Source of the DNA: Roseimicrobium sp. ORNL1
Lineage (GTDB): Bacteria > Verrucomicrobiota > Verrucomicrobiia > Verrucomicrobiales > Verrucomicrobiaceae
Reading direction: 5' to 3'
Assembly (NCBI RefSeq): GCF_011044495.1
Contig: NZ_CP049143.1
Span: forward strand, 7,006,001-7,070,000
DNA: 64,000 nucleotides
The translations under genes and the position numbers were made by a program. The first letter of the stretch is position 1. Each line of letters begins with the position of its first letter. A model generated the notes under the pieces. The model ran no database searches and was not told the origin of the DNA. It saw nothing but the letters and a program-made list of their open reading frames with translations. Positions 1-64,000 of the stretch are shown here, in pieces.

Positions 1-1
1 A

Positions 2-1084
2 CTGCTGCGCATGAACAAGCGCACGGACGGCAAGTCACTGCCGCTCATTCGCATCGTGGACATGCGCCTGGAGAAACGCCGCACGAAGGATGGCTTCAGC
101 ATCCTGAGCGAAAAGTTGCGTCTCGCGGTGCAGGCGCGATTGGAACGCGGAGAGCAGACCATTCTCTTCCTCAATCGCCGCGGCTTCAATACGGCACTCA
201 CCTGCATGAAGTGCGGCGTGACCTGCACGTGTCCGGATTGCTCCATGGCCATGACGTTTCACAAGAGCGACACGAAGCTCATCTGTCACGTGTGCGGCAT
301 GCGCAAGCTGCCGCCGCGCAAGTGCGAGGCATGCGGCGACCCTTCCCTCACCTTCGCCGGCTTCGGCACGGAGCGCGCGGAGGAGACCATCCGCAAAGTC
401 TTCCCGCAGGCGCGCCTCGCCCGTGTGGATACGGACACCATGCAGCGGAAGAACCAGCTCCGCGATACGCTGCGTCTCTTCCGCAGCCAGAAGCTGGATA
501 TCCTCATCGGCACGCAGATGATCGCCAAGGGACTCGACTTTCCCAACGTGACGCTCGTGGGCGTGCTCAACGCGGACCTCGCGCTGAACCTTCCCGACTA
601 CCGTGCTGCCGAGCGCACCTTCCAGCTTCTCACGCAGGTAGCGGGACGTGCGGGACGTGGCGAGCGACAAGGTGAGGTTTTCATCCAGACCTACACGCCG
701 CACAGCCCGGCCATTCAGTTCTCAAGACACACGGACTTCGATGGCTTCGCGGAGCAGGAACTGGAACAGCGCAAGCAGTGGCACTATCCACCGTATCTGC
801 ACACCGTCCTGATTGGCGCACGAGGCAAGGAAGCGGCGCATGCGGAGTTCAGCCTGCAGACACTCGCTTCACGTTTGCAGAAGGAAGCTCCAGCGGACCT
901 CGTCATGGGCGAACCGTGTCCTTCACCACTAGCCAAGGCCCACGGGCAGTTCCGTTTCCAGCTCCTGCTTCGCGTGGAGAAGATCCGTCCTCTCGTTGCT
1001 CACCTGCAAAAGGTGCTCGCCGGCATGACCTTCCCCGAAGGTGTGATCGTCACATGGGACGTGGATGCGATGTCGCTGATGTAG
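2..1084 (+). CDS. priA: Primosomal protein N' (replication restart helicase PriA), 3' part
   Basis: C-terminal 360 codons of PriA, the superfamily 2 DNA helicase that reloads the replisome at stalled forks. The frame is open to the left window edge, so the ATG at 11 is internal and the start lies upstream. Eight cysteines form the PriA double zinc site, spaced C-x2-C-x5-C-x2-C and C-x2-C-x9-C-x2-C, as in the Escherichia coli enzyme. The helicase motifs GTQMIAKGLDFPNV and QVAGRAGRG (motifs V and VI) follow, then the C-terminal PriA domain. It converges with the sigma-54 activator gene across a gap holding a long inverted repeat. The identification is secure; only the N-terminal part is missing. 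Confidence 0.95.
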   Translation: MLRMNKRTDGKSLPLIRIVDMRLEKRRTKDGFSILSEKLRLAVQARLERGEQTILFLNRRGFNTALTCMKCGVTCTCPDCSMAMTFHKSDTKLICHVCGMRKLPPRKCEACGDPSLTFAGFGTERAEETIRKVFPQARLARVDTDTMQRKNQLRDTLRLFRSQKLDILIGTQMIAKGLDFPNVTLVGVLNADLALNLPDYRAAERTFQLLTQVAGRAGRGERQGEVFIQTYTPHSPAIQFSRHTDFDGFAEQELEQRKQWHYPPYLHTVLIGARGKEAAHAEFSLQTLASRLQKEAPADLVMGEPCPSPLAKAHGQFRFQLLLRVEKIRPLVAHLQKVLAGMTFPEGVIVTWDVDAMSLM

Positions 1085-1120
1085 CGTGGTGGATCAGGGG
1101 CGAGGCAGCGTCTTTTTAAT

Positions 1121-1265
1121 GGCCGCAAAAGAACGCAAAGAACACAAAAGTTACTGAGGGGAAGCGAGAGTGCGCGGCACAGCGTCTAGACAGCAAGGAA
1201 CACTGCATCAGAATGCAGCCCTCGCATCTTGAAACCTTTTGTGCTCTTTGCGTTCTTTTGCGGCT
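1121..1265. repeat. Long inverted repeat between convergent genes
   Basis: The arms at 1121-1150 and 1236-1265 are 30 nt each and complementary at 28 positions, separated by 85 nt. They are rich in CGCAAAG/CTTTGCG. The repeat fills most of the gap between the priA stop and the stop of the opposing sigma-54 activator gene. It could serve as a bidirectional transcription end or be a small repetitive element; neither is proven. Confidence 0.8.
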
Positions 1266-1277
1266 ATTCGCTTCCTT

Positions 1278-2768
1278 CTACGAAGCCTTCCGTGCTTTCG
1301 CTGCCTTGGGATCGACAGCTTTCGCAGTGACCACACCGGCGACGGGCACGGGCTTGGTGTCGGTCTTCGATTGGGACATGTCTTCTTCGGACACACCGAG
1401 CAGGTCGGCGGCGTCCTCGGAATTTTGGCCGCTGGCGCGCAGGGCGGCTTTCTTGAGCTCGCGCTCCACCCAGGACATGAGCTCGAAGCCGGGCAGTTGT
1501 TGGGCGCCGTGGATGAGCGTCTGCAGGGCGTCCTGCATGCGGGTCAGCGTGTGGATCGGAGTGACCACGCGCTGGGTGTTGCTGCCGAGCGGGATGTCCG
1601 CGGGGAGCAGCACGTCGGCATTGCTCAGGGCGCAGGCGCGCTGGAGGGTGTTCTCCAGTTCACGCACGTTGCCGGGCCAGTCGTAGGCCTCAAGCAGGCC
1701 GAGAGCGTCTTCTGAGAAGCGCATCTGCGGAGTGCGCTTGCGCGCGGCCATGCGCTGCAGGAAGAACTCGGCCAGGATGCGCACATCTTCACGACGCTCA
1801 CGAAGCGGCGGGATGTGGATGCGCACCACGTTCAGGCGGTAGAAAAGGTCTTCACGGAATTTCCCCTCGGTCACTTCCTTTTCGAGGTCCTTATTCGTGG
1901 CGGCGAGCACACGGACATCCGTCTTCAGGGTGGTGTTGCCACCCACGCGGCTGAGTTCACCTTCCTGCAGCACGCGGAGCAGCTTGCTCTGCACGGTCAG
2001 GGGCATGTCGCCTATTTCATCCAGAAAGAGGGTGCCACCATCGCACTGCTCGAAGCGACCCATGCGCTGGGCGACCGCTCCGGTGAACGCGCCTTTCTCA
2101 TGACCGAAGAGTTCGCTCTCCAGGAGGTTGTCCGGGATGGCCGTCACGTTGATGGCCACGAACTCCTTCTGGGTGCGCGGGCTGAACTTGTGAATGGCGC
2201 GGGCGACAAGTTCCTTACCGCAACCGCTCTCACCAGTGATCATCACCGCGGCATCGCTGCGGGAGACACGGCCGATGAGCTTGAAGACCTCCTGCATGGC
2301 GCCGCTGCGGCCAATGATGGTCTCCTGGATGCTCTCGGAAGAGACGGGGTTCGCGCTGGCCAGCGTGGTGCGGCGGGCTTCCACGGTCCGGAGGGCGCTC
2401 TCCACGATGGAGCGGAGGTCGTAGGGCATCTGTTCCTTCCGCAGGAAATCATAGGCGCCGAGACGCATGGACTCGATCACCGCGCTGGTGCCGGCGAGAC
2501 CACTAAATAAAAGGACCATGGCATTCGGGTCCTGCTGGCGGAGGCGCTTGAGCAGCTCGATGCCGCTCATCTGGGGCAGGCGGGCCTCCGTCAGGACGAG
2601 GTCGGCGCGCTGCTTCATATAGGCCGCCAGGGCGTCTTCGGCGCGCTCAAACGTCTCAATAATGACATCCGGAGCCTTCAGGTGGGTGGCGGCCCAACCT
2701 GAAAAATCCGTCTCCGAATCCACGATGATGATTCTCGTGGATGCGGCGCTGGGGTCTTTTTGCTGCAT
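1278..2768 (-). CDS. Sigma-54 dependent activator, NtrC type, with atypical receiver and HTH
   Basis: A 496-residue protein with NtrC order: receiver (about 12-125), sigma-54 AAA+ domain (about 150-390) and a C-terminal Fis-like region. The AAA+ part is intact: Walker A GESGCGKE, the GAFTGA loop that contacts sigma-54, and Walker [12 protein letters not shown]. The receiver is not standard: the phosphoacceptor Asp position holds Glu61 (LTEARLP), the acidic pair near residue 17 reads Asp-Ser, while the conserved Lys (FLRKE) remains. The Fis-like segment keeps [20 protein letters not shown] but its recognition helix is acidic (SEEDMS), followed by an Ala/Lys-rich tail. No histidine kinase is adjacent. 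It is probably a constitutive or protein-regulated activator; that is inference. Confidence 0.9.
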
Positions 2769-2857
2769 GGGACGGGAACTGTTTCACATATTCCCCCCGG
2801 ATGCAAAGGACAAGCTGACCCATAAAGCTCCATATTGCGCACAAGAATAGGAGACGC

Positions 2858-4126
2858 CTATGACGGCCATAGCCATGCAATAAGCCCGGCGCCTAATATA
2901 GAGACGCCGAACACCACGGCCACCCACCCTGCCAGCGCACGGCTGCCGACGGTGACGACCATGATCCCCTTGAACACCAAGTTCGCCACGCCGCCCGTGA
3001 GGATGACACGCCAGGCGGTGCCGGGGTCGAGGTTGCTGCTGTTCACCAGGTTGGCCGTCGAGAGGGTGATGGCATCCATGTCCGTGAGGCCCGAGATGGC
3101 GGCCACGGTGTAAAGTCCTCCCTGCCCGAAGTTGTGCCGGGCCACTGCCACCCCCAGCAGCACCAAGGCATACAGGAGACCAAACATCACCGCGCCTTTC
3201 ATTTCGGAAGGAGGCTCACTCTGAGGCGGTTTCGCCATTTCTTTCCGGGCCAGGAACCAGCAGATGACACTCACCACGGCCATCCACGCCATCATGGTAA
3301 GGAAGGGGTAAATCATGGACTGCCCGGCCTTGGGAGCCACCATCAAGATTTCTACCACGACGCGGCCGAAGACCACGGTCGAGGCAATCATGATGACGAC
3401 GGCGAGCAGCGCGGGGCTGACCTTGGTATCCTTGCTCTGGCGGGAAAGGCTGGCGGTGGTGGCGGTGCTGGAAATCAAGCCTCCCAGCAGGCCGGAAGCG
3501 AGCAGACCTTTGTTGGGCCCGATGACCTTGCCGATCAGGTAGGCCGCCAGGCTGATGCCCACGATGAGCACCACCATGAGCCAGATTTTGAAGGGGTTAA
3601 AGACGCCGTAGTACCCGTAGTCCTCGTTCGGCAGCACGGGCAGAATGACCAGCCCGATGAGCACCAGCCGGGCGATGGCCTTGAGTTCCTTCTCCCCAAT
3701 CTTCCGCACCACGCCGTGCATGAACTCCTTGCTCTGGAGCAGCACCATCACCACACCGGCGACGACGGTGGCGGCCACGGCGTGACCGAGCATGGGCATC
3801 ATGCCGGTGAAGAACATCACCAGCATGGCGAACTCGGTCGTTAGCCCCATGTCTGCCCCACTCGCCCCCTTCTTCAGGGCCGGGAGATTGCCGATGAGGA
3901 TCAGCATGGCGAGACACAGCAGGGCGGCGGCGATGACCCACCCACCATAGGTACTGGCCACGAGGGCCGCGAGCGCTCCGGAAAGCGTGACGAGGGCAAA
4001 GGTGCGGATGCCTGCCACCTGGTCCTTCACCCACTCGCGCTCCAGACCCACGAGCAATCCCAGCCCGAGGGCCGTGCCCAGCGCCCCGAAGAGTTCGGTG
4101 GCGGGCATTTCGGCGGCGGCAGTCAT
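2858..4126 (-). CDS. MgtC/SapB and DUF4010 family membrane protein
   Basis: A 422-residue, very hydrophobic protein. The N-terminal third has the MgtC/SapB signature (LGTALGLGLLVGLEREW, then AGIRTFALVTLSGALAAL), and the rest matches the DUF4010 architecture with many membrane segments (LLASGLLGGLISSTATTASL, AVMFGLLYALVLLGVAVA). MgtC-like proteins relate to magnesium and acid stress, but for the MgtC-DUF4010 fusion the substrate is unknown. The gene is divergent from carA, with 95 nt between the two starts. The family call is firm; no function beyond an inner-membrane protein is claimed. Confidence 0.85.
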   Translation of the reverse strand: MTAAAEMPATELFGALGTALGLGLLVGLEREWVKDQVAGIRTFALVTLSGALAALVASTYGGWVIAAALLCLAMLILIGNLPALKKGASGADMGLTTEFAMLVMFFTGMMPMLGHAVAATVVAGVVMVLLQSKEFMHGVVRKIGEKELKAIARLVLIGLVILPVLPNEDYGYYGVFNPFKIWLMVVLIVGISLAAYLIGKVIGPNKGLLASGLLGGLISSTATTASLSRQSKDTKVSPALLAVVIMIASTVVFGRVVVEILMVAPKAGQSMIYPFLTMMAWMAVVSVICWFLARKEMAKPPQSEPPSEMKGAVMFGLLYALVLLGVAVARHNFGQGGLYTVAAISGLTDMDAITLSTANLVNSSNLDPGTAWRVILTGGVANLVFKGIMVVTVGSRALAGWVAVVFGVSILGAGLIAWLWPS

Positions 4127-4221
4127 CGTTTACAATAAAATAGGGAATCTGGGCGGCGTGTGGCAATCTTTCGTTCAGGTCTTGCACCGCCCCCCCATTT
4201 CGAGTAAGTCAGGCACCCCAC

Positions 4222-5382
4222 ATGAAAGCCCTCCTCGCACTGGAAGACGGACGTTACTTTGAAGGTATCGCCTTTGGCGCGACCGCCACGCGCACTGGAG
4301 AGATTTGCTTCAACACCTCAATGACTGGCTATCAGGAAGTCCTGACAGATCCGTCCTATCGCGGTCAGATTGTGGCGATGACCTACCCGCTCATCGGGAA
4401 CTATGGCATCAACCCGCTCGACCTCGAGAGCAATGCTCCGCATGTGCGCGGCTTCGTGGTGGAGGAACTCTGCGAAGTGCCCAGCAACTGGCGCAGCACG
4501 CAGTCGCTCGATGGCTGGCTGAAGGAGTGGGACATTCCCGGCATCCAGGGAATCGACACCCGTGCGCTGACCAAGCACCTTCGCACCCGCGGTGCCATGC
4601 GCTCGGTCATCACCAGCCAGGCCTCCAGCGTGGAGGAAGCCGTCGAACTAGCCCGCGCCAGCGCGCCGATGACGGGCAGCGATTTCGTGAAGGAGGTCAC
4701 CACGGTGGATCCCTACCTCTGGGATGACGACAGCAGCCGCCGCTGGGACATTCCGAACCCGAGCCAGGGCTCGTCGGGTGGGGCGGAGGGCGTCTTCCAT
4801 CAACTCCCCGAGGCGAAGCATCGCATCGTGGCCTACGATTTCGGCATCAAGCGGAACATCCTGCGCCGCCTGCGCCAGGAGGGCTTCGCCGTGGAGGTGG
4901 TGCCCAGCACCACGAGCGCGGAAGAAGTGCTGAAGCGCAAGCCCGATGGCGTCTTCCTCAGCAATGGTCCCGGGGATCCGGCCGCGCTAGGATACATCCA
5001 TGAGCAGGTACGCAAGCTCACGCCGCACCAACCGATTTTTGCCATCTGCCTGGGTCACCAGCTTTTGGGCCACGCCTTTGGCGGCACCACTTATAAGCTC
5101 AAGTTTGGCCATCGTGGCGGCAACCAGCCGGTGAAGGATCTGCGCAGCGGCAAGGTGTCCATCACCAGCCAGAACCATGGCTTCGCCGTGGATGCCGACA
5201 CGCTTCCCTCCAATGTGGAAGTGACCCACATCAACCTGAACGACAACACGGTCGAGGGCCTGCGTCACAAGGAATACCCGGTGTTCAGCGTGCAGTACCA
5301 TCCCGAAGCTGCTCCGGGACCGAATGATGCGAGCTACTTCTTCCGTGAGTTCGCGCAGTTGATTGACGAGCAGAAGAAGTGA
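4222..5382 (+). CDS. carA: Carbamoyl-phosphate synthase small (glutaminase) subunit
   Basis: A 386-residue protein of normal family length. It releases ammonia from glutamine for CarB, feeding pyrimidine and arginine synthesis. The N-terminal CPSase small-chain domain begins ALLALEDGRYFEGIAFG, and the class I glutaminase domain has the nucleophile Cys276 in FAICLGHQLLG and the His360/Glu362 pair in QYHPEA. No carB lies next to it in the window. The 95-nt leader contains a short inverted pair (4151-4156 and 4187-4192) that might form a hairpin, but it has no T-run. Confidence 0.97.
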   Translation: MKALLALEDGRYFEGIAFGATATRTGEICFNTSMTGYQEVLTDPSYRGQIVAMTYPLIGNYGINPLDLESNAPHVRGFVVEELCEVPSNWRSTQSLDGWLKEWDIPGIQGIDTRALTKHLRTRGAMRSVITSQASSVEEAVELARASAPMTGSDFVKEVTTVDPYLWDDDSSRRWDIPNPSQGSSGGAEGVFHQLPEAKHRIVAYDFGIKRNILRRLRQEGFAVEVVPSTTSAEEVLKRKPDGVFLSNGPGDPAALGYIHEQVRKLTPHQPIFAICLGHQLLGHAFGGTTYKLKFGHRGGNQPVKDLRSGKVSITSQNHGFAVDADTLPSNVEVTHINLNDNTVEGLRHKEYPVFSVQYHPEAAPGPNDASYFFREFAQLIDEQKK

Positions 5383-5423
5383 GTAGTCTGGCTGACGCTC
5401 GCGAAAGCGGGTACGGTTGGGCG

Positions 5424-5450
5424 AAACGCAAAGCAGCGAAGCAGCAAAGG
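5424..5450 (+). repeat. Dispersed 27-nt CGCAAAG-type repeat, copy 1
   Basis: This 27-nt purine-rich sequence is identical at 26 of 27 positions to 31281-31307. Both copies lie in the short gap just after a gene. It overlaps the upstream extension of the next reading frame, which argues that the protein starts after it. Confidence 0.75.
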
Positions 5451-5459
5451 GTTCCTACC

Positions 5460-6023
5460 ATGCCTGACTCAGATTCCATGCCTGTTGGCGACGATAACGC
5501 TTTGGAGTTGCAGCTCTTCCGTGAGCTGAACCGGCTTGGCGCCCGATACATTGTGGTCGGCAGTCATGCCATGAGGCATCATGGTGCGGATGTGCCGCCC
5601 CAAGAAGTGGCGCTTCTGATCGACGGTGACCTGGAACACCAGCGTGTGGTCTTGCAGGCGCTGGATACCATGCCGGAGAAGGCAGCGCAGGAACTCCAAG
5701 GTGTTGATCTGCGTGAGTACACCGAAGTGCACGTGGCAGACAGGGTGCTTGTGAAACTGGCGACCAACTTGTGTGGCATCACCTATGCGGATGCTGCTGC
5801 GGAGATAGAATGGGAAGAAGTGGACGGCGTTCGCATTCCCTATGCCTCGCTGGTCATGCTCTGGAAGACCAAACAGAACCACCTCGAAGAAGATGAAACG
5901 GATCGCATCTTTCTTCGGGAGAAATTGAAGGGCATTCTTCCTGAGGAGGAGTTGCATTCCTCACCGGTCACAGAAGGAACCTCCGAGGGATTTCTTGGGC
6001 AGATCTGGCGGAAGATTTTCTAG
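5460..6023 (+). CDS. Nucleotidyltransferase-fold-like protein, apparently without catalytic DxD
   Basis: A 187-residue soluble protein. The segment LFRELNRLGARYIVVGSHAMRHHG resembles the start of MNT/AbiEii-type nucleotidyltransferases (helix, strand, GS motif, helix). The following strand, which should carry the metal-binding Asp-x-Asp, reads PPQEVALLIDGD and lacks that pair in the usual place. The later part (VLVKLATNL, VRIPYASLVMLWKTK) fits the same fold. I placed the start at 5460 because the frame upstream of it runs through a dispersed repeat. No toxin or antitoxin partner is adjacent. It may be a non-catalytic relative; the family assignment itself is tentative. Confidence 0.55.
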   Translation: MPDSDSMPVGDDNALELQLFRELNRLGARYIVVGSHAMRHHGADVPPQEVALLIDGDLEHQRVVLQALDTMPEKAAQELQGVDLREYTEVHVADRVLVKLATNLCGITYADAAAEIEWEEVDGVRIPYASLVMLWKTKQNHLEEDETDRIFLREKLKGILPEEELHSSPVTEGTSEGFLGQIWRKIF

Positions 6024-6086
6024 GCGCACGCCTGCTCTTCGACAATTCGCGTGCCAGTTTCGCTGCCCTGTGCCACTAATGGGCCC

Positions 6087-7307
6087 ATGGCAATCGTCGT
6101 GCAAAAATATGGCGGCAGCAGCGTGGCGGATGCGGACAAGATCCGCGCTGTGGCGAAGCGGGTGATGGAGACCCAGAAGGCAGGGCATCAGGTGGCCGTG
6201 GTGGTTTCTGCCATGGGCGATACCACGGATGACCTGCTCACCCTCGCGAAGAAGGTGTCCACGAATCCGGAACGCCGTGAGCTGGACATGCTGCTCTCCG
6301 TGGGGGAACGCATTTCCATGGCGCTGCTGTCCATGGCGATTCGCGAATTGGGCGGAGATGCCATCAGCTTCACCGGCAGCCAGGCGGGCATCGTGACGAA
6401 TGACCGCCACATCGATGCGCGCATCATCGAGGTGCGCCCCTTCCGCGTGCAGGATGAGCTTTCGCGCGGGAAGATAGTGATCATCGCAGGGTATCAGGGT
6501 GTATCCTACCGCAAGGAGATCACCACGCTGGGACGCGGTGGCAGTGACACCACGGCTGTGGCCATGGCGGCGGCATTGGATGCCGAGTGGTGTGAGATTT
6601 GTTCGGATGTGGACGGCGTGTACTCCGCGGATCCACGCGTAGTCCCTGCGGCAAAGCGCATCCCCACCATGGCCTATGAGGAGATGCAGGAGATGGCCGA
6701 GGCCGGCGCGAAGGTGCTGAATGCGCAAGCCGTGGAATTCGCCAAAGAGCGCGGCATCGCCATCTACGCGCGCGCCACGAAGCAAGCGCCTCCCGGCGCG
6801 GAAGAGCCCACCGACAGCACGGTGGTACGGAAGTTTGGTCCCAACGTGCCGGGACGTGTGGTGGGCGTGGCTAGTGAGAAGGATCTCTTCTTGCTGGATG
6901 CTGCGAGTGGCGCAGATGCCGTTCTGGAGTTGCTGGATGAGCTGTCGGTGGTCGGCAAGCAACTGCACGTGGCCACCTCGGGCGATGGCGCGAACAGCCT
7001 TGCCATGGTCATCTCCCGGGAGAATCTGCACGATGAAGCACGGCTGCGCGCGAAACTGCAGGAGAAGTTTGGCGATACGGTGAAGCTGGAGGATGGAATC
7101 GGCGCGGTGAGCGTGGTCGGCACCGGCATCACCACGAACTACAAGAACCTCCGCGCCGGCTCTGCTGCCTTGGCCACGCATGGCGTGCTCGGGATTTCCA
7201 CCTCACGTTTCCGCATCACCTGGCTGGTGCCACTGGCGGGTGTGGATGATGCGGTGCGGAGATTGCATGCAACGTTCCTGGAGGCAGAGGGGGAGGTGGT
7301 GCCGTAG
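6087..7307 (+). CDS. lysC: Aspartate kinase
   Basis: A 406-residue protein that phosphorylates aspartate, the first step to lysine, threonine and methionine. The start at 6087 gives the canonical [19 protein letters not shown]; an upstream ATG at 6051 would only add 12 atypical residues. The amino-acid kinase domain contains the nucleotide and substrate motifs GGSSV and [14 protein letters not shown]. Two C-terminal ACT domains follow (about 265-405), so allosteric feedback by end products is expected. The length matches single-function bacterial aspartokinases. A 406-codon open frame on the opposite strand is a shadow. Confidence 0.95.
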
Positions 7308-7374
7308 ACGTGCGTCCTCGGACTCCAGTGTATGCAAATCCAAAGTTGAAATGAGCGTTCCAGCCACGTGATCC

Positions 7375-7938
7375 ATGAATCCAGAGTTGCCCATCACCTC
7401 AATCTCGGATGCGAAGGAATATTTCCAACTCAAGGGGTGTCAACACATGCACATGCAGCGAGATTTTCCTGCACGGTATGAGGAGTACCGCGCAATGGGA
7501 ATTGGGAAGGAGCAGGAAACCGCATGGGCATTTGAGGCAGCCACCGAAGGCCTTGCGCATTTGGAGAGCGATGGGGTGGACCGCGATGAAGCCTGGTGGC
7601 GGCATTCCCATGTCGAGGATTTGATCGTGCAGCGACGCTTCCATGGTCTTCTTGGACGCCTCCTTAATGCCACAGCGGTGATCCAACCGCTGCTTTCGCA
7701 AAGGGATCGACTGCTGGTTGCGGAGACCATTGTGGGCAGGGTGGATCCAAAGTGGCGAAGAGGGCTGATCTTTCCAAGCCACGATTTCGGCGAGCACGAA
7801 GTCGCGAGGGAATTCGCCCAACAAGCCCGGAATCTGGTGGCGGAGGCGTTTGAGGATCCAAAAATGGAAACTCGCCGAACTGCCTTATTGGAGAAATGGA
7901 GAGACGTGACGGTGCAGTGTGGGATCCGGAACATTTGA
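7375..7938 (+). CDS. Hypothetical protein
   Basis: A 187-residue protein of a family I do not recognise. It has no signal peptide or membrane segment and is rich in Glu, Arg and Trp (AWWRHSHVEDLIVQRRFHGLL), with a mostly helical appearance. The sequence MHMQRDFPARYEEYRAMGIGKEQETAW near the N-terminus looks like a protein-interaction helix pair, but that is impression only. It sits between aspartate kinase and the sulfatase, all on the same strand, with no close coupling. Coding probability rests on length, composition and lack of a better alternative frame. Confidence 0.6.
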   Translation: MNPELPITSISDAKEYFQLKGCQHMHMQRDFPARYEEYRAMGIGKEQETAWAFEAATEGLAHLESDGVDRDEAWWRHSHVEDLIVQRRFHGLLGRLLNATAVIQPLLSQRDRLLVAETIVGRVDPKWRRGLIFPSHDFGEHEVAREFAQQARNLVAEAFEDPKMETRRTALLEKWRDVTVQCGIRNI

Positions 7939-7984
7939 AAAGTCGTGCGATCTGGCTGGAATTTTCTGCGTTTCTCGTCGCAGA

Positions 7985-9688
7985 ATGACCCCCATGAAAC
8001 TACGTTTCCTCGTCTCCACGCTGCTGCTTTTGCCCGTGTTTCTGAAAGCAGCCGACAAGAAACCCAACGTCCTCTTCATCGCCGTGGACGACTTGAAGCC
8101 GACCATCGGCAGCTTCGGGGACTCGCATGCGAAGACGCCGAACATCGACCGTATCGCGGCGAAGGGCACGGTGTTCACGCGCGCGTACTGCATGCAGGCG
8201 GTGTGTTCGCCGTCGCGCAATGGGGTGCTCACCGGACTGCGGCCCGAGGTGCTGCAGATCTATGATCTGGGTACGAACTTCCGGAAGCGTGCCCCGGAGG
8301 TGGTGACGCTGCCGCAGCACTTCAAGCAGCAAGGCTGGCAGAGCCACGGCGTGGGCAAGATCTTCCACGTGGGTCATGGGAACAATGAAGACGCCGCTTC
8401 GTGGAGCGTGCCACACTTCCAGGCAAAGAGCATTGGCTACGCGCTGGAGGAGAACAAAAAGTCGCTCACGCGCGAGGAAGCGCTCTTCGACAACAAGGCG
8501 GCGGGCAAGCTGCCCAAGGGCGCGGCGTATGAGTCCGCGGATGTGCCGGATGATGCCTATGGCGATGGCAAGATCGCGCTGGAAGCAGTGAACCGACTGC
8601 GTGGCTTCAAGGAGAGCGGGGAGCCCTTTTTCCTTGCGGTGGGTTTTGTGAAGCCCCACCTGCCTTTCTGCGCGCCGAAGAAGTACTGGGACATGTATGA
8701 TCCGGCCACGCTGCCACAACCTGACCGCGCCACACCGCCGGACGGTGCACCGTCCTACGCACCCACCTCATGGGGTGAGTTGCGCCAGTACCTAGGCATT
8801 CCGGAAAAAGGTGCACTGCCTACGGACCTCACGCGCACCCTGATTCACGGCTACTATGCGGCCACGAGCTACATGGATGCGCAGCTGGGCCTCGTGCTGG
8901 ATGAGTTGGAGAAGCTCGGCCTGGCAGAGAATACGGTCATCGTGCTCTGGGGCGATCACGGCTGGCATCTGGGCGACCACGGCATGTGGTGCAAACATTC
9001 CGACTATGAGCAGGCTACGAATGCCCCACTCTTGTTCTCCGCACCCGGGAAAAAGGGTGGCCAGAAGTCGAGCGCGGTGGTGGAGTTCAATGATATCTAT
9101 CCCACGCTTTGCGATCTCGCTGGCATCGCCAAGCCTTCGCACCTGCAGGGCACGAGTCTGGTGCCGCTACTCGATGATCCCAAGGGCAGTGTGAAGCCCG
9201 CTGCTTTCCAGGTGTATCCGCGCAGCACCCCTGAGACCGGGCCACTGCTGGGTCAAGCGATGCGGACGGAACGCTGGCGTTATGTTGAGTGGCAAAAGGC
9301 GGATAAGACCGTCGCGGATCGCGAGCTATATGACATGCAAAGCGATCCCGGCGAGACGGAGAACCTCGCGAATAAATCGGAGCATGCCGCCACCGTGGCC
9401 GAGCTTTCCGCGATGATGGCGAAGCGTCTGAGTGAAGCACCTCCTTTGGGACTGAAACTGCTGGATCGCAGCAAGCCCCAGTCGAATACGACACCTGCCA
9501 ATGCGAAGAAACCCAAGCAGGATCGCAACGCGATGTTCAACAAGCGCGATAAGGACCAGGACGGCAAGCTGACGAAGGAGGAGTTCCTCAAGGATCAGCC
9601 GGATCCTGAGGAAGCACCGAAGCGTTTTCCAAAGTTCGACAAGAACAGCGATGGTTTCCTGAGCCGCGAGGAGTTTGTGGGGAAGTAA
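7985..9688 (+). CDS. Secreted sulfatase with C-terminal EF-hands
   Basis: About 567 residues. A signal peptide (MKLRFLVSTLLLLPVFLKA) is followed by the alkaline-phosphatase-fold sulfatase domain: metal-binding NVLFIAVDDLKP and the active-site C-x-P-S-R motif (AVCSPSRNGVLTG), whose Cys is converted to formylglycine. Later HGWHLGDHGMWCKHS fits the iduronate-2-sulfatase-like group. The C-terminus adds two EF-hand loops, DKDQDGKLTKEEF and DKNSDGFLSREEF, a fusion common in PVC bacteria. The likely role is desulfating polysaccharides outside the cytoplasm. Starts at 7985 or 7994 are both possible; neither has a clear ribosome site. No maturase gene is in the window. Confidence 0.92.
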   Translation: MTPMKLRFLVSTLLLLPVFLKAADKKPNVLFIAVDDLKPTIGSFGDSHAKTPNIDRIAAKGTVFTRAYCMQAVCSPSRNGVLTGLRPEVLQIYDLGTNFRKRAPEVVTLPQHFKQQGWQSHGVGKIFHVGHGNNEDAASWSVPHFQAKSIGYALEENKKSLTREEALFDNKAAGKLPKGAAYESADVPDDAYGDGKIALEAVNRLRGFKESGEPFFLAVGFVKPHLPFCAPKKYWDMYDPATLPQPDRATPPDGAPSYAPTSWGELRQYLGIPEKGALPTDLTRTLIHGYYAATSYMDAQLGLVLDELEKLGLAENTVIVLWGDHGWHLGDHGMWCKHSDYEQATNAPLLFSAPGKKGGQKSSAVVEFNDIYPTLCDLAGIAKPSHLQGTSLVPLLDDPKGSVKPAAFQVYPRSTPETGPLLGQAMRTERWRYVEWQKADKTVADRELYDMQSDPGETENLANKSEHAATVAELSAMMAKRLSEAPPLGLKLLDRSKPQSNTTPANAKKPKQDRNAMFNKRDKDQDGKLTKEEFLKDQPDPEEAPKRFPKFDKNSDGFLSREEFVGK

Positions 9689-9720
9689 AACAGAGGAACT
9701 CACCCAGCACGTCGCCACAG

Positions 9721-9875
9721 GCCCAAGGATCGGGAACGCCTCGTTCCCGTCAGCGGGCACCACGCCTGGTGGTCATGCAACCCGAATCCCCTCAGTGAGC
9801 TTGTACGGGTACCCAGGTGGCGCCAAACCATGAACCTTGTCACCCAGGGGAACGAGGCGTTCCCCCTCCTTGGGC
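9721..9875. repeat. Long inverted repeat with internal palindromes
   Basis: Arms at 9721-9748 and 9847-9875 are complementary over about 28 nt, and each arm also contains its own palindrome (GGGAACG-CCT-CGTTCCC type). A further hairpin, CACCA-CGCC-TGGTG, lies inside near 9759-9772. It occupies the 277-nt gap between the convergent sulfatase and esterase genes, in which I see no coding sequence. Confidence 0.8.
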
Positions 9876-9965
9876 CTATGCGATGTACGCGCGCATAGAT
9901 GCCCTCTGGGGCATGAGACAGGTTGGGCATCCAGTATCATGCGGACGCTCGGTTTCCCGACCGGT

Positions 9966-10958
9966 CTACGTCCCCTTCGCCGTAAGCTGCTTCACCAGGA
10001 AGTCCCACGTGTTGGCATATTCTTCCGTGGGATGGTCCAGGTATTTCACATAACACTTCACGCCTTTCTCCTGGGCCAGCTTTTGGAAGCCAAGGCCCCA
10101 CATCGGTGCATGCACCTTGTAGTTGGACTCGGTCACATCCTTGGGCTGGGTGAGGCCCCATTCGTTTTCGAAATAGATGGGGGCCACGCCGGGATGCAGC
10201 AGATAGTCGGGTGACCATTCCTTTATCACGGGGAGCAGTTCATCCCGACGCACGAGGGATTCCTCGAACTTGCAGCCCAGTGCCGGTGCGCCCCACTGCA
10301 CACCCGCCACCCACTCCTGCATGCGTTTGGGATCGATGCTCGGCTGGCTGCGGAAGGCGGCAATGGCAACCACGCGTGTGGAGTGTTTCTCAACAGGGTC
10401 CGTGGCGTCAGGCTTGGCCCGGTCGGCAGAACAGCCCACGTAGAGTGCGGGGAGGCTGCCTTGTGAACCGCCACCTACCGCAATACGCTCGGGATCGAGC
10501 CCCCAGGCGGCGGCCTTTGACCGCACAAACTGCACCGCCCGGCACGCGTCGTCCATCACATACGAGATGGGAGGGAATACGCCGTCCTGGGTGGCTTCAC
10601 CCATGGTGCGTGTTTGCACTCCGATGACAGCGCAGCCAGCCTTGAAGAAGGGAGTGCAGTCTGGCACATTTTTGGCAGGCTTCCAGATGCCTCCGAACCA
10701 GATCAACACCGGGCAGGTACCACGTGGCTCGCGTGGCAGGTAGACATCCAGCAACTGAAGCGGACTCGGGCCGTACGACACGTCTGCATGGGAAGGAAGC
10801 GGCTTACCGGGAGGTGCGGCCTGCAGAGAGTCCTTGGGAATCTGAATAAGGAATACGCTGCACAGGAAAGCGGCGGCCATCCATGTGCGTGAATGATTCA
10901 ACGGAAGGGCAAAGGGCATGAGAAAAGGAATACGCGGGCATGTGGCGCCCCTTCTCAT
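9966..10958 (-). CDS. Secreted alpha/beta hydrolase (esterase/lipase type)
   Basis: Up to 330 residues, with a signal-like hydrophobic stretch (AAAFLCSVFLI) before the mature region. The alpha/beta hydrolase core shows the nucleophile elbow GGGSQGS after DPERIAVG, a pattern typical of BD-FAE/acetyl-esterase relatives. The oxyanion motif, usually HGGG, reads WFGGIW here. A late DHPTEEYA may supply the catalytic His. The ATG at 10958 overlaps the stop of the AraC gene by 4 nt (ATGA), which suggests translational coupling; a start at 10919 would give a more usual signal peptide. The substrate is unknown. Confidence 0.75.
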   Translation of the reverse strand: MRRGATCPRIPFLMPFALPLNHSRTWMAAAFLCSVFLIQIPKDSLQAAPPGKPLPSHADVSYGPSPLQLLDVYLPREPRGTCPVLIWFGGIWKPAKNVPDCTPFFKAGCAVIGVQTRTMGEATQDGVFPPISYVMDDACRAVQFVRSKAAAWGLDPERIAVGGGSQGSLPALYVGCSADRAKPDATDPVEKHSTRVVAIAAFRSQPSIDPKRMQEWVAGVQWGAPALGCKFEESLVRRDELLPVIKEWSPDYLLHPGVAPIYFENEWGLTQPKDVTESNYKVHAPMWGLGFQKLAQEKGVKCYVKYLDHPTEEYANTWDFLVKQLTAKGT

Positions 10959-11695
10959 CCCTGATTGCGCATCCTGAACTGTTTCGGCGTCATGCCGGTG
11001 CGTTTGCGGAACTGCTGGGTGAAGGCGCTCTGGTCGCAGAAGCCGTGGTTCAGCGCGATCTCAATGATGGGCGCAGACGTCTTCGCCAGGGACTCCGCAG
11101 CAGACTGGATGCGCGTGCGCAACATGAGCTCGTGAGGTGTGAGACCGAGAGTGGCTTGAAGCTGGCGGTGCAGATGCCGCTCGGAAACGCCGGCGGCTTT
11201 GGCGAGTTCAGCGGTGGAGACGTTCTTGTCACAGTTCTTCCGCGCATACTGCACGGCTGCGGTGACTTCACGCACGTCGTGATGGCGCATGCGGTCCTCA
11301 TCGCGGCGCGTGATGCCCATGACGCCGATGACCTGGCCCTCCTTGTCCAGCACAGGGAGCTTGGTGGTGAGGAACCAGTCAAGATTCCGCTGCTCGTCGT
11401 ACCAGACTTCGAGGCGGTTGATGAGCGGCTTGCGGCTGCGCATCACCATCTGGTCGTCCTCGCGGAAGGCCTGCGCGAGCTCCGCGGGGAAGAACTTCTC
11501 ATCCATGGCGCCCACCAGTTCCCGCTCGTTCTTGATGCCAAACCGGGTAAAGGTCACGCTGTTCGCCGCAATGTGCCTGCCGTGAGCATCTTTCACAAAA
11601 AAGAAGACGCCCGGCAGGTGCTCAAAAATGGCCCGAACCCCCTGTGGATCGGCCATGCGGGCGAAAAAGTCCGCCTGAAGACGCGGTGAAGCCAT
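10955..11695 (-). CDS. AraC-family transcriptional regulator with N-terminal PAS domain
   Basis: A 246-residue regulator. Residues about 15-130 form a PAS domain (GVFFFVKDAHGRHIAANSV and LDKEGQVIGVMGITRRDED), a likely sensor for a small ligand. Residues about 145-246 form an AraC DNA-binding unit with two helix-turn-helices, the first around TAELAKAAGVSERHLHRQL and the second around ALNHGFCDQSAFTQQFRK. It overlaps the downstream esterase gene by 4 nt and probably controls it. It is divergent from the cytochrome c protein gene, about 105 nt between starts, which makes that gene a second candidate target. Confidence 0.9.
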   Translation of the reverse strand: MASPRLQADFFARMADPQGVRAIFEHLPGVFFFVKDAHGRHIAANSVTFTRFGIKNERELVGAMDEKFFPAELAQAFREDDQMVMRSRKPLINRLEVWYDEQRNLDWFLTTKLPVLDKEGQVIGVMGITRRDEDRMRHHDVREVTAAVQYARKNCDKNVSTAELAKAAGVSERHLHRQLQATLGLTPHELMLRTRIQSAAESLAKTSAPIIEIALNHGFCDQSAFTQQFRKRTGMTPKQFRMRNQG

Positions 11696-11799
11696 GGCGG
11701 GATTTTAACAAACATTGGCAGGCTGTCACCAAACAACCGGCGGGCTTTGAAGGTATTTATCGGCGCTATTCTTCCCCCGAAATCCGCCCGCCCGCTCCT

Positions 11800-14370
11800 A
11801 TGGTCAAGCTCACCCGCCAGCTCTTCCTTGCTGCCCTCTTAAGTCTGTCGTCCGCCGTTGCGCAAGAGAACGTCGAGTTCCCACCGAAACCTCCGGTAAA
11901 ACCGCTCTCACCGAGCGAAGCCGCGAAGACCTTCCAGCTTCCTCCGGGTTACCGGCTCGAGCTCATCCTCAGCGAGCCGGAGATCGTAGACCCGGTGTGC
12001 ATGGCCTTCGATGGCAATGGCCGCCTCTATGTGGCGGAGATGCGCACCTACATGCCGGACATCGATGGCACGAATCAACTTGTGCCCAACAGCCGGGTTT
12101 CCGTGCACTGGTCCAGCAAAAACGATGGCGTGTATGACCAGCATCGCATCTTCGCGGACAAGCTCATGCTGCCCCGCCTCCTGCTCCCACTCGCGGACGG
12201 CATATTGATTGGCGAGACGGATACGAATGACATCCACCTCTACAAGGACACCAATGGCGATGGTGTCAGTGATGAGAAGAAGCAGGTGTATCAGGGTGGC
12301 CCACGCGGTGGAAACCTGGAGCACCAGCCCAGCGGTCTCACGTGGGCGAATGACAACTGGCTCTACACGGCGGTGAACAACTACCGCCTGCGCTGGAAGG
12401 ACGGCCAGCTCATCAAGCAGGACATTCCCGGCAATGGCGGCCAGTGGGGCGGCACGCAGGATGATGACGGCAAGTTCTGGGTGGTGAATGCCGGTGGCGA
12501 AAAAGGCCCGTTGAACTTCCAGCAGCACATCCTCTACGGACAGTTCGCCACGAGGAATCAATTCGAGCCAGGCTTCGAAGTCGTGTGGCCCGCGATGGGC
12601 TTGCGCGACTACCAAGGCGGCCCCGGCAAGTCCCGCGATGACGACACACTGAACCACTTCACCGCGACCTGCGGCGGTGAAATCTACCGCGGTGACCAGC
12701 TCCCGGCGGAACTGAAGGGGAACCTCTTCTTTGGCGAACCGGTGGGCCGCCTCGTGCGCCGCAGCACCATCGAGGTGAATGATGGCATCACCATTCTGCA
12801 TAATCCCTATCCGCAGAATGAATTCCTCCGCAGCTCGGACGCCTGCTTCCGTCCAGTGGACATGAAGACGGCGCCGGATGGCACGCTCTACATCGTGGAT
12901 ATGTATCGCGGCATCATCCAGGAGGGAAACTGGACACGTGACGGCAGCTACCTGCGCAAGGTAATCCTGCAGCACAGCATGGACAAGATCATCGGTCGTG
13001 GCCGCATCTGGCGCCTCGTGCACGAGAGCACGAAACCCGTGCCCGCTCCGAAGCTGATCGATGCTTCACCCAAAGAACTCGCCGCGGCCCTGGCGCACCC
13101 GAATGGCTGGTATCGTGACACGGCCCAGAAGATTCTGGTGCTGAAACAGGACAAGAGCATCGCCCCCACCCTCGCGGAAATGGTGCAGAAGCATGAGAAT
13201 GCCCTCGCTCGTATCCACGCCTTGTGGACGCTGGAAGGACTGGGTGCGCTCACTCCGGACATCATCCGCACCGCGCTGAAGGACGCCTCGCCACAAGTAC
13301 GTCGCGCCGGCATCCGCGCCAGTGAGTCGCTGGTGGATGAGAAGCTGCAGCAGGACGTGATGGCCCTCGCCAAGGACAGCGATCCCTCCGTGGTGATTCA
13401 GGTCTGCCTCACGGCGAAGCTCATGAAATGGAAGGACTACGCGAAGTTCGTGAACCTCGCGGCACTCGGCACGCCTTCCAAAGGCGTGAAGGACATCGCC
13501 ACCCAGATCCTCACGAACAGCGCAGAATTCCCCCGCGAACTTGGCGGCACACAGAAGGAATCCATGCACCGCGGCCAGGCAATCTTCCAGGAGTTGTGCT
13601 TCACCTGCCACGGCCTCGATGGCAAGGGCACGGCGATCGACGGACCCACCGGTCCCATGTTGCTCGCGCCACCGCTCTCCGGCTCGAAGGTGGTCATGGG
13701 GCATCGCGATGGCCTCGTCCTCGCCCTACTGCACGGCGTGACCGGTCCGGTGAATGGCAAGACCTACCAAGCACAGATGATTCCCATGGCGAACAACCCG
13801 GACGAGTGGATCTCCGATGTACTCAGCTATGTGCGCAATCGCTTCGGCAACGCCGGCACCTTCATCGAGCCCAAGGACGTGGCTCGCGTGCGCAAGGAAT
13901 ACCAGGCCCGCACGGCACCCATGACGGAGGAGGAAATCTTCGCCTCCGCCCCGCCCGTGCTGATGAACCGCAAGAACTGGAAACTCACCACCAGCGAAAA
14001 GGCAGATGGTCTGGCTGGGTGTGTCGATGGAGATCTAAAGTCCAAGTGGACCAGCGAGAAGCCCTTGAACAACGGCATGTGGCTCACCATCGAGCTGCCG
14101 GTGGAATCCACCATCAATGGGCTGCGTTTCTCCTTCAGCGCGGGTGGCGGTTACCTCTCACGAAACCTACGTGTGGAGACATCTGCCGATGGCAAAGCCT
14201 GGAGCAAGCCGGTCTACAATGGCGGCGCGACCACGAACCTGACCGAGATCGCCTTCTCCCCTACCAAGGCGAAGTTCATCAAGATCACGCAGACCGGCGG
14301 TGGCGACAAGCGCACCCCATGGAACATCCATGAGGTGGACGTCACCACGCCCCGAAACGCGATGCCCTGA
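11800..14370 (+). CDS. PVC-type membrane-bound dehydrogenase-like protein with HEAT repeats, cytochrome c and discoidin-like domain
   Basis: About 856 residues with a signal peptide (LFLAALLSLSSAVAQ). The N-terminal beta-propeller begins LPPGYRLELILSEPEIVDPVCMAFDGNGRLYVAEMR, the PVC membrane-bound dehydrogenase type, related to glucose/sorbosone dehydrogenases. HEAT-like helices follow (about 410-560), then a class I cytochrome c with Cys600-x2-Cys603-His604 (CFTCHG) and a Met-containing loop. The last 125 residues resemble an F5/8 type C (discoidin) carbohydrate-binding fold. A likely periplasmic oxidase or dehydrogenase handing electrons to its own heme. The start at 11800 is set by the signal peptide; the open frame extends upstream to 11644. 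Confidence 0.85.
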   Translation: MVKLTRQLFLAALLSLSSAVAQENVEFPPKPPVKPLSPSEAAKTFQLPPGYRLELILSEPEIVDPVCMAFDGNGRLYVAEMRTYMPDIDGTNQLVPNSRVSVHWSSKNDGVYDQHRIFADKLMLPRLLLPLADGILIGETDTNDIHLYKDTNGDGVSDEKKQVYQGGPRGGNLEHQPSGLTWANDNWLYTAVNNYRLRWKDGQLIKQDIPGNGGQWGGTQDDDGKFWVVNAGGEKGPLNFQQHILYGQFATRNQFEPGFEVVWPAMGLRDYQGGPGKSRDDDTLNHFTATCGGEIYRGDQLPAELKGNLFFGEPVGRLVRRSTIEVNDGITILHNPYPQNEFLRSSDACFRPVDMKTAPDGTLYIVDMYRGIIQEGNWTRDGSYLRKVILQHSMDKIIGRGRIWRLVHESTKPVPAPKLIDASPKELAAALAHPNGWYRDTAQKILVLKQDKSIAPTLAEMVQKHENALARIHALWTLEGLGALTPDIIRTALKDASPQVRRAGIRASESLVDEKLQQDVMALAKDSDPSVVIQVCLTAKLMKWKDYAKFVNLAALGTPSKGVKDIATQILTNSAEFPRELGGTQKESMHRGQAIFQELCFTCHGLDGKGTAIDGPTGPMLLAPPLSGSKVVMGHRDGLVLALLHGVTGPVNGKTYQAQMIPMANNPDEWISDVLSYVRNRFGNAGTFIEPKDVARVRKEYQARTAPMTEEEIFASAPPVLMNRKNWKLTTSEKADGLAGCVDGDLKSKWTSEKPLNNGMWLTIELPVESTINGLRFSFSAGGGYLSRNLRVETSADGKAWSKPVYNGGATTNLTEIAFSPTKAKFIKITQTGGGDKRTPWNIHEVDVTTPRNAMP

Positions 14371-14522
14371 GACCCCTACACCCTTCCGCGCTGCCATTCC
14401 CGCTGCCTCCCAAAACAGGTCGAGGCAGTGGGAATCTTGCGTAGGCCCACCTTTACAGGTGCGGACATTGCTCGCTTTTGTGTAGATTCCATGGTGGATC
14501 GGCGTTGTGCTGATTCATCCAC

Positions 14523-15542
14523 ATGGCGCAGACTTCCAGCACCCTCCCCCGTATCCTCGTCGTCGGCTGTGGCAGCATTGGGGAGCGGCACCTGCGCTGT
14601 TTCCAGGCGACGAAGCGCTGCAAGGTGGAGGTCTGCGATGCCAATGCCACGCTGCTGCATACCGTGGCCGAGCGATATGCGGTAAAGGCGCAGCCAGACT
14701 TCGCCGCGGCCCTGAAGTCCAGCCGCTATGATGCCCTCGTTATTTGCACCCCGGCACAGACCCACCTTCTCATCGCAAGGCAGGGGGCCGAGCACGGAGC
14801 AGCCCTGCTGATTGAGAAGCCGCTGTCGACCTCGCTGGACGGTGTGGAGGAGACCCGCTGCGCCATTGAACGAAGCGGTCGACACGTGGCGGTGGCTTAT
14901 GTGTATCACGTCTTTCCCTGGATACTCGCGGCGCAGGAGTTTGTGAAGACCGGAGCCCTTGGGCGGGTGCTACATGCCACCCTGTGCGCGGGTCAGCATT
15001 TCCCCACCTTCCGCCCGGCCTACCGGGATATCTACTACGCGAAACGCGAGACCGGTGGCGGCTGCATCCAGGACGCGATCACGCATGCCATGAATGCCAT
15101 GGAATGGCTGCTGGGCCCCGCGACGCGTGTCTTCTGCGATGCCTCCCATCAAATGCTCGAGGGCGTGACGGTGGAGGACACGGTGAACCTCTCCGTGCGC
15201 CACGACAATGTCCTGGTGAGCTATGCTATGAACCAGTTCCAGACACCCAATGAGCTGGCCTTTACCCTCCACGGTGAAAAGGGCAGCCTGAGCGTCGAGC
15301 ATCATCACCGGCGCTGGGGTACTATGATGCGCGGCGAAACAGAGTGGTCCTGGCGCACCACGCCACCGCTGGAGAGGGACGACCTTTTCATCGCGCAGGC
15401 CAATGCCTTCCTGGATGGCATGGATGGCATGGAGGGCAAGCCGTCGCCGTTGTGTACTTTTGAAGAGGGCGTGCAGACACTGAAGTTCAACCTCGCAGCG
15501 CTGCGTTCCATGGACTCTGGATTACCCGTGACCATCTCATGA
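14523..15542 (+). CDS. Gfo/Idh/MocA family oxidoreductase
   Basis: A 339-residue NAD(P)-dependent oxidoreductase. The N-terminal Rossmann motif is ILVVGCGSIGERHL, and the EKP motif that positions the nicotinamide is IEKPLSTSLDG (about residue 98). The C-terminal GFO/IDH/MocA alpha/beta domain carries GGGCIQDAITHAMNAMEWLLG, a typical active-site His region. It opens a same-strand run of four genes; only 1 nt separates it from the next oxidoreductase. Members oxidise or reduce sugars, inositols and sugar acids; the substrate here is open. Confidence 0.92.
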   Translation: MAQTSSTLPRILVVGCGSIGERHLRCFQATKRCKVEVCDANATLLHTVAERYAVKAQPDFAAALKSSRYDALVICTPAQTHLLIARQGAEHGAALLIEKPLSTSLDGVEETRCAIERSGRHVAVAYVYHVFPWILAAQEFVKTGALGRVLHATLCAGQHFPTFRPAYRDIYYAKRETGGGCIQDAITHAMNAMEWLLGPATRVFCDASHQMLEGVTVEDTVNLSVRHDNVLVSYAMNQFQTPNELAFTLHGEKGSLSVEHHHRRWGTMMRGETEWSWRTTPPLERDDLFIAQANAFLDGMDGMEGKPSPLCTFEEGVQTLKFNLAALRSMDSGLPVTIS

Positions 15543-15543
15543 C

Positions 15544-16524
15544 ATGATCCCACCCGGACAGGAAATCCGCCTGGCCATGCTGGGCATGATTGAGGGGAAC
15601 GGACACCCCTATTCCTGGTCTGCTATTATCAATGGTTATGACCCCGAAGCGATGGCCGCCTGTCCTTATGCAGCCATCCCGGGTTACCTAGGCAGGCAGC
15701 CGCTCGACTCCGTGCGTATTCCCGGGGCACGAGTCACACATCTGTGGACGGACAATCCCGCGGAGGCGGAGCCGGTTGCCAAGGCCAGCTTGATTGAGCA
15801 CATCGTTTCCAAACCGGAGGAAGTGATCGGTCACGTGGATGCCGTGATCATCTCCACGGATGATGGTGACAATCACGTGAAGCGCGCACGCCCGTTTGTG
15901 GAAGCGGGGCTCCCGGTTTTTGTGGACAAGCCCATGGCCACCAACCTGCCAGATCTGCTGCAATTCGTCCGCTGGCACAAAACGGGCAAGGTCATCCTTT
16001 CCACGAGCGGCATGCGCTACGCGCCGGAGATGCGCCAGGCTGAGGCGATGCGACCGGACCTGGGTGACCTGCGCTGGATCACCAGCTTCACGTGCAAGAC
16101 CTGGGAACGCTACGGCATCCACGCGCTGGAGGCGGTGTACCCACTGCTGGGCACCGGATTCATGAGCGCGCGCACCATGCATCAGGCAGGATCGGATGTG
16201 GTGCATCTCACCCACGTCAGCGGCGCCCAGGTGACGCTGGGAGCCATTCACGATGCATATGGCAGCTTCGGCGCGGTGCACTTGTACGGTACCAAGGGAC
16301 AGCTCGCCCTCCGGCTCACGGATACGTATCCTGCTTTTCGCGGACAGCTCCTCGCCTTCATTGAGATGCTGCGCACGGGCGTCCGCCCGGTGCCTTTTGA
16401 GCAGACCGTGGATCTCATGGCCATCGTCATTGCCGGCATTCAAAGCCGCGAAAAGGGGGGTATAGAGATCCCCCTCGTGAATGTCTGGTCTGATATCATC
16501 GTAACCTCCACCACACTTTCATGA
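15544..16524 (+). CDS. Gfo/Idh/MocA family oxidoreductase, atypical N-terminus
   Basis: A 326-residue protein. The nucleotide-binding region is unusual (RLAMLGMIEGNGHPYSW instead of GxGxxG), but the DAVIISTDDGDNHVKRARPFVEAGLPVFVDKPMATN segment contains the family DKP motif. The stop overlaps the next gene's ATG by 4 nt, so it belongs to the same transcript. The broken glycine motif may mean altered cofactor binding or a product other than simple dehydrogenation. The family call is good; the activity is uncertain. Confidence 0.85.
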   Translation: MIPPGQEIRLAMLGMIEGNGHPYSWSAIINGYDPEAMAACPYAAIPGYLGRQPLDSVRIPGARVTHLWTDNPAEAEPVAKASLIEHIVSKPEEVIGHVDAVIISTDDGDNHVKRARPFVEAGLPVFVDKPMATNLPDLLQFVRWHKTGKVILSTSGMRYAPEMRQAEAMRPDLGDLRWITSFTCKTWERYGIHALEAVYPLLGTGFMSARTMHQAGSDVVHLTHVSGAQVTLGAIHDAYGSFGAVHLYGTKGQLALRLTDTYPAFRGQLLAFIEMLRTGVRPVPFEQTVDLMAIVIAGIQSREKGGIEIPLVNVWSDIIVTSTTLS

Positions 16525-17330
16525 AACCCCGAAAAAGCCGCCTCCTCCGTGAACTCAATGCCGGTGCCAATCCGTGCACGCTGAAACTGAACCTCAACGA
16601 TCCCCGCATCATCGAGCTGGCCGGCCTGGCCGGAGCGGCTGCCGTGTGGCTGTGCAACGAGCATGTGCCCAATGACTGGACCAACCTGGAACACCAGGTG
16701 CGCGCAGCGAAGCTGCATGACATGGATACCATCGTGCGCGTGAGCAAAGGCAGCTACAGCGACTATGTGAAGCCATTCGAAATGGATGCCACCGCCATCA
16801 TGGTGCCACACGTGGGCACCGCCGAGGAGGCGCGCAAGATTGTGGAGATGACGCGATTCCAACCGCTGGGACGCCGGCCCATTGATGGGGGAAATATCGA
16901 TGGCGCCTTCTGCCAGCTTCCCATGACCGAGTACCTGAAACACGGCAACACGGAGAAGTTGCTCATTCTGCAAATCGAGTCGCCGGAAGCACTCGCGAAC
17001 GTGGAAGAGATTGCAGCAGTGCCCGGCTTCGATATTCTGCTCTTCGGCCCTGGAGACTTCAGCCATCTGATTGGCAAGGCGGGTCAGGTTGGCGATGCGG
17101 AGGTAGTGGCAGCACGCAAACGTGTGGCAGAGGCCGCGCGCGAGCATGGTAAGCATCTCATGATTCCCGGCATGGTGGCACCGCGCCCGGAGCTCGAAAG
17201 CGAAGGCTGGCGCATCTTCAACCTCGGCGCCGACGTGCTCAGCCTCGGCGCGGCCTTCAACAAGCTGGTGTCCGACTACACAGGCACCTCCGCTGCCATG
17301 CCCGCCGCCGTCTACAATTCCAAATCATGA
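16521..17330 (+). CDS. HpcH/HpaI family aldolase
   Basis: A 269-residue class II (metal-dependent) aldolase of the 2-keto-3-deoxy acid type, which cleaves 2-oxo-4-hydroxy acids into pyruvate and an aldehyde. Visible family motifs are AAVWLCNEHVPND (EH region), the phosphate/carboxylate-binding TIVRVSKG, IMVPHVGTAEEA, the metal ligand Glu in LQIESPEAL and the second ligand Asp in LLFGPGDFS. It overlaps the genes on both sides by 4 nt. A second HpaI-like gene lies at 20185-21000 on the other strand; the pair probably act on related substrates. Confidence 0.88.
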   Translation: MKPRKSRLLRELNAGANPCTLKLNLNDPRIIELAGLAGAAAVWLCNEHVPNDWTNLEHQVRAAKLHDMDTIVRVSKGSYSDYVKPFEMDATAIMVPHVGTAEEARKIVEMTRFQPLGRRPIDGGNIDGAFCQLPMTEYLKHGNTEKLLILQIESPEALANVEEIAAVPGFDILLFGPGDFSHLIGKAGQVGDAEVVAARKRVAEAAREHGKHLMIPGMVAPRPELESEGWRIFNLGADVLSLGAAFNKLVSDYTGTSAAMPAAVYNSKS

Positions 17331-18115
17331 GCATGAGCGCCCTCGAAGATTTCAGCCTGCGTGGCAAGGTGGTGGTGCTCACCGGAGGCGCAGGCCTCTT
17401 TGGTCGTGGCCTCGCGGCGATGCTCGCGGAATCCGGCGCCACCCTGGTGCTGGCTGCACGCAATGTGGAGAAGCTCGACTACGTGGTGCGCGCCGAGCGG
17501 GCGCGTGGCTTCGATGTGCATGCGGAGTCGCTGGATCAGGGCGAGGAGAAGTCCATTCTTGCCCTGCGTGACCGAGTAATAAGCCAGCATGGACGGGTGG
17601 ATGGATTGGTGAACAATGCCGTGCTGCGCGTCATGAAGTCACCTCAAGATGATGTCTCCACCTGGGAGCAATCGATGAAGGTGAATGCCACGGGACTGAT
17701 GCTGATCACGCGTGCCTTTGGTGACGCCATGGCGGCGAACAGCAACGGCGGCAGCATCGTGAACATCGGCAGCATTCAAGGAGCGGTGGGCGCCAGCCTG
17801 GAGCTTTATGAAGGCACGGATATGGGCGTACCCCCGCCAGACTACTTCTTCCACAAGGGCGGCATGATGAATCTCACCCGCTATCACGCCGCCATCTACG
17901 GGTCGAAGAACATCCGCGTGAACTGCCTGCTTCCGGGTGGATTCTTCAATCACCAGCCGGAGCCGTTTCTCACCCGCTACAACCAGCACACCATGCTCAA
18001 TCGCATGGCCGGTGAGCGCGACCTGGGCGGTGCGGTGATCTTCTTGCTAAGCGATGCCTCGCGCTATATCACGGCGGCGATGATCCCGGTGGATGGTGGA
18101 TATACTGCGAAGTAG
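17327..18115 (+). CDS. Short-chain dehydrogenase/reductase (SDR)
   Basis: A 262-residue classical SDR. The cofactor motif is LTGGAGLFGRGLA, the NNA(G) motif reads VNNAVLRV, and the catalytic triad is visible as Ser in VNIGSIQG and Tyr-x3-Lys in YFFHKGG. The C-terminal IFLLSDASRYITAAMIPVDGGY matches sugar- and polyol-type SDRs. It is the last gene of the four-gene run (4-nt overlap with the aldolase). It converges with the kelch gene with a 15-nt gap. Confidence 0.92.
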   Translation: MSMSALEDFSLRGKVVVLTGGAGLFGRGLAAMLAESGATLVLAARNVEKLDYVVRAERARGFDVHAESLDQGEEKSILALRDRVISQHGRVDGLVNNAVLRVMKSPQDDVSTWEQSMKVNATGLMLITRAFGDAMAANSNGGSIVNIGSIQGAVGASLELYEGTDMGVPPPDYFFHKGGMMNLTRYHAAIYGSKNIRVNCLLPGGFFNHQPEPFLTRYNQHTMLNRMAGERDLGGAVIFLLSDASRYITAAMIPVDGGYTAK

Positions 18116-18130
18116 ACCGCCCGCCTGCTG

Positions 18131-19114
18131 CTACTGCTTCAGCAACTCCGCGAGCGGAATGCGCCAGCACTTGTCGGTGCGGTGCTTCTTGGCGTCTTCG
18201 CCACCGAGGCAGTAGACGTATCTCCCATCGCTGACAAGACCCACCATGGCGGCGATGGGAAGTGATTTGCCCAAGCGGTAGTTGTTCTTCTTTGTGTTGT
18301 AGACGAAGCTCGCGGATCGGAACGATTCAGGATCGCCACCGTAGCCGCCGGCGAGATAGATCTGCGTGTCATCCAGCCGCAACGCGGTGACGCCACGCCA
18401 TGGCATGGGATAGGGTCGAATGGGTGACCACGACATGGTCCCGGCGCGAAACACTCGTGCTTCAGCCAGATTCTCCACGGTGGTTGGTGAAGTAGCGCGG
18501 GCGCTGGTGAAGGCATAAAACGCATCTCCACACACGACTCCGGTGGAAATGAAGAGCTGTGCGGATTTGTCTTCGGGCAGCCGTTCCGCCTTGTCGCCCC
18601 TGAGTAGCACCCGCTGCCCAAATGACAAAACGCCATCCAGCTTTGCCGGGTCTGGACTGCCGCCGAAGACATACAAACTTCCCTCACTCCCCTCGCCCAA
18701 CAAGCCCCCCACAGCGAGGCTCGTGCCTTCTGCAAGGCGATGCGGTGTGGTGGAAATCCTCTTGTCTGCGCCAATCTTCAGCACCTCGGTGCGACTCTGT
18801 TTCCCATCAAAACCACCCGCGATGAGCAAGCCATCATCGGCCTCGACCGATACTCCATAGGCCAGAGGATTCGGGAGCTTGCCCAGAGGTTTCCATTGGT
18901 TCGCTGAGGCGTCATAGGTCCACACGTCATCAAGCCACACCTTCACGTCATCCTTCCATGTCGTACCGCCGGCAATGACAATCTGGCCCTCTACGGCACC
19001 TGTTGCGAAGCCGCCATTGGGCACTGGCAATGGGGCGATGGGTTCCCACTCGGCAGCAGCGATGATTCCAGTGGCGGCGAGAGTCATCAGGCTGCTACTC
19101 CACACGCTTTTCAT
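18131..19114 (-). CDS. Secreted kelch-repeat beta-propeller protein
   Basis: About 327 residues with a short signal peptide (WSSSLMTLAATGIIAAA). Kelch blades recur: WEPIAPLPVPNGGFATG, DVWTYDASANQWKPLGKLP, LLIAGGFDGKQSRTEVL, LYVFGGSPDP, IYLAGGYGGDPESFRS and YVYCLGGED. The general form recalls NanM-like sialic acid epimerase propellers, which often lie near Na+/solute symporters as here, but I cannot confirm the activity. The start at 19114 is chosen for the signal peptide; it overlaps the end of the upstream gene by 20 nt, so the two are probably co-transcribed. Confidence 0.75.
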   Translation of the reverse strand: MKSVWSSSLMTLAATGIIAAAEWEPIAPLPVPNGGFATGAVEGQIVIAGGTTWKDDVKVWLDDVWTYDASANQWKPLGKLPNPLAYGVSVEADDGLLIAGGFDGKQSRTEVLKIGADKRISTTPHRLAEGTSLAVGGLLGEGSEGSLYVFGGSPDPAKLDGVLSFGQRVLLRGDKAERLPEDKSAQLFISTGVVCGDAFYAFTSARATSPTTVENLAEARVFRAGTMSWSPIRPYPMPWRGVTALRLDDTQIYLAGGYGGDPESFRSASFVYNTKKNNYRLGKSLPIAAMVGLVSDGRYVYCLGGEDAKKHRTDKCWRIPLAELLKQ

Positions 19115-19652
19115 CAGGGTCCGTGGCACGTTCATAAATGTCATGGCGGGAATTGCCCTCTTGCCAGCCGTGACGCAGACGCACATCGCTGGATCCGCTG
19201 AGCTCGCCGGGGTGGCTGGGAGGGGTCTTGTCCTCCACGCGACGCATTTCCCACCAGCACTGGCCGCGATGATTGTGCTCATGATCCACCACGAAGCCGG
19301 CCTCCCGCATCACCGGGCCTATCCAGCCCATGCAGTGGTCGCAGTAGTCGTGATATTGGATGAGTCCATTTCGCATGAGGAAACCTTTTGAGGGACACGC
19401 ATGCATGTCGATGCGGAAGACATCGTGACACGCGGTCATGGCATAGCCAGCCGCCTCTTCATCCAGCGTATGGTGCCAGTATTTTTTCATGCCCTCGAAG
19501 CCACCCGCGATGATGGTGGCCGAGGCATGCTGCTGGGAGTCCTTCGCTATCGCCTCCTCCCAATACTCACGCACCAGAGTGTGGCCGCCTTCCTTCTCCA
19601 GCCAGCCAAAGGTCCACTCGTAGTGCCCGCAGAAGTCGTAGGCGCCAATCAT
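19095..19652 (-). CDS. Cys-rich protein, paralogue of the upstream gene
   Basis: A 185-residue cytosolic protein with a distinctive Cys cluster: RIDMHACPSKGFL, then YHDYCDHCMGWIGPVMREAGF, then RGQCWWEMR. The same layout (C-P..., C-x2-C or C-x-C-x2-C, final C) occurs in the next upstream gene, so the two are paralogues. The pattern is loosely like the L-2-amino-thiazoline-4-carboxylate hydrolase-like family, a weak resemblance only. It overlaps the upstream gene by 4 nt. The cysteines could bind a metal or Fe-S cluster. Confidence 0.6.
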   Translation of the reverse strand: MIGAYDFCGHYEWTFGWLEKEGGHTLVREYWEEAIAKDSQQHASATIIAGGFEGMKKYWHHTLDEEAAGYAMTACHDVFRIDMHACPSKGFLMRNGLIQYHDYCDHCMGWIGPVMREAGFVVDHEHNHRGQCWWEMRRVEDKTPPSHPGELSGSSDVRLRHGWQEGNSRHDIYERATDPDEKRVE

Positions 19653-20155
19653 ACGGCTTCGGCGATGTCCTCCAGGTTTTGCGGAGGCACGCCTGCTTCA
19701 CGTTTCAGGAATCGTTGGGTGCAGCTTCCATTGCCACCGGACACACGCACCGTGTATCCGGCCGGTGCAGCCATGGCCTCACTGATATAGTAGCAGTGCT
19801 GGCACAGGCAGGGTAGCATGGCGCGGCCGTTGTCACGCAGGTGCTTGATGAGAGGACATACCTTCACCTCAAGACGCACTTCATCTGCAAGCTCACTCAC
19901 CTCCACCGACGCTCCCGGTTCGGCGTTGAAGAAGTCACGCCAGTATCTGGCAATGGCTTTCGCACCGCCCTCCTTCCACTGGGCTGTCACCGGCGCATGA
20001 TAGTGTGTTCCCAGTTCCGTCCAATAGCGCTTCAGGCCTTCCATGCCCAGCTTGCGCAGCACGAACTGGAAGGTGGCATTGATGGCGAAGTAGAAATCCG
20101 CGGCGCCTACCGGCTTGGTATCGGTGTAGGGCAGCGCGGATTCGGTGGCTGGCAT
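19649..20155 (-). CDS. Cys-rich protein, partner paralogue
   Basis: A 168-residue protein when started at 20155 (MPATESALPYTD); the frame extends to 20314 but the extra part overlaps the aldolase gene and is low-complexity. It contains EGLKRYWTELGTHYHAP, VCPLIKHLRDNG, then LPCLCQHCYYISEAMAA and GNGSCTQRF. The alignment to the gene at 19095-19652 is clear around these cysteines. It starts 30 nt after the HpaI-like aldolase gene, and its stop overlaps the next start by 4 nt. Two such proteins together suggest a heteromeric enzyme; the function is unknown. Confidence 0.6.
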   Translation of the reverse strand: MPATESALPYTDTKPVGAADFYFAINATFQFVLRKLGMEGLKRYWTELGTHYHAPVTAQWKEGGAKAIARYWRDFFNAEPGASVEVSELADEVRLEVKVCPLIKHLRDNGRAMLPCLCQHCYYISEAMAAPAGYTVRVSGGNGSCTQRFLKREAGVPPQNLEDIAEAV

Positions 20156-20184
20156 GAGGGATATACGACGAACGCCGCGCAACC

Positions 20185-21000
20185 TTACGGGATGACTACC
20201 GCGGTGCCAGTCACACCATTTCCTGTGCCCAGCAATGCATCCAAATCCCGGCCACACTGGCCGATGTAGCTGAGCACGGAGGCGAAGTCGCTGCCGTAGT
20301 TCAGGAACTGGCACCCCAGCTCCACGGCGATGCGCGCATCCTCCGCCGTGCCCACGGGGAAGCCCCAGGGCTTGCCGTGCTTCCGGCAGGCTGCGGCCAT
20401 GCGTTCAACTGCGGGACGCAGTACGGGGTCCTGGATGGAAGGCTGGCAGCCGAGACGCAGAGAGAGATCGCCAGGCCCCATGAAGACAATATCGACACCG
20501 GGCACGGCAGCAATCTCATCAATATTCTCCAGCGCCTCGGGAGATTCGATCTGGACGATGAGCGCGGTCTCGGTGTTGGCCTTGTGAATGTAGTCCGGAT
20601 CACGATTCACCCAAAACTCCGCATCCACGCCTGCGCCATCCAGACCGCGATCTCCCAGTGGCGGATACTTCGTGGCCTGCACCAGCCGCTTCGCCTGCTC
20701 GGCGGTATTCACCATCGGAATCATCAGGGCCGTAGCCCCGTCTTCGAGAAGGCGGGAAAGCTGGGCCCGTTCCTGTGTGGGCGGGCGCCACACACAATCG
20801 ATATCCGCCACACGGGTCTGCAGGATCATGGCTTCAATCTGCCGCGGATCCCAGGCGCGATGCTCGGCGCATACCCACACGGCATCGAAGGCTGCATGTT
20901 TTGCAAGATGCGGGTAGAAGGGGATGAAATTGCCTGTGGAGCAAACCCGGGCGACACCGCCGGAGCGGATCTTGGCGAGGAGCAGGGAGCGACGGAACAT
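20185..21000 (-). CDS. HpcH/HpaI family aldolase, second copy
   Basis: A 271-residue class II aldolase-like protein, distinct from the copy at 16521. Motifs: AVWVCAEHRAWDP, substrate Arg in DCVWRPPTQE, LMIPMVNTAEQAKRL, YPPLGDRGLDGAG, metal ligand Glu in VQIESPEAL and Asp in FMGPGDLSLR. The metal and Arg positions look intact, so retro-aldol activity is plausible. It starts a minus-strand run with the two Cys-rich proteins and the kelch protein, and is divergent from the symporter gene (94 nt apart), which may share its control. Confidence 0.88.
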   Translation of the reverse strand: MFRRSLLLAKIRSGGVARVCSTGNFIPFYPHLAKHAAFDAVWVCAEHRAWDPRQIEAMILQTRVADIDCVWRPPTQERAQLSRLLEDGATALMIPMVNTAEQAKRLVQATKYPPLGDRGLDGAGVDAEFWVNRDPDYIHKANTETALIVQIESPEALENIDEIAAVPGVDIVFMGPGDLSLRLGCQPSIQDPVLRPAVERMAAACRKHGKPWGFPVGTAEDARIAVELGCQFLNYGSDFASVLSYIGQCGRDLDALLGTGNGVTGTAVVIP

Positions 21001-21094
21001 GATGTCGCGACTCTGCGAGGCATCGCCGCCGGTGCAATGGGAAAGCGGACAAATGATTTTCCTTTAGTGCGCAAGGTCCCGACAACAGTTGCGT

Positions 21095-22579
21095 ATGCCC
21101 AAGATGGCGAATTTTTCCTGGCTGGATTACACCATCTTCGGCGCCTATCTCCTGACCTCCGTGGCCATCGGCCTCTTCTCCGCACGAGGACAGTCCACCA
21201 TGAAGGACTACTTCCTTGCGGGGCAAAAGGTGAACCGCTTTGTGGTCGCCATGACCATTCTCGCCGCGTTGTTCTCAGGGGTGAGCTACATCGCCGGACC
21301 TGCGGAGGTGTATAAAAATGGCATCGCCTTCTCACTGGTGATGCTGTCGTTTTTCATCGCCACGCCATTCACCGCCATCTTTCTCCTGCCCTACTTTTAT
21401 AACAGCCGGTACTTCACCGCGTACCATTTCTTCCAGGATCGATTTTCGCTTCCAGTGAGGCTGCTTGCGTCTGGCTTGTTTATCCTGCGGGTATCCCTCT
21501 GGCTGGCGGCTGCGACCTATGCACCCGCACTCGCTCTAGAGAAAGTCACAGGGCTGCCGCTGTGGTTCACCATTCTGTGCACCGGCATGCTCACCACCGT
21601 GTATACGGTGTTCGGCGGGATGAAGGCAGTCATCTGGACGGATGTCATGCAACTTGCCGTCCTCTTCGGCGGGCAATTGCTCATCGTTCTTCTGGCGACC
21701 TCGAAAATACCAGGTGGCTTTGCGGGTGTGTGGGAGACGGCGGGAGCAGATGGCAAGTTGAACATCAGCTTCTCCTTCGACCCGAGTGTGCATGCGACCT
21801 TCTGGGCCACGATCATCGGGGGAGCTTTTCTCAGTCTTGTGCAAATGGCGACCGACCAGGTATCCGTGCAGCGCTACCTCACCGCAGGCAGCCTGCGTGA
21901 TGCGCAACGCTCGCTATGGATCAAGCTATGGATGATGCTTCCCGTGTTGGTTCTGTTCTACGGCACCGGACTGGTGCTCTATGCCTTCTACAAGGTACAA
22001 GGCGACCCGCTCACGAATGGCCTCATCCAAAAGGAAGATCAGATCCTGCCCTTCTTCGTAGTGACGCAGCTCCCGGCGGGATTGGCGGGCGTGCTCATCG
22101 CGGCCATCTTTGCCGCCAGCATGTCCACCGTCTCCGCAGGCATCAATTCGTTGACATCAGCAACGCTTTGCGACTTCTACCAGACCCTGAGCAAACCCGA
22201 TTTCCTCACTGAGAAGTCGCTGCTCGCCAAATCACGGTGGTATACCCTCTTCTTTGGAGTGCTGGTGACCGCGCTGGCCTTCTTCATCTCCACGATGAAG
22301 AGCAATCTGGTGCAATCGGTGAATACCATCATCGCGCTGGTCGGCGGACCGATGGTGGGGCTGTTTCTCCTGGGAATCTTCACGAAGAAGGCGGATACGC
22401 GCGGCGCCATCATTGGATGCGTGGTGGGATTCGTGGCGCTTCTGGGCATCAATCTCTTCGCGGCACAACACGTGAACTTCCTCTGGCACACGATGATTGG
22501 CACCATCATCACGATGGTATTCGGCCTGCTTACTTCCGGCCGATCTGAGTTACCGTCAGTCCACCATCGATCACCATGA
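21095..22579 (+). CDS. Sodium:solute symporter (SSS family)
   Basis: About 494 residues with 12-13 membrane segments. It shows the SSS start WLDYTIFGAYLLTSVAIGLFSARGQSTMKDYFLAGQ, the FSGVSYIAGPAEVYKNG region, and TVFGGMKAVIWTDVMQ, a strong family signature. The sodium-site segment AAIFAASMSTVSAGINSLTSAT is intact. It presumably imports the substrate of the surrounding catabolic genes; sialic acid, inositol and sugar transporters all belong here. The ATG at 21095 is preferred to the TTG at 21089. The 3' end overlaps the convergent SDR gene by 50 nt. Confidence 0.93.
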   Translation: MPKMANFSWLDYTIFGAYLLTSVAIGLFSARGQSTMKDYFLAGQKVNRFVVAMTILAALFSGVSYIAGPAEVYKNGIAFSLVMLSFFIATPFTAIFLLPYFYNSRYFTAYHFFQDRFSLPVRLLASGLFILRVSLWLAAATYAPALALEKVTGLPLWFTILCTGMLTTVYTVFGGMKAVIWTDVMQLAVLFGGQLLIVLLATSKIPGGFAGVWETAGADGKLNISFSFDPSVHATFWATIIGGAFLSLVQMATDQVSVQRYLTAGSLRDAQRSLWIKLWMMLPVLVLFYGTGLVLYAFYKVQGDPLTNGLIQKEDQILPFFVVTQLPAGLAGVLIAAIFAASMSTVSAGINSLTSATLCDFYQTLSKPDFLTEKSLLAKSRWYTLFFGVLVTALAFFISTMKSNLVQSVNTIIALVGGPMVGLFLLGIFTKKADTRGAIIGCVVGFVALLGINLFAAQHVNFLWHTMIGTIITMVFGLLTSGRSELPSVHHRSP

Positions 22580-23294
22580 TCTCCCCGGTGATGTAGCTAG
22601 CGGCATCCGAGCAAAAAAAGACGACAGCGCCGGAGCAATCCTCCGGTGTGCCCACCCGTCCCAGCAGAATTTTTTTCTCGTAGTGAACGAGTAGATCAGC
22701 GGACTGCGGCTCCATCCACACACTGGTAAGAGGCGTGCGAATGAGACCTGGAGCAATGCCATTCACACGAATGCCATGGGGCGCGAGCGAGACAGCCAGT
22801 GAGCGCGTGAGCATCACCAATGCGCCCTTGCTGGAATCATAGGCACAGGAATCTGCCTCCGCCTGGAAGCCATTCGTGCTGGCGGTGATGACAATGCAGC
22901 CAGGGCGCCTCTCTGTCACCAGCTGCTTGGCAAAGGCCTGAGCCAGGAAGAATGAGGCGCGCACATTGAGATTCATGGTGCGGTCCCAGCGCTCGCGTGT
23001 CATTTCCAGCACTGGCAGGTCAAAGAAGCTGCCGGCATTGCACACCAGGATATCGAGACCGGGCTCGGCGGCGAAGGCCTGGGAGATGAGAGATTCGCTG
23101 GCATCGTCCGCGAGCAAGTCACTCTGCACATAGCGGCTGTCTTCGGGCACTTCAGCGGGCTTGGCATCCAGCCCGTGAAACACCACACGTGCGCCCGCTT
23201 CCTTCAACACAAGACCTGCCGCAAGTCCAATGCCTTGCGATGATCCGGTCACCAGCGCGGAGCGCCCTTCAAGCGAGAATGCTTTCATCTGCAA
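22530..23294 (-). CDS. Short-chain dehydrogenase/reductase (SDR)
   Basis: A 254-residue classical SDR: cofactor motif VTGSSQGIGLAAG, NAGS, and catalytic Ser/Tyr/Lys in ITASTNGFQAEADSCAYDSSKGA. The C-terminus SYITGEIMVIDGGLT is typical of substrate-oxidising SDRs such as gluconate or fuconate dehydrogenase relatives. It overlaps the amidohydrolase gene start by 26 nt, so translation is likely coupled. Its 3' end runs 50 nt antisense into the symporter gene. Confidence 0.92.
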   Translation of the reverse strand: MQMKAFSLEGRSALVTGSSQGIGLAAGLVLKEAGARVVFHGLDAKPAEVPEDSRYVQSDLLADDASESLISQAFAAEPGLDILVCNAGSFFDLPVLEMTRERWDRTMNLNVRASFFLAQAFAKQLVTERRPGCIVITASTNGFQAEADSCAYDSSKGALVMLTRSLAVSLAPHGIRVNGIAPGLIRTPLTSVWMEPQSADLLVHYEKKILLGRVGTPEDCSGAVVFFCSDAASYITGEIMVIDGGLTVTQIGRK

Positions 23295-24246
23295 GCTTCA
23301 GGTAAGCGCGGGTATTCACATCGGCAACCCGCTGCACCACTTCTTCTCCACACTTCTTCAAAGCGGTGACCTCCGCTTCATAGGTGCTGATGAGCTTCAC
23401 CACCTCATTGTTGATTTCAGCCGCGTAGCTGTAGAACGGTGAGTCGCTGCCCCAGAGGAACTTGCTCGGATAGGCGGCGGCAAGATCGGCGATCACACGG
23501 GCAGGATCGGTGTAGTCCGTATCGAAGCGCCGTTCCTTCGGCGCCACATAAGGGAGGCCATCCACGACGCCTTTGCAGTGGATGCAATGCGCCGAGCAAT
23601 CGAACCACGCATTCGGCAGTGCCTGGATGCGGTCGAGGCATTCCTTGTCATAGCGGCAGGAGTGCGCGGCGCAGAAGCGGATGTCCGGGTTCGCCTCGGC
23701 GATATCAATGATGTCATGCGCCTGCGCCCAGAGGTCGCTCTCTGCCACACTGCTGTGGATGAGGAACGGGATGTCCCACTGACGGGCAAGATCCAGGAAG
23801 ATGCTGCCTTCGTGCGCGAGACGTTTGATGTCAGACTGGATGATGGTGCTCTGAATCTTGATGCCGTGGAAGCGGTACTCTTCGCGCAACTTCTCCAGCT
23901 CGCGAGCCTGCACGCCGGTATCGCGCATGGGATCCACCATCACAAAGGGCAGCACCTTCTTGCCCTCTTCGGGGAAGAGCCGCTGGCACTCGTCCAGCAG
24001 ACGCCGGTTTTCGAACGCATAAGGCACCTCCTCCAGCGACGTGCCGGATCCGAAGCGCACCGACCCTTCACGAAAGCCGGTGACATCCATCGCCGCATAC
24101 GAGACGAAGGGGAACGCAATCCAATGCGTCACGCCCAGTGATTCGCCTTCCTGCAGCATGTCCACCATCTGCTGTGCATAGGGGAAGTCACCGTGCAGGT
24201 AGAAGAGCATGTCTGCTCCAATGTGGTTGTGGCAGTCGATGATCAT
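23269..24246 (-). CDS. Amidohydrolase family protein (amidohydrolase 2, lactonase-like)
   Basis: A 325-residue TIM-barrel hydrolase. The metal-binding start is IIDCHNHIGADM, a mid His is in FLIHSSVAESD, a His-rich SAHCIHCKGV follows, and the terminal metal Asp lies in FLWGSDSPFYSYA. This family holds sugar lactonases and decarboxylases. Next to an SDR and aldolases, a lactonase role (opening a sugar lactone made by the dehydrogenase) is reasonable inference, not proof. It is 33 nt downstream of another SDR gene. Confidence 0.85.
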   Translation of the reverse strand: MIIDCHNHIGADMLFYLHGDFPYAQQMVDMLQEGESLGVTHWIAFPFVSYAAMDVTGFREGSVRFGSGTSLEEVPYAFENRRLLDECQRLFPEEGKKVLPFVMVDPMRDTGVQARELEKLREEYRFHGIKIQSTIIQSDIKRLAHEGSIFLDLARQWDIPFLIHSSVAESDLWAQAHDIIDIAEANPDIRFCAAHSCRYDKECLDRIQALPNAWFDCSAHCIHCKGVVDGLPYVAPKERRFDTDYTDPARVIADLAAAYPSKFLWGSDSPFYSYAAEINNEVVKLISTYEAEVTALKKCGEEVVQRVADVNTRAYLKLADESILA

Positions 24247-24279
24247 GATGGAAGAGCGTGAAGCGAATTAGGAAACGAA

Positions 24280-25068
24280 TCACCAGGACGTCCACCCACC
24301 GTCCACCGCGAGGTTTTGTCCGGTGATGTAGGAGGAAGCGTCACTGAGGAGAAACGCGACGGATCCGGCAATTTCATCAGCCTGACCCACGCGCCCCAGT
24401 GGCACCTTGGCGGCGAGCCGCTCGACGAATTCGGGCTGGCCTTGCTGAATGAGGGGATTGGGAAACGGTCCAGGCGAGATGCTGTTGCAGCGCACTGCCT
24501 GCCTGCCCCAGTGCACGGCAAGGTAGCGAGCCATCTGCTGGATGCCCGCCTTGCCCACGCCGTACTCGATGGGGTTGGGATTCATCGGTGTCTCGTAGAT
24601 GCGTGGATCCGTCGAGACACTGCCGTACATGCTGGAGAAAAGTACCATGCTACCGCCGGCGTGATTCACCATGTGCTCACCAACCGCGCGGCACAGGGCG
24701 AAGGTGGCGGTGAGATTGCCATGGTTCACTCTATCGAAATCTTCGATGCCGAGGTCCTCCATGCGCTTCGCGGTGGAGGCATAGGTGAGCACAGCAAGAC
24801 CATCGGGTACTCCATAGGTAGCGACGTGCTCAGCGACAAACTTCAACGTGGCGGTGACATCACCCACATCCAGAGAAGCAGTGAGTACGACAGAGCTGAG
24901 GTTCTCCTCCGTCACGAATTGCTGCGCGCGCTGTTCCATATCCACGCACAGCACGCGTGCCTTCATCTCTGCGAGCAAACGCACCACCGCGCGTCCCAGG
25001 TATCCCGCGCCGCCGAAGACCCAGATGTTCTTCCCAGAGAGGTCAAAGGGATTCTTTCCGGTCGGCAT
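24280..25068 (-). CDS. Short-chain dehydrogenase/reductase (SDR)
   Basis: A 262-residue protein when started at 25068 (MPTGKNPFDLSGKNIWVFGG); the frame is open upstream to 25407 but that part is a shadow of the dipeptidase gene. The nucleotide motif is GGAGYLGRAVVRLLAE, the Ser is in VLFSSMYGSVS, and Tyr-x3-Lys in YGVGKAG. The C-terminus ends SYITGQNLAVDGGW. It is the third SDR in the cluster and lies between the M19 dipeptidase and the amidohydrolase on the same strand. Confidence 0.9.
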   Translation of the reverse strand: MPTGKNPFDLSGKNIWVFGGAGYLGRAVVRLLAEMKARVLCVDMEQRAQQFVTEENLSSVVLTASLDVGDVTATLKFVAEHVATYGVPDGLAVLTYASTAKRMEDLGIEDFDRVNHGNLTATFALCRAVGEHMVNHAGGSMVLFSSMYGSVSTDPRIYETPMNPNPIEYGVGKAGIQQMARYLAVHWGRQAVRCNSISPGPFPNPLIQQGQPEFVERLAAKVPLGRVGQADEIAGSVAFLLSDASSYITGQNLAVDGGWTSW

Positions 25069-25100
25069 GGTGACGTGGAGTGGTGGGCGAACTGGCGCGC

Positions 25101-26201
25101 TTACTTCGGCAAATTCTTCCTCAGGAACCGCAGGAAGTTTCCGTGCATGATGTTGTCGATATCCTCGGACTTGTAACCACGGTCGGCCAGCAAGGCAGGT
25201 ACCTTCTGCAGATCCGCGATGGTCTCCAGATCGAGCGGTGCCTGTTCCTTGCCAAACCCGCCGTCGAGGTCCGTGCCAATACCGGCATGCAAGGAATTGC
25301 CCGCGAGCTGGCATACGTGATCGATGTGATCCACCATGTGCTTGAGGCTCACTCCGGTATCCTGAGGCTTCGTGGTGAACTTCACCCAGCCCGGCACCAT
25401 CATCCAAGCATCCAGGGCGGCACCGATGACACCACCGCGCTCAATCACACACTTGAGTTGCTCGTCCGAAAACTGGCGCTGATGATTCACCAGCGCGCGG
25501 CAGTTCTGGTGGCTGGCCCAGATGGGGCCCTGGAAGAGTTCCACCGCCTCCCAGAACGCGGGGTCCGTGAGGTGCGTGGTATCCATGATCATGTGCAGGC
25601 GATCCATTTCCTGCACGAGTTCGCGACCTCTGGCGGTGAGCGGTCCGTCCCACTCCGTGCCAGGCGCATAAGTACCAGGGCCGTAGTGCGCAGGACCCAC
25701 AATGCGCAGGCCGTCATTGTAGGAGCGCTCCAGATGCTGCAGCGTGATCATCGAGTCTGCACCTTCCAGCGTGAGTACGTAGCCGATAGGGAGCTTCTCC
25801 GTATTCTCCGGAGCGTCACGCCCGGTCCAGAGCTCCAGCACTTCTTCCAGCTGCGCGGCCGTGCGGATCTGACGCATCTCCCCAGCCTCCTCCATGGCGC
25901 GGTACCACGCGAGCTGGGCCTGGGTCATGGCCCACGCCTGCGCAGGCGAGTGCCACCCCGGGAACTGGCGATTCGAGGGCTTCACGTAGCGCGCGATCTG
26001 CGTGGCCACGCAGATGCCGATACGCCCGCGCCGCATGTCCGGAAAACTCACGACACCATTGCCTCGATCTTTTCGGTCGGTCTGTCCCTGTTCACGCTCG
26101 CGGATCTCGGTGACAGGGCGGGTGAAGTCGCGGTTCCACTCCAGGGCGTTCATGGAGAGGTCCAGGTGGGCGTCGAGAATGAAGGGCTGAGACTGGGACA
26201 T
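25101..26201 (-). CDS. Membrane dipeptidase-like protein (peptidase family M19)
   Basis: A 366-residue zinc hydrolase of the renal dipeptidase family. Metal-binding motifs are LDAHLDLS at the N-terminus, VLTLEGAD, DTTHLTDPAFWE, ASHQNCRAL and the late GTDLDGGFG. There is no clear signal peptide (MSQSQPFILDAHLD), so it is probably cytosolic. M19 enzymes often hydrolyse dipeptides with a C-terminal D-residue, which fits the D-threonine-aldolase-like gene just upstream. The genes are 75 nt apart. Confidence 0.88.
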   Translation of the reverse strand: MSQSQPFILDAHLDLSMNALEWNRDFTRPVTEIREREQGQTDRKDRGNGVVSFPDMRRGRIGICVATQIARYVKPSNRQFPGWHSPAQAWAMTQAQLAWYRAMEEAGEMRQIRTAAQLEEVLELWTGRDAPENTEKLPIGYVLTLEGADSMITLQHLERSYNDGLRIVGPAHYGPGTYAPGTEWDGPLTARGRELVQEMDRLHMIMDTTHLTDPAFWEAVELFQGPIWASHQNCRALVNHQRQFSDEQLKCVIERGGVIGAALDAWMMVPGWVKFTTKPQDTGVSLKHMVDHIDHVCQLAGNSLHAGIGTDLDGGFGKEQAPLDLETIADLQKVPALLADRGYKSEDIDNIMHGNFLRFLRKNLPK

Positions 26202-26276
26202 GAAGGGAAATACTGCCGGTGATTACGTATTCACTCTTGATGATTCAATATCGGGAGTGCATCATTAGGCTCTGCC

Positions 26277-27389
26277 TTAGACAGACAGCACACGCTCCCG
26301 GCCCGCCACGCGCCAGGCGTCGTCGACATGGCCATCGCGCACCACATTGGCATAGGAGTGCAGCGCCACGGTGGGACAGATGTGCCACGGGACGCCGTAA
26401 AGCACGTCGCCGATGGAGAACTCATCCGCACGCGACGTCTCCAGCACGAGGTGCTCCTCGCTGTGCATCACCGCTTTCGCATCCGGCAGATTCAGGAAAT
26501 GCACGCGCGGATGCGGATTCTCCGCGGCAATGGCCTTGTGTCCCAGATCCACCGTGAGGCGACCCGAGGAAGGCTTGCTGATTACACGTGTCAGCACCAG
26601 CGCCGCGTGCAGGAAGTCGAGATCGGGGTGCTTCGTGCCATATCCCCAGTCCCAGAGCACACATGTGCCGGGGCTGCATTCGTACGAGCCACGCACGGCA
26701 TGAATGCCAAAGGTGGGTGTGCCGCTGGCGATGTAGTTCGGCACGGGTAGTCCCACGGAGAGCAGTCGCTCGCGGAATGCCTCCACGCTGGTGAAGGCAT
26801 TCTCGACCGCTGCCTTGCGTGCCGCGAGATCGGGATCGTGGATATGGCCATCGTACGCATGGATGCCCGCCGCCTTCAGACCTGGCAGCTTGGTGAGCAG
26901 GCGGTAGAGTTCAAAAGCTGCATCATCGGGAGCGATGCCGGTGCGATGCATGCCGCAGTCCAGATCGAGATACACCTCAAGGGTGATGCCGGCATTGTCA
27001 CAAGCTTCAGACAAGGCACGCGCGGCGAATTCGCTGTCCGTGGTCGCGGCGAACTTCGTGTGCGGGTACTTCTTCACCAGGCGCAGCAGCCGGGCGATGT
27101 TTGGCCCCACGGGTGGATAGGCCAGCAATACTTCGTCCGCACCCTCGGCAGCTGTCATTTCCGCCTCGGCGATGGTGGCACATTTGAACTTGGTGATGCC
27201 ATGCACGAGATGCAGCTTGATGACCTCCGGCATCTTGTGCGTCTTCATGTGAGGCCGGAGACGGGCGGGGGAATCATCTACCATCTTCACCATGCGGCGC
27301 AGGTTTTCCTCGATGCGGTGGGGCCATACCGCCAGGGAGGGAGTGGGGATGTCACTGATGTTCGAAATCTCGTACCAGGGAGGAGTCAT
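26277..27389 (-). CDS. D-threonine aldolase/D-serine dehydratase-like PLP enzyme
   Basis: A 370-residue fold-type III PLP enzyme (alanine racemase-type barrel). The PLP Lys is in RPHMKTHKMPEV, a phosphate-binding region appears later (GTPTFGIHA), and the metal-binding His-x-Cys of the D-threonine aldolase/D-serine dehydratase C-terminal domain is in PWHICPTVALH. The start at 27389 (MTPPWYEIS) gives a normal N-terminus; the frame extends to 27449. It acts on D-amino or beta-hydroxy D-amino acids by family. It is divergent from the RraA-like gene. Confidence 0.85.
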   Translation of the reverse strand: MTPPWYEISNISDIPTPSLAVWPHRIEENLRRMVKMVDDSPARLRPHMKTHKMPEVIKLHLVHGITKFKCATIAEAEMTAAEGADEVLLAYPPVGPNIARLLRLVKKYPHTKFAATTDSEFAARALSEACDNAGITLEVYLDLDCGMHRTGIAPDDAAFELYRLLTKLPGLKAAGIHAYDGHIHDPDLAARKAAVENAFTSVEAFRERLLSVGLPVPNYIASGTPTFGIHAVRGSYECSPGTCVLWDWGYGTKHPDLDFLHAALVLTRVISKPSSGRLTVDLGHKAIAAENPHPRVHFLNLPDAKAVMHSEEHLVLETSRADEFSIGDVLYGVPWHICPTVALHSYANVVRDGHVDDAWRVAGRERVLSV

Positions 27390-27504
27390 GGAAATGCAAA
27401 TGTGCCTGAGCGAAGCTTGAAGGGAGGAAAGGCGCAACAAAAAGCGCAAAGAAGCATGGCAGATGCGGCATCCTTGTTGCGTTGGGAATCACTCCTACAC
27501 TCTC

Positions 27505-28152
27505 ATGTCCGATATTCTTGCCTCACTCTCTGGTTTGTATTCCGCCGTAGTCGCCGACGTGCTGGATGGTCTCGGTCTGCGTTTCCAGACCCTCGCCCCG
27601 CACATCCGTCCGCTCACCCCCACACAGAAGATCTGCGGCAGGGTCTTTCCCGCCCGCGCGGTGACAGTCCTGGCCATTCCTGCCGAGCCGTACAAGCTGG
27701 AAATCGCCGCCGTGGACGGCATGGCGAAGGGAGATGTCCTCGTGGTGGATGCTGGTGATGACCGCACCTGTGGCTTTTGGGGTGAACTCCTCACCACCGC
27801 CTGCTTGTACAAAGGGGTGGGCGGCGTGGTGATGACGGCTTGCACGCGGGACATGTGGAAGATCAAGGAACTCGACTTCCCCATCTTTGGCATCGGATAC
27901 CACCCTGCGGATAGCAAAGGCCGCGCGGATATCATCGAAATCGGCGAACCCATCACTATCGGAGGAGTCACCACGAAGGTCGGTGATTACATCCTCGGCG
28001 ACGAAGATGGCGTGGTCATCATCCCCGGTGAAGTGGCGGAGGAAACCGTGAAGCTGGCCCTGGAGAAAGTCAGCGGTGAAAACATCGCCCGCGCTGACCT
28101 GGCAAGCGGCGTGCCCATGGGCGAAGTGTTCCGCAAGCATGGAATTTTGTGA
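27505..28152 (+). CDS. RraA-family protein (HMG aldolase/oxaloacetate decarboxylase type)
   Basis: A 215-residue protein from the start MSDILASLSGLYSAVVADVLDGLG. The RraA fold signature is KGDVLVVDAGDDRTCGFWGELLTTACLYKGVGGVVMTACTRD, including the Gly...Arg-x-Asp arrangement of class II HMG/CHA aldolases. In a catabolic setting, aldolase or decarboxylase activity on a 2-oxo acid is more likely than RNase E inhibition. A short sequence like its 3' end recurs at 28742-28767. Confidence 0.85.
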   Translation: MSDILASLSGLYSAVVADVLDGLGLRFQTLAPHIRPLTPTQKICGRVFPARAVTVLAIPAEPYKLEIAAVDGMAKGDVLVVDAGDDRTCGFWGELLTTACLYKGVGGVVMTACTRDMWKIKELDFPIFGIGYHPADSKGRADIIEIGEPITIGGVTTKVGDYILGDEDGVVIIPGEVAEETVKLALEKVSGENIARADLASGVPMGEVFRKHGIL

Positions 28153-28210
28153 CGCATGGCATCACGTCGCCGGCCATGGACAAGCCCTCTTCATTATGAT
28201 TTGATTGCTC

Positions 28211-28717
28211 ATGCTTGTCTGCGTCGGCAACACCTATGTTCATAAAAATGGGCCGAGCGGGCGCTTTTGGTGCTACACCTGCATCGCGGAACATGAGTAT
28301 CACCGGATTGATGTGCACGACATGTTCCACTTCTGTTTCATTCCCCTTTATTCTCAAGGGATTGTCCAGTCGATCATCACCTGTCATGGATGCGGCAACC
28401 TGTTTGATGGTGCCGTCCTACGCGGCATGACGGACGAGCAACTTGCCCAGACCCGCCAACTTATAGGCACCTGGCTAAGTGAGAAATCTGTCGAGCACAT
28501 CCAGAAACTACTGACCGACTGGCGTGTGCCGGACCATCAAATCAAGCGTCTTGTTGGTCTGGCATTGGGAGATGCCGTGCGCAAGTGCCCCAGGTGTGCC
28601 CTGTCTTACCATCCGTCCATGGAGCACTGCCTGGAGTGCAGGGGCGCGCTTTCCCAGCCGCAAGCGGCCGAAAACAAAGCCTGGGACATGAGTTTCCTGG
28701 TGAAGCCCAAAGGCTGA
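28211..28717 (+). CDS. Zinc-ribbon protein
   Basis: About 168 residues. Several paired cysteines form zinc-ribbon-like knuckles: FWCYTC (about 21-24), ITCHGCGNLF (about 58-61), KCPRCALSY (about 125-128) and HCLECRG (about 139-142). There is no membrane segment. The TTG at 28205 lies two codons upstream, but the ATG at 28211 is the better start. It could be a small nucleic-acid or protein binding factor. It lies between the RraA gene and a short sequence resembling the end of that gene. Confidence 0.65.
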   Translation: MLVCVGNTYVHKNGPSGRFWCYTCIAEHEYHRIDVHDMFHFCFIPLYSQGIVQSIITCHGCGNLFDGAVLRGMTDEQLAQTRQLIGTWLSEKSVEHIQKLLTDWRVPDHQIKRLVGLALGDAVRKCPRCALSYHPSMEHCLECRGALSQPQAAENKAWDMSFLVKPKG

Positions 28718-28741
28718 ATCCTCCGTACCGTGAGCCGGCTC

Positions 28742-28767
28742 GCCATGGGCGAGGTGTTTCGCAAGCA
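28742..28767 (+). pseudogene. Short remnant resembling the 3' end of the RraA gene
   Basis: These 26 nt match 28114-28139 inside the RraA gene at 23 positions, and in frame they read AMGEVFRK against PMGEVFRK. The segment lies just after the zinc-ribbon gene with no open frame around it. It looks like the tail of a second, deleted RraA-type gene, or of a duplicated region into which the zinc-ribbon gene moved. Chance similarity cannot be excluded. Confidence 0.4.
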
Positions 28768-28778
28768 GATCCCGATGC

Positions 28779-29714
28779 TCAGTGCCCATGCCGCACAGAT
28801 CTGCGCAACAGCAGGAACACTCCCCAAAGCATCGCGAGGACTACAGCCAACAGGGCCACAGTCTGCAAAACAGAGATCGTCGTTCGGCTTGCAGCTGACC
28901 ACCAGATAATGCGCGACCACTCGCGTTTCATGGGCGCGATCTCTTCGGAGGGCGCGCCATATTCTTGTGCCATGTGCAGATAAGAAGTGGCATTTTCCAA
29001 AAATGCCGTTTGCGCTTCCACTAGGGCCAGTTCCTTCAGAAGTTGGGCCACGATGGGATCCTTGGGCTTCACAAAAAGCATTCTGGCAGAGAGCTGAATC
29101 CACAGGGAGCGATGAAGATCCGTGGCATCCACAGGGCGCTGCCTTGTTTGCAGTTTGTAGTTCAAATCGCGGAGGCGTGAAAAGTCCGCTTCCGTGATGG
29201 TGTGACTCTTCAGCCAATCGGGGTCAGACTTCAGTTTGATTTTGGTCTCCAGAATGCGGGCGTGCAGCCACTCCGTTTTCATGTGGGAGTCCGGATTGCG
29301 ACGAATGCCCTCCAGAATCCACTGCAGGGCTTTCTCATCATTGCCGGAGAGTTCGTAGGCTGTGCCCAAATTTGCCGCCGTGTAGTAACGGTTGGGGTGT
29401 TTTTCCTCCAGTGCCTCCAGCATGGCGACCGCTCTTGGGGCATCGCCGTCCATCAGCACTTCGACGGCAGCATTGCTTTCCCTATCGATGGGGTCAGTCG
29501 AATCTGGGAACCGTTTGAGGATGTTCAGCATGCGTCCTTTGGACGAGAGAGTTAGACTCCCCTGAAGATCTTCAGGGGTCAGATCCTCCTTTGTCGTAAG
29601 GTCTTGTCCATCAATGGTCGTGCCCCGGAGCCACAAGCACGCACTTGCATCCCCGAGCATGACCAGCAGGAAGAATATCGCCATACCCAGCGGGACACGA
29701 AAAGACAGACGCAT
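28779..29714 (-). CDS. Exported protein with TPR-like repeats and C-terminal membrane anchor
   Basis: A 311-residue protein. It has a signal peptide (VPLGMAIFFLLVMLGDASA), then a tetratricopeptide-like region (AVAMLEALEEKHPNRYYTAANLGTAYELSGNDEKALQWILEG) and a C-terminal membrane helix (VLQTVALLAVVLAMLWGVFLLL) followed by a basic tail. It is probably a periplasmic scaffold anchored in the inner membrane. Its 3' end is a few bases from the RraA-like remnant. I know of no assigned function. Confidence 0.7.
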   Translation of the reverse strand: MRLSFRVPLGMAIFFLLVMLGDASACLWLRGTTIDGQDLTTKEDLTPEDLQGSLTLSSKGRMLNILKRFPDSTDPIDRESNAAVEVLMDGDAPRAVAMLEALEEKHPNRYYTAANLGTAYELSGNDEKALQWILEGIRRNPDSHMKTEWLHARILETKIKLKSDPDWLKSHTITEADFSRLRDLNYKLQTRQRPVDATDLHRSLWIQLSARMLFVKPKDPIVAQLLKELALVEAQTAFLENATSYLHMAQEYGAPSEEIAPMKREWSRIIWWSAASRTTISVLQTVALLAVVLAMLWGVFLLLRRSVRHGH

Positions 29715-29762
29715 GAAACTTTTTTAGGGGAACGGGCACCCCCTGACCAGCGTTATCTCTGT

Positions 29763-31268
29763 ATGCCTCGCATCCTCCTCGCCGGAATCTTCCATGAGAC
29801 TCATACCTTCGTGGATGAGCGCACGGAGTTGAAGGACTTTGCAGTCCTACGAGGTGCGGAGATGCTGGCGTGCAAGGGAGATGGCTCTCCCTTGGGAGGC
29901 TTCCTGGAAGCCGCGGCGCTTTATGGATGGGAGATTCTGCCCACGGTCGATATGCGGGCGCAGCCGGGCGGGATGGTGGCGGATGAGGTCCTGGATGTGT
30001 GGTGGCGCGACTTCCTCGTGGAGGGCGCGTCCGATGCCCTGCGCGATGGCAAGGTGGATGCCGTTTATCTTGTGCTCCATGGCGCGATGACCACACCTTC
30101 CTATGATGACGTGGAAGGCGAGATTCTGGAACGCATCCGCCATCTGGATGGAGGAGCCACGCTGCCCATCTTTGGCGTGTATGACCTGCACGCGCACTTC
30201 TCCGAGCGCATGGCGAAGCAAGCGAGCTGCCTTGTAGGTTATCGCGAAAACCCACACACAGATGGCGAGGCCATGGCCATTCTCGCGGCGGAGTTGCTTC
30301 ACGGCACGCTACAAACGGAATCCTCTCCGCGCATGTACTGGCGGCATGCAGGCATCGTGTGGCCGCCCACGGGCACGGGCACGGCAGATTCACCGATGCG
30401 CGATCTAGAGGCCATGGCGCGCCGGTTAGAGCTGGAGCACTCGTCCTTCCTCGCAGTGAATGTGATCGCGGGCTTCGCCTTTGGGGACACCCATGACACA
30501 GGCGTAAGCTTTTCCATCTCGACCACGGGCGATGAATTCGAGGCCAACGCAGCCCTTCGGCAGCTCTGTCATGCTGCCTGGGAACTCCGCCGCGCAGGAG
30601 ACAAGACGGAGGCACTGGTGGATGAAATCGTGAAGGCGCTGGTCGACGAACACCCCACGCTGCCCCGTGGACCCGTGGTGCTGGTGGAACCGGCAGACAA
30701 CATCGGCGGAGGCGCCCCCGGAGACGGCACCGGACTGTTGCGTTCATTGATTCGTCACGGCGCAACGCATGCCGCGGTGGCCATTGCTGATCCCGCATCC
30801 GTATCAGCACTGCAAGACGTGCCGATAGGCGCCACAACGACGCTGGACGTCGGCGGCAAGGGCAGCCGTCTGGATGAGGGACCGCTTCATCTCGAAGTGA
30901 CACTGGTCTCGCGAAGCGATGGCACCTTCCACCTTGAGGATCGCCAGAGCCATCTCGCCAGCATGTGCGGCACGACCTTTCACATGGGCCCGTGCGCCGT
31001 GGTGAAACATGCCGGAGTGACCATTCTCTTGTCCTCCGTGAAGACACCGCCCTTCGACCTCGCCCAGTGGCGCAGTCAGGGCATCCAACCGGAAACGCAA
31101 GGCATCATCGGTGCGAAGGCAGCCGTCGCTCACCGGAGAGCCTATGACCCCATCGCCTCAAAGATGATATGGGTGGATACACCCGGTCCCTGCCGCAGCG
31201 ACGTGCGAAAGCTGCCCTATGTGAAGATTCGCCGGCCTATCTGGCCGCTGAGTGAGCAGGAGAAATGA
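29763..31268 (+). CDS. M81 family metallopeptidase-like protein (MlrC type)
   Basis: About 501 residues. The start at 29763 gives the family opening MPRILLAGIFHETHTF; upstream frame to 29604 is unrelated. Visible family motifs are VYLVLHGAMTT, the metal-site region IFGVYDLHAHFSERM and the second-domain motif VVLVEPADNIGGGAPGDGTGLL. MlrC was found in microcystin-degrading bacteria, but most relatives sit in amino-acid or opine-like catabolic clusters and have no known substrate. The next gene is RidA, a frequent neighbour of this family. Confidence 0.88.
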   Translation: MPRILLAGIFHETHTFVDERTELKDFAVLRGAEMLACKGDGSPLGGFLEAAALYGWEILPTVDMRAQPGGMVADEVLDVWWRDFLVEGASDALRDGKVDAVYLVLHGAMTTPSYDDVEGEILERIRHLDGGATLPIFGVYDLHAHFSERMAKQASCLVGYRENPHTDGEAMAILAAELLHGTLQTESSPRMYWRHAGIVWPPTGTGTADSPMRDLEAMARRLELEHSSFLAVNVIAGFAFGDTHDTGVSFSISTTGDEFEANAALRQLCHAAWELRRAGDKTEALVDEIVKALVDEHPTLPRGPVVLVEPADNIGGGAPGDGTGLLRSLIRHGATHAAVAIADPASVSALQDVPIGATTTLDVGGKGSRLDEGPLHLEVTLVSRSDGTFHLEDRQSHLASMCGTTFHMGPCAVVKHAGVTILLSSVKTPPFDLAQWRSQGIQPETQGIIGAKAAVAHRRAYDPIASKMIWVDTPGPCRSDVRKLPYVKIRRPIWPLSEQEK

Positions 31269-31280
31269 AAGACGTTCAGG

Positions 31281-31307
31281 AAACGCAAAGCAGCGGAGCA
31301 GCAAAGG
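31281..31307 (+). repeat. Dispersed 27-nt CGCAAAG-type repeat, copy 2
   Basis: Matches 5424-5450 at 26 of 27 positions. It lies between the M81 gene and RidA. A weaker related string occurs at about 27431-27450. Its role is unknown. Confidence 0.75.
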
Positions 31308-31418
31308 AGGCGAAATCGAGAGAAGGCTGGGAGGAGACGCGGTCAAGACTGCGTGATCGATGGGCTGGCGTGCGTATGTTCAAACCCTCACTCACACGCA
31401 ATCACTCTCCTTCTCATC

Positions 31419-31802
31419 ATGACTGAAGTCACCTACCCCACATTGCCCGACACGCCCACTTCTCACCTGCCTTTCAGCCCCGTGATTCGCGCGGGAGACT
31501 TTGTGTTCGTCTCCGGCCAGGCGTCCGTAGATGCCTCAGGGCAAATCGTGAGCGATACGTTTGAAGGCGAGTTCCGTCGTTCGGTGGAGAATCTCAAAAA
31601 GGTGCTAGAAGCCGCCGGCTGTAGTCTTGCTGATGTGATCCAGACTCGGAACTACGTGCGCGATGCCTCCGACGTGGTGGAGTACAACAAACTGTACCGC
31701 GAGTATTTCACGGAGCCCTATCCAACACGCACCACCATCACCAACTGCCTGCCACCGAGCTTGCGGTATGAAATTGAAGCAGTGGCCGTGGTGCGGAAAT
31801 AG
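31419..31802 (+). CDS. RidA family enamine/imine deaminase
   Basis: A 127-residue protein of typical RidA length. It shows the family segment FVSGQASVDASGQIVSDT, the adduct region QTRNYVRDASDVVEYNKLYREYF and the catalytic Arg in YPTRTTI near the C-terminus. RidA proteins hydrolyse reactive 2-aminoacrylate-type intermediates made by PLP enzymes such as the D-threonine-aldolase-like enzyme at 26277-27389. A short inverted repeat follows the stop. Confidence 0.93.
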   Translation: MTEVTYPTLPDTPTSHLPFSPVIRAGDFVFVSGQASVDASGQIVSDTFEGEFRRSVENLKKVLEAAGCSLADVIQTRNYVRDASDVVEYNKLYREYFTEPYPTRTTITNCLPPSLRYEIEAVAVVRK

Positions 31803-31814
31803 TTACCTGTCGTA

Positions 31815-31851
31815 GAAAGCGGGGGCAGGCTCATCCTGTCCCCTGACTTTC
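31815..31851. terminator. Imperfect inverted repeat between RidA and SGNH genes
   Basis: The sequences GAAAGCGGGGGCAGG and CCTGTCCCCTGACTTTC can pair with a few mismatches around a 5-nt loop, in the 68-nt gap between two convergent genes. It is a plausible bidirectional terminator. It lacks a T-run. Confidence 0.5.
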
Positions 31852-31870
31852 TCACTCCAAGACAAGATGC

Positions 31871-33049
31871 CTACCTCGCCGCCAGCGCCTCGCGGATGAT
31901 CGGCTCCATAACATCCGCCTGACGGACGAAGCCAAGGTCGTTCGGGTGCGAGCCATCGGTGGCTCCATCGCCGTCATCGCCCAGGAGATTGTCGCCTTCC
32001 ACGTAGAAGAGCTTCTTCACGCCTTCTTCTTTCAGGGTGGCAAAGGCCTTCTTCAACGCAGCGTGATTCGCCGTGTGGTGCTCATAGCGTGAAGGCTGGA
32101 TCCAGGCATTGGTATTACGCCGGTCCTCCACGAGCACGATGGGCGTCTCTGGACGCTTGGCGCGAAGCTGTTTCACCAGCGGGATGGTCCGCTCGGTCAC
32201 GAGTTTCGCATCCATGTTCGGCAGGCAGTCGATCACGTACACCGCAGGGTCGAGCCGCACGAGGAAGTCCCCCACCGCAGCATCCATCTTCCCATTGCCG
32301 GAGAAGCCGAGGTTCAGCACGGGCATCTCGAAGCGGCGTCCCAGGATCGCCGGGTGACACATGCCGGGACGCGAGGCGCAGGCCCCGTGGGTGATGGAGG
32401 TGCCGTAGAAGACAATCATGCCCTTCTGCGCCGGAGCGATACCCTCGAAGGATGCGCCTTCATTCACTCCGATTTCCAGCTTATCGATTCCATTGTAGAG
32501 CGGCAGGTAGAGCATCCACTCGCGGGGTTCCTTTGGCACGCCATTGATGAGCATGGCGGAGAACTCCTGCGCGGCCGGGCGGGACACATTCACCCAACGC
32601 CATTTGCCCTTCGCATCCCGCGCGTACAGGTCCACGCCGCTCACGCCCGTGGCAGGCATATGTGGCATGGCCAGCGCAGGTGACATCAGCTTGTAGCGCA
32701 CGTGGATGGTGGTGGCGTCACTCTTGAACCGCACAAGCATGCCAGCGCTGTTCCGGCTCAGGCTCCAGACCGCGGGCGTCACCTTGCCCTCGGCGCTGCC
32801 GGGGAGGCGGTCGTAGTAGCGCTTGCGTTCCTCATCGGGCCAGCAGCGCCCCTCCACACCCCAGGTTTCCGGATTGTGCCATTTGAGCGGGATTTCCTCC
32901 TTCTTCTGCAGGGCCATGTTCGGATCCAGCTTGGTGGCATCCGGCGTTCCCGCCTTCGGCACAGGCTTGGTGGCCGTCTGGGCTTGGGCAGCGAGCGGGA
33001 GAGCGGTGGAGGCAGCGAGAGTAGCGGAGAAGAAGTGGCGTCGGTTCAT
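31871..33049 (-). CDS. Secreted SGNH/GDSL hydrolase with GxDLY N-terminal domain
   Basis: About 392 residues. The N-terminus MNRRHFFSATLAASTALPLAAQA has RR and a hydrophobic stretch like a Tat or Sec signal. A jelly-roll-like N-terminal domain contains GVDLYARD, the GxDLY motif, followed by the SGNH hydrolase fold: IVFYGTSITHG (block I Ser), LGFSGNG (Gly/Asn blocks) and the late DGSHPNDLG with catalytic Asp and His. This pairing is the LPXTG-less GDSL type acting on acetylated sugars or lipids. The start at 33049 is chosen for the signal peptide. Confidence 0.88.
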   Translation of the reverse strand: MNRRHFFSATLAASTALPLAAQAQTATKPVPKAGTPDATKLDPNMALQKKEEIPLKWHNPETWGVEGRCWPDEERKRYYDRLPGSAEGKVTPAVWSLSRNSAGMLVRFKSDATTIHVRYKLMSPALAMPHMPATGVSGVDLYARDAKGKWRWVNVSRPAAQEFSAMLINGVPKEPREWMLYLPLYNGIDKLEIGVNEGASFEGIAPAQKGMIVFYGTSITHGACASRPGMCHPAILGRRFEMPVLNLGFSGNGKMDAAVGDFLVRLDPAVYVIDCLPNMDAKLVTERTIPLVKQLRAKRPETPIVLVEDRRNTNAWIQPSRYEHHTANHAALKKAFATLKEEGVKKLFYVEGDNLLGDDGDGATDGSHPNDLGFVRQADVMEPIIREALAAR

Positions 33050-33200
33050 GCGCTTCACGTTACGGGAGCATGACCGTTTGGCTTGCAGCAGGTTCGCCTG
33101 ATTTGCGGTGCGGGTTGCATTCCGGCGGTACTCCACGATGGTTTGTTCCCTTCCTTTTGCTGTCACTCCCAAGTACCGTCGTACATACAAGTCAACATCC

Positions 33201-34457
33201 ATGGAAATCCGCATCGCCACCACGCCTGAGGAGAAGGAAGAGGTCTACCACCTGCGCTATCAGGCGTATGTGGAGGAGTTGGGCTGGAGGCCTGAGGACG
33301 TCGATGACGCAAACAAGCGTCTTCATGACGCGGAAGACGAGACCGAGACCATCTACTACGTGATGGACGGTGAGAAGATGGTGGCCACGTGCCGCCAGCA
33401 CTTTGGCGCGGGCCGTCTCGACGCGAAGACGCGTGCCAAGTATACGCTGGACAAGTTTGCCGAGTTTCCAGATGAGGAGTTCGGCTTCACGTACCGTCTT
33501 GTGGTGCTGCCGGAGTATCGCGGCACGACGGTGCTCATCCGCCTGTTGTTGCGCGTGTATGAAGATGTGTGGAAGAAGGGCCTGCGCTTCAGCTTCTGCT
33601 ATTGCCGCCCGCGGCTCATCAATGTGTACGAGCGCCTCGGCTTCATCCGCTACAAGGACAATTTCCTGGTGGAAGAACAGGGCTACATGGCTCCCATGCT
33701 CCTGGTGGTGGATGATGCGAATCACCTGAATGCCGTGCGCTCTCCCTTCCTGCGCACCTGCCGGCAGTTCAAGCCGGGCACACAGAATGCGGAATGGTTC
33801 AGCCGTACCTTCCCCGGCATGCGGGAGTGCATTCAAATGCAGTTCCTGGAGCCCGAAGAGTTCCTCAAACAATGGGCGGAAGCGCTTGAGGCTCCGACCA
33901 CCACGCTGCTGCATGGGTTGATACCAGAGCAGATCCAGCGCTTGATTTCCGAAGGCGCCGTGATGACCGTGAAGGCGGGAGACATCCTGCTGCGCGAAGG
34001 CGAGGCCGGGCATGAAATGTTCCTGATGCTCTCCGGTATGGCGCGGTTCACCATTGAAACACCTGATGGTTCCAAAGCCTTCCTGAGTTCCGCGGGCACC
34101 GGTGAAGTCTTTGGAGAAATCTCCCTGGTGGCACACACGCCGCGTACGGCAACGGTGCAGGCGATCACGGACATGGAGGTACTGGTGATCACGCAGGACT
34201 TCATCCGCCGCTCCATGAAGGCGCATCCGGAGATCGCGATTCAGATGCTCTACAACCTCACGGTGCTGCTGGGCCTCCGCTTGAAGAACACCACCGATCG
34301 CCTCAAGGGTGCGCTGCAGGAATCCACGAAGATGGCCAAGGCACTGGCGACGCAATCGAAGCCGCGCGTAGAGCGCCCGATACTGACACCTGATGAGTTG
34401 ATTGAAGCGAATCAAGTGACCATCCAGCACGTGCACCGCCCGAGTGGAGGCGCGTGA
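33201..34457 (+). CDS. GNAT acyltransferase fused to C-terminal cyclic-nucleotide-binding domain
   Basis: A 418-residue fusion. Residues about 1-190 form a GNAT-type domain (YHLRYQAYVEELGW, FTYRLVVLPEYRGTTVLIRLL with the acetyl-CoA loop, and YERLGF). Residues about 250-375 form a cNMP-binding domain with the cassette FGEISLVAHTPRTATVQ. It is like the cAMP-controlled acetyltransferases of mycobacteria, but there the cyclic-nucleotide domain comes first. The N-terminal part also recalls N-acyl amino acid synthases. Activity under nucleotide control is inference; the target is unknown. The frame is open upstream to 33108 but 33201 starts cleanly with MEIRIATTPEEKEEVY. Confidence 0.88.
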   Translation: MEIRIATTPEEKEEVYHLRYQAYVEELGWRPEDVDDANKRLHDAEDETETIYYVMDGEKMVATCRQHFGAGRLDAKTRAKYTLDKFAEFPDEEFGFTYRLVVLPEYRGTTVLIRLLLRVYEDVWKKGLRFSFCYCRPRLINVYERLGFIRYKDNFLVEEQGYMAPMLLVVDDANHLNAVRSPFLRTCRQFKPGTQNAEWFSRTFPGMRECIQMQFLEPEEFLKQWAEALEAPTTTLLHGLIPEQIQRLISEGAVMTVKAGDILLREGEAGHEMFLMLSGMARFTIETPDGSKAFLSSAGTGEVFGEISLVAHTPRTATVQAITDMEVLVITQDFIRRSMKAHPEIAIQMLYNLTVLLGLRLKNTTDRLKGALQESTKMAKALATQSKPRVERPILTPDELIEANQVTIQHVHRPSGGA

Positions 34458-34462
34458 ATGCA

Positions 34463-34585
34463 GGAGGTTAGGCCTTCGGGCCTGACAGGGATGTTGGGTC
34501 TTCCGACCCGACACTTCTTCGATTCACTTCTGCTGTCGGGTCGGAAGACCCAACGCCCACTGTCAGGCCCGAAGGCCCAACCTCC
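34463..34585. repeat. Long near-perfect inverted repeat between convergent genes
   Basis: The arms at 34463-34513 and 34534-34585 are about 51 nt each and differ at only a few positions; the loop is 20 nt. Each arm also holds its own short palindromes (GGCCTTCGGGCC and GGGTCTTCCGACCC types). The element fills the gap between the GNAT-cNMP gene and the TPR membrane gene. A bidirectional terminator or an old repetitive extragenic palindrome are the two obvious readings. Confidence 0.9.
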
Positions 34586-34616
34586 GATCCGCTGTGGATG
34601 CGTTGCAACGGTGCGC

Positions 34617-35972
34617 CTACGCGTACAGCACGCGGAAGGGGCGCAGCCAGGTCACCGCGACAGCGAGGATCATTGAGAGAAGAAAGACCTCCCCCTGCCC
34701 GGGAATCGCAAAGGGCACGAAGAGCTGAACCAAGGTGAGCAGTGCCCCCAGCCCGGCAATGCCTGCGGCGCCGGCATAGACGTACTTGCCCACGTGATGG
34801 TCATTGGTGAATGCAGCTGCTGAAACAACGGCGCTGGCAAACAAGCTCAGTGCGACCACATTCAAACCTTCTTCAGGAAACGCAAAGGTCGCCAGCAGGC
34901 ACAGCAACGCCGCCAGCGTGGCGCCCCCGACTGCAATCCCCTCCCACTTCTCCAGTGGCTTCAGGGCGCGCCGGGCAAAGCCATCAAAAAGCATGAAGAA
35001 GGAGCCAAACCCACGCGCCAGATGTGACCAGAACACCAGGGTCAGCCACAGGGCCACGACTGCCGATGCCAGGCCGGGAGACACACCTTTCAACGTGCTG
35101 TACAGAGCCCGGTAGGCCAGATACCCGCCAATCATGATGGCGGTTTGCGTGCCCTTCGTGAAACGGTTCATGGCGTGGGCAAAGCGCAGAAAGCCGCCAT
35201 ACACCCACGAGCGAGCCCGGTAGGACTCCACGAGGCCGAGACGTGCCCCCTCGTTCATCGCATTCAGCCGGAGCGCCTCCAGGAAATGCTTGTTCGCCTC
35301 ACGGTGGTTTCCCTGCATGAGTGCCCGCCAGCCCGCGCTGGTGTGGCTGCTGTCATCCTCCGGGTTGTTCTCCAGCTGGTAGCGGACCAGATGTTCGTTG
35401 TCCGCATCCTTGTGCTGCATGAGCAGCGCCGCAGAAAGCACCTCCGTCGCCATGGTGTTCTCGGTATCGAGAGCGAGAGCGCGGCGCGCGGCAGCCTCCG
35501 CTTCGGGATACTTGTGCAGACGCAGATAGATCTGCGACTCCACCGTGTGGGCAAAGTCATCGTCCGGATCCAGTTTCACCGCCTCGGTAGCCTCAAGGCG
35601 TGCCTGCTGGAGTATGTGGTCCTGGCCGTCCTTGGCACTGTTCGCAATCGCAAGGGCCAGCACACCGCGCATGAAGGAGTTCTCCGGTTCGAGCGCCACG
35701 GCACGGCGGGCGGCCTCCACGGTCTGCGCCTTCTTTCCTTCCTCACGCATCCAGCAGAGCGCGAGCATGGCATAGCTGGGCGCGTGATTGGGATCCGCCT
35801 GGAGTGCCTGCTGAAACATCCGCGCAGCATCTTCATGGCGCTGCTGCCTGCGCAACAACTGGCCACGCTCAAAGCAGGCCTGCGCGGAAGGATGGCTGTC
35901 GGTGCCGGGGGTCATCAGGGAAAAGGGGTTGATAGCAGGCGATGGGACACTTGCACCATCGATTCCACTCAA
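34617..35972 (-). CDS. TPR-repeat protein with C-terminal membrane domain
   Basis: A 451-residue protein. The N-terminal half is a row of tetratricopeptide repeats (ACFERGQLLRRQQRHEDAARMFQQALQADPNHAPSYAMLALCW, EAEAAARRALALDTENTMATEVLS). The second half has about five or six membrane helices (GLASAVVALWLTLVFW, GIAVGGATLAALLCLLATFAF, VVALSLFASAVVSAA). The start could also be at residue 20 (MTPGTD). It is followed in the same direction (upstream by 18 nt) by an AAA ATPase, which likely shares its transcript. Role unknown. Confidence 0.75.
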   Translation of the reverse strand: MSGIDGASVPSPAINPFSLMTPGTDSHPSAQACFERGQLLRRQQRHEDAARMFQQALQADPNHAPSYAMLALCWMREEGKKAQTVEAARRAVALEPENSFMRGVLALAIANSAKDGQDHILQQARLEATEAVKLDPDDDFAHTVESQIYLRLHKYPEAEAAARRALALDTENTMATEVLSAALLMQHKDADNEHLVRYQLENNPEDDSSHTSAGWRALMQGNHREANKHFLEALRLNAMNEGARLGLVESYRARSWVYGGFLRFAHAMNRFTKGTQTAIMIGGYLAYRALYSTLKGVSPGLASAVVALWLTLVFWSHLARGFGSFFMLFDGFARRALKPLEKWEGIAVGGATLAALLCLLATFAFPEEGLNVVALSLFASAVVSAAAFTNDHHVGKYVYAGAAGIAGLGALLTLVQLFVPFAIPGQGEVFLLSMILAVAVTWLRPFRVLYA

Positions 35973-35990
35973 TCCGGAAATGCTGCTTTC

Positions 35991-37403
35991 TTACTTCAGC
36001 AGCCCCAGGTGCTTCAGCACATCATCATAGAAGCCACCCTGGTTCGCATAGAGCGCGTAGTTCTTCGCGCTTTCAAACCAGGCACGAGTCGTGGGCTTGT
36101 GACGTGAGGTGGCCTTGAGGAGATCCTTGGTGGTGAGCGGAATCACCTTGCCTGTCTTCATGGCGTCATTGAGCACCTGCTCGGTAGCCAGATCGAAAAC
36201 GGCCTTCAGATCTGCACCGCTGAAGCCTTCCGTTTTCTTCGCGAGCGCCTTGGGATCCAGTTCGCCGATGGGTTTCTTCTTCGCCATCACGTCGATGATG
36301 GAGGCGCGCGCCGGTTCATCCGGTGGCGGCACAAACAACGTGCGGTCAAAGCGGCCGGGACGGCGGAAGGCGGGATCGATGTGCCACGGTGCATTCGTGG
36401 CGCCGAGGATGAGCACGCCTTCGTTCTGTGAATCAGCACCGTCCATCTCGCTCAGGAATTGATTGATGAGATTGCGCCCGGCACTCTGGCGCAGATCGCG
36501 CCGGTCTGCGGCCAGGGCATCCACTTCATCGAAGAAGAGCACACAGGGAGCGTTCTTGCGCGCGAGTTCGAAGACCTCATGCATGTTCTTCTCGGAGTTC
36601 CCAATCCACATGTCGAGGATCTGGTGAAGGCCTAGCGCGATGAAGTTCGCCTTGATCTCGCCGGCCGTGGCCTTGCTCAACAGCGTCTTTCCGCATCCGG
36701 GCGGACCGTACAAGAGCACACCACCGCCAACCTTCTTGTCATAGGCCTTGAAGAGCTCCGCATGCTGCAGCGGGTAGATGATCTTCATGCGGATCTCCTC
36801 CTTCACCGCATCCATGCCACCCACGTCCTCAAACTTCAGCTTCGGCTTCTCAAAGTCCGCGAGACCAAGGTCAAACGCAGCGCCTCCACGAGAATGGCCA
36901 TCGGCGCTGTCATCATCATCGCCAGACCCGATACCTTCCAGATAGTCTCCACCGGCAGTCACTCCTACCTTGCGTGGGCCTCGAGGTTCACTACCAGGAT
37001 TGGAACGGCTTTCCGCGAGTTCCTTTTCCAGGGAGACATCTGCCAACGTGCGGTCGAGTTCGAGTGCCTTGGCGTAAAGTATCTTGGCACGGCCGAGCTC
37101 GCCCTCACCCGCGAGGATGCGGCTGAGGAAGAGGTAGGCCGGAGCGTATTGGGGTTGCTCCTCGATGAGCTGCTCCGCGCGCACGGCAGCCTCCGAGCCC
37201 CTGCCTTCCAGATGCACGACGCTGGCTACTCCGAGGCGCGCCTCTGCATTGGCCGGCTCCAGGCGCACGACCTTGAGAAAGGTCTCGCGCGCGTCAGCAA
37301 GCTGCAACTCTTCCATGCATGTCTTGGCATAGAGCAGCAGGAGGGGGACATTCTCAGGCGAATGCTCCAGCGCAAGTTTCAGGGAGTCCAGGGGGGAAGA
37401 CAT
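35991..37403 (-). CDS. AAA+ ATPase with N-terminal TPR, Cdc48/spastin-like
   Basis: A 470-residue protein. Residues about 1-130 look like TPR repeats (VPLLLLYAKTCMEELQLADARETFLKVVRLEP). An acidic linker (GSGDDDDSADG) leads to one AAA+ domain: Walker A GPPGCGKT (about 233), Walker B VLFFDEVDAL (about 289) and the GRFDRT arginine-finger region. The single-domain, Cdc48-like type remodels or extracts protein complexes. With the TPR membrane protein next door, a membrane-linked remodelling role is plausible inference. Confidence 0.85.
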   Translation of the reverse strand: MSSPLDSLKLALEHSPENVPLLLLYAKTCMEELQLADARETFLKVVRLEPANAEARLGVASVVHLEGRGSEAAVRAEQLIEEQPQYAPAYLFLSRILAGEGELGRAKILYAKALELDRTLADVSLEKELAESRSNPGSEPRGPRKVGVTAGGDYLEGIGSGDDDDSADGHSRGGAAFDLGLADFEKPKLKFEDVGGMDAVKEEIRMKIIYPLQHAELFKAYDKKVGGGVLLYGPPGCGKTLLSKATAGEIKANFIALGLHQILDMWIGNSEKNMHEVFELARKNAPCVLFFDEVDALAADRRDLRQSAGRNLINQFLSEMDGADSQNEGVLILGATNAPWHIDPAFRRPGRFDRTLFVPPPDEPARASIIDVMAKKKPIGELDPKALAKKTEGFSGADLKAVFDLATEQVLNDAMKTGKVIPLTTKDLLKATSRHKPTTRAWFESAKNYALYANQGGFYDDVLKHLGLLK

Positions 37404-37508
37404 GGGTCAACTGCACGAGAACCCGCGACGTTTGGCAAGTGGAAATCGTGCCATGCTACCGCGCCCCTGCGGACAGCCACAACCCCCAAGGCAACCTACC
37501 AGCCAGGT

Positions 37509-37934
37509 TCAGGCGTTTCGATTGATCGATTCCACAATTTCCAGAACCGGGAGTGTCAGCGCCGGAATCGCAGCCATCGACCAGGCGACCATCAGCGCGA
37601 TGAGCGCCAATACGATGCCAGACATCACTCTGTTCCCTCGAAACACCCACAAAAGGATAGGCACGAGCAGCACCAACAGCAGGGCGAGCCACACCACGTT
37701 GTTTTGCATGAGCCGCGAACCGTTGATTGCCATCAGCGTATAGGTGGGCAGCTTCGTGCGATCTCCCAACATCTCCTCAAAGACCTTTTCATACCGAAGC
37801 GTGAAGCTGAAGGAAATGTAGCCGAAGAACATCAGTGCGCCCGCGTAGAGCACCGTAAGCACAAAGCAGCGCCACTTCCACCGCCTGAGCGGAGGTGTCT
37901 GTGGCGCCAGGGGCGGTGGCTGTGTCTCGCTCAT
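37509..37934 (-). CDS. Small hypothetical membrane protein
   Basis: A 141-residue protein with a Pro-rich start, a membrane helix ([21 protein letters not shown]), a hydrophilic segment, and two more hydrophobic helices ([39 protein letters not shown]). It overlaps the stop of the upstream thioredoxin-domain gene by 4 nt, so it is translated with it. I do not recognise the family. Confidence 0.65.
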
Positions 37935-40099
37935 GCAGCCGGCGTGGGCTCCAGCACTTTCGCCAGTGCCTCCACCGTGGTGACCGGCGCCTGGCAGGCA
38001 CGATTGCGACAGACATATACCGCAGCCTTGCCACCCACCGGCTTCATCGCACCGAGCGCTTCATTCTTCATGGAGAGGAACTGCTGACCCTCGCCGCCGT
38101 CCGCGTGCAGGATCACCGCATGCGGCAGGTAGCGCTTGCGCACCTCTGCGGCCAGTGAATCAAATCCTGCCTCACCCGGCGATCCCGCGAGCACAATTTC
38201 CATTTCACCATGCTGCATGAAATCCAGCGCGCATACCATGACCGGCACGCTGAAGGGCGACTTTGACAGACTGTGGCCAAACAATTTCAGGATCTTCTCC
38301 GCCTTCGCACGGTAGGTATCATCTGCAAGCATCTTGCCCAGGCGCAGCAGGTTGAGCGCCGCCACGCTGTTGGGTGAAGGTTCAGCACTGTCGTAGTCCT
38401 CCTTCACCTGGAGCACGGAGTTCGGAATGCTCTTGCTCACGCTGAAGTAGCCCCCCTTCTCCGGGTCGCCACACTTCGCATCAAACTCATCCTGCAACGT
38501 CGCTGCCCACTTCAGCCATTTGATTTCAAAGCTGGCTTCATAGAGATCCAGCAGGGCCTGGATCAGCATGGCGTAGTCGGGCGCGAAGGCCGGCACCGTG
38601 GAGGCTCCCTCACGCCAGCTCCGTCGCAGTTCGCGGCCGTTGTTGGAAAGCTTGTCGAAGATGAACTGCGCGCACTTCTTCGCGGACTCCAGGTGTGCCT
38701 TGTCCCCCAGCACATTCGCCGCCTTGGCGAGGCCGGAGATCATGAGCCCATTCCAGGCCGTGAGCACCTTGTCATCGAGATGCGGATGCTGGCGTTTGCC
38801 TCGCGCTTCCAGCAGCACCTTGATGCCGCGGGTGATGATATCTTCCACCTTCTCGGGCTCCAGCTTGAAGAACTCCGCCGTCTTCTTCACGGTATAGGCG
38901 CGGAAGAGCGTGTTCGTGCCCGTGAGTTCACCGTGGGGATCACTCTCGGGACGCGCATTGCCATCCCGGCGTGCACCAAAGGCATAGCGGAAGATACTCC
39001 CTTCCTCCTTGCCAAGCAGATCGTCGATCTCGGCCGCCTTCCATACGTAGAAGAAGCCTTCGCGCTTCTCCGTGCGGGTGTCGTCGATGTAGCTGTCCGC
39101 ATCTTCAGCGGAGTAGTAGCCGCCATCGGGATGCCGCAGGTCACGGTTGCAGTAGCCAATGATGTCCTTCGCCACTTCCGCGAAGTATCCCACGTCGAGA
39201 TGCTGGTAACCTTCGAGGTACGCAGTGAGAAGCTGGCCCTGATCGTAGAGCATCTTCTCGTAGTGCGGGATGTGCCAGTAGCCATCGACACTGTAGCGGT
39301 GGAAGCCGCCGCCGAGCTGGTCGTGCATGCCGCCCTTGGCCATGTGCATGAGCGTGGTCTTGGCCATCGCCGCGGACCAGCTGGCATCACTCTCTTCCTT
39401 CTTGGAATCGAGATACGCCTTCAGCCTCCAAAGAACCAGCAGGGTTGAAGGACGCGGGAACTTGGGCGCGCCGCTGAAGCCGCCCTCGTGGTAATCGAAG
39501 GAGCCCGCAATATCATCGTACACCTTGCGCGTCACCTCTTCATACGCGGCCTCGTGATGGCGTTGCTCATCGTCCAGATGTTCCTGCAGCTTCTGCATGG
39601 AGGCAGCGCTGCGTTCCAGCACACCTTCGCGCTCGTCCTTCCACACCTCGACGATCTTCAGGCAGAGAGACTTGAAGCCCATGCGTCCGCCGCGATCCTC
39701 CGGCGGGAAATAGGTACCGGCAAAAAACGGCTTCAGCTCGGGCGTAAGCCACACGCTCAGAGGCCAGCCACCTCCGCCATTCACCGCCTGGGCATAGGTC
39801 ATGTAGGTGAGGTCCACATCCGGCCTCTCCTCGCGATCCACTTTCACGCAAACGAACTGTTCATTCAGCACTGCGGCGACCTCTTCGCTCTCAAAAGACT
39901 CGCGCTCCATCACGTGGCACCAGTGGCACGTGGAGTATCCGATGCTCAGAAAGATGGGTTTCTGCTCCTTGCGAGCACGCTCAAACGCCACTTCACCCCA
40001 CGGCAGCCAGTCCACCGGGTTGTGCGCATGCTGCAGCAGGTAGGGCGAGGTCTCCTGCGCGAGCGCGTTGGTATGCTTCTTTTCCTGAACTTCGGGCAT
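37931..40099 (-). CDS. Thioredoxin-domain protein, YyaL/SSP411 (DUF255) family
   Basis: About 722 residues. The start at 40099 gives [31 protein letters not shown], the family hallmark. The N-terminal thioredoxin-like domain has the motif [14 protein letters not shown], and is followed by the alpha/alpha barrel ([40 protein letters not shown]). Relatives are called spermatogenesis-associated protein 20 homologues. Their chemistry is not settled. The downstream small membrane protein is coupled by a 4-nt overlap. Confidence 0.9.
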
Positions 40100-40323
40100 G
40101 GCGAAAGGTAGGGCATGCCCCGGCCAATGCAATCGTGCGCACGCTGGCCTCCGGGTAAGGTCATGCCGAAACCAGACACCGGTCCGACAACGCCATTGAG
40201 GAGCAGGTCAAGCCCATCGCATTCGGCGGTGAAGGCGCTGTTTCTGGCCCGGCGAGGCATGCACCGTGATGAGGCCCCTCGATCCCTCGGGCTCGGATTG
40301 CTCCTGCGCGCTTCGTGTCGAGC

Positions 40324-40347
40324 GGTGGAGGTGGAGGTGGAGGTGGA
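40324..40347 (+). repeat. (GGTGGA)4 tandem repeat
   Basis: Four perfect 6-nt units. The last unit overlaps the 3' end of the tRNA-Gly gene on the other strand, whose encoded CCA (40344-40346) lies inside this repeat. Confidence 0.85.
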
Positions 40348-40417
40348 GCGGGCAACGGGAATCGAACCCGTCTGACCAGCTTGGAAGGCTGGAGCATTAC
40401 CACTATGCTATGCCCGC
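40344..40417 (-). tRNA. tRNA-Gly (anticodon UCC)
   Basis: The minus strand gives a full cloverleaf: a 7-bp acceptor stem (GCGGGCA/TGCCCGC), D-arm with GTGGTAATGC, anticodon stem CCAGC/GCTGG with loop CTTCCAA and anticodon UCC, T-arm ending GGTTCGATTCC, discriminator U and an encoded CCA (40344-40346). The mature 5' end is 40417. The CCA overlaps a GGTGGA repeat. Identity is firm. Confidence 0.95.
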
Positions 40418-40740
40418 GCTAAATAAGAACTTACCTTCAAAACTAACGGGCTCAAGATGTTTCATGGAACCATCTCAATCACCGTAGATAAGGCGGTAAG
40501 CCCTGAAGATTCGCCTCAGCAAAAATTTTTGAAAAGCGAATCTTCCCGGCCTGAGATTCAATCACTTCAGAATCGCTTTGCAAGCAGGAATTTGGGCGCT
40601 TCAGCCGCCTGGGCTGAAGGGAGGGTTTGCAACATTTCGTCTCAACATCCGCCGCACACCTGCATTCTCATTTATGGCTTCCAACGCTCGTCACATTTTG
40701 TTAGTTTTTACACGGCATCACCTCACAGATCCCACCGATT
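40418..40740. other. Intergenic stretch of 323 nt without a gene
   Basis: Between the tRNA-Gly and the following gene. I see two inverted repeats: 40505-40514 with 40536-40545 (10-bp arms around an AAAAATTTTT-containing 21-nt loop) and 40599-40606 with 40612-40619 (perfect 8-bp arms, 5-nt loop). Neither is followed by a T-run. An open frame starting at 40457 here shows no protein-like pattern. Confidence 0.5.
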
Positions 40741-41394
40741 ATGAACTCACGACTAATCACTCAAATCTGTCTTATCGGGTTCTTCATCCTCGCCGTCCTC
40801 TGGGTCGCGGGAAACTGGGGCAGCGAAGCATGGGAGGCGAATCCCATCATGCCGCTGATCTCGGTCATCGTGCTTGCCATTTGTGGCGGCGTTTTTTTCG
40901 TGATGGTGATCCTGCCGAAGCTGGGCGATGCGGTGGGCACAGCCATGTACTCCTCAGGTGAGGAAGTGAAAGCCGACGGCAGCATGCGCGCTGTCGCCCG
41001 CATGGCGTCCGGGGACTACGACGGAGCGATCGATGAATACAAGAAAGTGATTGCCGAGAAACCCGGGGATCCCTTCCCCGTTTCTGAAATCGCGAAGATC
41101 TACGCGGAGAAGTTCAAGGATCCCAACCGCGCTCTCACCTACCTGCAGGCCCACCTGGAATCCCACGAGTGGGCAGAAGACAACGCGGCTTTCCTCATGT
41201 TCCGCATCGTGGACATCCACATGCACGAGCACCACCTCGATGAGGCAAAGGACATCCTTGAACAAGTGGTGGGCAACTTCCCTGGCACACGCCATGCCGC
41301 GAACGCGAAGCACAAGATCAACGAACTGGAGCAATTGCAGTTCAAGGAACTGCAGGCCCAGCGTGCCAAGCAAAGCTCCCAGGGCCAGGCCTGA
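40741..41394 (+). CDS. Membrane-anchored TPR-like protein
   Basis: A 217-residue protein. Two N-terminal membrane helices (ICLIGFFILAVLWVAG and PLISVIVLAICGGVFFVMVIL) are followed by a soluble region with TPR character (MASGDYDGAIDEYKKVIAEKPGDPFPVSEIAKIYAEKF; LDEAKDILEQVVGNFPGTRHA) and a Gln-rich tail. It lies 24 nt upstream of the ComEC-like gene on the same strand, so co-transcription is likely. Function unknown. Confidence 0.75.
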   Translation: MNSRLITQICLIGFFILAVLWVAGNWGSEAWEANPIMPLISVIVLAICGGVFFVMVILPKLGDAVGTAMYSSGEEVKADGSMRAVARMASGDYDGAIDEYKKVIAEKPGDPFPVSEIAKIYAEKFKDPNRALTYLQAHLESHEWAEDNAAFLMFRIVDIHMHEHHLDEAKDILEQVVGNFPGTRHAANAKHKINELEQLQFKELQAQRAKQSSQGQA

Positions 41395-41418
41395 TCTCGA
41401 TCTCTCGTGGGCGGCAGC

Positions 41419-43794
41419 ATGGAGGGCAGGTGGCAGAAGTTCCGGGCTCGGCCGCTGGCATTGATTGCCCTCGCGGCGGTGGCGGGCATCTGCCTCACCG
41501 ACATGCTGCCCGCGTTCGGAGCCTGGTTCTGGCTGCTGCCGGTGGCCGGCGCCGCTTCTGCCGCGCTGGTAAACCGTACCGGAAATCTGCGCTGGGTACT
41601 GCTGCTCGCGCTGGTGACCTTTGCCGCGTGGCATCACACCAGTCTCCAAGCGACCCGTGATCATCCACTGCGCGCCATCCTCGATGCTCCTGGGGTGACG
41701 ATGGATGTGCAGGCTGAAGGCGAGGTGCAACGCCCTCTGCGAAGTGATCTGCCCGGTGCCCAGCCGTGGGAGGCGCTGTTCATTGCGGACCACATCACCT
41801 CTGCGCCACTGGGAAAAGCGTTTGCTGGACCCACGCCGCTGCGCCTGCTCACGGGGAGCAGCGGCAATACTTCGCTGAAGCCAGGACGTTACCGCATCAC
41901 GGGCAGGATGAGTCTGCCGTCCTTGCCGGACAATCCGGGGGAATTCAACAGACGTGCTTATGATTTGCGGCTAGGACTCACGGCCCAATTGCGAGCCACG
42001 GAGATCACGCTTGTGCGTGAGGAACGCTTCCCCATCAGCGCCCAACTGGTCGCCGCAGCAGAGCGATGCCGTGCCTGGGTGACAGACGTGCTGGCAATCG
42101 ATCTGCAAGATCGCCCAAAAGAGCGTGCGATCATCTTGGCCATGGCGCTTGGATCCATGGAGCCGGAGGCGAGAGAGCTGCAGGTTCCCTTCCGTGAAAG
42201 CGGCACGCTGCATGTCTTTGCGGTCAGTGGGCTTCATGTGGTCATCGTCGGTGGCATCCTCCTCGCGTTGCTGCGACCGTTCTGCCGGAACCGCGTGGTG
42301 CTGCTGGTGCTTTTGATCAGCGCGTTGTTTGGCTATGCCTTTCTAACCGGACTCAAACCTTCCGCCGTACGCGCCACGGTGATGATGGCCGTGCTGTTCG
42401 CTGGCATCATGCTCAATCGCAACGGGGATCTCCTCAACATCCTCGGTGGCGCCGCGGTGCTGTTGCTGGTGTTTGATACCAATCAGATCTTCGCGCCGGG
42501 CTTTCAGCTTTCCTTCGGGGTGCTGGCAAGCATCGGCCTCTTCGCCAACTGGTTTTCGAAACCCTTCCGTCCGTGGGTCGAGCCGGATCCATTTCTGCCA
42601 AAACCCCTGCTCTCCGGAAAACAAAAACTCCTGTGGTGGGCACGCGGTCAGGTCGCGGGACTCATCACGGTTTCGGCAGCCGCCTGGATTGGAAGCCTGC
42701 CGTTGATCTTCCACCACTTCCATCTCGTCACACCGATCTCCATTGCGGCAAACATGCTGCTGGTGCCGCTGTCCTTTGCGGTGCTCGGTACGGCTATTCT
42801 AACACTGCTGGCTGGGACGCTCCACCTGGTCTGGCTGCAAGCACTGCTGAGCAATGCCAATCTTGCCTTCGCGTGGTGCACGCTGCAGTCCGCGCAGCTC
42901 TTCGCCAGCGTGCCCGGTGGCAACCTCTACCTCCCAGACGCCTCTCTCGAATCGCAGCCTCCCGCACAGATGCATGTCTTGCGACTCCAAGGAGGCGCGG
43001 CGGCCCAGCACTTGCGAACGGGCGGCAAAGACTGGCTGCTCGACTGCGGTGGTGAAGGCGATTATGCCTTCGTGCTGCGCCCCTGTCTCCAACACCTGGG
43101 GCTGAACCGTCTCGATGGACTCGTCCTGAGTCACGGTGACTTCGGGCACGTCGGCGCAGCATTGCATGTGCAGCAGGATTTTGGATCGCCGTCCGTCCTC
43201 CTGCCTGCGCGTGAGCCCTGGCGCTGGGATTCCGGACTCACTTCGATGCGCCAGCTTCGCAAGGCCGGTCTTCAAGGCAAACCGCTCACGTATGGCGTTA
43301 CCCTTGACCTCGGAAGCTATGCGGGCAGCGAGCGCGCACGGGCATTGGTCCTCTACCCCACGAACGACATCTGGGCTCGCCGAGCGGATGACCGCACGCT
43401 CGTCCTGCGCATCGACCTTGGTCCGCATCGCATCCTGTGGTGCAACGATGCGGGGTTCCTCGCCGAAAAGAAGATCCTGGAACTCCACCGGCCGGAAGAC
43501 CTCTGCTGCACGGTCATCATCCGCAACCAGCACGCCACCGACTTCTCCCTCCTGCCGGAATTCCTGGATGCGGTGCGGCCACAACTCATCATCACCTCGA
43601 GCGATACCTTTCCGGCGGAACAAAAGCTCTCTCCGCAAACCCTCGCCGACTGCGCCGCACGGGGCATCCGCATCCTGGATCAGGAACTCACCGGCGCCAC
43701 CACCCTGCATTTCTGGCCGGATCGCATCGACGTTCTCCCCTTCCACGACCATCCATCATTTTCCATCATACCTCATCAAAATGCGAAGCCATAA
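41419..43794 (+). CDS. comEC: ComEC/Rec2-family protein with degenerate metallo-beta-lactamase domain
   Basis: About 791 residues; an ATG at 41419 is preferred to a GTG at 41407. It has the DUF4131-type N-terminal part, the Competence membrane domain (FAVSGLHVVIVGGILLALLR and LTGLKPSAVRATVMMAVLFAG) and a C-terminal metallo-beta-lactamase-like domain. The family DNA-uptake channel motifs are present. In the C-terminal domain, the usual SHxDxDH reads LSHGDFGHVGA (second Asp is Gly, about residue 571) and the usual HHGS reads RNQHATD (about 699). So DNA transport may remain while nuclease activity is doubtful. It converges with the response-regulator gene. Confidence 0.88.
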   Translation: MEGRWQKFRARPLALIALAAVAGICLTDMLPAFGAWFWLLPVAGAASAALVNRTGNLRWVLLLALVTFAAWHHTSLQATRDHPLRAILDAPGVTMDVQAEGEVQRPLRSDLPGAQPWEALFIADHITSAPLGKAFAGPTPLRLLTGSSGNTSLKPGRYRITGRMSLPSLPDNPGEFNRRAYDLRLGLTAQLRATEITLVREERFPISAQLVAAAERCRAWVTDVLAIDLQDRPKERAIILAMALGSMEPEARELQVPFRESGTLHVFAVSGLHVVIVGGILLALLRPFCRNRVVLLVLLISALFGYAFLTGLKPSAVRATVMMAVLFAGIMLNRNGDLLNILGGAAVLLLVFDTNQIFAPGFQLSFGVLASIGLFANWFSKPFRPWVEPDPFLPKPLLSGKQKLLWWARGQVAGLITVSAAAWIGSLPLIFHHFHLVTPISIAANMLLVPLSFAVLGTAILTLLAGTLHLVWLQALLSNANLAFAWCTLQSAQLFASVPGGNLYLPDASLESQPPAQMHVLRLQGGAAAQHLRTGGKDWLLDCGGEGDYAFVLRPCLQHLGLNRLDGLVLSHGDFGHVGAALHVQQDFGSPSVLLPAREPWRWDSGLTSMRQLRKAGLQGKPLTYGVTLDLGSYAGSERARALVLYPTNDIWARRADDRTLVLRIDLGPHRILWCNDAGFLAEKKILELHRPEDLCCTVIIRNQHATDFSLLPEFLDAVRPQLIITSSDTFPAEQKLSPQTLADCAARGIRILDQELTGATTLHFWPDRIDVLPFHDHPSFSIIPHQNAKP

Positions 43795-43841
43795 TCCGAC
43801 GCCGGCCAGAGGCCAGCGCTCCCAGGGCCGCAGATTGCTTT

Positions 43842-44582
43842 TCACACCTCCTCAGGATCCACCAGCATATATCCCGCCGAGCGCAGCGTGCGGATGAACC
43901 GGGGCTGTCGCGCATCATCCCCCAGCTTCCGTCGCAGCGCGGCAATGTGCACATCCACACTCCGGTCAAACACCTCCCACTCGCGATCGCGAATCTCATC
44001 CAGGAGCTGCTCGCGACTCTTCACCCGGCCACGTGCCCGGGCGAGTGAGTAGAGAATGTCAAACTCCACCGGCGTGAGTGACAGCGGGCGATCGTCCAGC
44101 AGGGCCACCCGATTGTTCGGGTTCACGCGTATCTTGCCCACCACCACTTCCGGTTGCGCGTCTTCATCATTCGCAGGTCCGGCAGCTTGCGTCTGGGACA
44201 AGGATGCCCGCCGCGTCACCGCTCTCAGACGTGCCAGCAACTCACGCATGGAGAATGTTTTCGGCAGGTAGTCATCCGCACCAACTTCCAGACCCACGAT
44301 GCGATCCATTTCATCTCCTCGTGAAGTCAGCATGAGCACGGGAACCATGCTGGTCTTGCGGATGCCCTTGAGCACCTCAAAGCCGTCCATGCCCGGCAGC
44401 ATCACATCCAGAATCACCGCCTGCCATTCCTCTGCGATTGCGCGGGCTACACCATCCGGACCATTGTGCACCGCCTGAACGTCATAGCCCAGCGGCTCAA
44501 GATAGTCGCGCAGCAACTCGCAAAGCTCGCGGTCATCATCCACGAGCAGCAGACGAGGCGGGCGCACTTCAGACTGGCTCAC
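43842..44582 (-). CDS. OmpR/PhoB-family response regulator
   Basis: A 246-residue regulator. The GTG at 44582 is the start, since the longer frame upstream runs into the divergent gene. Receiver (about 10-125): LLLVDDDREL acidic pair, phosphoacceptor Asp in VILDVMLPGMDG, and Lys in DDYLPKTFS. DNA-binding winged helix (about 145-245): LSLTPVEFDILYSLARARGRVKSREQLLDEI and VDVHIAALRRKLGDD. No kinase gene is adjacent, so it is an orphan in this window. A Pho-box-like direct repeat lies in the divergent promoter region. Confidence 0.93.
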   Translation of the reverse strand: MSQSEVRPPRLLLVDDDRELCELLRDYLEPLGYDVQAVHNGPDGVARAIAEEWQAVILDVMLPGMDGFEVLKGIRKTSMVPVLMLTSRGDEMDRIVGLEVGADDYLPKTFSMRELLARLRAVTRRASLSQTQAAGPANDEDAQPEVVVGKIRVNPNNRVALLDDRPLSLTPVEFDILYSLARARGRVKSREQLLDEIRDREWEVFDRSVDVHIAALRRKLGDDARQPRFIRTLRSAGYMLVDPEEV

Positions 44583-44624
44583 AATGGCATAAACAGCACC
44601 CCAACCGCCGGCCTGCAAGCCCCG

Positions 44625-44642
44625 CTTAACACAATCTTTACA
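44625..44642. promoter_or_regulatory. Pho-box-like direct repeat (putative OmpR/PhoB-type operator)
   Basis: Two 7-nt units, CTTAACA and CTTTACA, are separated by 4 nt, giving an 11-nt period, the arrangement bound by OmpR/PhoB-family dimers. It matches the TT(A/T)ACA-type units of Bacillus Pho boxes. It lies between the response-regulator start (44582, minus) and the YHYH gene start (44697, plus). A link to the regulator is inference. Confidence 0.35.
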
Positions 44643-44696
44643 AAACTCCGGCCCTGCGATCATCGCCGCTTTACGGGCGAATGTTTGACTCCCGCC

Positions 44697-45767
44697 ATGA
44701 GAACCTCGCGTTTCCTGGTGGCGGCGTGTGCCGCGGCAGTCATTCCGGTCAACATCGCCCATGCCCACCCCGGCCACGAAGGGGACGGTAATGATGCAGG
44801 CAGCTTTGTCTTCTCCTCCTTCGTCGCCGCAGCAAAAGCCTCCACGGCAGCCGGCGGCGCCAATCAGGTGACAATTGCTGTCGAGGGCGACACGCGCGTG
44901 ATGCGCAGCAACGGCATGCCGGATCATCGCCCGGGGCAATTCCCCAATCGCGGCAATCCCCACAGCCTCTCCCCGCAGGCCAACGAGTTCCGCATGACCA
45001 CGAAACCGCAGGAGTCCGGCCAACAAACCCCGGCGCGCGGAGCCTGGTTCGGCGTGGCGGTGAATGGGGTGCCCTTCGAACCCGGCACGGCCGAGTTCTG
45101 GAACGGCGATCCGCGATGGACCTACGAAGCGCTGGGCGGATTCATCAATCTGGGCATCGACCAGCACAACGCCCATGTCCAGCCCAGCGGTGCCTACCAC
45201 TACCACGCCCAGCCCACCGGCTTGATCAAGAACCTCGGTGGCGATGACAAAACCATGCGTCTCATCGGCTGGGCGGCTGATGGATACCCCATCTACTCTG
45301 CCTCTGCGCACACGAGTCCGGATGATGCGACCTCACCCCTGAAGAAGATGAAGTCCAGCTACCGCCTCAAGGAAGGCCAGCGCGATGGTGGCCCGGGAGG
45401 CAAGCCTGATGGCCGCTTCACCTCAGACTTCGAATATGTGCAGGGAGCCGGCGATCTCGATGAATACAACGGTCGCTCCGGCGTGACTCCGGAGTATCCC
45501 CAAGGCACTTACTACTACTGCATCACGGAGGAGTTCCCCTGGATCAGCCGCTACTGGCGCGGCACGCCAGACTCCACCTTCTTCAAGCAAGGCGGTCGCG
45601 GACCCGGAGGCGGGCAGGGCCCTCCTGGCCAGGGCCAGCGCCCCATGCCCGGAGGCGGTCAAGGTCAGGGACCACGCGGCAGAAATCGCCCGGAAGGCGG
45701 GCCACCACCACCGCCTCCTGGCGGCAGAGGTGAAGGTCCCCCACCCTTCGGACCTCCGCCGTTTTGA
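44697..45767 (+). CDS. Secreted YHYH-domain protein
   Basis: A 356-residue protein. The start at 44697 gives a signal peptide (TSRFLVAACAAAVIPVNIAHA) then a His-rich mature start (HPGHEGDGND). The YHYH domain is clear: HVQPSGAYHYHAQPTGLI, with more His/Asp around it (GWAADGYPIYSA). The last 70 residues are low-complexity Gly/Pro/Gln (GGGQGQGPRGRNRPEGG). The YHYH fold may bind a metal; the role is unknown. It is divergent from the orphan response regulator. Confidence 0.85.
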   Translation: MRTSRFLVAACAAAVIPVNIAHAHPGHEGDGNDAGSFVFSSFVAAAKASTAAGGANQVTIAVEGDTRVMRSNGMPDHRPGQFPNRGNPHSLSPQANEFRMTTKPQESGQQTPARGAWFGVAVNGVPFEPGTAEFWNGDPRWTYEALGGFINLGIDQHNAHVQPSGAYHYHAQPTGLIKNLGGDDKTMRLIGWAADGYPIYSASAHTSPDDATSPLKKMKSSYRLKEGQRDGGPGGKPDGRFTSDFEYVQGAGDLDEYNGRSGVTPEYPQGTYYYCITEEFPWISRYWRGTPDSTFFKQGGRGPGGGQGPPGQGQRPMPGGGQGQGPRGRNRPEGGPPPPPPGGRGEGPPPFGPPPF

Positions 45768-45797
45768 TTTTGAATCAGGTGGGTATGCCGAGTTCCC

Positions 45798-46433
45798 TCA
45801 AGCTTGCCTCGCTGCCAGCGACGCCAGTGTGGGACCATGGCGCACCTCGAAGTCCGCGCCTCCAACAACGGCGGCATTGATCGAGCGAGTCATCTCACCA
45901 AGGTGGGTTCCGTGTCCGGCATGCACATGCCCAAACACATGCAGCCTCGGCTGGATGCGCTTCAATTCCTCCCTCAAATGCGGACATCCCAGATGCAGGC
46001 CTCCCGATGACGGTACATCAAGGATCCCCTGCGGAGGGGTGTGCGTGATGAGAATGTCAATCCCCGCGGGAATCGCCTTCCAGTTCTCCTGCAACATCTC
46101 CTCGTCAGCGTAGTAGGCAAACCCCGAAAGATCAGGAACCCAGGGAGCCCCGTAAATCGAAAGCCCCTCAAACTCGATTGCGCTATCCTCAAGAAGGGTG
46201 GCGTGCGCGAACCGGAATTCCCGGCTCTGGAGCATGAAGTCATGATTGCCTCCAATGCACACCACATGCCTTGCCGGGCTCTCCGCAAACCACCTGTCCA
46301 CATCCTCGAGCGTCTCAGCATCTCCCTGCTGAAAGCTGCAGAAATCCCCAGCATGAATCAAGATGTCACAGGGCGGAATGGTGATCTGCCGGTGTTTCTT
46401 GTGGGTGTCGGAGATGACGCAGAGTGAGACCAC
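45798..46433 (-). CDS. Calcineurin-like metallophosphoesterase
   Basis: A 211-residue enzyme with all metal-site blocks: VISDTHKKH (block I), HAGDF (II), IGGNHDFM (III), ITHTPP (IV) and FGHVHAGHG (V). It is a small, single-domain type, close to YfcE/MPPED-like phosphoesterases. It ends 30 nt from the YHYH gene stop (convergent). It lies 4 nt downstream of the DUF4304-like gene on the same strand. The substrate is unknown. Confidence 0.9.
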   Translation of the reverse strand: MVSLCVISDTHKKHRQITIPPCDILIHAGDFCSFQQGDAETLEDVDRWFAESPARHVVCIGGNHDFMLQSREFRFAHATLLEDSAIEFEGLSIYGAPWVPDLSGFAYYADEEMLQENWKAIPAGIDILITHTPPQGILDVPSSGGLHLGCPHLREELKRIQPRLHVFGHVHAGHGTHLGEMTRSINAAVVGGADFEVRHGPTLASLAARQA

Positions 46434-46437
46434 AGCG

Positions 46438-46863
46438 TCAAAAACCTGGTGAATGTTCCCTCCAAAATCGCTCCGCTTGAGACTTCAAGAGAGACAAGAC
46501 CTCCAGCGCAGAATCCATGCGCGTACTTTCCCTATCAGGTTCGAATCGAAACCAATGGTCTGTGGCATCAGGTGATTGAGCACCAAGCCGGAGTCGTTGC
46601 TGAAAAAGATGCAGGTGACATGGGCGAACACGATCCGGTGGGTAGTGTGTGCCATCACGCATGGTATGTCCCGATGCAGAACACCATCCCAATTCAACGA
46701 CGAAAGCCGGTCCCCACTGGCTGAATTGGAACGTCAGAAGATCGAGCTGCTTTGTCCCTGCACGACGAAAGTGAGGAAAAGAGCCGCGAAAGCCCATTTC
46801 ACGAAGCTTCGGAATGACCACCTGCCGAAGTACAGAAACCATCTTGTCGCGAGCCTCACTCAT
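46438..46863 (-). CDS. DUF4304-like protein
   Basis: A 141-residue soluble protein. The form MVSVLRQVVIPKLREMGFRGSFPHFRR, then LDLLTFQFSQWGPAFVVELGWC, fits the DUF4304 family, seen near polymorphic toxins and immunity genes. It precedes the phosphoesterase gene by 4 nt. No toxin gene is near. The family match is from pattern only. Confidence 0.6.
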   Translation of the reverse strand: MSEARDKMVSVLRQVVIPKLREMGFRGSFPHFRRAGTKQLDLLTFQFSQWGPAFVVELGWCSASGHTMRDGTHYPPDRVRPCHLHLFQQRLRLGAQSPDATDHWFRFEPDRESTRMDSALEVLSLLKSQAERFWREHSPGF

Positions 46864-46966
46864 GCGGCGCGCAATCTGCGGACGACATGAAACGACTCAA
46901 GCTTCAACACCTGAATAAATGGCTGACAGAAGCCACCTACGGGACGCGCGGTTCTTCCCACGGACC

Positions 46967-49681
46967 TCAATCCACATACAAGAACTCATTCGCGCTCATG
47001 AGCGCGTGGCACAGGGCGGCGAGTCCCAGCAGTGAAGGGTCGGCGTTCTGCTTCGAAGGCGGACCCACGGCGTACTCCAGCGGTGCGGGATGTGTTTTGT
47101 AGAAGGCCGCCTGCTCTTCCACAAACTTGACTCCGGCTTCCACATCCGCCTGCGGCGCGCGGCCATACGCAAGACGGAAGGCGAGCGTCACCTGAGCCTT
47201 TACGTCATTCGCACATTCCTTTTGCAACCGCGTGGCGAAGTACTGGGCGTACTCGCGCATGTAGCCGCTGTTCATGAGCATCAAGGATTGCGGGCTCACG
47301 GTGGTGCTGGGGCGCTCGCTGCAATTCGGCTCCACCATGGTGGGCGCATCAAAAGTCTCCAGCATGCCCAGGGGCTTGCTGCGGCGCACTTGCACGTAGA
47401 TACTGCGGCGGAATTCCTCACCGTTCAGCGGGATGATCTTTCCGCTGGGGCGGCCCGCCGTGTCACTCGTGTCCTGGCCAATCACCACCTGGCCTTCTTC
47501 ATTCGCCATCACCGGCACGGGCTTGCCAGCCAGATGCGGCGCGAGCTTGCCGCTCACGGCGAGCATGGAGTCGCGCAGCGATTCCGCCTCCAGACGACGC
47601 ACGTTCATGCGCGAGAGCAGCGCATTGTCCGGGTCCAGGCGTTCCTTGTTCGCATCCCGTGTGGAACTCTGGCGATAGGCCTCGCTCGTCATGATCAGGC
47701 GATGCAGCTTCTTCATGCTCCAGCCCTGTGCCATGAACTCGCTCGCGAGCCAGTCCAGCAGTTCCGGATGCGTGGGCTTCTGCCCCAGCGCGCCAAAGTC
47801 TCCCGCGCTGGTGACGATGCCTTTTCCAAAGTGGTGCATCCACGCGCGATTCACCAGCACGCGGGCGAGCAGCGGATGTTTTCCATCGGTAATCGATTCA
47901 GCGAATGCAAGCCGCCGCCCCGTGGTGGGCAGCGTGGCAGATTTCTCCGGCACCTCCACCTTGCGCAGCCCGGCAAGCACCGTCAGGTCTGAGGGCGGCA
48001 CCTTGTCCTTCTTCTGCTCAGGGTCACCACGGTTGAAGATGAAGGTCGCCGGCACCAGATCCGCCTTCGCCTTCGGGACCTCCGTGAAGGCTTGTACAAA
48101 CTCCTCCTTCGGCTTGGTGGCGCGCACCTTGGTCGCCTCCTCCACCATCTTCTTCAGGGTATCGGCATGCTTCGTCTGGTACGTGGTGTCGTATAGATAG
48201 AGCGAACCGCCGGTGAGTTGATTGACACGTGGCCAGTCCTTCAAGAGCTTCACCTGTTCGGGCTTACGATCCTTCACCGCCGTGCGGTACGCCGTGCGAA
48301 GGGCATCGCGCTTGTCTTCATCCGCCTTGAGCAGTTCCTTCTCCAGCACTTCGGTGATGAACGCCTCCTGCTGCTTCAGCCGTGCCTCATCGATCTTCTT
48401 GGCCTCGGCTTCAATCTTCGCCGCCTCCGCACGCTCGACATCGGTCAGCAACGACACCAGTCTGCCTGCGGGAGTCCGCCAGGTGTTGGTATCAAATCCG
48501 GGCTCGAACACGGCACGCAGTCGATAGTAGTCCGCCTGCGAGATGGGGTCATAACGATGGTCGTGGCATTGGGCACAGGCAATTGTCATGCCGTACAGCG
48601 AGGTACCCACGATCTTGATGGTATCCGCGATGGTCGAGTTCTGCGAAGCGCGGTCATTCATCGTCCCCGTGCCATCTGGCGCCATGCGGAGGAATCCCGT
48701 GGCCGCGAGCTTCGCAGTCGCATCCGCATCGAGGTTCCGATACGGCTGCTTCACCATCTCATCACCGGCAAGCTGCTCACGGATGAACTGATCGAAGGGC
48801 TTGTCCTGATTGAAGGCGGTAATGACGTAATCGCGGTACTTCCACGCCCACGGACGCTCGGTATCCTTCTCCGTGTAACCATCCGAATCGGCATAGCCCG
48901 CGACGTCCAGCCAGTGACGGCCCCAGCGCTCTCCGTAATGTGGCGAGGCAAGCAAACGTTCGATGACCTTCTCCCATGCCTGTGGCGAAGCATCGTTCAC
49001 AAATGCATCCACCTCCTCCGGCGTCGGCGGCAATCCGGTGAGGTCGTATGTGGCACGGCGGATCAAGGTGCCTCGATCCGCCTCCGAGGAAAATGCCAGG
49101 CCAGCTTTATCCAGCTTCTTCTTAAGGAAGGCATCGACCGGATTTTCGCCAGTGACTGATGCCTGATGGCCACTGACCACGTCCGGCACCTTCGTGTGCC
49201 GAATCGGCTGGAACGCCCACCAGGCACGCTCTTCATCCGTGAAGGCATGCTCCGGCCCGAGCTTCTCCGGCTCCGGACGTGCCGTCGGTGCTCCCTCAGC
49301 AATCCATTTCTCAATCGTGGCAATCTCAGCCGCCTTCAAAGGCGGCTTACCCTTCGGCATGTCGCCGTTCTTCAGCACTTCCAGAATATGGCTCGTAGCC
49401 GGTTGGCCTGCAGTGATGGCCGGGCCCGACTTGCCCCCCTTCGACAGGTACCTCGCCAAGCGCACATCCAGACCCCCCTTCATCTCGCCCTCTTCCCCGT
49501 GGCAGTGGAAGCAGTGAGCCTTCAAGATGGGACGCACGTCCTTCTCAAACGTCAGCGGACCGGTGGGTGCCTGCGCGGCTCCGAACACGGATGCGCCACC
49601 CACCGTCATGAAAACGAAGGAGGCGGAGGCGGCGTATCTGGCTGGGCGGAAGTGCATCACAACAAAAACCGGGTGCTGCAA
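46967..49681 (-). CDS. PSCyt1-DUF1549-DUF1553 cytochrome c-type protein
   Basis: A 904-residue exported protein of the PVC type. A signal-like N-terminus (AASASFVFMTVGGASVFGAAQA) is followed by the PSCyt1 heme site (AHCFHCHGEEGEMKGGLDVR), the DUF1549 domain (RRATYDLTGLPPTPEEVDAFV; WLDVAGYADSDGYTEKD; CAQCHDHRYDPISQADYY with a second CxxCH) and DUF1553 (RVLVNRAWMHHFGKGIV, DWLASEFMAQGWSMKKLHRLIM). These are numerous in planctomycetes and verrucomicrobia and usually sit next to a DUF1501 gene; none is seen here. A role in periplasmic electron transfer or polymer breakdown is assumed. Confidence 0.92.
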   Translation of the reverse strand: MQHPVFVVMHFRPARYAASASFVFMTVGGASVFGAAQAPTGPLTFEKDVRPILKAHCFHCHGEEGEMKGGLDVRLARYLSKGGKSGPAITAGQPATSHILEVLKNGDMPKGKPPLKAAEIATIEKWIAEGAPTARPEPEKLGPEHAFTDEERAWWAFQPIRHTKVPDVVSGHQASVTGENPVDAFLKKKLDKAGLAFSSEADRGTLIRRATYDLTGLPPTPEEVDAFVNDASPQAWEKVIERLLASPHYGERWGRHWLDVAGYADSDGYTEKDTERPWAWKYRDYVITAFNQDKPFDQFIREQLAGDEMVKQPYRNLDADATAKLAATGFLRMAPDGTGTMNDRASQNSTIADTIKIVGTSLYGMTIACAQCHDHRYDPISQADYYRLRAVFEPGFDTNTWRTPAGRLVSLLTDVERAEAAKIEAEAKKIDEARLKQQEAFITEVLEKELLKADEDKRDALRTAYRTAVKDRKPEQVKLLKDWPRVNQLTGGSLYLYDTTYQTKHADTLKKMVEEATKVRATKPKEEFVQAFTEVPKAKADLVPATFIFNRGDPEQKKDKVPPSDLTVLAGLRKVEVPEKSATLPTTGRRLAFAESITDGKHPLLARVLVNRAWMHHFGKGIVTSAGDFGALGQKPTHPELLDWLASEFMAQGWSMKKLHRLIMTSEAYRQSSTRDANKERLDPDNALLSRMNVRRLEAESLRDSMLAVSGKLAPHLAGKPVPVMANEEGQVVIGQDTSDTAGRPSGKIIPLNGEEFRRSIYVQVRRSKPLGMLETFDAPTMVEPNCSERPSTTVSPQSLMLMNSGYMREYAQYFATRLQKECANDVKAQVTLAFRLAYGRAPQADVEAGVKFVEEQAAFYKTHPAPLEYAVGPPSKQNADPSLLGLAALCHALMSANEFLYVD

Positions 49682-49858
49682 AAACTACGCCTGCCTGAAC
49701 TTTCTCTATCAGGAGGACGACCAGCCACAGTTCGCAATTTGATAATCAATCGCACAACCCCCCATCGAATTCGAGCTCAGTGATGCTACATTAGTCGCTC
49801 ATCATCAATTTTTTACATGACAACTCCTCCCTTGCACATGCCCCGCAGACCCTCGTGT

Positions 49859-49892
49859 AATCCAAAAGTGACCGGTTCTGCTCATGTCCTGC
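49859..49892 (+). repeat. Repeat flanking two secreted-protein genes, copy 1
   Basis: 34 nt (begins AATCCAAAAGTGACC), identical at 33 of 34 positions to copy 2 (50753-50786) and at 28 of 34 to copy 3 (51486-51519). Similarity to copy 2 continues into a GAGGCCTTTCCT-type string. It lies 31 nt beyond the stop of the gene at 49924-50628. Confidence 0.8.
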
Positions 49893-49923
49893 TACCGCCA
49901 ATTTGAGGCCTTTCCTGATCCTC

Positions 49924-50628
49924 TCACCAACGCTGCTCCACGCCGACGACCTTTGACCTGCCGTAAGCTTTGAGAGTCTCCAGGAGCTGTTTCGGCTGGC
50001 GCTGCGTTTCATCCAGATAGCTAGCTTCGTGGGATGACAGCGGCGGAGGCATCGTGACATACAAGCATGCTCCAGGCTCAGGGAAGGCTATCCCTAACGA
50101 AGTCTTCGGAAAGCGCGCCAATTCATCGATCAACCCAAATGCACGTTCGAGCGCGATGAGTTCCCCACGAAAGTAGATGTTGCCAGTCGGGCTCAGTCGT
50201 ATGTGGCGTTCAGGGTCACTCTTCAAGTTCGCCTCCGAGGGAAAGACGGCATTGACCGGGGCCGGAAATGGCGACTTGTCCTTGGGGAGCTTTTCGTTGA
50301 GTTCGACCGCCACTTCATCTGGCGCCACCCAGAAGCAGTTCACTTCGTCCGGTGCCACGTCTTCCCGATTGTCGTTGTGTGTCGCCACCACCACATTGGC
50401 ATGCTCCGTGGCGCTGGGATAGAAGAGGCGAAGCAGGCGCATCTGCTCCTCACTGAATTTCAGCGTGCCAAAGGCCGAGATTTCCTTCACCTGAGCCTCG
50501 TCCAACTTGAGTCGGAGCGACGGGACGCTGAGTCGCTGGGTTTCCGAATCGAAGGAATAACCGTCTGCTCGAGCCAATACTTGAAGCAACACTGACCAAA
50601 ACAACAATGCCAGCAAAACGCGTTTCAT
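49924..50628 (-). CDS. Hypothetical exported protein
   Basis: About 234 residues. The start at 50628 gives MKRVLLALLFWSVLLQVLARADG, a clear signal peptide; the frame extends to 50670. The mature part (SLRLKLDEAQVKEISAFGTLKFSEEQMRLLRLFYPSA) looks alpha/beta. No family recognised. It lies between two copies of a direct repeat, with copy 1 just past its stop and copy 2 upstream of its start. Confidence 0.65.
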   Translation of the reverse strand: MKRVLLALLFWSVLLQVLARADGYSFDSETQRLSVPSLRLKLDEAQVKEISAFGTLKFSEEQMRLLRLFYPSATEHANVVVATHNDNREDVAPDEVNCFWVAPDEVAVELNEKLPKDKSPFPAPVNAVFPSEANLKSDPERHIRLSPTGNIYFRGELIALERAFGLIDELARFPKTSLGIAFPEPGACLYVTMPPPLSSHEASYLDETQRQPKQLLETLKAYGRSKVVGVEQRW

Positions 50629-50752
50629 AAAGGCCAGGCAACAGAATCCAAGGACTCGAGGAAAAATCAATAGGTGCTCTTCTTAAGTCTTCTAAGCGAT
50701 CGGTGAGGAATGGTCGGCGGCTTCTACCGCCGCGTGGTGAAGTGGGCCAAAA

Positions 50753-50786
50753 AATCCAAAGGTGACCGGTTCTGCTCATGTCCTGC
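50753..50786 (+). repeat. Repeat flanking two secreted-protein genes, copy 2
   Basis: 33 of 34 positions match copy 1. It lies 27 nt beyond the stop of the lipoprotein gene, and a short hairpin (50715-50732) lies just before it. Confidence 0.8.
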
Positions 50787-50813
50787 CCCGCGCCTCAGAC
50801 TTGAGGCTTTCCT

Positions 50814-51404
50814 TCAACGCGTCTTCGAATATTTGAGGAATGTTCTCTCCGCATCAGGCACGGCGGGAAGTGTGAACCAACCTTGGGACTGGTATTCTGT
50901 AAGGTCGTTGAAGGGGCGCTTCTCGTATGTCTTCACACGCACAGACTGCGGAACCAGCACTACTGCGGAAATGCTGCTTCCGCCTTCGAATGAAGTAGAT
51001 CCTCCGTACAGCCCGAGTTGGAGTATTGGCCCCCTGACGCGGATGCCCGCGCCCATTCGCTTTTTGTCATTCATGATGGATACCGGTCCGTCGGGATGCC
51101 CCATCCAACCCAAGCTCTTCTCAAGATAAACCACCACATCCTCACGGTCTGACGGCACTACGATCGTACCCACCGGAACAGCAATGGCCTTGCCCGTATC
51201 CGGAATACGAAACCGGACATGCTCGTAGGCCTCACCGTTCTGCACGAGAGGATTCGCTGAGAAGCTCGAAAGCACCACGCTTTGCTTTTCCGAGCCCGAC
51301 TTGGAAGGAAGCATCAGACTTTGGTAGTCCGGGAATTTCGGTGCTGCGCAGCCTGTCATAGTCACTGCTGCCAGTCCGTACATCAGCATCCTAATCACTT
51401 TCAT
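50814..51404 (-). CDS. Putative lipoprotein
   Basis: About 196 residues. From the start at 51404 there is a lipoprotein signal ending in the lipobox LAAVTMTGC (Cys about residue 18). The mature protein has beta-rich segments (FRIPDTGKAIAVPVGTIVVPSD, SISAVVLVPQSVRVKTY). It is flanked by repeat copies 2 and 3. No family recognised. Confidence 0.65.
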   Translation of the reverse strand: MKVIRMLMYGLAAVTMTGCAAPKFPDYQSLMLPSKSGSEKQSVVLSSFSANPLVQNGEAYEHVRFRIPDTGKAIAVPVGTIVVPSDREDVVVYLEKSLGWMGHPDGPVSIMNDKKRMGAGIRVRGPILQLGLYGGSTSFEGGSSISAVVLVPQSVRVKTYEKRPFNDLTEYQSQGWFTLPAVPDAERTFLKYSKTR

Positions 51405-51485
51405 GATAGGAGGTAAGTGCATCTGAAACTGGACGTCGAGTCGAGACATATTGCCTGCTTCGCGAAGTCAATGCACAGGCCAAGT

Positions 51486-51519
51486 ATTCCAAAAGTCACC
51501 TGTTCTCCTCATGTGTTGC
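51486..51519 (+). repeat. Repeat flanking two secreted-protein genes, copy 3 (diverged)
   Basis: 28 of 34 positions match copy 1. It lies in the gap between the lipoprotein gene and the secreted oxidoreductase gene. Confidence 0.65.
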
Positions 51520-51564
51520 GCGTGGTGATCAACCATGGGGTCATCCCGCGTTAACCGCACCCTC

Positions 51565-52575
51565 ATGAATTTGAATCTTCGTCATCTGCCACTGCTCATC
51601 GTTGCTGCCGCGCTGCCTCTCCAGGCTGAAGAGCCCAAACCGCTGAAGGTGGGCATCATCGGCCTGGATACCTCACACGCCATCGCCTTCACCACGGCGC
51701 TCAACAAGGGGAGCAAGAAGCCGGAAGATGCGGCCAAGCTCGCAGGTGCCAAGCTCATCGCCGCCTATCCCAAGGGCAGCCCGGACATCGAATCGAGCAC
51801 CAAGCGCGTGCCCGAATACACGGCGAAGGTACAGGAGATGGGCGTGGAAATCGTGGACTCCGTCGATGACCTGGTGAGCAAGGTCGACGCGGTACTGCTG
51901 GAAACCAATGATGGCCGCCCGCATCTGGAACAGGTTCGCCCCGTGCTGAAGGCGAAGAAGCCGGTCTTCATCGACAAGCCCATCGCCGCGTCTCTCGCCG
52001 ATGCCATCCGCATCTTTGATGAAGCCAAGGCAGCTGGGGTGCCGATTTTCTCCGCCTCCTCCCTGCGCTTCGGCAAGGGTACCCAGGACGTGCGCAACGG
52101 CAGCGTCGGCAAGGTCAAGTCTGCCGAGACCATGAGCCCCGTGAGCCTGGAGCCGACGCATCCGGACCTCTTCTGGTACGGCATCCATGGCGTGGAATCC
52201 CTCTTCACAGTCATGGGCACCGGCTGCCAGAGCGTGAAGCGCGGCACGGGGCCGAATGGTGAGATCGAAGTCGTCGGCACCTGGGAAGGCGGCCGCACCG
52301 GCACCTTCCGCGAGAGCAAGGAGAAGAAGTACGGCGGCAAGGCCGTGGGCGAGAAGGGCGAGGCCGAAATCGGCAAGTACGATGGTTATGATCCCCTGCT
52401 CGTCGCTGCGATTGACATGTTCCGCAGCGGCAAGGCCCCGGTGAGCGCCGAGGAAACCCTGGAGATCTACGCCTTCATGGAAGCGGCTGATGAAAGCAAG
52501 CGCCGTAACGGTGCCGAAGTCACGCTCAAGGAAGTCATGGACAAGGCCCGCGCGGAAATCACCGCGAAGAAGTAG
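51565..52575 (+). CDS. Exported Gfo/Idh/MocA family oxidoreductase
   Basis: About 336 residues. It starts with a signal peptide (MNLNLRHLPLLIVAAALPLQA), then a Rossmann start (LKVGIIGLDTSHAIAFTTAL), a family motif DKPIAASLADA (about 142) and WYGIHGVESLFTVMG with the conserved His. Exported Gfo/Idh proteins are usual in PVC bacteria. It converges with truA across a short inverted repeat. Confidence 0.88.
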   Translation: MNLNLRHLPLLIVAAALPLQAEEPKPLKVGIIGLDTSHAIAFTTALNKGSKKPEDAAKLAGAKLIAAYPKGSPDIESSTKRVPEYTAKVQEMGVEIVDSVDDLVSKVDAVLLETNDGRPHLEQVRPVLKAKKPVFIDKPIAASLADAIRIFDEAKAAGVPIFSASSLRFGKGTQDVRNGSVGKVKSAETMSPVSLEPTHPDLFWYGIHGVESLFTVMGTGCQSVKRGTGPNGEIEVVGTWEGGRTGTFRESKEKKYGGKAVGEKGEAEIGKYDGYDPLLVAAIDMFRSGKAPVSAEETLEIYAFMEAADESKRRNGAEVTLKEVMDKARAEITAKK

Positions 52576-52592
52576 GGCACAGATTGTGGTGA

Positions 52593-52641
52593 TCCGTCCG
52601 TTCGTCCATGTCGTCGGGGGATGTGTGGGCGAGCGGACGGA
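52593..52641. repeat. Inverted repeat between convergent genes
   Basis: Arms at 52593-52607 and 52627-52641 are 15 nt each and pair at 13 positions, in the gap between the oxidoreductase gene and truA. A bidirectional terminator is plausible. Confidence 0.65.
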
Positions 52642-52659
52642 AGTGGTTGAGCAAGCACA

Positions 52660-53427
52660 TCAGTACAACACGCGGACGAGGTACAAACCATCCGCCGGCG
52701 CGCAGTGACTGCTCTTGGCACCCGAGGGGTTCGCCACCAGGCCACGCAGCCATTCCAGGCTCTCCCGGCCACGCGCCACATGAATGAGGCTGCCCACCAT
52801 GAGGCGGACCATCTTGTAAAGGAAGCCGTCCCCCTCGAACTCCAGGCGCAACACATCGCCTTCCTCATGCACCTCCAGGCGTGAGATGGTGCGGGTGAGA
52901 CCTTCCGCATTCTCCCGGCGCTCATCATCACTCATGTCGCCACGATTCGCGGAGAGCCGGGCAAAGTTGTGCGTGCCACGCAGCGCCACCGCTCCGGCAC
53001 GCAACGCTTCCATATCCAGCGACCCATACAGATGCCACGCGCGTCCTGCCTCGAAAGGCGAAATCACATCCCCGCGCCAGATGCGGTACTCATACACTTT
53101 CCCCGTGGCACTGAATCGCGCATGGAAATCCTCTGCTGCTTCCTCGCACTTCATGATGCGGATGCTGTACGGCAGGCGCACATTCAGGGCCCGTATCCAC
53201 GAGTCCATCGACAGCCGCAGTGACTCGGGCGGCTCGATGTGCGCCACCTGCGCCCGCGCATGCACTCCTGCATCCGTGCGCCCCGAACCATGCACCACCA
53301 CCCGGTGCCCGGCGAGATCCTTCAGTGCCGCCTCAATCTGGTCCTGCACCGCCGTCCCACCCACCTGCGACTGCCAGCCCTGCCAGGGGCGACCGTCATA
53401 GGAGATGGTGAGTTTGAGGCGAGGCAT
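52660..53427 (-). CDS. truA: tRNA pseudouridine(38-40) synthase TruA
   Basis: A 255-residue enzyme that makes pseudouridine at tRNA positions 38-40. The start MPRLKLTISYDGRPWQGWQ and the catalytic Asp in HGSGRTDAGVHARAQV are typical. The length fits the family, and the ending VRVLY is normal. It is isolated from other tRNA-modifying genes here. Confidence 0.97.
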   Translation of the reverse strand: MPRLKLTISYDGRPWQGWQSQVGGTAVQDQIEAALKDLAGHRVVVHGSGRTDAGVHARAQVAHIEPPESLRLSMDSWIRALNVRLPYSIRIMKCEEAAEDFHARFSATGKVYEYRIWRGDVISPFEAGRAWHLYGSLDMEALRAGAVALRGTHNFARLSANRGDMSDDERRENAEGLTRTISRLEVHEEGDVLRLEFEGDGFLYKMVRLMVGSLIHVARGRESLEWLRGLVANPSGAKSSHCAPADGLYLVRVLY

Positions 53428-53623
53428 TGGGAACCAGCATCCATACCGAACGATGCGCTTCCTTCAACGGCAAGAACGTGCGGCTCTGGAATTCACGGCA
53501 AGGGCGAAGGCGTGCAAAAGTCCGGCCCAATAATGGTTCACCGACGCAGGGACGGCTTGATTTGCTTCGCCGCTCTGTGGAGGATACCTTTGCAATTCCG
53601 AACCACACCCTGGGTCACCTTCC

Positions 53624-54061
53624 ATGAAACAAGCCCTCCTGCTTGCCTCCGTCGCCGCCTTGCTGGCATGCACGCTGGTTTCGTGTGTGCACCCCGGCAC
53701 ACCAAAGGCACGGCCCGCGTGTGGTTTTTCTGATCCAGAAATGATGGCCACCATGGGCATCTGCATGCTGGCCGGGGAGTACTACATCGCCCATGGCCAA
53801 TGGCCCGCCACCAGGGAGCATCTGGAGGTCCAAACCCAGTCCGTGCTGGAGCTCGCGCAAGGAGACGTCACCGATGATGAAGCCGTCGAAATCGCTTCTT
53901 TTCTAGATCGCTTTGATCTCGTGGAACTGCACAAGAAGGACAAGAACCTCGTGATTCACTATCGCATCAAAATCGATAAGAAGACTGTGGAGCACACCCT
54001 CATGCTGCGGCCCAAGGCAACGGTGGATGAGATCATCACGTCATCGACCGAGGCGAACTGA
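53624..54061 (+). CDS. Small putative lipoprotein
   Basis: A 145-residue protein with a lipobox (LLACTLVSC, Cys about 21) after a hydrophobic signal. The mature part is mixed alpha/beta (EHLEVQTQSVLELAQGDVTDDEAVEIASFLDRFDLVELHKKD). No family recognised. It lies between truA (divergent) and ruvX (convergent, 12-nt gap). Confidence 0.65.
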   Translation: MKQALLLASVAALLACTLVSCVHPGTPKARPACGFSDPEMMATMGICMLAGEYYIAHGQWPATREHLEVQTQSVLELAQGDVTDDEAVEIASFLDRFDLVELHKKDKNLVIHYRIKIDKKTVEHTLMLRPKATVDEIITSSTEAN

Positions 54062-54073
54062 TGCCTGCCCCGG

Positions 54074-54529
54074 CTAGGGTTGTTCCTCGTCCGGCAGCAT
54101 CCATCCCTCGGGCCCTGCCTTGGTATTCAGGTAGTCCTGCAGAATCGCCACCGCAGCCACCTGGTCCACGAGCTTCTTCTGCTCCAGATCGAGCTTCTTC
54201 CCGGTGAATCCCAGGCTCCGCTCGGCGGCGGCGCTGCTGAGGCGCTCGTCCACGAAGTGAATCTGCACCTCATCCGGCAGTTTTTTTCGCAGGCGATCCG
54301 CAAAACGATCCACCCGCTCCGCGGCACTGCCACGCTCGCCGCTCATGCGCAGCGGCAGACCAATGACCACCTCCTCCACGCGCTTCTGCCGCACGATGGT
54401 GGCGATTTCCTCCTCCACGTCCGGATGGGCATCCAGCGTCTTCAGCGGATTGGCGAAGATCTGCAACTCATCACTAAGCGCCAGTCCGATGCGGACCGTG
54501 CCGTGATCGATGCCGAGGATGCGACTCAT
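54074..54529 (-). CDS. ruvX: Putative pre-16S rRNA nuclease / Holliday junction resolvase RuvX (YqgF)
   Basis: A 151-residue RNase H-fold nuclease. It shows LGIDHGTVRIGLALSD (first Asp), VVIGLPLRMSGERGSAAERV and IHFVDERLSSAAAERSL (Glu), with a final Asp in KKLVDQVAAVAILQDYL. All metal-site residues are present. It lies 35 nt downstream of the mannose-1-phosphate guanylyltransferase gene, same strand. Confidence 0.95.
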   Translation of the reverse strand: MSRILGIDHGTVRIGLALSDELQIFANPLKTLDAHPDVEEEIATIVRQKRVEEVVIGLPLRMSGERGSAAERVDRFADRLRKKLPDEVQIHFVDERLSSAAAERSLGFTGKKLDLEQKKLVDQVAAVAILQDYLNTKAGPEGWMLPDEEQP

Positions 54530-54564
54530 AGAAAGTGAAGGAGGATAATCAGACTGCTCAAAGC

Positions 54565-55635
54565 CTATCTGAGCTCAGTCGGCAGCCCATCCACCAGCTT
54601 CTTCAGCGACTCCGCCTGGGAACGATGGGCCACGAGCAGCGCATCCCCCGTGGAGATGACCATGAGATCATGCACTCCCAGCAGGGCAATATGCTGGCCG
54701 GTCTGCGAGTAGACAAGGTTCCCGCTGGAGTCCTGGCCGCTCACCGTGCAGTTGTGCTGGTTACCAGCCACATCCGCGCTGAGGTAATGGCCCACGCTGG
54801 TCCAGTTCCCCACGTCATCCCAGTCGAACACCGCTTCGACATTCAGCACGCGTGGTGCCTTTTCCATGAGCGCGTAGTCGATCGAGACCTTGGGCAGCGT
54901 GGCAAATTGCCCGGCTACCGTGGCGTCGAAATCCGTGCACTGCTCCAGCGCGGTCACAAACGCGCCGAGTTCGGGGCAATGGGCGTCGAGGTTTTTCCTC
55001 ACCGTCTCCACCTTCCAGAAGAACATGCCAGCATTCCAGGTGAAGTTCCCCTGGGCGACAAACTGCTCTGCCACCTCCACACTCGGCTTCTCACGGAAAC
55101 GCACCACCTCGTACACAGGAATGTCCGAGGCGCCCGCTCCCGCGGACTCATAGCGCTCACCCCGCTCCACATAACCATAGCTGGGACAGGCCCAACCCGG
55201 CTTGATGCCGATGGTCACCAGCGCGCCGCTTTCCTCCGCCGCGGCACAGGCAGTGCGCAGCGTGTTTTGAAAGGCTGCGACGTCCCGGATGAGATGGTCG
55301 CTGGGCAGCACCATCATAGTGGCCTGCGGATCCCGTGCCGCCACCCAACCCACGGCCAGCGCAATGGCCGGGGCGGTATCCCGTTTCACCGGCTCGGCGA
55401 TGATGTTCTCCGCCGGGAAATCGGGGAGCGCCTCGCGCACGCCTTCGAGCTGCTGCTGGTTCGTGAGGATGAGGATGTTCTCCCGCGGCACCAGTCCATC
55501 CAGCCGGTGGACCGTGTGCTCCAGCATGGACTTGTCATCGAAAAGGCGCAGGAGCTGCTTGGGCAACCGATCGCGGCTGACCGGCCAGAAACGCTGGCCG
55601 CTGCCGCCGGCAAGAATGAGGGCGTAGGTGGACAT
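54565..55635 (-). CDS. manC: Mannose-1-phosphate guanylyltransferase
   Basis: A 356-residue enzyme that makes GDP-mannose from mannose-1-phosphate and GTP. The nucleotidyl-transferase start is ALILAGGSGQRFWPVSRDRLPKQLL, with MVLPSDHLI, GYGYVERGE-like region (PSYGYVERGERYE) and FTWNAGMFFWKVET. The length fits the single-domain type without the isomerase part. GDP-mannose feeds envelope polysaccharide synthesis. Confidence 0.93.
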   Translation of the reverse strand: MSTYALILAGGSGQRFWPVSRDRLPKQLLRLFDDKSMLEHTVHRLDGLVPRENILILTNQQQLEGVREALPDFPAENIIAEPVKRDTAPAIALAVGWVAARDPQATMMVLPSDHLIRDVAAFQNTLRTACAAAEESGALVTIGIKPGWACPSYGYVERGERYESAGAGASDIPVYEVVRFREKPSVEVAEQFVAQGNFTWNAGMFFWKVETVRKNLDAHCPELGAFVTALEQCTDFDATVAGQFATLPKVSIDYALMEKAPRVLNVEAVFDWDDVGNWTSVGHYLSADVAGNQHNCTVSGQDSSGNLVYSQTGQHIALLGVHDLMVISTGDALLVAHRSQAESLKKLVDGLPTELR

Positions 55636-55784
55636 GAAGAAGTGGGGAAAAGCAATCTAACCGCCGCGATCCCGGCGGCGCAACCGTCTTTGGCTGTCAT
55701 CCCGGCTCCTTGCAAGGAACATGCTCTCAACAAAAGCCCTTTCGCTCCCGCAATTCCCGTCGTATGTTTGGCATACAAATCATC

Positions 55785-56102
55785 ATGAGTGCACGGACCC
55801 CAAATTGGAGTGAGGACGACCTGAACACCTACGCGCTGACCACCGCCTCGGCGGCTGCCGGTTGTGCGCTTGGCATCTTGTTCGGGCGCGGCATGTCCCG
55901 CACCTCTTCCAACATCACCGCCCTCTCCCTCCTTGCCGTGGGAGCCGTGGTGGTCGCCCCCACCCTCACGGACTTCGTCTCCCGCCTCGCGAACCGCCCC
56001 GGCTCCGCCCGCGGCAGCCGCAAGCGCCTGCAGAGCATCCGCGACGGCGCCCTGCCAGAAAACGGCGACGAGATCTACGCGTCGGATTTCCAGGGATCGT
56101 AA
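55785..56102 (+). CDS. Small hypothetical membrane protein
   Basis: A 105-residue protein from the ATG at 55785 (an ATG at 55764 is also possible). It has two hydrophobic segments (ALTTASAAAGCALGILFG; ITALSLLAVGAVVVAPTL) and a basic then acidic tail. YtxH-like in general form only. It converges with the twin membrane protein gene (15-nt gap). Confidence 0.55.
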   Translation: MSARTPNWSEDDLNTYALTTASAAAGCALGILFGRGMSRTSSNITALSLLAVGAVVVAPTLTDFVSRLANRPGSARGSRKRLQSIRDGALPENGDEIYASDFQGS

Positions 56103-56117
56103 GCCCACAGGGCGAGC

Positions 56118-57809
56118 TCAGTTTTCGACCTTCGGCGTCGAATCCTCCGCACCCTTGATCACTGTTTGCTTCTTGGAGCGCTTGGTGGACACAGGGGCCG
56201 CTGGAACTCTGGATGCGGCAATCTCTTCCGCGGTGGGGTAGGACCATACCCAATCCCCTTCGTATTGCCTGTTGGTAGGCTTGTCCCGGTAGCTTCCGGT
56301 GGAGGGTCGGTGGCCATTGTCATCCTTTCCATCAAAGCCCACGGCCCAGAGCACATACCGGCCACCTGTGGTCTTTCGATATCCCATGGGTTTGCCGGAA
56401 AGAATATCCAGAGGCAGTGGCTTCTCTCCGGCACGCGCCAGTTCCGTAAGAGCATCGGGATAAGCACCTCGCTCCAAGCGAAAGCGCTCGAGCGCACACG
56501 CAACGATGGCACGGTCCAAAAAGCTCTGCGCATACGCGGCCCGATCTACAAATCTGGTAAACGCGGGCATGGCGAGCACAGCCACGATCATATCCGTGTG
56601 GCGCCAGATTTCTGCCTTTGCCGCTTTGAGACGTGCTTCCAACCGTTCCCCCTCCACCAGCGAAGACGCCCACCCACGATCGCGCAGAGGTTTGACAATG
56701 TACTCAAGATTAAGTGTCGCGACATGCGCTGCGTTTGAGTCGAACCAGCCTTCTGGCACAAGCCACACTAATTTTTGCATAGAATCCCAGCTGGGCTCGT
56801 CCAGAGAGGAGCTGGGCAGCTGCCGATTGCGCTTCAAGTAGAGGAGGGAATCCACTCCCGCGACGATCTCCTGCTTGAAGGCACGCACGGCATCCTGACG
56901 GAGGTCGAACTTCTCTAAAGCCTGCTGCAAGCGCAGGAAATCATCTGCCGTGCCGCAGTGAGCGGTTCCGAGTTCCCACGTGGTCTGCGAGAGAATGGAC
57001 GCGGAAGTCACGCCCACCAACAAACCGATCAGATGCGGCTCCTGGCAGGTCGCCTCCGCAATCCTTGCAAGGCAGAGAGTCGCTTCGTGAGCCCTGGCAT
57101 ATTCACCCGCCTGTGCGGCTGCCTTCGCACGCAAGCTGAGACCGTTTGAAAAGCTTTGCAACGCACCGAGGTGGGGCACCTGGAGCTGCAGCAGAAGCTC
57201 TGGGAAGGGTCCCAAGCGCCAGTCCGGGGTCAGCCGGGAGTGAGGACGAAAAAGAGCGGCCACCATCTCCGCAATAGCAGCGTCCTGATACGACATCGCC
57301 CCGAGCACTTCACGCGCGGCGTTGTCTGGGTCCGTAACCGGCATGGGGTGGCCTTCCTTCCGCAGCCAGTCCGCCCACTCCCGGAGATTCACCGGCATGT
57401 CGGTGTCCTTTGATGAAATGGGTGGATAACTGCCCGTGTGAGACTTGAGGGGCCCGAGAGCTTCCAAAGCTTTGCGTTTGGCAGCAGACTCGCCTTTCGC
57501 AGGATTACCATCTTCGATGATCGCAAGGCCTTTCAACAGGGGAATGGCGCAAAAATTCAACTCATCCGGGATTTCCACGATTCCCTTCGCCGACCTGAAG
57601 TCCAAGTCGACACCTTCGCGGGCCAGCGCTTCCTGCGCCGCCTTCCAATCACGCTTTCCCGCACGGTTCATCCATACGGTCAGTCCCACGTATACCATCA
57701 AGATGCCGACGCCAATCCATGCCAGGATGCGGATCCAGCGTGCACGCCAACAACGTTGAAGGAAGGACACGATTAGGCAGAAGGGGGTGAGTGTCATCAC
57801 GATGAACAT
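56118..57809 (-). CDS. Membrane-anchored hypothetical protein B of twin pair
   Basis: A 563-residue protein with one N-terminal membrane helix (RILAWIGVGILMVYVGLTVWM) and a large outside domain. It is a tandem paralogue of the next upstream gene: shared strings include NFCAIPLLK, AAKRKALEALG and YQDAAIAEM. The end (VACALERFRLERGAYPDALTEL, then GRYVLWAVGFDGKDDNG) resembles the C-terminal domain of type II secretion major pseudopilins. It follows the sigma factor operon. The start could be inside (M5); function unknown. Confidence 0.7.
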   Translation of the reverse strand: MFIVMTLTPFCLIVSFLQRCWRARWIRILAWIGVGILMVYVGLTVWMNRAGKRDWKAAQEALAREGVDLDFRSAKGIVEIPDELNFCAIPLLKGLAIIEDGNPAKGESAAKRKALEALGPLKSHTGSYPPISSKDTDMPVNLREWADWLRKEGHPMPVTDPDNAAREVLGAMSYQDAAIAEMVAALFRPHSRLTPDWRLGPFPELLLQLQVPHLGALQSFSNGLSLRAKAAAQAGEYARAHEATLCLARIAEATCQEPHLIGLLVGVTSASILSQTTWELGTAHCGTADDFLRLQQALEKFDLRQDAVRAFKQEIVAGVDSLLYLKRNRQLPSSSLDEPSWDSMQKLVWLVPEGWFDSNAAHVATLNLEYIVKPLRDRGWASSLVEGERLEARLKAAKAEIWRHTDMIVAVLAMPAFTRFVDRAAYAQSFLDRAIVACALERFRLERGAYPDALTELARAGEKPLPLDILSGKPMGYRKTTGGRYVLWAVGFDGKDDNGHRPSTGSYRDKPTNRQYEGDWVWSYPTAEEIAASRVPAAPVSTKRSKKQTVIKGAEDSTPKVEN

Positions 57810-57871
57810 TCACCCCTCGCCCTGCAAGCATTTCATGCTGGGGTGCTGACCGCACCCCACGGAGGAGCGCC

Positions 57872-59452
57872 CTACTTTCCCGAGTACTCCCACACCCAGT
57901 CGCCCTTGTACGCCGCCCGGTTGGGCTTGGCGGCATCGCCCTTGGCATCCTTGTCAGGTCCTTTGCCGCCATCGTCGGTGAGGTCAAATCCTACGCTCCA
58001 GAGCTTGTAGCGTCCGTCCCCGGTCTTGCGATACTTCATGGGCGTTCCACTCATCGGGTCCGTGGGCAGAGCCTTGCCGTTGGTGCGCTTGAGCTCGTCC
58101 AGAGATTCCGGATAAGTGCCCTTCTCCGCATAATGGCGCTCCAGCGCGCAGGCGATGATGGCCTGATTCACGAGGCATTGCCCGTAGACCGTCGTGCCGG
58201 TGATGTTCAACAACGATGGCATCACCAGTGAGGGGAAGATTTTGTCGAGATTTGTGGGCCAGTTAGCCTTGGCAAACATGAGGTCACGCTCCATGTCCTG
58301 CTCCCGGTTCAACACCCCCTGCCATCCTTCATCACGCAAGGGGCGGATGACGTAGTCCAGCTCCATGTGCACAATGTTCGCTGCATTCATGTCGAAAAAT
58401 CCGGAGGGAAGCAGAAGCATCGCAAGGCCGCCGCCGGCAGACTCGCCCTCTTTCAACGGGGATCTGATGATGGAGAGCACGGAGGAGTCGCGGCTCCGCT
58501 TGAGATACTTGAGGGTCTCCACCCCCCCTGCCAGTTCGCAGTTCCAGGCACGGAGCGCCGCCTCATGAAATTCCAACCGCTCCAAATCACGCTGCAGCTT
58601 TTGAAAGTCCTCCGCAGTGCCTGTGTGTGCCTGGCACAGAGTCCACACTACGCTGGTCGTCTGGACAGCAGCGGCCCGGTACACAAGGAAGCCGATAAGA
58701 AAAGGTTCCTGGCCGATGGCTTCGCTCAGGCGCGCCATGATCCGCGCAGTCTCGTGGGCTTTTGCCGCCTCACCGGCATGGGCCGCTGCGGTGGCCCGTA
58801 ACGCGAGGCCGCCGATCGCCTTCTGCAATCCTCCGTAGTGCGGAATCTGTATGGCGAAAATGAGCTCGGGGATTTTACGATCCGTGGGCGCTGGCTGGAA
58901 TTGGGCATAGGGACGCTCCAGTGTGCCGGCCATCTCCGCCACAGCAGCATCCTGGTACGCGAGAGCCGCCAGGATTTCGCGAGCAGGATTCTCCGCATCC
59001 GTCACCGGCATGGCCATCTTCATTTCACGCAGCCACCTGGCCCAGTCACCCATCTGCTTGGCGGCGTCCTCACCGGACTTGAGCTGGACAGAGGGGCGGC
59101 CCATGCCGGACGGCGATTGATTTCCGTCAGGCAACCCCAGTGCCTCCAGTGCCTTCCGTTTGGCGGCGGGTTCACCCTTGGAGGCGTCGTCATCCACCAC
59201 CACCGCGATATCCCGCAACAAGGGGATGGCGCAAAAGTTCTCCGCGTCCGGCACGGGAGCCGTCATTGTCTGCCGGAAGTCGAGCGTGAGATTCTCGTCG
59301 CGGACACGTTGCTGAGCGTCGCGCCACACGCGGGCGCCGGTCCAGTTCACCCACGCGACACACAGTGTGGTCAAGGTCACCAACGTGATGAAGGTCCAGG
59401 TGAGGCCGCGAATCCAGCGGCGCTGCCAACAGCGTTTGAGAAAGGCAATCAT
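57872..59452 (-). CDS. Membrane-anchored hypothetical protein A of twin pair
   Basis: A 526-residue protein with one N-terminal helix (GLTWTFITLVTLTTLCVAWV) and the same layout as its downstream paralogue: NFCAIPLLRDIA, AAKRKALEALG, YQDAAVAEMAGTL, the long helical middle, and a pseudopilin-like end (IIACALERHYAEKGTYPESL; GRYKLWSVGFDLTDDGG). Its ATG overlaps the stop of the anti-sigma-like gene by 4 nt. It probably acts with the sigma factor as sensor or output. Unknown family. Confidence 0.75.
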   Translation of the reverse strand: MIAFLKRCWQRRWIRGLTWTFITLVTLTTLCVAWVNWTGARVWRDAQQRVRDENLTLDFRQTMTAPVPDAENFCAIPLLRDIAVVVDDDASKGEPAAKRKALEALGLPDGNQSPSGMGRPSVQLKSGEDAAKQMGDWARWLREMKMAMPVTDAENPAREILAALAYQDAAVAEMAGTLERPYAQFQPAPTDRKIPELIFAIQIPHYGGLQKAIGGLALRATAAAHAGEAAKAHETARIMARLSEAIGQEPFLIGFLVYRAAAVQTTSVVWTLCQAHTGTAEDFQKLQRDLERLEFHEAALRAWNCELAGGVETLKYLKRSRDSSVLSIIRSPLKEGESAGGGLAMLLLPSGFFDMNAANIVHMELDYVIRPLRDEGWQGVLNREQDMERDLMFAKANWPTNLDKIFPSLVMPSLLNITGTTVYGQCLVNQAIIACALERHYAEKGTYPESLDELKRTNGKALPTDPMSGTPMKYRKTGDGRYKLWSVGFDLTDDGGKGPDKDAKGDAAKPNRAAYKGDWVWEYSGK

Positions 59453-59832
59453 GGGATGTCGAATCGGGTGGTGGTGGCGTCTTTGCTCAGTTCACGATGA
59501 AACGCGAGCAGGGTGAGGGATGAGGCGGCGGTGGAATTCGCGTGTGCGTCCGCCTTGGCGGCTCTCTTCGCTTCCACGAGCTGAGGTGCAGTCCTGATGG
59601 GGGTGGAGTCAGCGGGCGTGCTAAAGCGCAGGAGCGCAATAGCGACCCATGCCGTGCACCACACCGTCATGAGCCAGCGCGGCGGCAGAACTCGGCGCGG
59701 CGTCACAGCCGATGCTTCTGCTTCACGCCTGGCGCGGGCGAGGATCTCAGCCTTCCACTGCGGTGTGGGATCGGGGCGCGGCATGGCTCCTGCCAGCGAC
59801 TCGAGTTTCTTTTCAAAAGCGTCGTCGTTCAT
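59449..59832 (-). CDS. Putative anti-sigma factor, single membrane helix
   Basis: A 127-residue protein. The short N-terminal cytosolic part (MNDDAFEKKLESLAGAMPRPDPTPQWKAEIL) is followed by one membrane helix (WLMTVWCTAWVAIALLRFS, about 53-71) and an Ala/Thr/Ser-rich outer part. Its position directly after an ECF sigma gene with a 4-nt overlap, and a 4-nt overlap with the next gene, is that of an anti-sigma factor. There is no zinc-finger anti-sigma motif, so the call is by context. Confidence 0.6.
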   Translation of the reverse strand: MNDDAFEKKLESLAGAMPRPDPTPQWKAEILARARREAEASAVTPRRVLPPRWLMTVWCTAWVAIALLRFSTPADSTPIRTAPQLVEAKRAAKADAHANSTAASSLTLLAFHRELSKDATTTRFDIP

Positions 59833-60335
59833 GTCAGTTCCTCGTAAAGCGGACGCAGCACGGTCCGCAGTTTCTCCAGGCCGTAGCGGTAGCGGCTCGC
59901 GGCGGTGTTCAGCGGAATGCCTTGTGCCTCCGCGATTTCTTCAAAGGTCATGCCCTCCCAGAGCTTGAGCTGCATGACCACACGCTGGTCCTCCGGCAGG
60001 GACTTCATGGCCTCGGCGAAATGCCGTGCCATCAAGACGGAGTCCGGGTCGGTGGCTGGGTGATGCCCAACTTCCATTTCCTGAAGAAGCTTCTCCTCCG
60101 CATCCCAGCGCGTCTTCCGCCGCCTCAGCCAGTCCACCGCGAGATTGTGCGCCATGCGGTAGATCCAGGCCTTTTCGCTCAGCACCCCTTCCCTCGCCGC
60201 TCCCCGTGCAAGTTTGATGAAAAGCTCCTGCAGCAGGTCCCGCGCATCCGCCTCCGTCTTGGTGAAGGTGACCAGATAATGGAACAAGCCGCCCGCATGG
60301 GTGTCATAGAGGCGCTCCAGTTCACGGTCAGTCAT
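59829..60335 (-). CDS. ECF-type RNA polymerase sigma factor
   Basis: A 168-residue sigma-70 family member from the start at 60335 (MTDRELERLYDTHAGGLFHYLV). Region 2 is in ADARDLLQELFIKLARG and KAWIYRMAHNLAVDWLRRR; region 4 is in LPEDQRVVMQLKLWEGMTFEEIAEAQGIPLNTAASRYRYGLEKL. It heads a four-gene unit with 4-nt overlaps: sigma, anti-sigma-like, protein A (protein B follows after 62 nt). Autoregulation from upstream is expected. Confidence 0.92.
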   Translation of the reverse strand: MTDRELERLYDTHAGGLFHYLVTFTKTEADARDLLQELFIKLARGAAREGVLSEKAWIYRMAHNLAVDWLRRRKTRWDAEEKLLQEMEVGHHPATDPDSVLMARHFAEAMKSLPEDQRVVMQLKLWEGMTFEEIAEAQGIPLNTAASRYRYGLEKLRTVLRPLYEELT

Positions 60336-60469
60336 GGCGGTCGTCACAAGGATGATGCGGCAGTCGGGTTCGCTTGCCAAGACGCATGAGGGCCCCGAGT
60401 TTGTCTGACTACCGGCAAACTTTCTGTTTTTTCCTTGTCCCCCACATTGTCCAAGTCTATGTCTGCGAC

Positions 60470-60561
60470 GTGGCTATGGGGATTCTTCCTTCTATTTGCA
60501 TCTTCTAGAGTCCCCGCTCTCCACACTTCAAACGCCCGGTCACCATGCCGGGCGTTTTTAT
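60470..60561 (+). ncRNA. Candidate structured small RNA or leader
   Basis: This stretch in the divergent gap has two strong stems on the plus strand: 60478-60486 with 60507-60515 (9 bp, one G-U, 20-nt pyrimidine-rich loop) and the terminator stem at 60530-60557. A possible promoter upstream has TTGTCC (60435-60440) and TATGTC (60458-60463) with a 17-nt spacer. It could be a small RNA, or a leader controlling the next gene. The 5' end is a guess. Confidence 0.35.
60530..60559 (+). terminator. Rho-independent terminator
   Basis: A perfect 10-bp stem (60530-60539 with 60548-60557) with an 8-nt loop and a TTTTT run at 60555-60559. It is oriented for plus-strand transcripts and ends only 17 nt before the start of the TerD-like gene. 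It is the clearest terminator in the window. Confidence 0.75.
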
Positions 60562-60576
60562 CTTCCTCCCCAATCA

Positions 60577-62637
60577 ATGAATGCCATCTACGTTCGCCGT
60601 AGGCGAAAAATTCACGTGGCGGAAGGTGACGGCACCAGCTCGGTGTCCCTGGTCGCCACCCTTCAAAAAAACCTCGAGTCCTTGGGCTTTGGACTTTCTG
60701 CTGCACTGACCAGCAGACTGCTCACGCTCTCGCAGCCCAGGTTGGAGACGTTTTATCACAGCCTCGTGAAGGACCTCAGGACGGCGGTGGGAGCGCATCG
60801 GGAGTATCGTCCGATGTATCCCAACTTTCCCGCCCAGGTGATGGCCAAGTCGGAAGCGGAACTCTACTTCAATGCCTTCCTGCACTACATCACCAATGAG
60901 CTGCCCAACTACAAAAAAGATGAGAGGCCGGAGCTGGATCAATGGTCATGGCTGAAGATCATCGACCTCGGCAGCAAGGAAGATTTCGAGTCCATCTTCA
61001 CGCGGCTGGCTTCTTCCCGCGCCTCCCTGTCTGAACAAGACAAGGCGGACCTGCAATGGTTCATCGCGCAATATCGCGATTCCATTGAGCGGCTGTTGCC
61101 GAAGAATGTGCCCTCGAAGGAGAACATGGCCATCATTGGGGCTGCGTTGATGGAACACACCAGCCTTGCTCCTGCATTCCTCGCCGAGAACCTGAAGACA
61201 CCTACGGACGCCCTGCGGCTCGCCGTGGCAAGAAGTGGTGGTGACGTTTCGCTCGCGGCCCCGTGCAAGTTCAAACGATTCCGGCGTAGCGAGCGGAAAC
61301 TGCTGCTCTCCTGCCTGGAAAGACACGGCAATCCTGTGGAGGACATGTTGCGCTGGAAGGAGCCGTGGAAACGCCTCGCGGAGCGGCTTCACCCCGGCGA
61401 CTACGCAACGGAATTCCCAAAGACCTACGAGGCGTTCCGCGTGCTGCGCAACGACGTGCCTGTGAGCACCTTCGCCAGCAAGGTGGAAGGGTTCCTGAAG
61501 ACTCGTGAGATCAGCAGTGTCGTTGGGCTCCTCAAGTCACGTCCCGGCGACTTTGCCCGCCGTCTGGATCACTTGCTACGCCTCGGCGGCAACTACGAAT
61601 CCACACTCGATGCCTTCGAAGCAGCAGCACCATCGGTATCCACGCCCGTGCTCCTGCAGGTGCACTGTCACTTCACACATCGCACCGAACCTGCGGATTT
61701 GCGCGTCTTCTTCCCCAAGGGCGGCGTGGCCAAGGCTTACGGTAAACGCGGCTCTCTGCCGCCATTGCCAAGGCACCTGACAGACATGGTGGTGGCCATC
61801 GCGGAAACAACGCTACTCCAGAGGTTCGCGAAACTGCCACCTCTCGGGAAGTGTTATCTCGATCCGGCCTTGGGCGACTACCTGGCACCTTTCTCCCAAC
61901 GCTCGGCTTCGAAGGCTCTCCACACCGTGGGGAGAGGGAGCAGGATGCCTTTGCCCGACGGCGACATCCTTCGCTTCTTCCTCTGGTGGAAGAATGGCAA
62001 GGGCCGTACGGACATCGATCTCTCTGCCGCACTCTTTTCTTCATCCTATCGGTATATCGACATCCTGTCGTACTACAACCTGAAAGGATTTGGCGGATGC
62101 CACAGCGGCGACATCGTGGATGCCCCACAAGGTGCTGCAGAATTCATCGATGTCGAGATTCCCAAGCTTCTCACTCAAGGCGTGCGGTACGTCGTGATGT
62201 CGATCAACAGCTACACCCAGCAGTTCTATTGCGATCTTCCGGAGTGCTTTGCGGGCTGGATGTCGCGTCAGTCCGCTGGTTCGGGTGAGATCTTTGAGCC
62301 ACGCACGGTGGAGGGAAAGGCGGACATTGCGGCCAAGACCGCCATCTGCCTGCCCGCGGTGTTCGACTTGGAGGACAGGAAAGTCATCTGGGCTGATCTG
62401 GCGCTTACCGAGCGTCTGTCGTGGAACAACGTTCACAACAATCTCTCAGGTATCGCGCTCATGCTCCGTGCGGTGACGAACCTCCAAAAGACCACGTTGA
62501 AGGAACTCTTTGATCTCCACATCAAAGTCCGTGGCACCTTGGTTGAGGACAAGGATGCAGCCGACACGGTCTTTTCTCTGGATGAAGGCATTACGCCCTA
62601 TGACCTGGATCTCATCGGATCCGAGTTCATGAAGTAG
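60577..62637 (+). CDS. Large protein with C-terminal TerD-like domain
   Basis: A 686-residue protein from the ATG at 60577 (the frame opens with a TTG at 60496, before the terminator). The first 450 residues are mostly helical, without membrane segments, and unassigned (RLLTLSQPRLETFYHSLVKDLR; DFARRLDHLLRLGGNYES). The C-terminal part has the TerD pattern: TDIDLSAALFSSSYRYIDILSY, then GGCHSGDIVDAPQGAAEFIDVEI, RYVVMSINSYTQQFYCDLPEC and CLPAVFDLEDRKVIWADL. TerD proteins bind calcium and act in stress and tellurium resistance systems. No other ter genes are near. The domain match is by pattern. Confidence 0.7.
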   Translation: MNAIYVRRRRKIHVAEGDGTSSVSLVATLQKNLESLGFGLSAALTSRLLTLSQPRLETFYHSLVKDLRTAVGAHREYRPMYPNFPAQVMAKSEAELYFNAFLHYITNELPNYKKDERPELDQWSWLKIIDLGSKEDFESIFTRLASSRASLSEQDKADLQWFIAQYRDSIERLLPKNVPSKENMAIIGAALMEHTSLAPAFLAENLKTPTDALRLAVARSGGDVSLAAPCKFKRFRRSERKLLLSCLERHGNPVEDMLRWKEPWKRLAERLHPGDYATEFPKTYEAFRVLRNDVPVSTFASKVEGFLKTREISSVVGLLKSRPGDFARRLDHLLRLGGNYESTLDAFEAAAPSVSTPVLLQVHCHFTHRTEPADLRVFFPKGGVAKAYGKRGSLPPLPRHLTDMVVAIAETTLLQRFAKLPPLGKCYLDPALGDYLAPFSQRSASKALHTVGRGSRMPLPDGDILRFFLWWKNGKGRTDIDLSAALFSSSYRYIDILSYYNLKGFGGCHSGDIVDAPQGAAEFIDVEIPKLLTQGVRYVVMSINSYTQQFYCDLPECFAGWMSRQSAGSGEIFEPRTVEGKADIAAKTAICLPAVFDLEDRKVIWADLALTERLSWNNVHNNLSGIALMLRAVTNLQKTTLKELFDLHIKVRGTLVEDKDAADTVFSLDEGITPYDLDLIGSEFMK

Positions 62638-62703
62638 CCATCGGAGTCCGCACAGACACCCACATCTTTTGTGCAACCTTCATTGGACGCGTGGGTTCAA
62701 GTA

Positions 62704-62717
62704 GTTCGATGTCGAAC
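62704..62717. promoter_or_regulatory. Palindrome at the MarR gene start
   Basis: A perfect 6-2-6 palindrome, GTTCGA-TG-TCGAAC, overlaps the likely ATG (62709) of the MarR-family gene. It may be an operator for autorepression; chance is possible. Confidence 0.35.
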
Positions 62718-63287
62718 CAATTTGACCCACCTTCGAAAAGCGGCTCCTCATCGGCCAGGCGCCGGCATCATACTTCTGGCAACGAGGACATCCTCGAGAG
62801 CCTGCCCATCCATCTGGCTCGCATGTACCATGGGTTTGTGGCACTCGTGGATCGGCTGCGGGGTGAAGATGCCGATGAGCTGCCCCACTTCCGTCCGGGC
62901 GCGGGTAGTGTGTACTTTGCGCTGCTGGAGAACGAAGGCCGCACGGCCACGGATCTAGCGATGAGATTGGGCATGCCGAAGCCGACCATCACCGGACTGC
63001 TGGACGGGCTGGAGCGGGATGGGGTCATCGAGCGAAAGCCCTGCGCCGAGGATGGCCGGGCGATGAGGCTCAGACTCACGAAATTCGGGAAGAAACTCGA
63101 ACCTGGACTACGACGCCGTCACGAGCAGTCCGTGCAAACACTGGAGGAAGGCCTGAGTCGTGCAGAGGCAGCGGAGCTTCGCCGACTCCTCTCCGTGGTG
63201 GTGGGCAACCTGGATCGCGTACGCCACGCCAAGTCGATGCCTGCAAAGCCGGTGCGCGCTTCACGCCAGGGCAGGAAAGCCGCCTGA
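62709..63287 (+). CDS. MarR-family transcriptional regulator
   Basis: A 192-residue regulator (the GTG at 62691 gives six more residues). The winged helix-turn-helix is in LLENEGRTATDLAMRLGMPKPTITGLLDGLERDGVIERKPCAEDGRAMRLRLTKFGKKL, with the wing at AEDGRA. The N-terminal 40 residues are Ser/Arg-rich and likely disordered, and the tail is basic (RASRQGRKAA). It is 58 nt upstream of the esterase gene, same strand, and may control it. Confidence 0.9.
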   Translation: MSNQFDPPSKSGSSSARRRHHTSGNEDILESLPIHLARMYHGFVALVDRLRGEDADELPHFRPGAGSVYFALLENEGRTATDLAMRLGMPKPTITGLLDGLERDGVIERKPCAEDGRAMRLRLTKFGKKLEPGLRRRHEQSVQTLEEGLSRAEAAELRRLLSVVVGNLDRVRHAKSMPAKPVRASRQGRKAA

Positions 63288-63345
63288 GTTGCTCTTCCAT
63301 TTCATAGCCAAGTCTCGTTGTACCACCAACCCATCGCCACCCGTC

Positions 63346-64000
63346 ATGAACCGCTTCGTTTCCCGCCTGCGCTCATCTGTGCTCACCCTGCTTGCGTTTG
63401 TCTCGGCGAATGCTTTTGACTTCGCTCATGCCCAATCAGGTCCTCCACGTGCACAAACACCTGCGGGCGTGAAGGAACATCGGGACCTTGCCTACGTAGA
63501 TGGTGGTCACGAGCGGCACAAGCTGGACCTCTTCCTCCCGGAGAAAGCAGAGAGCCCACTGCCGCTCATCATCTGGGTTCATGGTGGCGGATGGCAGAAC
63601 GGCAGCAAAGATGGCTGCCCTCCCCTCCGCCAGGGATATGTGGAAAAGGGCTACGCCGTGGCGAGCATCAACTACCGTCTCAGCAGCCACGCCACCTTCC
63701 CTGCGCAGATCGAAGACTGCAAGGCCGCGGTACGCTGGCTGCGGACACATGCGAAGGAGTATGGCTTGGACCCGGAACGCTTTGGCGTGTGGGGCAGCTC
63801 TGCCGGCGGTCATCTCGTGGCGCTTTTGGGAACGAGTGGCGACGTGAAGGAGTTTGATGTGGGTGCCAACATAAATGTCTCCAGTCGCGTGCAGGCAGTC
63901 TGCGATTTCTACGGGCCCACGGACTTCGTGAAGTTTGCCTCGACACCCGGCTATGAATCGCACGCACAAGCCACCTCACCCGAAGCGAAGTTGCTCGGCG
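63346..64000 (+). CDS. Exported alpha/beta hydrolase (esterase), 5' part
   Basis: The frame starts at 63346 (MNRFVSRLRSSVLTLLAF) and runs off the right edge with no stop, giving 218 residues. A signal peptide is followed by the BD-FAE/acetyl-esterase type fold: oxyanion motif IIWVHGGGWQNGS and nucleophile GVWGSSAGGHLVA. It is similar in type to the esterase at 9966-10958 but with a complete HGGG. It lies downstream of the MarR gene. Confidence 0.9.
   Translation, partial: MNRFVSRLRSSVLTLLAFVSANAFDFAHAQSGPPRAQTPAGVKEHRDLAYVDGGHERHKLDLFLPEKAESPLPLIIWVHGGGWQNGSKDGCPPLRQGYVEKGYAVASINYRLSSHATFPAQIEDCKAAVRWLRTHAKEYGLDPERFGVWGSSAGGHLVALLGTSGDVKEFDVGANINVSSRVQAVCDFYGPTDFVKFASTPGYESHAQATSPEAKLLG

Follow-up and report, generated by a model that had tools for sequence, protein, structure and literature searches.

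The window (the whole stretch of Roseimicrobium sp. ORNL1 DNA that was analyzed, 64,000 nucleotides) contains a minus-strand cluster of four genes encoding an ECF-type sigma factor, a putative membrane anti-sigma factor, and two long paralogous membrane proteins, here called twin1 and twin2 (Table 1). The sigma gene overlaps the gene of the small protein by 4 nt (ATGA), the latter overlaps twin1 in the same way, and a gap of 62 nt separates twin1 from twin2. The tight packing with 4-nt overlaps described previously for the entire operon thus stands for the first two junctions and fails for the third.

Table 1. Genes, domains, and predicted promoter elements of the sigma factor operon in the window
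Feature	Position	Strand	Basis or remarks
ECF-type sigma factor gene, 168 aa	60335-59829	minus	ORF and profile matches
Putative membrane anti-sigma gene, 127 aa	59832-59449	minus	ORF, weak NCBIfam match, hydrophobicity
twin1 gene, 526 aa	59452-57872	minus	N-terminal membrane helix, helical domain, C-terminal pseudopilin-like domain
twin2 gene, 563 aa	57809-56118	minus	Paralogue of twin1, duplication within the genus lineage
twin1 pseudopilin-fold domain, residues 395-526	57875-58270	minus	Fold match to PulG 1t92
twin2 pseudopilin-like domain, about residues 398-525	56235-56618	minus	Alignment with twin1 domain and NCBIfam gspG
Predicted operon promoter	60379-60407	minus	-35 CAGACAAA (60407-60400), -10 GCGTCTT (60385-60379), 17 nt from AGACA to CGTC
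Codons of LEKLRTVLRP near the sigma C terminus	59850-59879	minus	Site of the embedded second motif in relatives

The product of the first gene passes the cut-offs of Sigma70_r2 (Pfam; E 2e-12, 47.1 bits, cut-off 24), Sigma70_r4_2 (Pfam; E 5.8e-11, 42.3 bits, cut-off 25.7), and TIGR02937 (79.9 bits versus 42.9), which bears out its annotation as a sigma gene in the preliminary description. We took regions 2 and 4 above curated cut-offs in a protein of about 170 aa as the mark of an ECF factor, and the 168-aa protein has this composition. The adjoining 127-residue membrane protein is present as described, with a single hydrophobic stretch; the best window of 19 residues starts at residue 54 and has a mean Kyte-Doolittle value of 1.5, just under the usual limit of 1.6. 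About 53 residues precede the predicted membrane helix and a short tail follows it. A Pfam profile search of this protein gave no match, and the NCBIfam anti-sigma match was weak (E 8.8e-5; 22.6 bits versus a cut-off of 100). Its position, architecture, and sub-threshold profile match point to a putative membrane anti-sigma factor. The part before the helix measures about 41 to 47 residues in many family relatives and is longer in distant ones. In class II anti-sigma factors (CnrY type), a pair of short helices clasps sigma2 and sigma4. As described in PMC7406223, class I factors (ASDI) possess a three-helix bundle plus a fourth helix, and domains shorter than 50 aa are set apart as possible class II members. 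The length of the window protein fits class II, while a search of PDB sequences with the anti-sigma profile returned no CnrY relative and only unrelated proteins at E 0.9 to 1.

The two long paralogues share 43% identity, and each has one strong hydrophobic stretch, located at the N terminus (mean Kyte-Doolittle 1.8 in twin1 and 2.1 in twin2), in agreement with the preliminary description. The helical domain of the long protein is probably periplasmic. The pseudopilin-like end proposed for them falls below cut-offs by sequence, both for NCBIfam gspG (E 0.046 in twin1 and E 0.002 in twin2, residues 409-464) and for Pfam T2SSG (E 0.21 in twin1, no match in twin2), and is clear by fold. The best fold match of the last 132 residues of twin1 is PulG (1t92; Z 8.7, rmsd 2.5, 85 aligned residues, 19% identity, target of 108 residues). 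A re-examination of Foldseek's own list for this domain found pilins or pseudopilins in 29 of the 29 entries listed, the top six being major pseudopilins (Z 8.7 to 7.8); Foldseek's own best match was a major pseudopilin as well, though at E 0.019. The modeled C-terminal domain of twin1, the only one folded alone, clearly has the major type II pseudopilin fold, and its twin2 counterpart was assigned by alignment with the twin1 domain and gspG. The whole twin1 model retrieved generic helical repeats in Foldseek, with nothing at E <= 0.001. Searches of PDB sequences gave a single match for the twin1 sequence (E 0.74) and five for the long-protein profile (E 0.12 to 2), none significant; four of the five are pilin-like and fall at similar profile positions.

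Prepilins begin with a leader containing a GFTLIE-like motif, with a hydrophobic helix directly behind it. Such a leader is absent at the start of the long proteins: twin1 begins MIAFLKRCWQRRW, followed by the membrane helix, and its pilin-like helix is located at about residues 402-444, not at the protein start. This lack of a prepilin signal makes pilus assembly by the usual route unlikely. The long-protein family also occurs without the sigma system (L042-L044, L075, L078, and L079), including in tandem copies, and so it serves a purpose independent of that system.

For the comparative analysis, the best 80 of 179 sigma relatives were taken as sigma-selected loci. A long protein is encoded downstream of sigma in 78 of these 80; in the remaining two, the contig stops 819 and 294 nt past the sigma gene. 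The anti-sigma profile matches (E <= 0.01) between sigma and the long protein in 73 of the 80, and the 4-nt sigma/anti-sigma overlap is found in 53 of the 73 loci measured from this same set. In a sample of 387 genomes of the phylum, sigmas of this clade (E <= 3e-49) are present in nine, and the long protein adjoins in all nine (by coordinates in eight genomes and by region L184 in G139). A check of 20 chosen regions identified seven more distant sigma loci that also include a long protein (L194-L196, L198-L200, and L203), two lower-scoring sigmas with no long protein alongside (L201 and L202), three long-protein regions with no related sigma (L190, L191, and L193), and one region that keeps the gene order with a diverged sigma (L192; E 1e-14). 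Among ORFs of at least 100 aa, none lies between sigma and the long protein in L195 and L198. The linkage of sigma and long protein is far above chance, and the gene order, whose conservation had been set beforehand as the refutation test, recurs in several families of the phylum. What is conserved is a unit of sigma, anti-sigma, and a single long protein. The twin pair was rejected as a defining trait: 25 of 30 sigma-bearing stretches have a single copy next to the anti-sigma gene and only five have a second beside it, and separate duplications in the tree gave rise to the pair in the window's genus and to that in the genus of G065 and G067.

A motif, YAGACAAA-N15-CGTC, was derived from 56 non-redundant sigma upstream regions. 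It precedes sigma at a spacer of 17 in 51 of these 56 and in 72 of 77 upstreams overall, the latter comprising 75 of the best 80 of 179 loci, the window, and G001 (four loci without a start motif and one too near a contig end were left out). Among the 56, a spacer of 16 was found twice and the rest of the range from 10 to 24 was empty; the five of the 77 without the spacer-17 form include two with spacer 16 and three with none. One mononucleotide-shuffled set gave a maximum of 4 matches. The copy in the window is located at 60406-60381, before sigma, and a -10 of the CGTC type is an ECF type. We predict that this motif is the promoter of the operon.

The motif is largely confined to the operon. 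A scan of 842 kb around the best 80 of 179 loci, allowing the spacer one base either way, found 100 matches, of which 99 are upstream of sigma or embedded in it (see below) and the last belongs to an over-extended ORF, as its upstream site, versus 1 match for a reversed control spaced one base off. Across 20 genomes, 58 matches were found, 32 at the operon and 26 elsewhere (control, 17), and the two operon copies are the only matches in five of the genomes (G141, G116, G632, G633, and G634). The family total of 60 non-operon matches versus 40 in the control leaves room for some targets. Outside the operon, the motif is thus near chance, and the strict matches do not support a large regulon; weaker targets may be missed because the consensus comes from the operon's own sites and the search was strict. 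A plausible second target is the motif at G000:C1:1215941, which is conserved between the two members of the genus and precedes a gene encoding a protein of 310 to 324 aa with one N-terminal hydrophobic stretch. Orphan paralogues were rejected as targets: nine of the 12 stretches scanned lack a motif-like match, and one imperfect place each in L043, L045, and L079 (in the -35 or the spacing; two rows for L043) was not taken as a promoter.

A second copy of the motif lies inside the 3' coding end of sigma, just before the anti-sigma gene, in 34 of the best 80 of 179 loci; the sigma C-terminal stretch was located in 80/80 for this count (74/80 in a first pass). The window, like 46 of the 80 relatives, lacks it; in the window, the CGTCC half is kept and the -35 half is not (CTG GAG AAA). 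Among cultured relatives, Chthoniobacter flavus carries both the upstream and the embedded copy, and a Verrucomicrobium strain the upstream copy only. Instead of a promoter, such a copy could be a side effect of encoding the conserved peptide [LI]DKLRxxLRP, or a DNA or RNA element of another kind. The peptide is widely conserved, GAC and AAA account for 60% of Asp and 50% of Lys codons there, and embedded copies mostly lack the T found behind the upstream -10 (two bases after CGTC, T in 94% upstream versus 23 C, 8 T, and 3 A). However, the peptide leaves the codon preceding GAC AAA unexplained, which ends in A (TTA, CTA, or ATA) in 34 of 41 loci with the rest of the motif versus 0 of 39 others (best 80 of 179), or 21/25 versus 0/11 among representatives below 75% identity. 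This comparison replaced an initial count of 31/31 and its log10 probability, which were circular because the pattern itself requires the A. In the sigma and long-protein ORFs of these loci, A-ending Leu codons otherwise amount to 4.6%, no other well-filled Leu/Ile position has more than two A-ending codons, and [LI]DK elsewhere is so encoded in 0 of 9 cases (after exclusion of 2 of 11 in which an over-extended ORF runs across the upstream site). Nor does the peptide account for CGT in 34/34 embedded copies versus 12.5% of Arg codons, a figure that partly follows from the definition of the set, or for a sequence and spacing identical to those of the independent upstream site. We regard these alternatives to a promoter as quite unlikely. 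The motif, its spacing, and the codon constraint are plain, and promoter activity is what we infer from them. The 4-nt sigma/anti-sigma overlap is present in 16 of 32 measured loci with the embedded copy and in 37 of 41 without it (from the best 80 of 179), so readthrough would do in the half that keep it. On balance, we lean toward a sigma gene that embeds, within the codons ending its DNA-binding region, a copy of the promoter recognized by its own product, with selection keeping the stretch both as coding sequence and as a transcription start for the anti-sigma and the pseudopilin-tailed protein, in a circuit with almost no target but itself.

Collectively, these features suggest a self-contained ECF circuit. 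The membrane anti-sigma would keep sigma at the inner membrane until an envelope signal releases it, and free sigma would recognize YAGACAAA-N15-CGTC and transcribe chiefly its own operon, using the predicted promoter ahead of sigma and additionally, in many lineages other than that of the window, the embedded copy. Since sigma would transcribe chiefly its own operon, the main output would be the long membrane protein with its helical domain and major-pseudopilin fold, the gene of which is duplicated in the window's genus. The long protein is encoded beside the anti-sigma and was present at every sigma locus of this clade that has room for it, and hence it would probably also serve in the periplasm as a sensor or feedback partner, in the way that CnrX serves CnrY/CnrH. 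We give an even chance to a circuit of this kind, with the pseudopilin-tailed protein as output and possibly also as sensor. The preliminary description mostly holds for the operon, with its observation partly confirmed and its interpretation partly supported: of the twins that "sense or respond," responding is favored, as the long protein lies within the only recurrent predicted target, and the twins may also sense.

Two other roles for the long protein were weighed. It may be mainly a dedicated sensor that binds the membrane or periplasmic part of the anti-sigma and, upon a signal, makes it release sigma, in a manner like CnrYXH, with sigma then acting on a wider regulon with looser promoters. 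We consider this somewhat unlikely: the trio of sigma, short one-helix anti-sigma, and membrane-anchored protein is similar, sigma is always accompanied by the long protein if the contig is long enough (best 80 of 179 loci), and the 4-nt overlap joins sigma and anti-sigma as counted above, and anti-sigma and twin1 in the window, but no relative of CnrY emerged from the PDB-sequence profile search, the strict motif reveals no large regulon, and the long-protein family persists without sigma. Less probable still, and in our view unlikely, is a pure effector, an envelope or secretion-assembly structure whose amount is set by sigma and anti-sigma and which has no signaling role. A long protein tied to regulators, not scattered through a regulon, and devoid of the prepilin signal of the usual pilus route argues against it, even though no other non-regulatory gene recurs behind the motif and the long protein has orphan and tandem copies without sigma and ends in a major-pseudopilin fold.

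The self-contained circuit would be a conserved Verrucomicrobiota sigma system for which the literature searched, judged from titles and abstract openings together with PMC8103513, PMC7406223, PMC8999054, and PMC4598750, contained no study of such an operon and nothing matching the idea. In this system, an ECF sigma is coupled to a protein that uses a secretion-pseudopilin domain outside a pilus, and the embedded promoter, if true, would show dual coding within a regulator gene in clean form. Circuit design can make use of orthogonal sigma/promoter pairs that have few genomic targets, and the clear predicted promoter makes the circuit directly testable in cultured strains such as those of Verrucomicrobium, Brevifollis, or Chthoniobacter.

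The C-terminal 132 residues of twin1 share their fold with GspG (PulG and EpsG), but here the domain ends a 526-aa membrane protein, the start of which has neither a prepilin signal nor a pilin helix. As in classical ECF sigmas with an adjoining anti-sigma, the sigma factor consists of regions 2 and 4 only, and autoregulation is predicted; the differences are a constant long third gene, a -35 of the AGACAAA type, and the motif copy within the sigma coding sequence at 34 of 80 loci (best 80 of 179). The envelope stress system RpoE-RseA-RseB comprises the same kinds of parts, a sigma, a membrane anti-sigma, and a third protein on the periplasmic side; its regulon is large, whereas the one predicted here is small, and RseB is, to our knowledge, not a helical or pseudopilin protein. 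CnrYXH resembles the present system in its operon layout and single membrane helices, and CnrY is switched there by a third protein, which binds Ni/Co. In PMC4598750, CnrX of Cupriavidus is described as a sensor in the periplasm that presumably switches CnrY. The trio of ECF sigma, membrane anti-sigma, and periplasmic sensor working together in the nickel-cobalt system of Cupriavidus metallidurans is similar to that proposed here. The PDB-sequence searches with the anti-sigma and the long protein found no sequence link between the two systems. Compared with CnrYXH, the sigma gene comes first here, and the third protein is far longer, combining a helical domain with a pseudopilin fold.

The ECF-type sigma gene of the window is followed by a gene for a 127-aa protein and by genes for two long membrane proteins with a pseudopilin-like C-terminal end, twin1 and twin2 (see the table). 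The preliminary description had all four packed by 4-nt overlaps, which holds for two of the three junctions (sigma/127-aa gene and 127-aa gene/twin1, 4 nt each), while twin1 and twin2 lie 62 nt apart. By its sequence, the sigma is clearly a two-domain ECF factor. The 127-aa protein has a single hydrophobic stretch of middling strength and matches an anti-sigma model only weakly; we infer that it is the anti-sigma. The two twins share 43% identity over 524 columns. In the host genome, a single contig of 7,957,748 bases, the sigma70-ECF model finds 46 matches (38 above the cut-off), among which only the window's sigma adjoins a twin by coordinates.

Operon features, in window positions
Feature	Position	Strand	Length
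Upstream motif copy	60407-60379		
ECF-type sigma gene	60335-59829	minus	168 aa
127-aa gene	59832-59449	minus	127 aa
twin1	59452-57872	minus	526 aa
twin2	57809-56118	minus	563 aa

Relatives of twin1 were found in 51 of 68 family genomes (E <= 1e-10), and a twin profile matches 128 of 288 genomes sampled from the order (E <= 1e-10) and 20 of 387 sampled from the phylum (E <= 1e-20). Sigma, anti-sigma, and twin stand in order in 30 of the 41 stretches examined (the window, L021, and L042-L080); of the remaining 11, L074 reaches a contig end, L045 lacks a twin, and the others hold orphan twins. Starting from the sigma provides the stronger test. Among the best 80 of 179 relatives (identity down to 47%), 78 loci carry a twin downstream, and in the other two the contig ends 819 and 294 nt past the sigma; an anti-sigma profile matches just 3′ of the sigma in 73 of these 80. 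The gene order put forward in the preliminary description is thus kept in other Verrucomicrobiota, with related-sigma loci in records named Verrucomicrobium, Prosthecobacter, Brevifollis, and Chthoniobacter and in many uncultured members. The sigma clade (E <= 3e-49) was found in 9 of the 387 phylum-sample genomes, with a twin adjoining in each. Seven of nine lower-scoring sigmas have a twin-family gene downstream (L194-L196, L198-L200, and L203), two have none there (L201 and L202), and at L192 the order is likewise kept around a highly diverged sigma (E 1e-14). The sigma-twin association therefore extends past this sigma clade.

A promoter-like motif, AGACA-N17-CGTC, precedes the sigma gene in 51 of 56 non-redundant upstreams, mainly from the best 80 of 179 relatives (72 of 77 upstreams overall); in one shuffled control set no comparable pair occurred more than 4 times. 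Spacer 16 occurs in 2 of the 56, and the other spacers from 10 to 24 occur in none. The consensus reads YAGACAAA-N15-CGTC, then N and T, and its position before the sigma gene together with its −35/−10 form marks it as the likely autoregulated promoter. The 842 kb covered by the best 80 of 179 loci contain 100 strict motif matches: 65 lie upstream, 34 fall within the 3′ end of the sigma gene, and the last one is again an upstream site, here of an over-extended ORF. By our own tally, the 94 strict matches in 67 family genomes divide into 34 at the operon and 60 elsewhere (40 control matches), and the 58 matches to YAGACAAA-N15-CGTC in 20 genomes divide into 32 and 26 (17 control matches). On these counts, the operon stands out as the sole recurrent target, with a small but nonzero excess of matches elsewhere.

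Among the sites elsewhere, one strict motif is conserved in both species of the window's genus (G000:C1:1215941, L223; G001:C1:441525, L222), with diverged flanks. It lies roughly 80 to 130 nt before a possible second target, a gene whose 310- to 324-aa product contains a proline-rich stretch and, at its N-terminus, a single hydrophobic one. Matches at L171 (near C1:409033 of the own genome) and at L174 lie close to or within genes for pilin-like proteins that start with GFSLPEVAIA and FTLVELLVS, which we take to be of the Verru_Chthon cassette type; these matches are probably due to chance. Another ECF-type sigma lies alongside at L171 on the opposite strand. In genome G631, an identical 27-base match occurs three times on three contigs, a pattern expected of a repeat or mobile element.

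In 34 of 80 sigma genes (best 80 of 179), [LI]DK codons near the end, mostly in the peptide [LI]DKLRxxLRP, spell the upstream motif with the same spacing, and seven loci fetched later (L184-L189 and L197) also carry this embedded copy. Its first codon is TTA, CTA, or ATA, codons whose share in the sigma and twin ORFs of those loci is otherwise 4.6% for Leu and 4.6% for Ile. In the best 80 of 179, such a codon is present in 34 of the 41 genes that carry the remainder of the motif versus 0 of the 39 that do not (Fisher 5e-16), and among representatives below 75% identity in 21 of 25 versus 0 of 11 (p 2e-6), p-values that are weakened by the relatedness of the genes. Against this, TAGACAAA is constant while the first base (T, C, A) and even the amino acid (Leu, Ile) vary. 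Measured in 32 loci, the distance from the site to the predicted start of the anti-sigma gene downstream has a median of 24 nt (range 6-429; start codons were picked mechanically). Two features agree less closely with this picture: two bases past CGTC, 94% of upstream sites have a T where embedded copies mostly have C, and the 4-nt sigma/anti-sigma overlap is still present in 16 of 32 loci with the copy. The window sigma gene keeps just the CGTCC half. At L203, a diverged operon of the same kind, an ORF separates sigma and twin, and its 3′ end carries a motif copy (position 2343) directly ahead of the twin.

In the tree, the window twins and their sister-species counterparts form one group (support 100/99), and the G065 and G067 pairs form another (99/97), so these pairs represent separate duplications. 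Extra downstream copies occur at several more loci (L113, L120, L140, L154, and L161). Five adjacent twin-family ORFs stand in a row at L044 (own genome C1:5722001-5741000; 5766-12694, plus strand; neighbouring frames overlap and starts were picked mechanically), with no related sigma within the 19-kb stretch. In one family genus (L075, L078, and L079), an orphan relative lies directly upstream of a gene that, judging by its sequence, is rpoA-like and, at L075 and L078, of a presumed rplQ-like gene as well; each of these genomes has one twin1 match in the family search. Such orphan copies argue for a role of the twin family in its own right.

For twin1, AlphaFold2 (five models, 22 other sequences added; mean pLDDT 87.9, pTM 0.88) predicts a long helix at the N-terminus (2-52), followed by a helical domain, a long helix (402-444), and then a small beta part. 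The whole model retrieved helical repeats of no specific kind, and in a second-look alignment EpsG matched residues 417-522 (Z 7.8, rmsd 2.7, 87 residues) among unrelated helical rows of similar Z. When the last 132 residues were predicted alone (pLDDT 86.8), pilins and pseudopilins made up 29 of 29 among the matches listed, the best being PulG (Z 8.7, rmsd 2.5, 85 residues, 19% identity), and the Foldseek top match was a major pseudopilin (E 0.019). On these matches, the predicted C-terminal end has the major-pseudopilin fold. Twin1 has no prepilin signal, so the usual definition of a pseudopilin does not cover the protein itself. Close to its end, acidic and aromatic residues (D490, D493, D494, G517, D518, W519, and W521) are invariant in 23 sequences. 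GspG has a calcium site, and by analogy a similar site at the twin end is possible.

The gene order, the motif with its spacing, the codon constraint, and the predicted fold with its structural match come directly from the data; the anti-sigma function, promoter activity, signal, and topology are what we infer. In the most economical model, the sigma would mostly drive itself, its brake (the anti-sigma), and the long protein. If the sigma mainly drives its own operon, the long protein would be the output, and the fact that it is always linked to the regulators suggests a further role as the sensor or feedback arm. We found no description of such an operon in the open-literature listings searched; the sigma may still fall within a named group of the 2021 ECF classification. 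ECF/anti-sigma systems are of a known kind, and what is unusual here is the constant third protein and, in many lineages, the self-embedded promoter-like copy in the sigma gene. The long protein may be comparable to CnrX, which, according to PMC4598750, is thought to serve CnrY and CnrH as a sensor or feedback arm.
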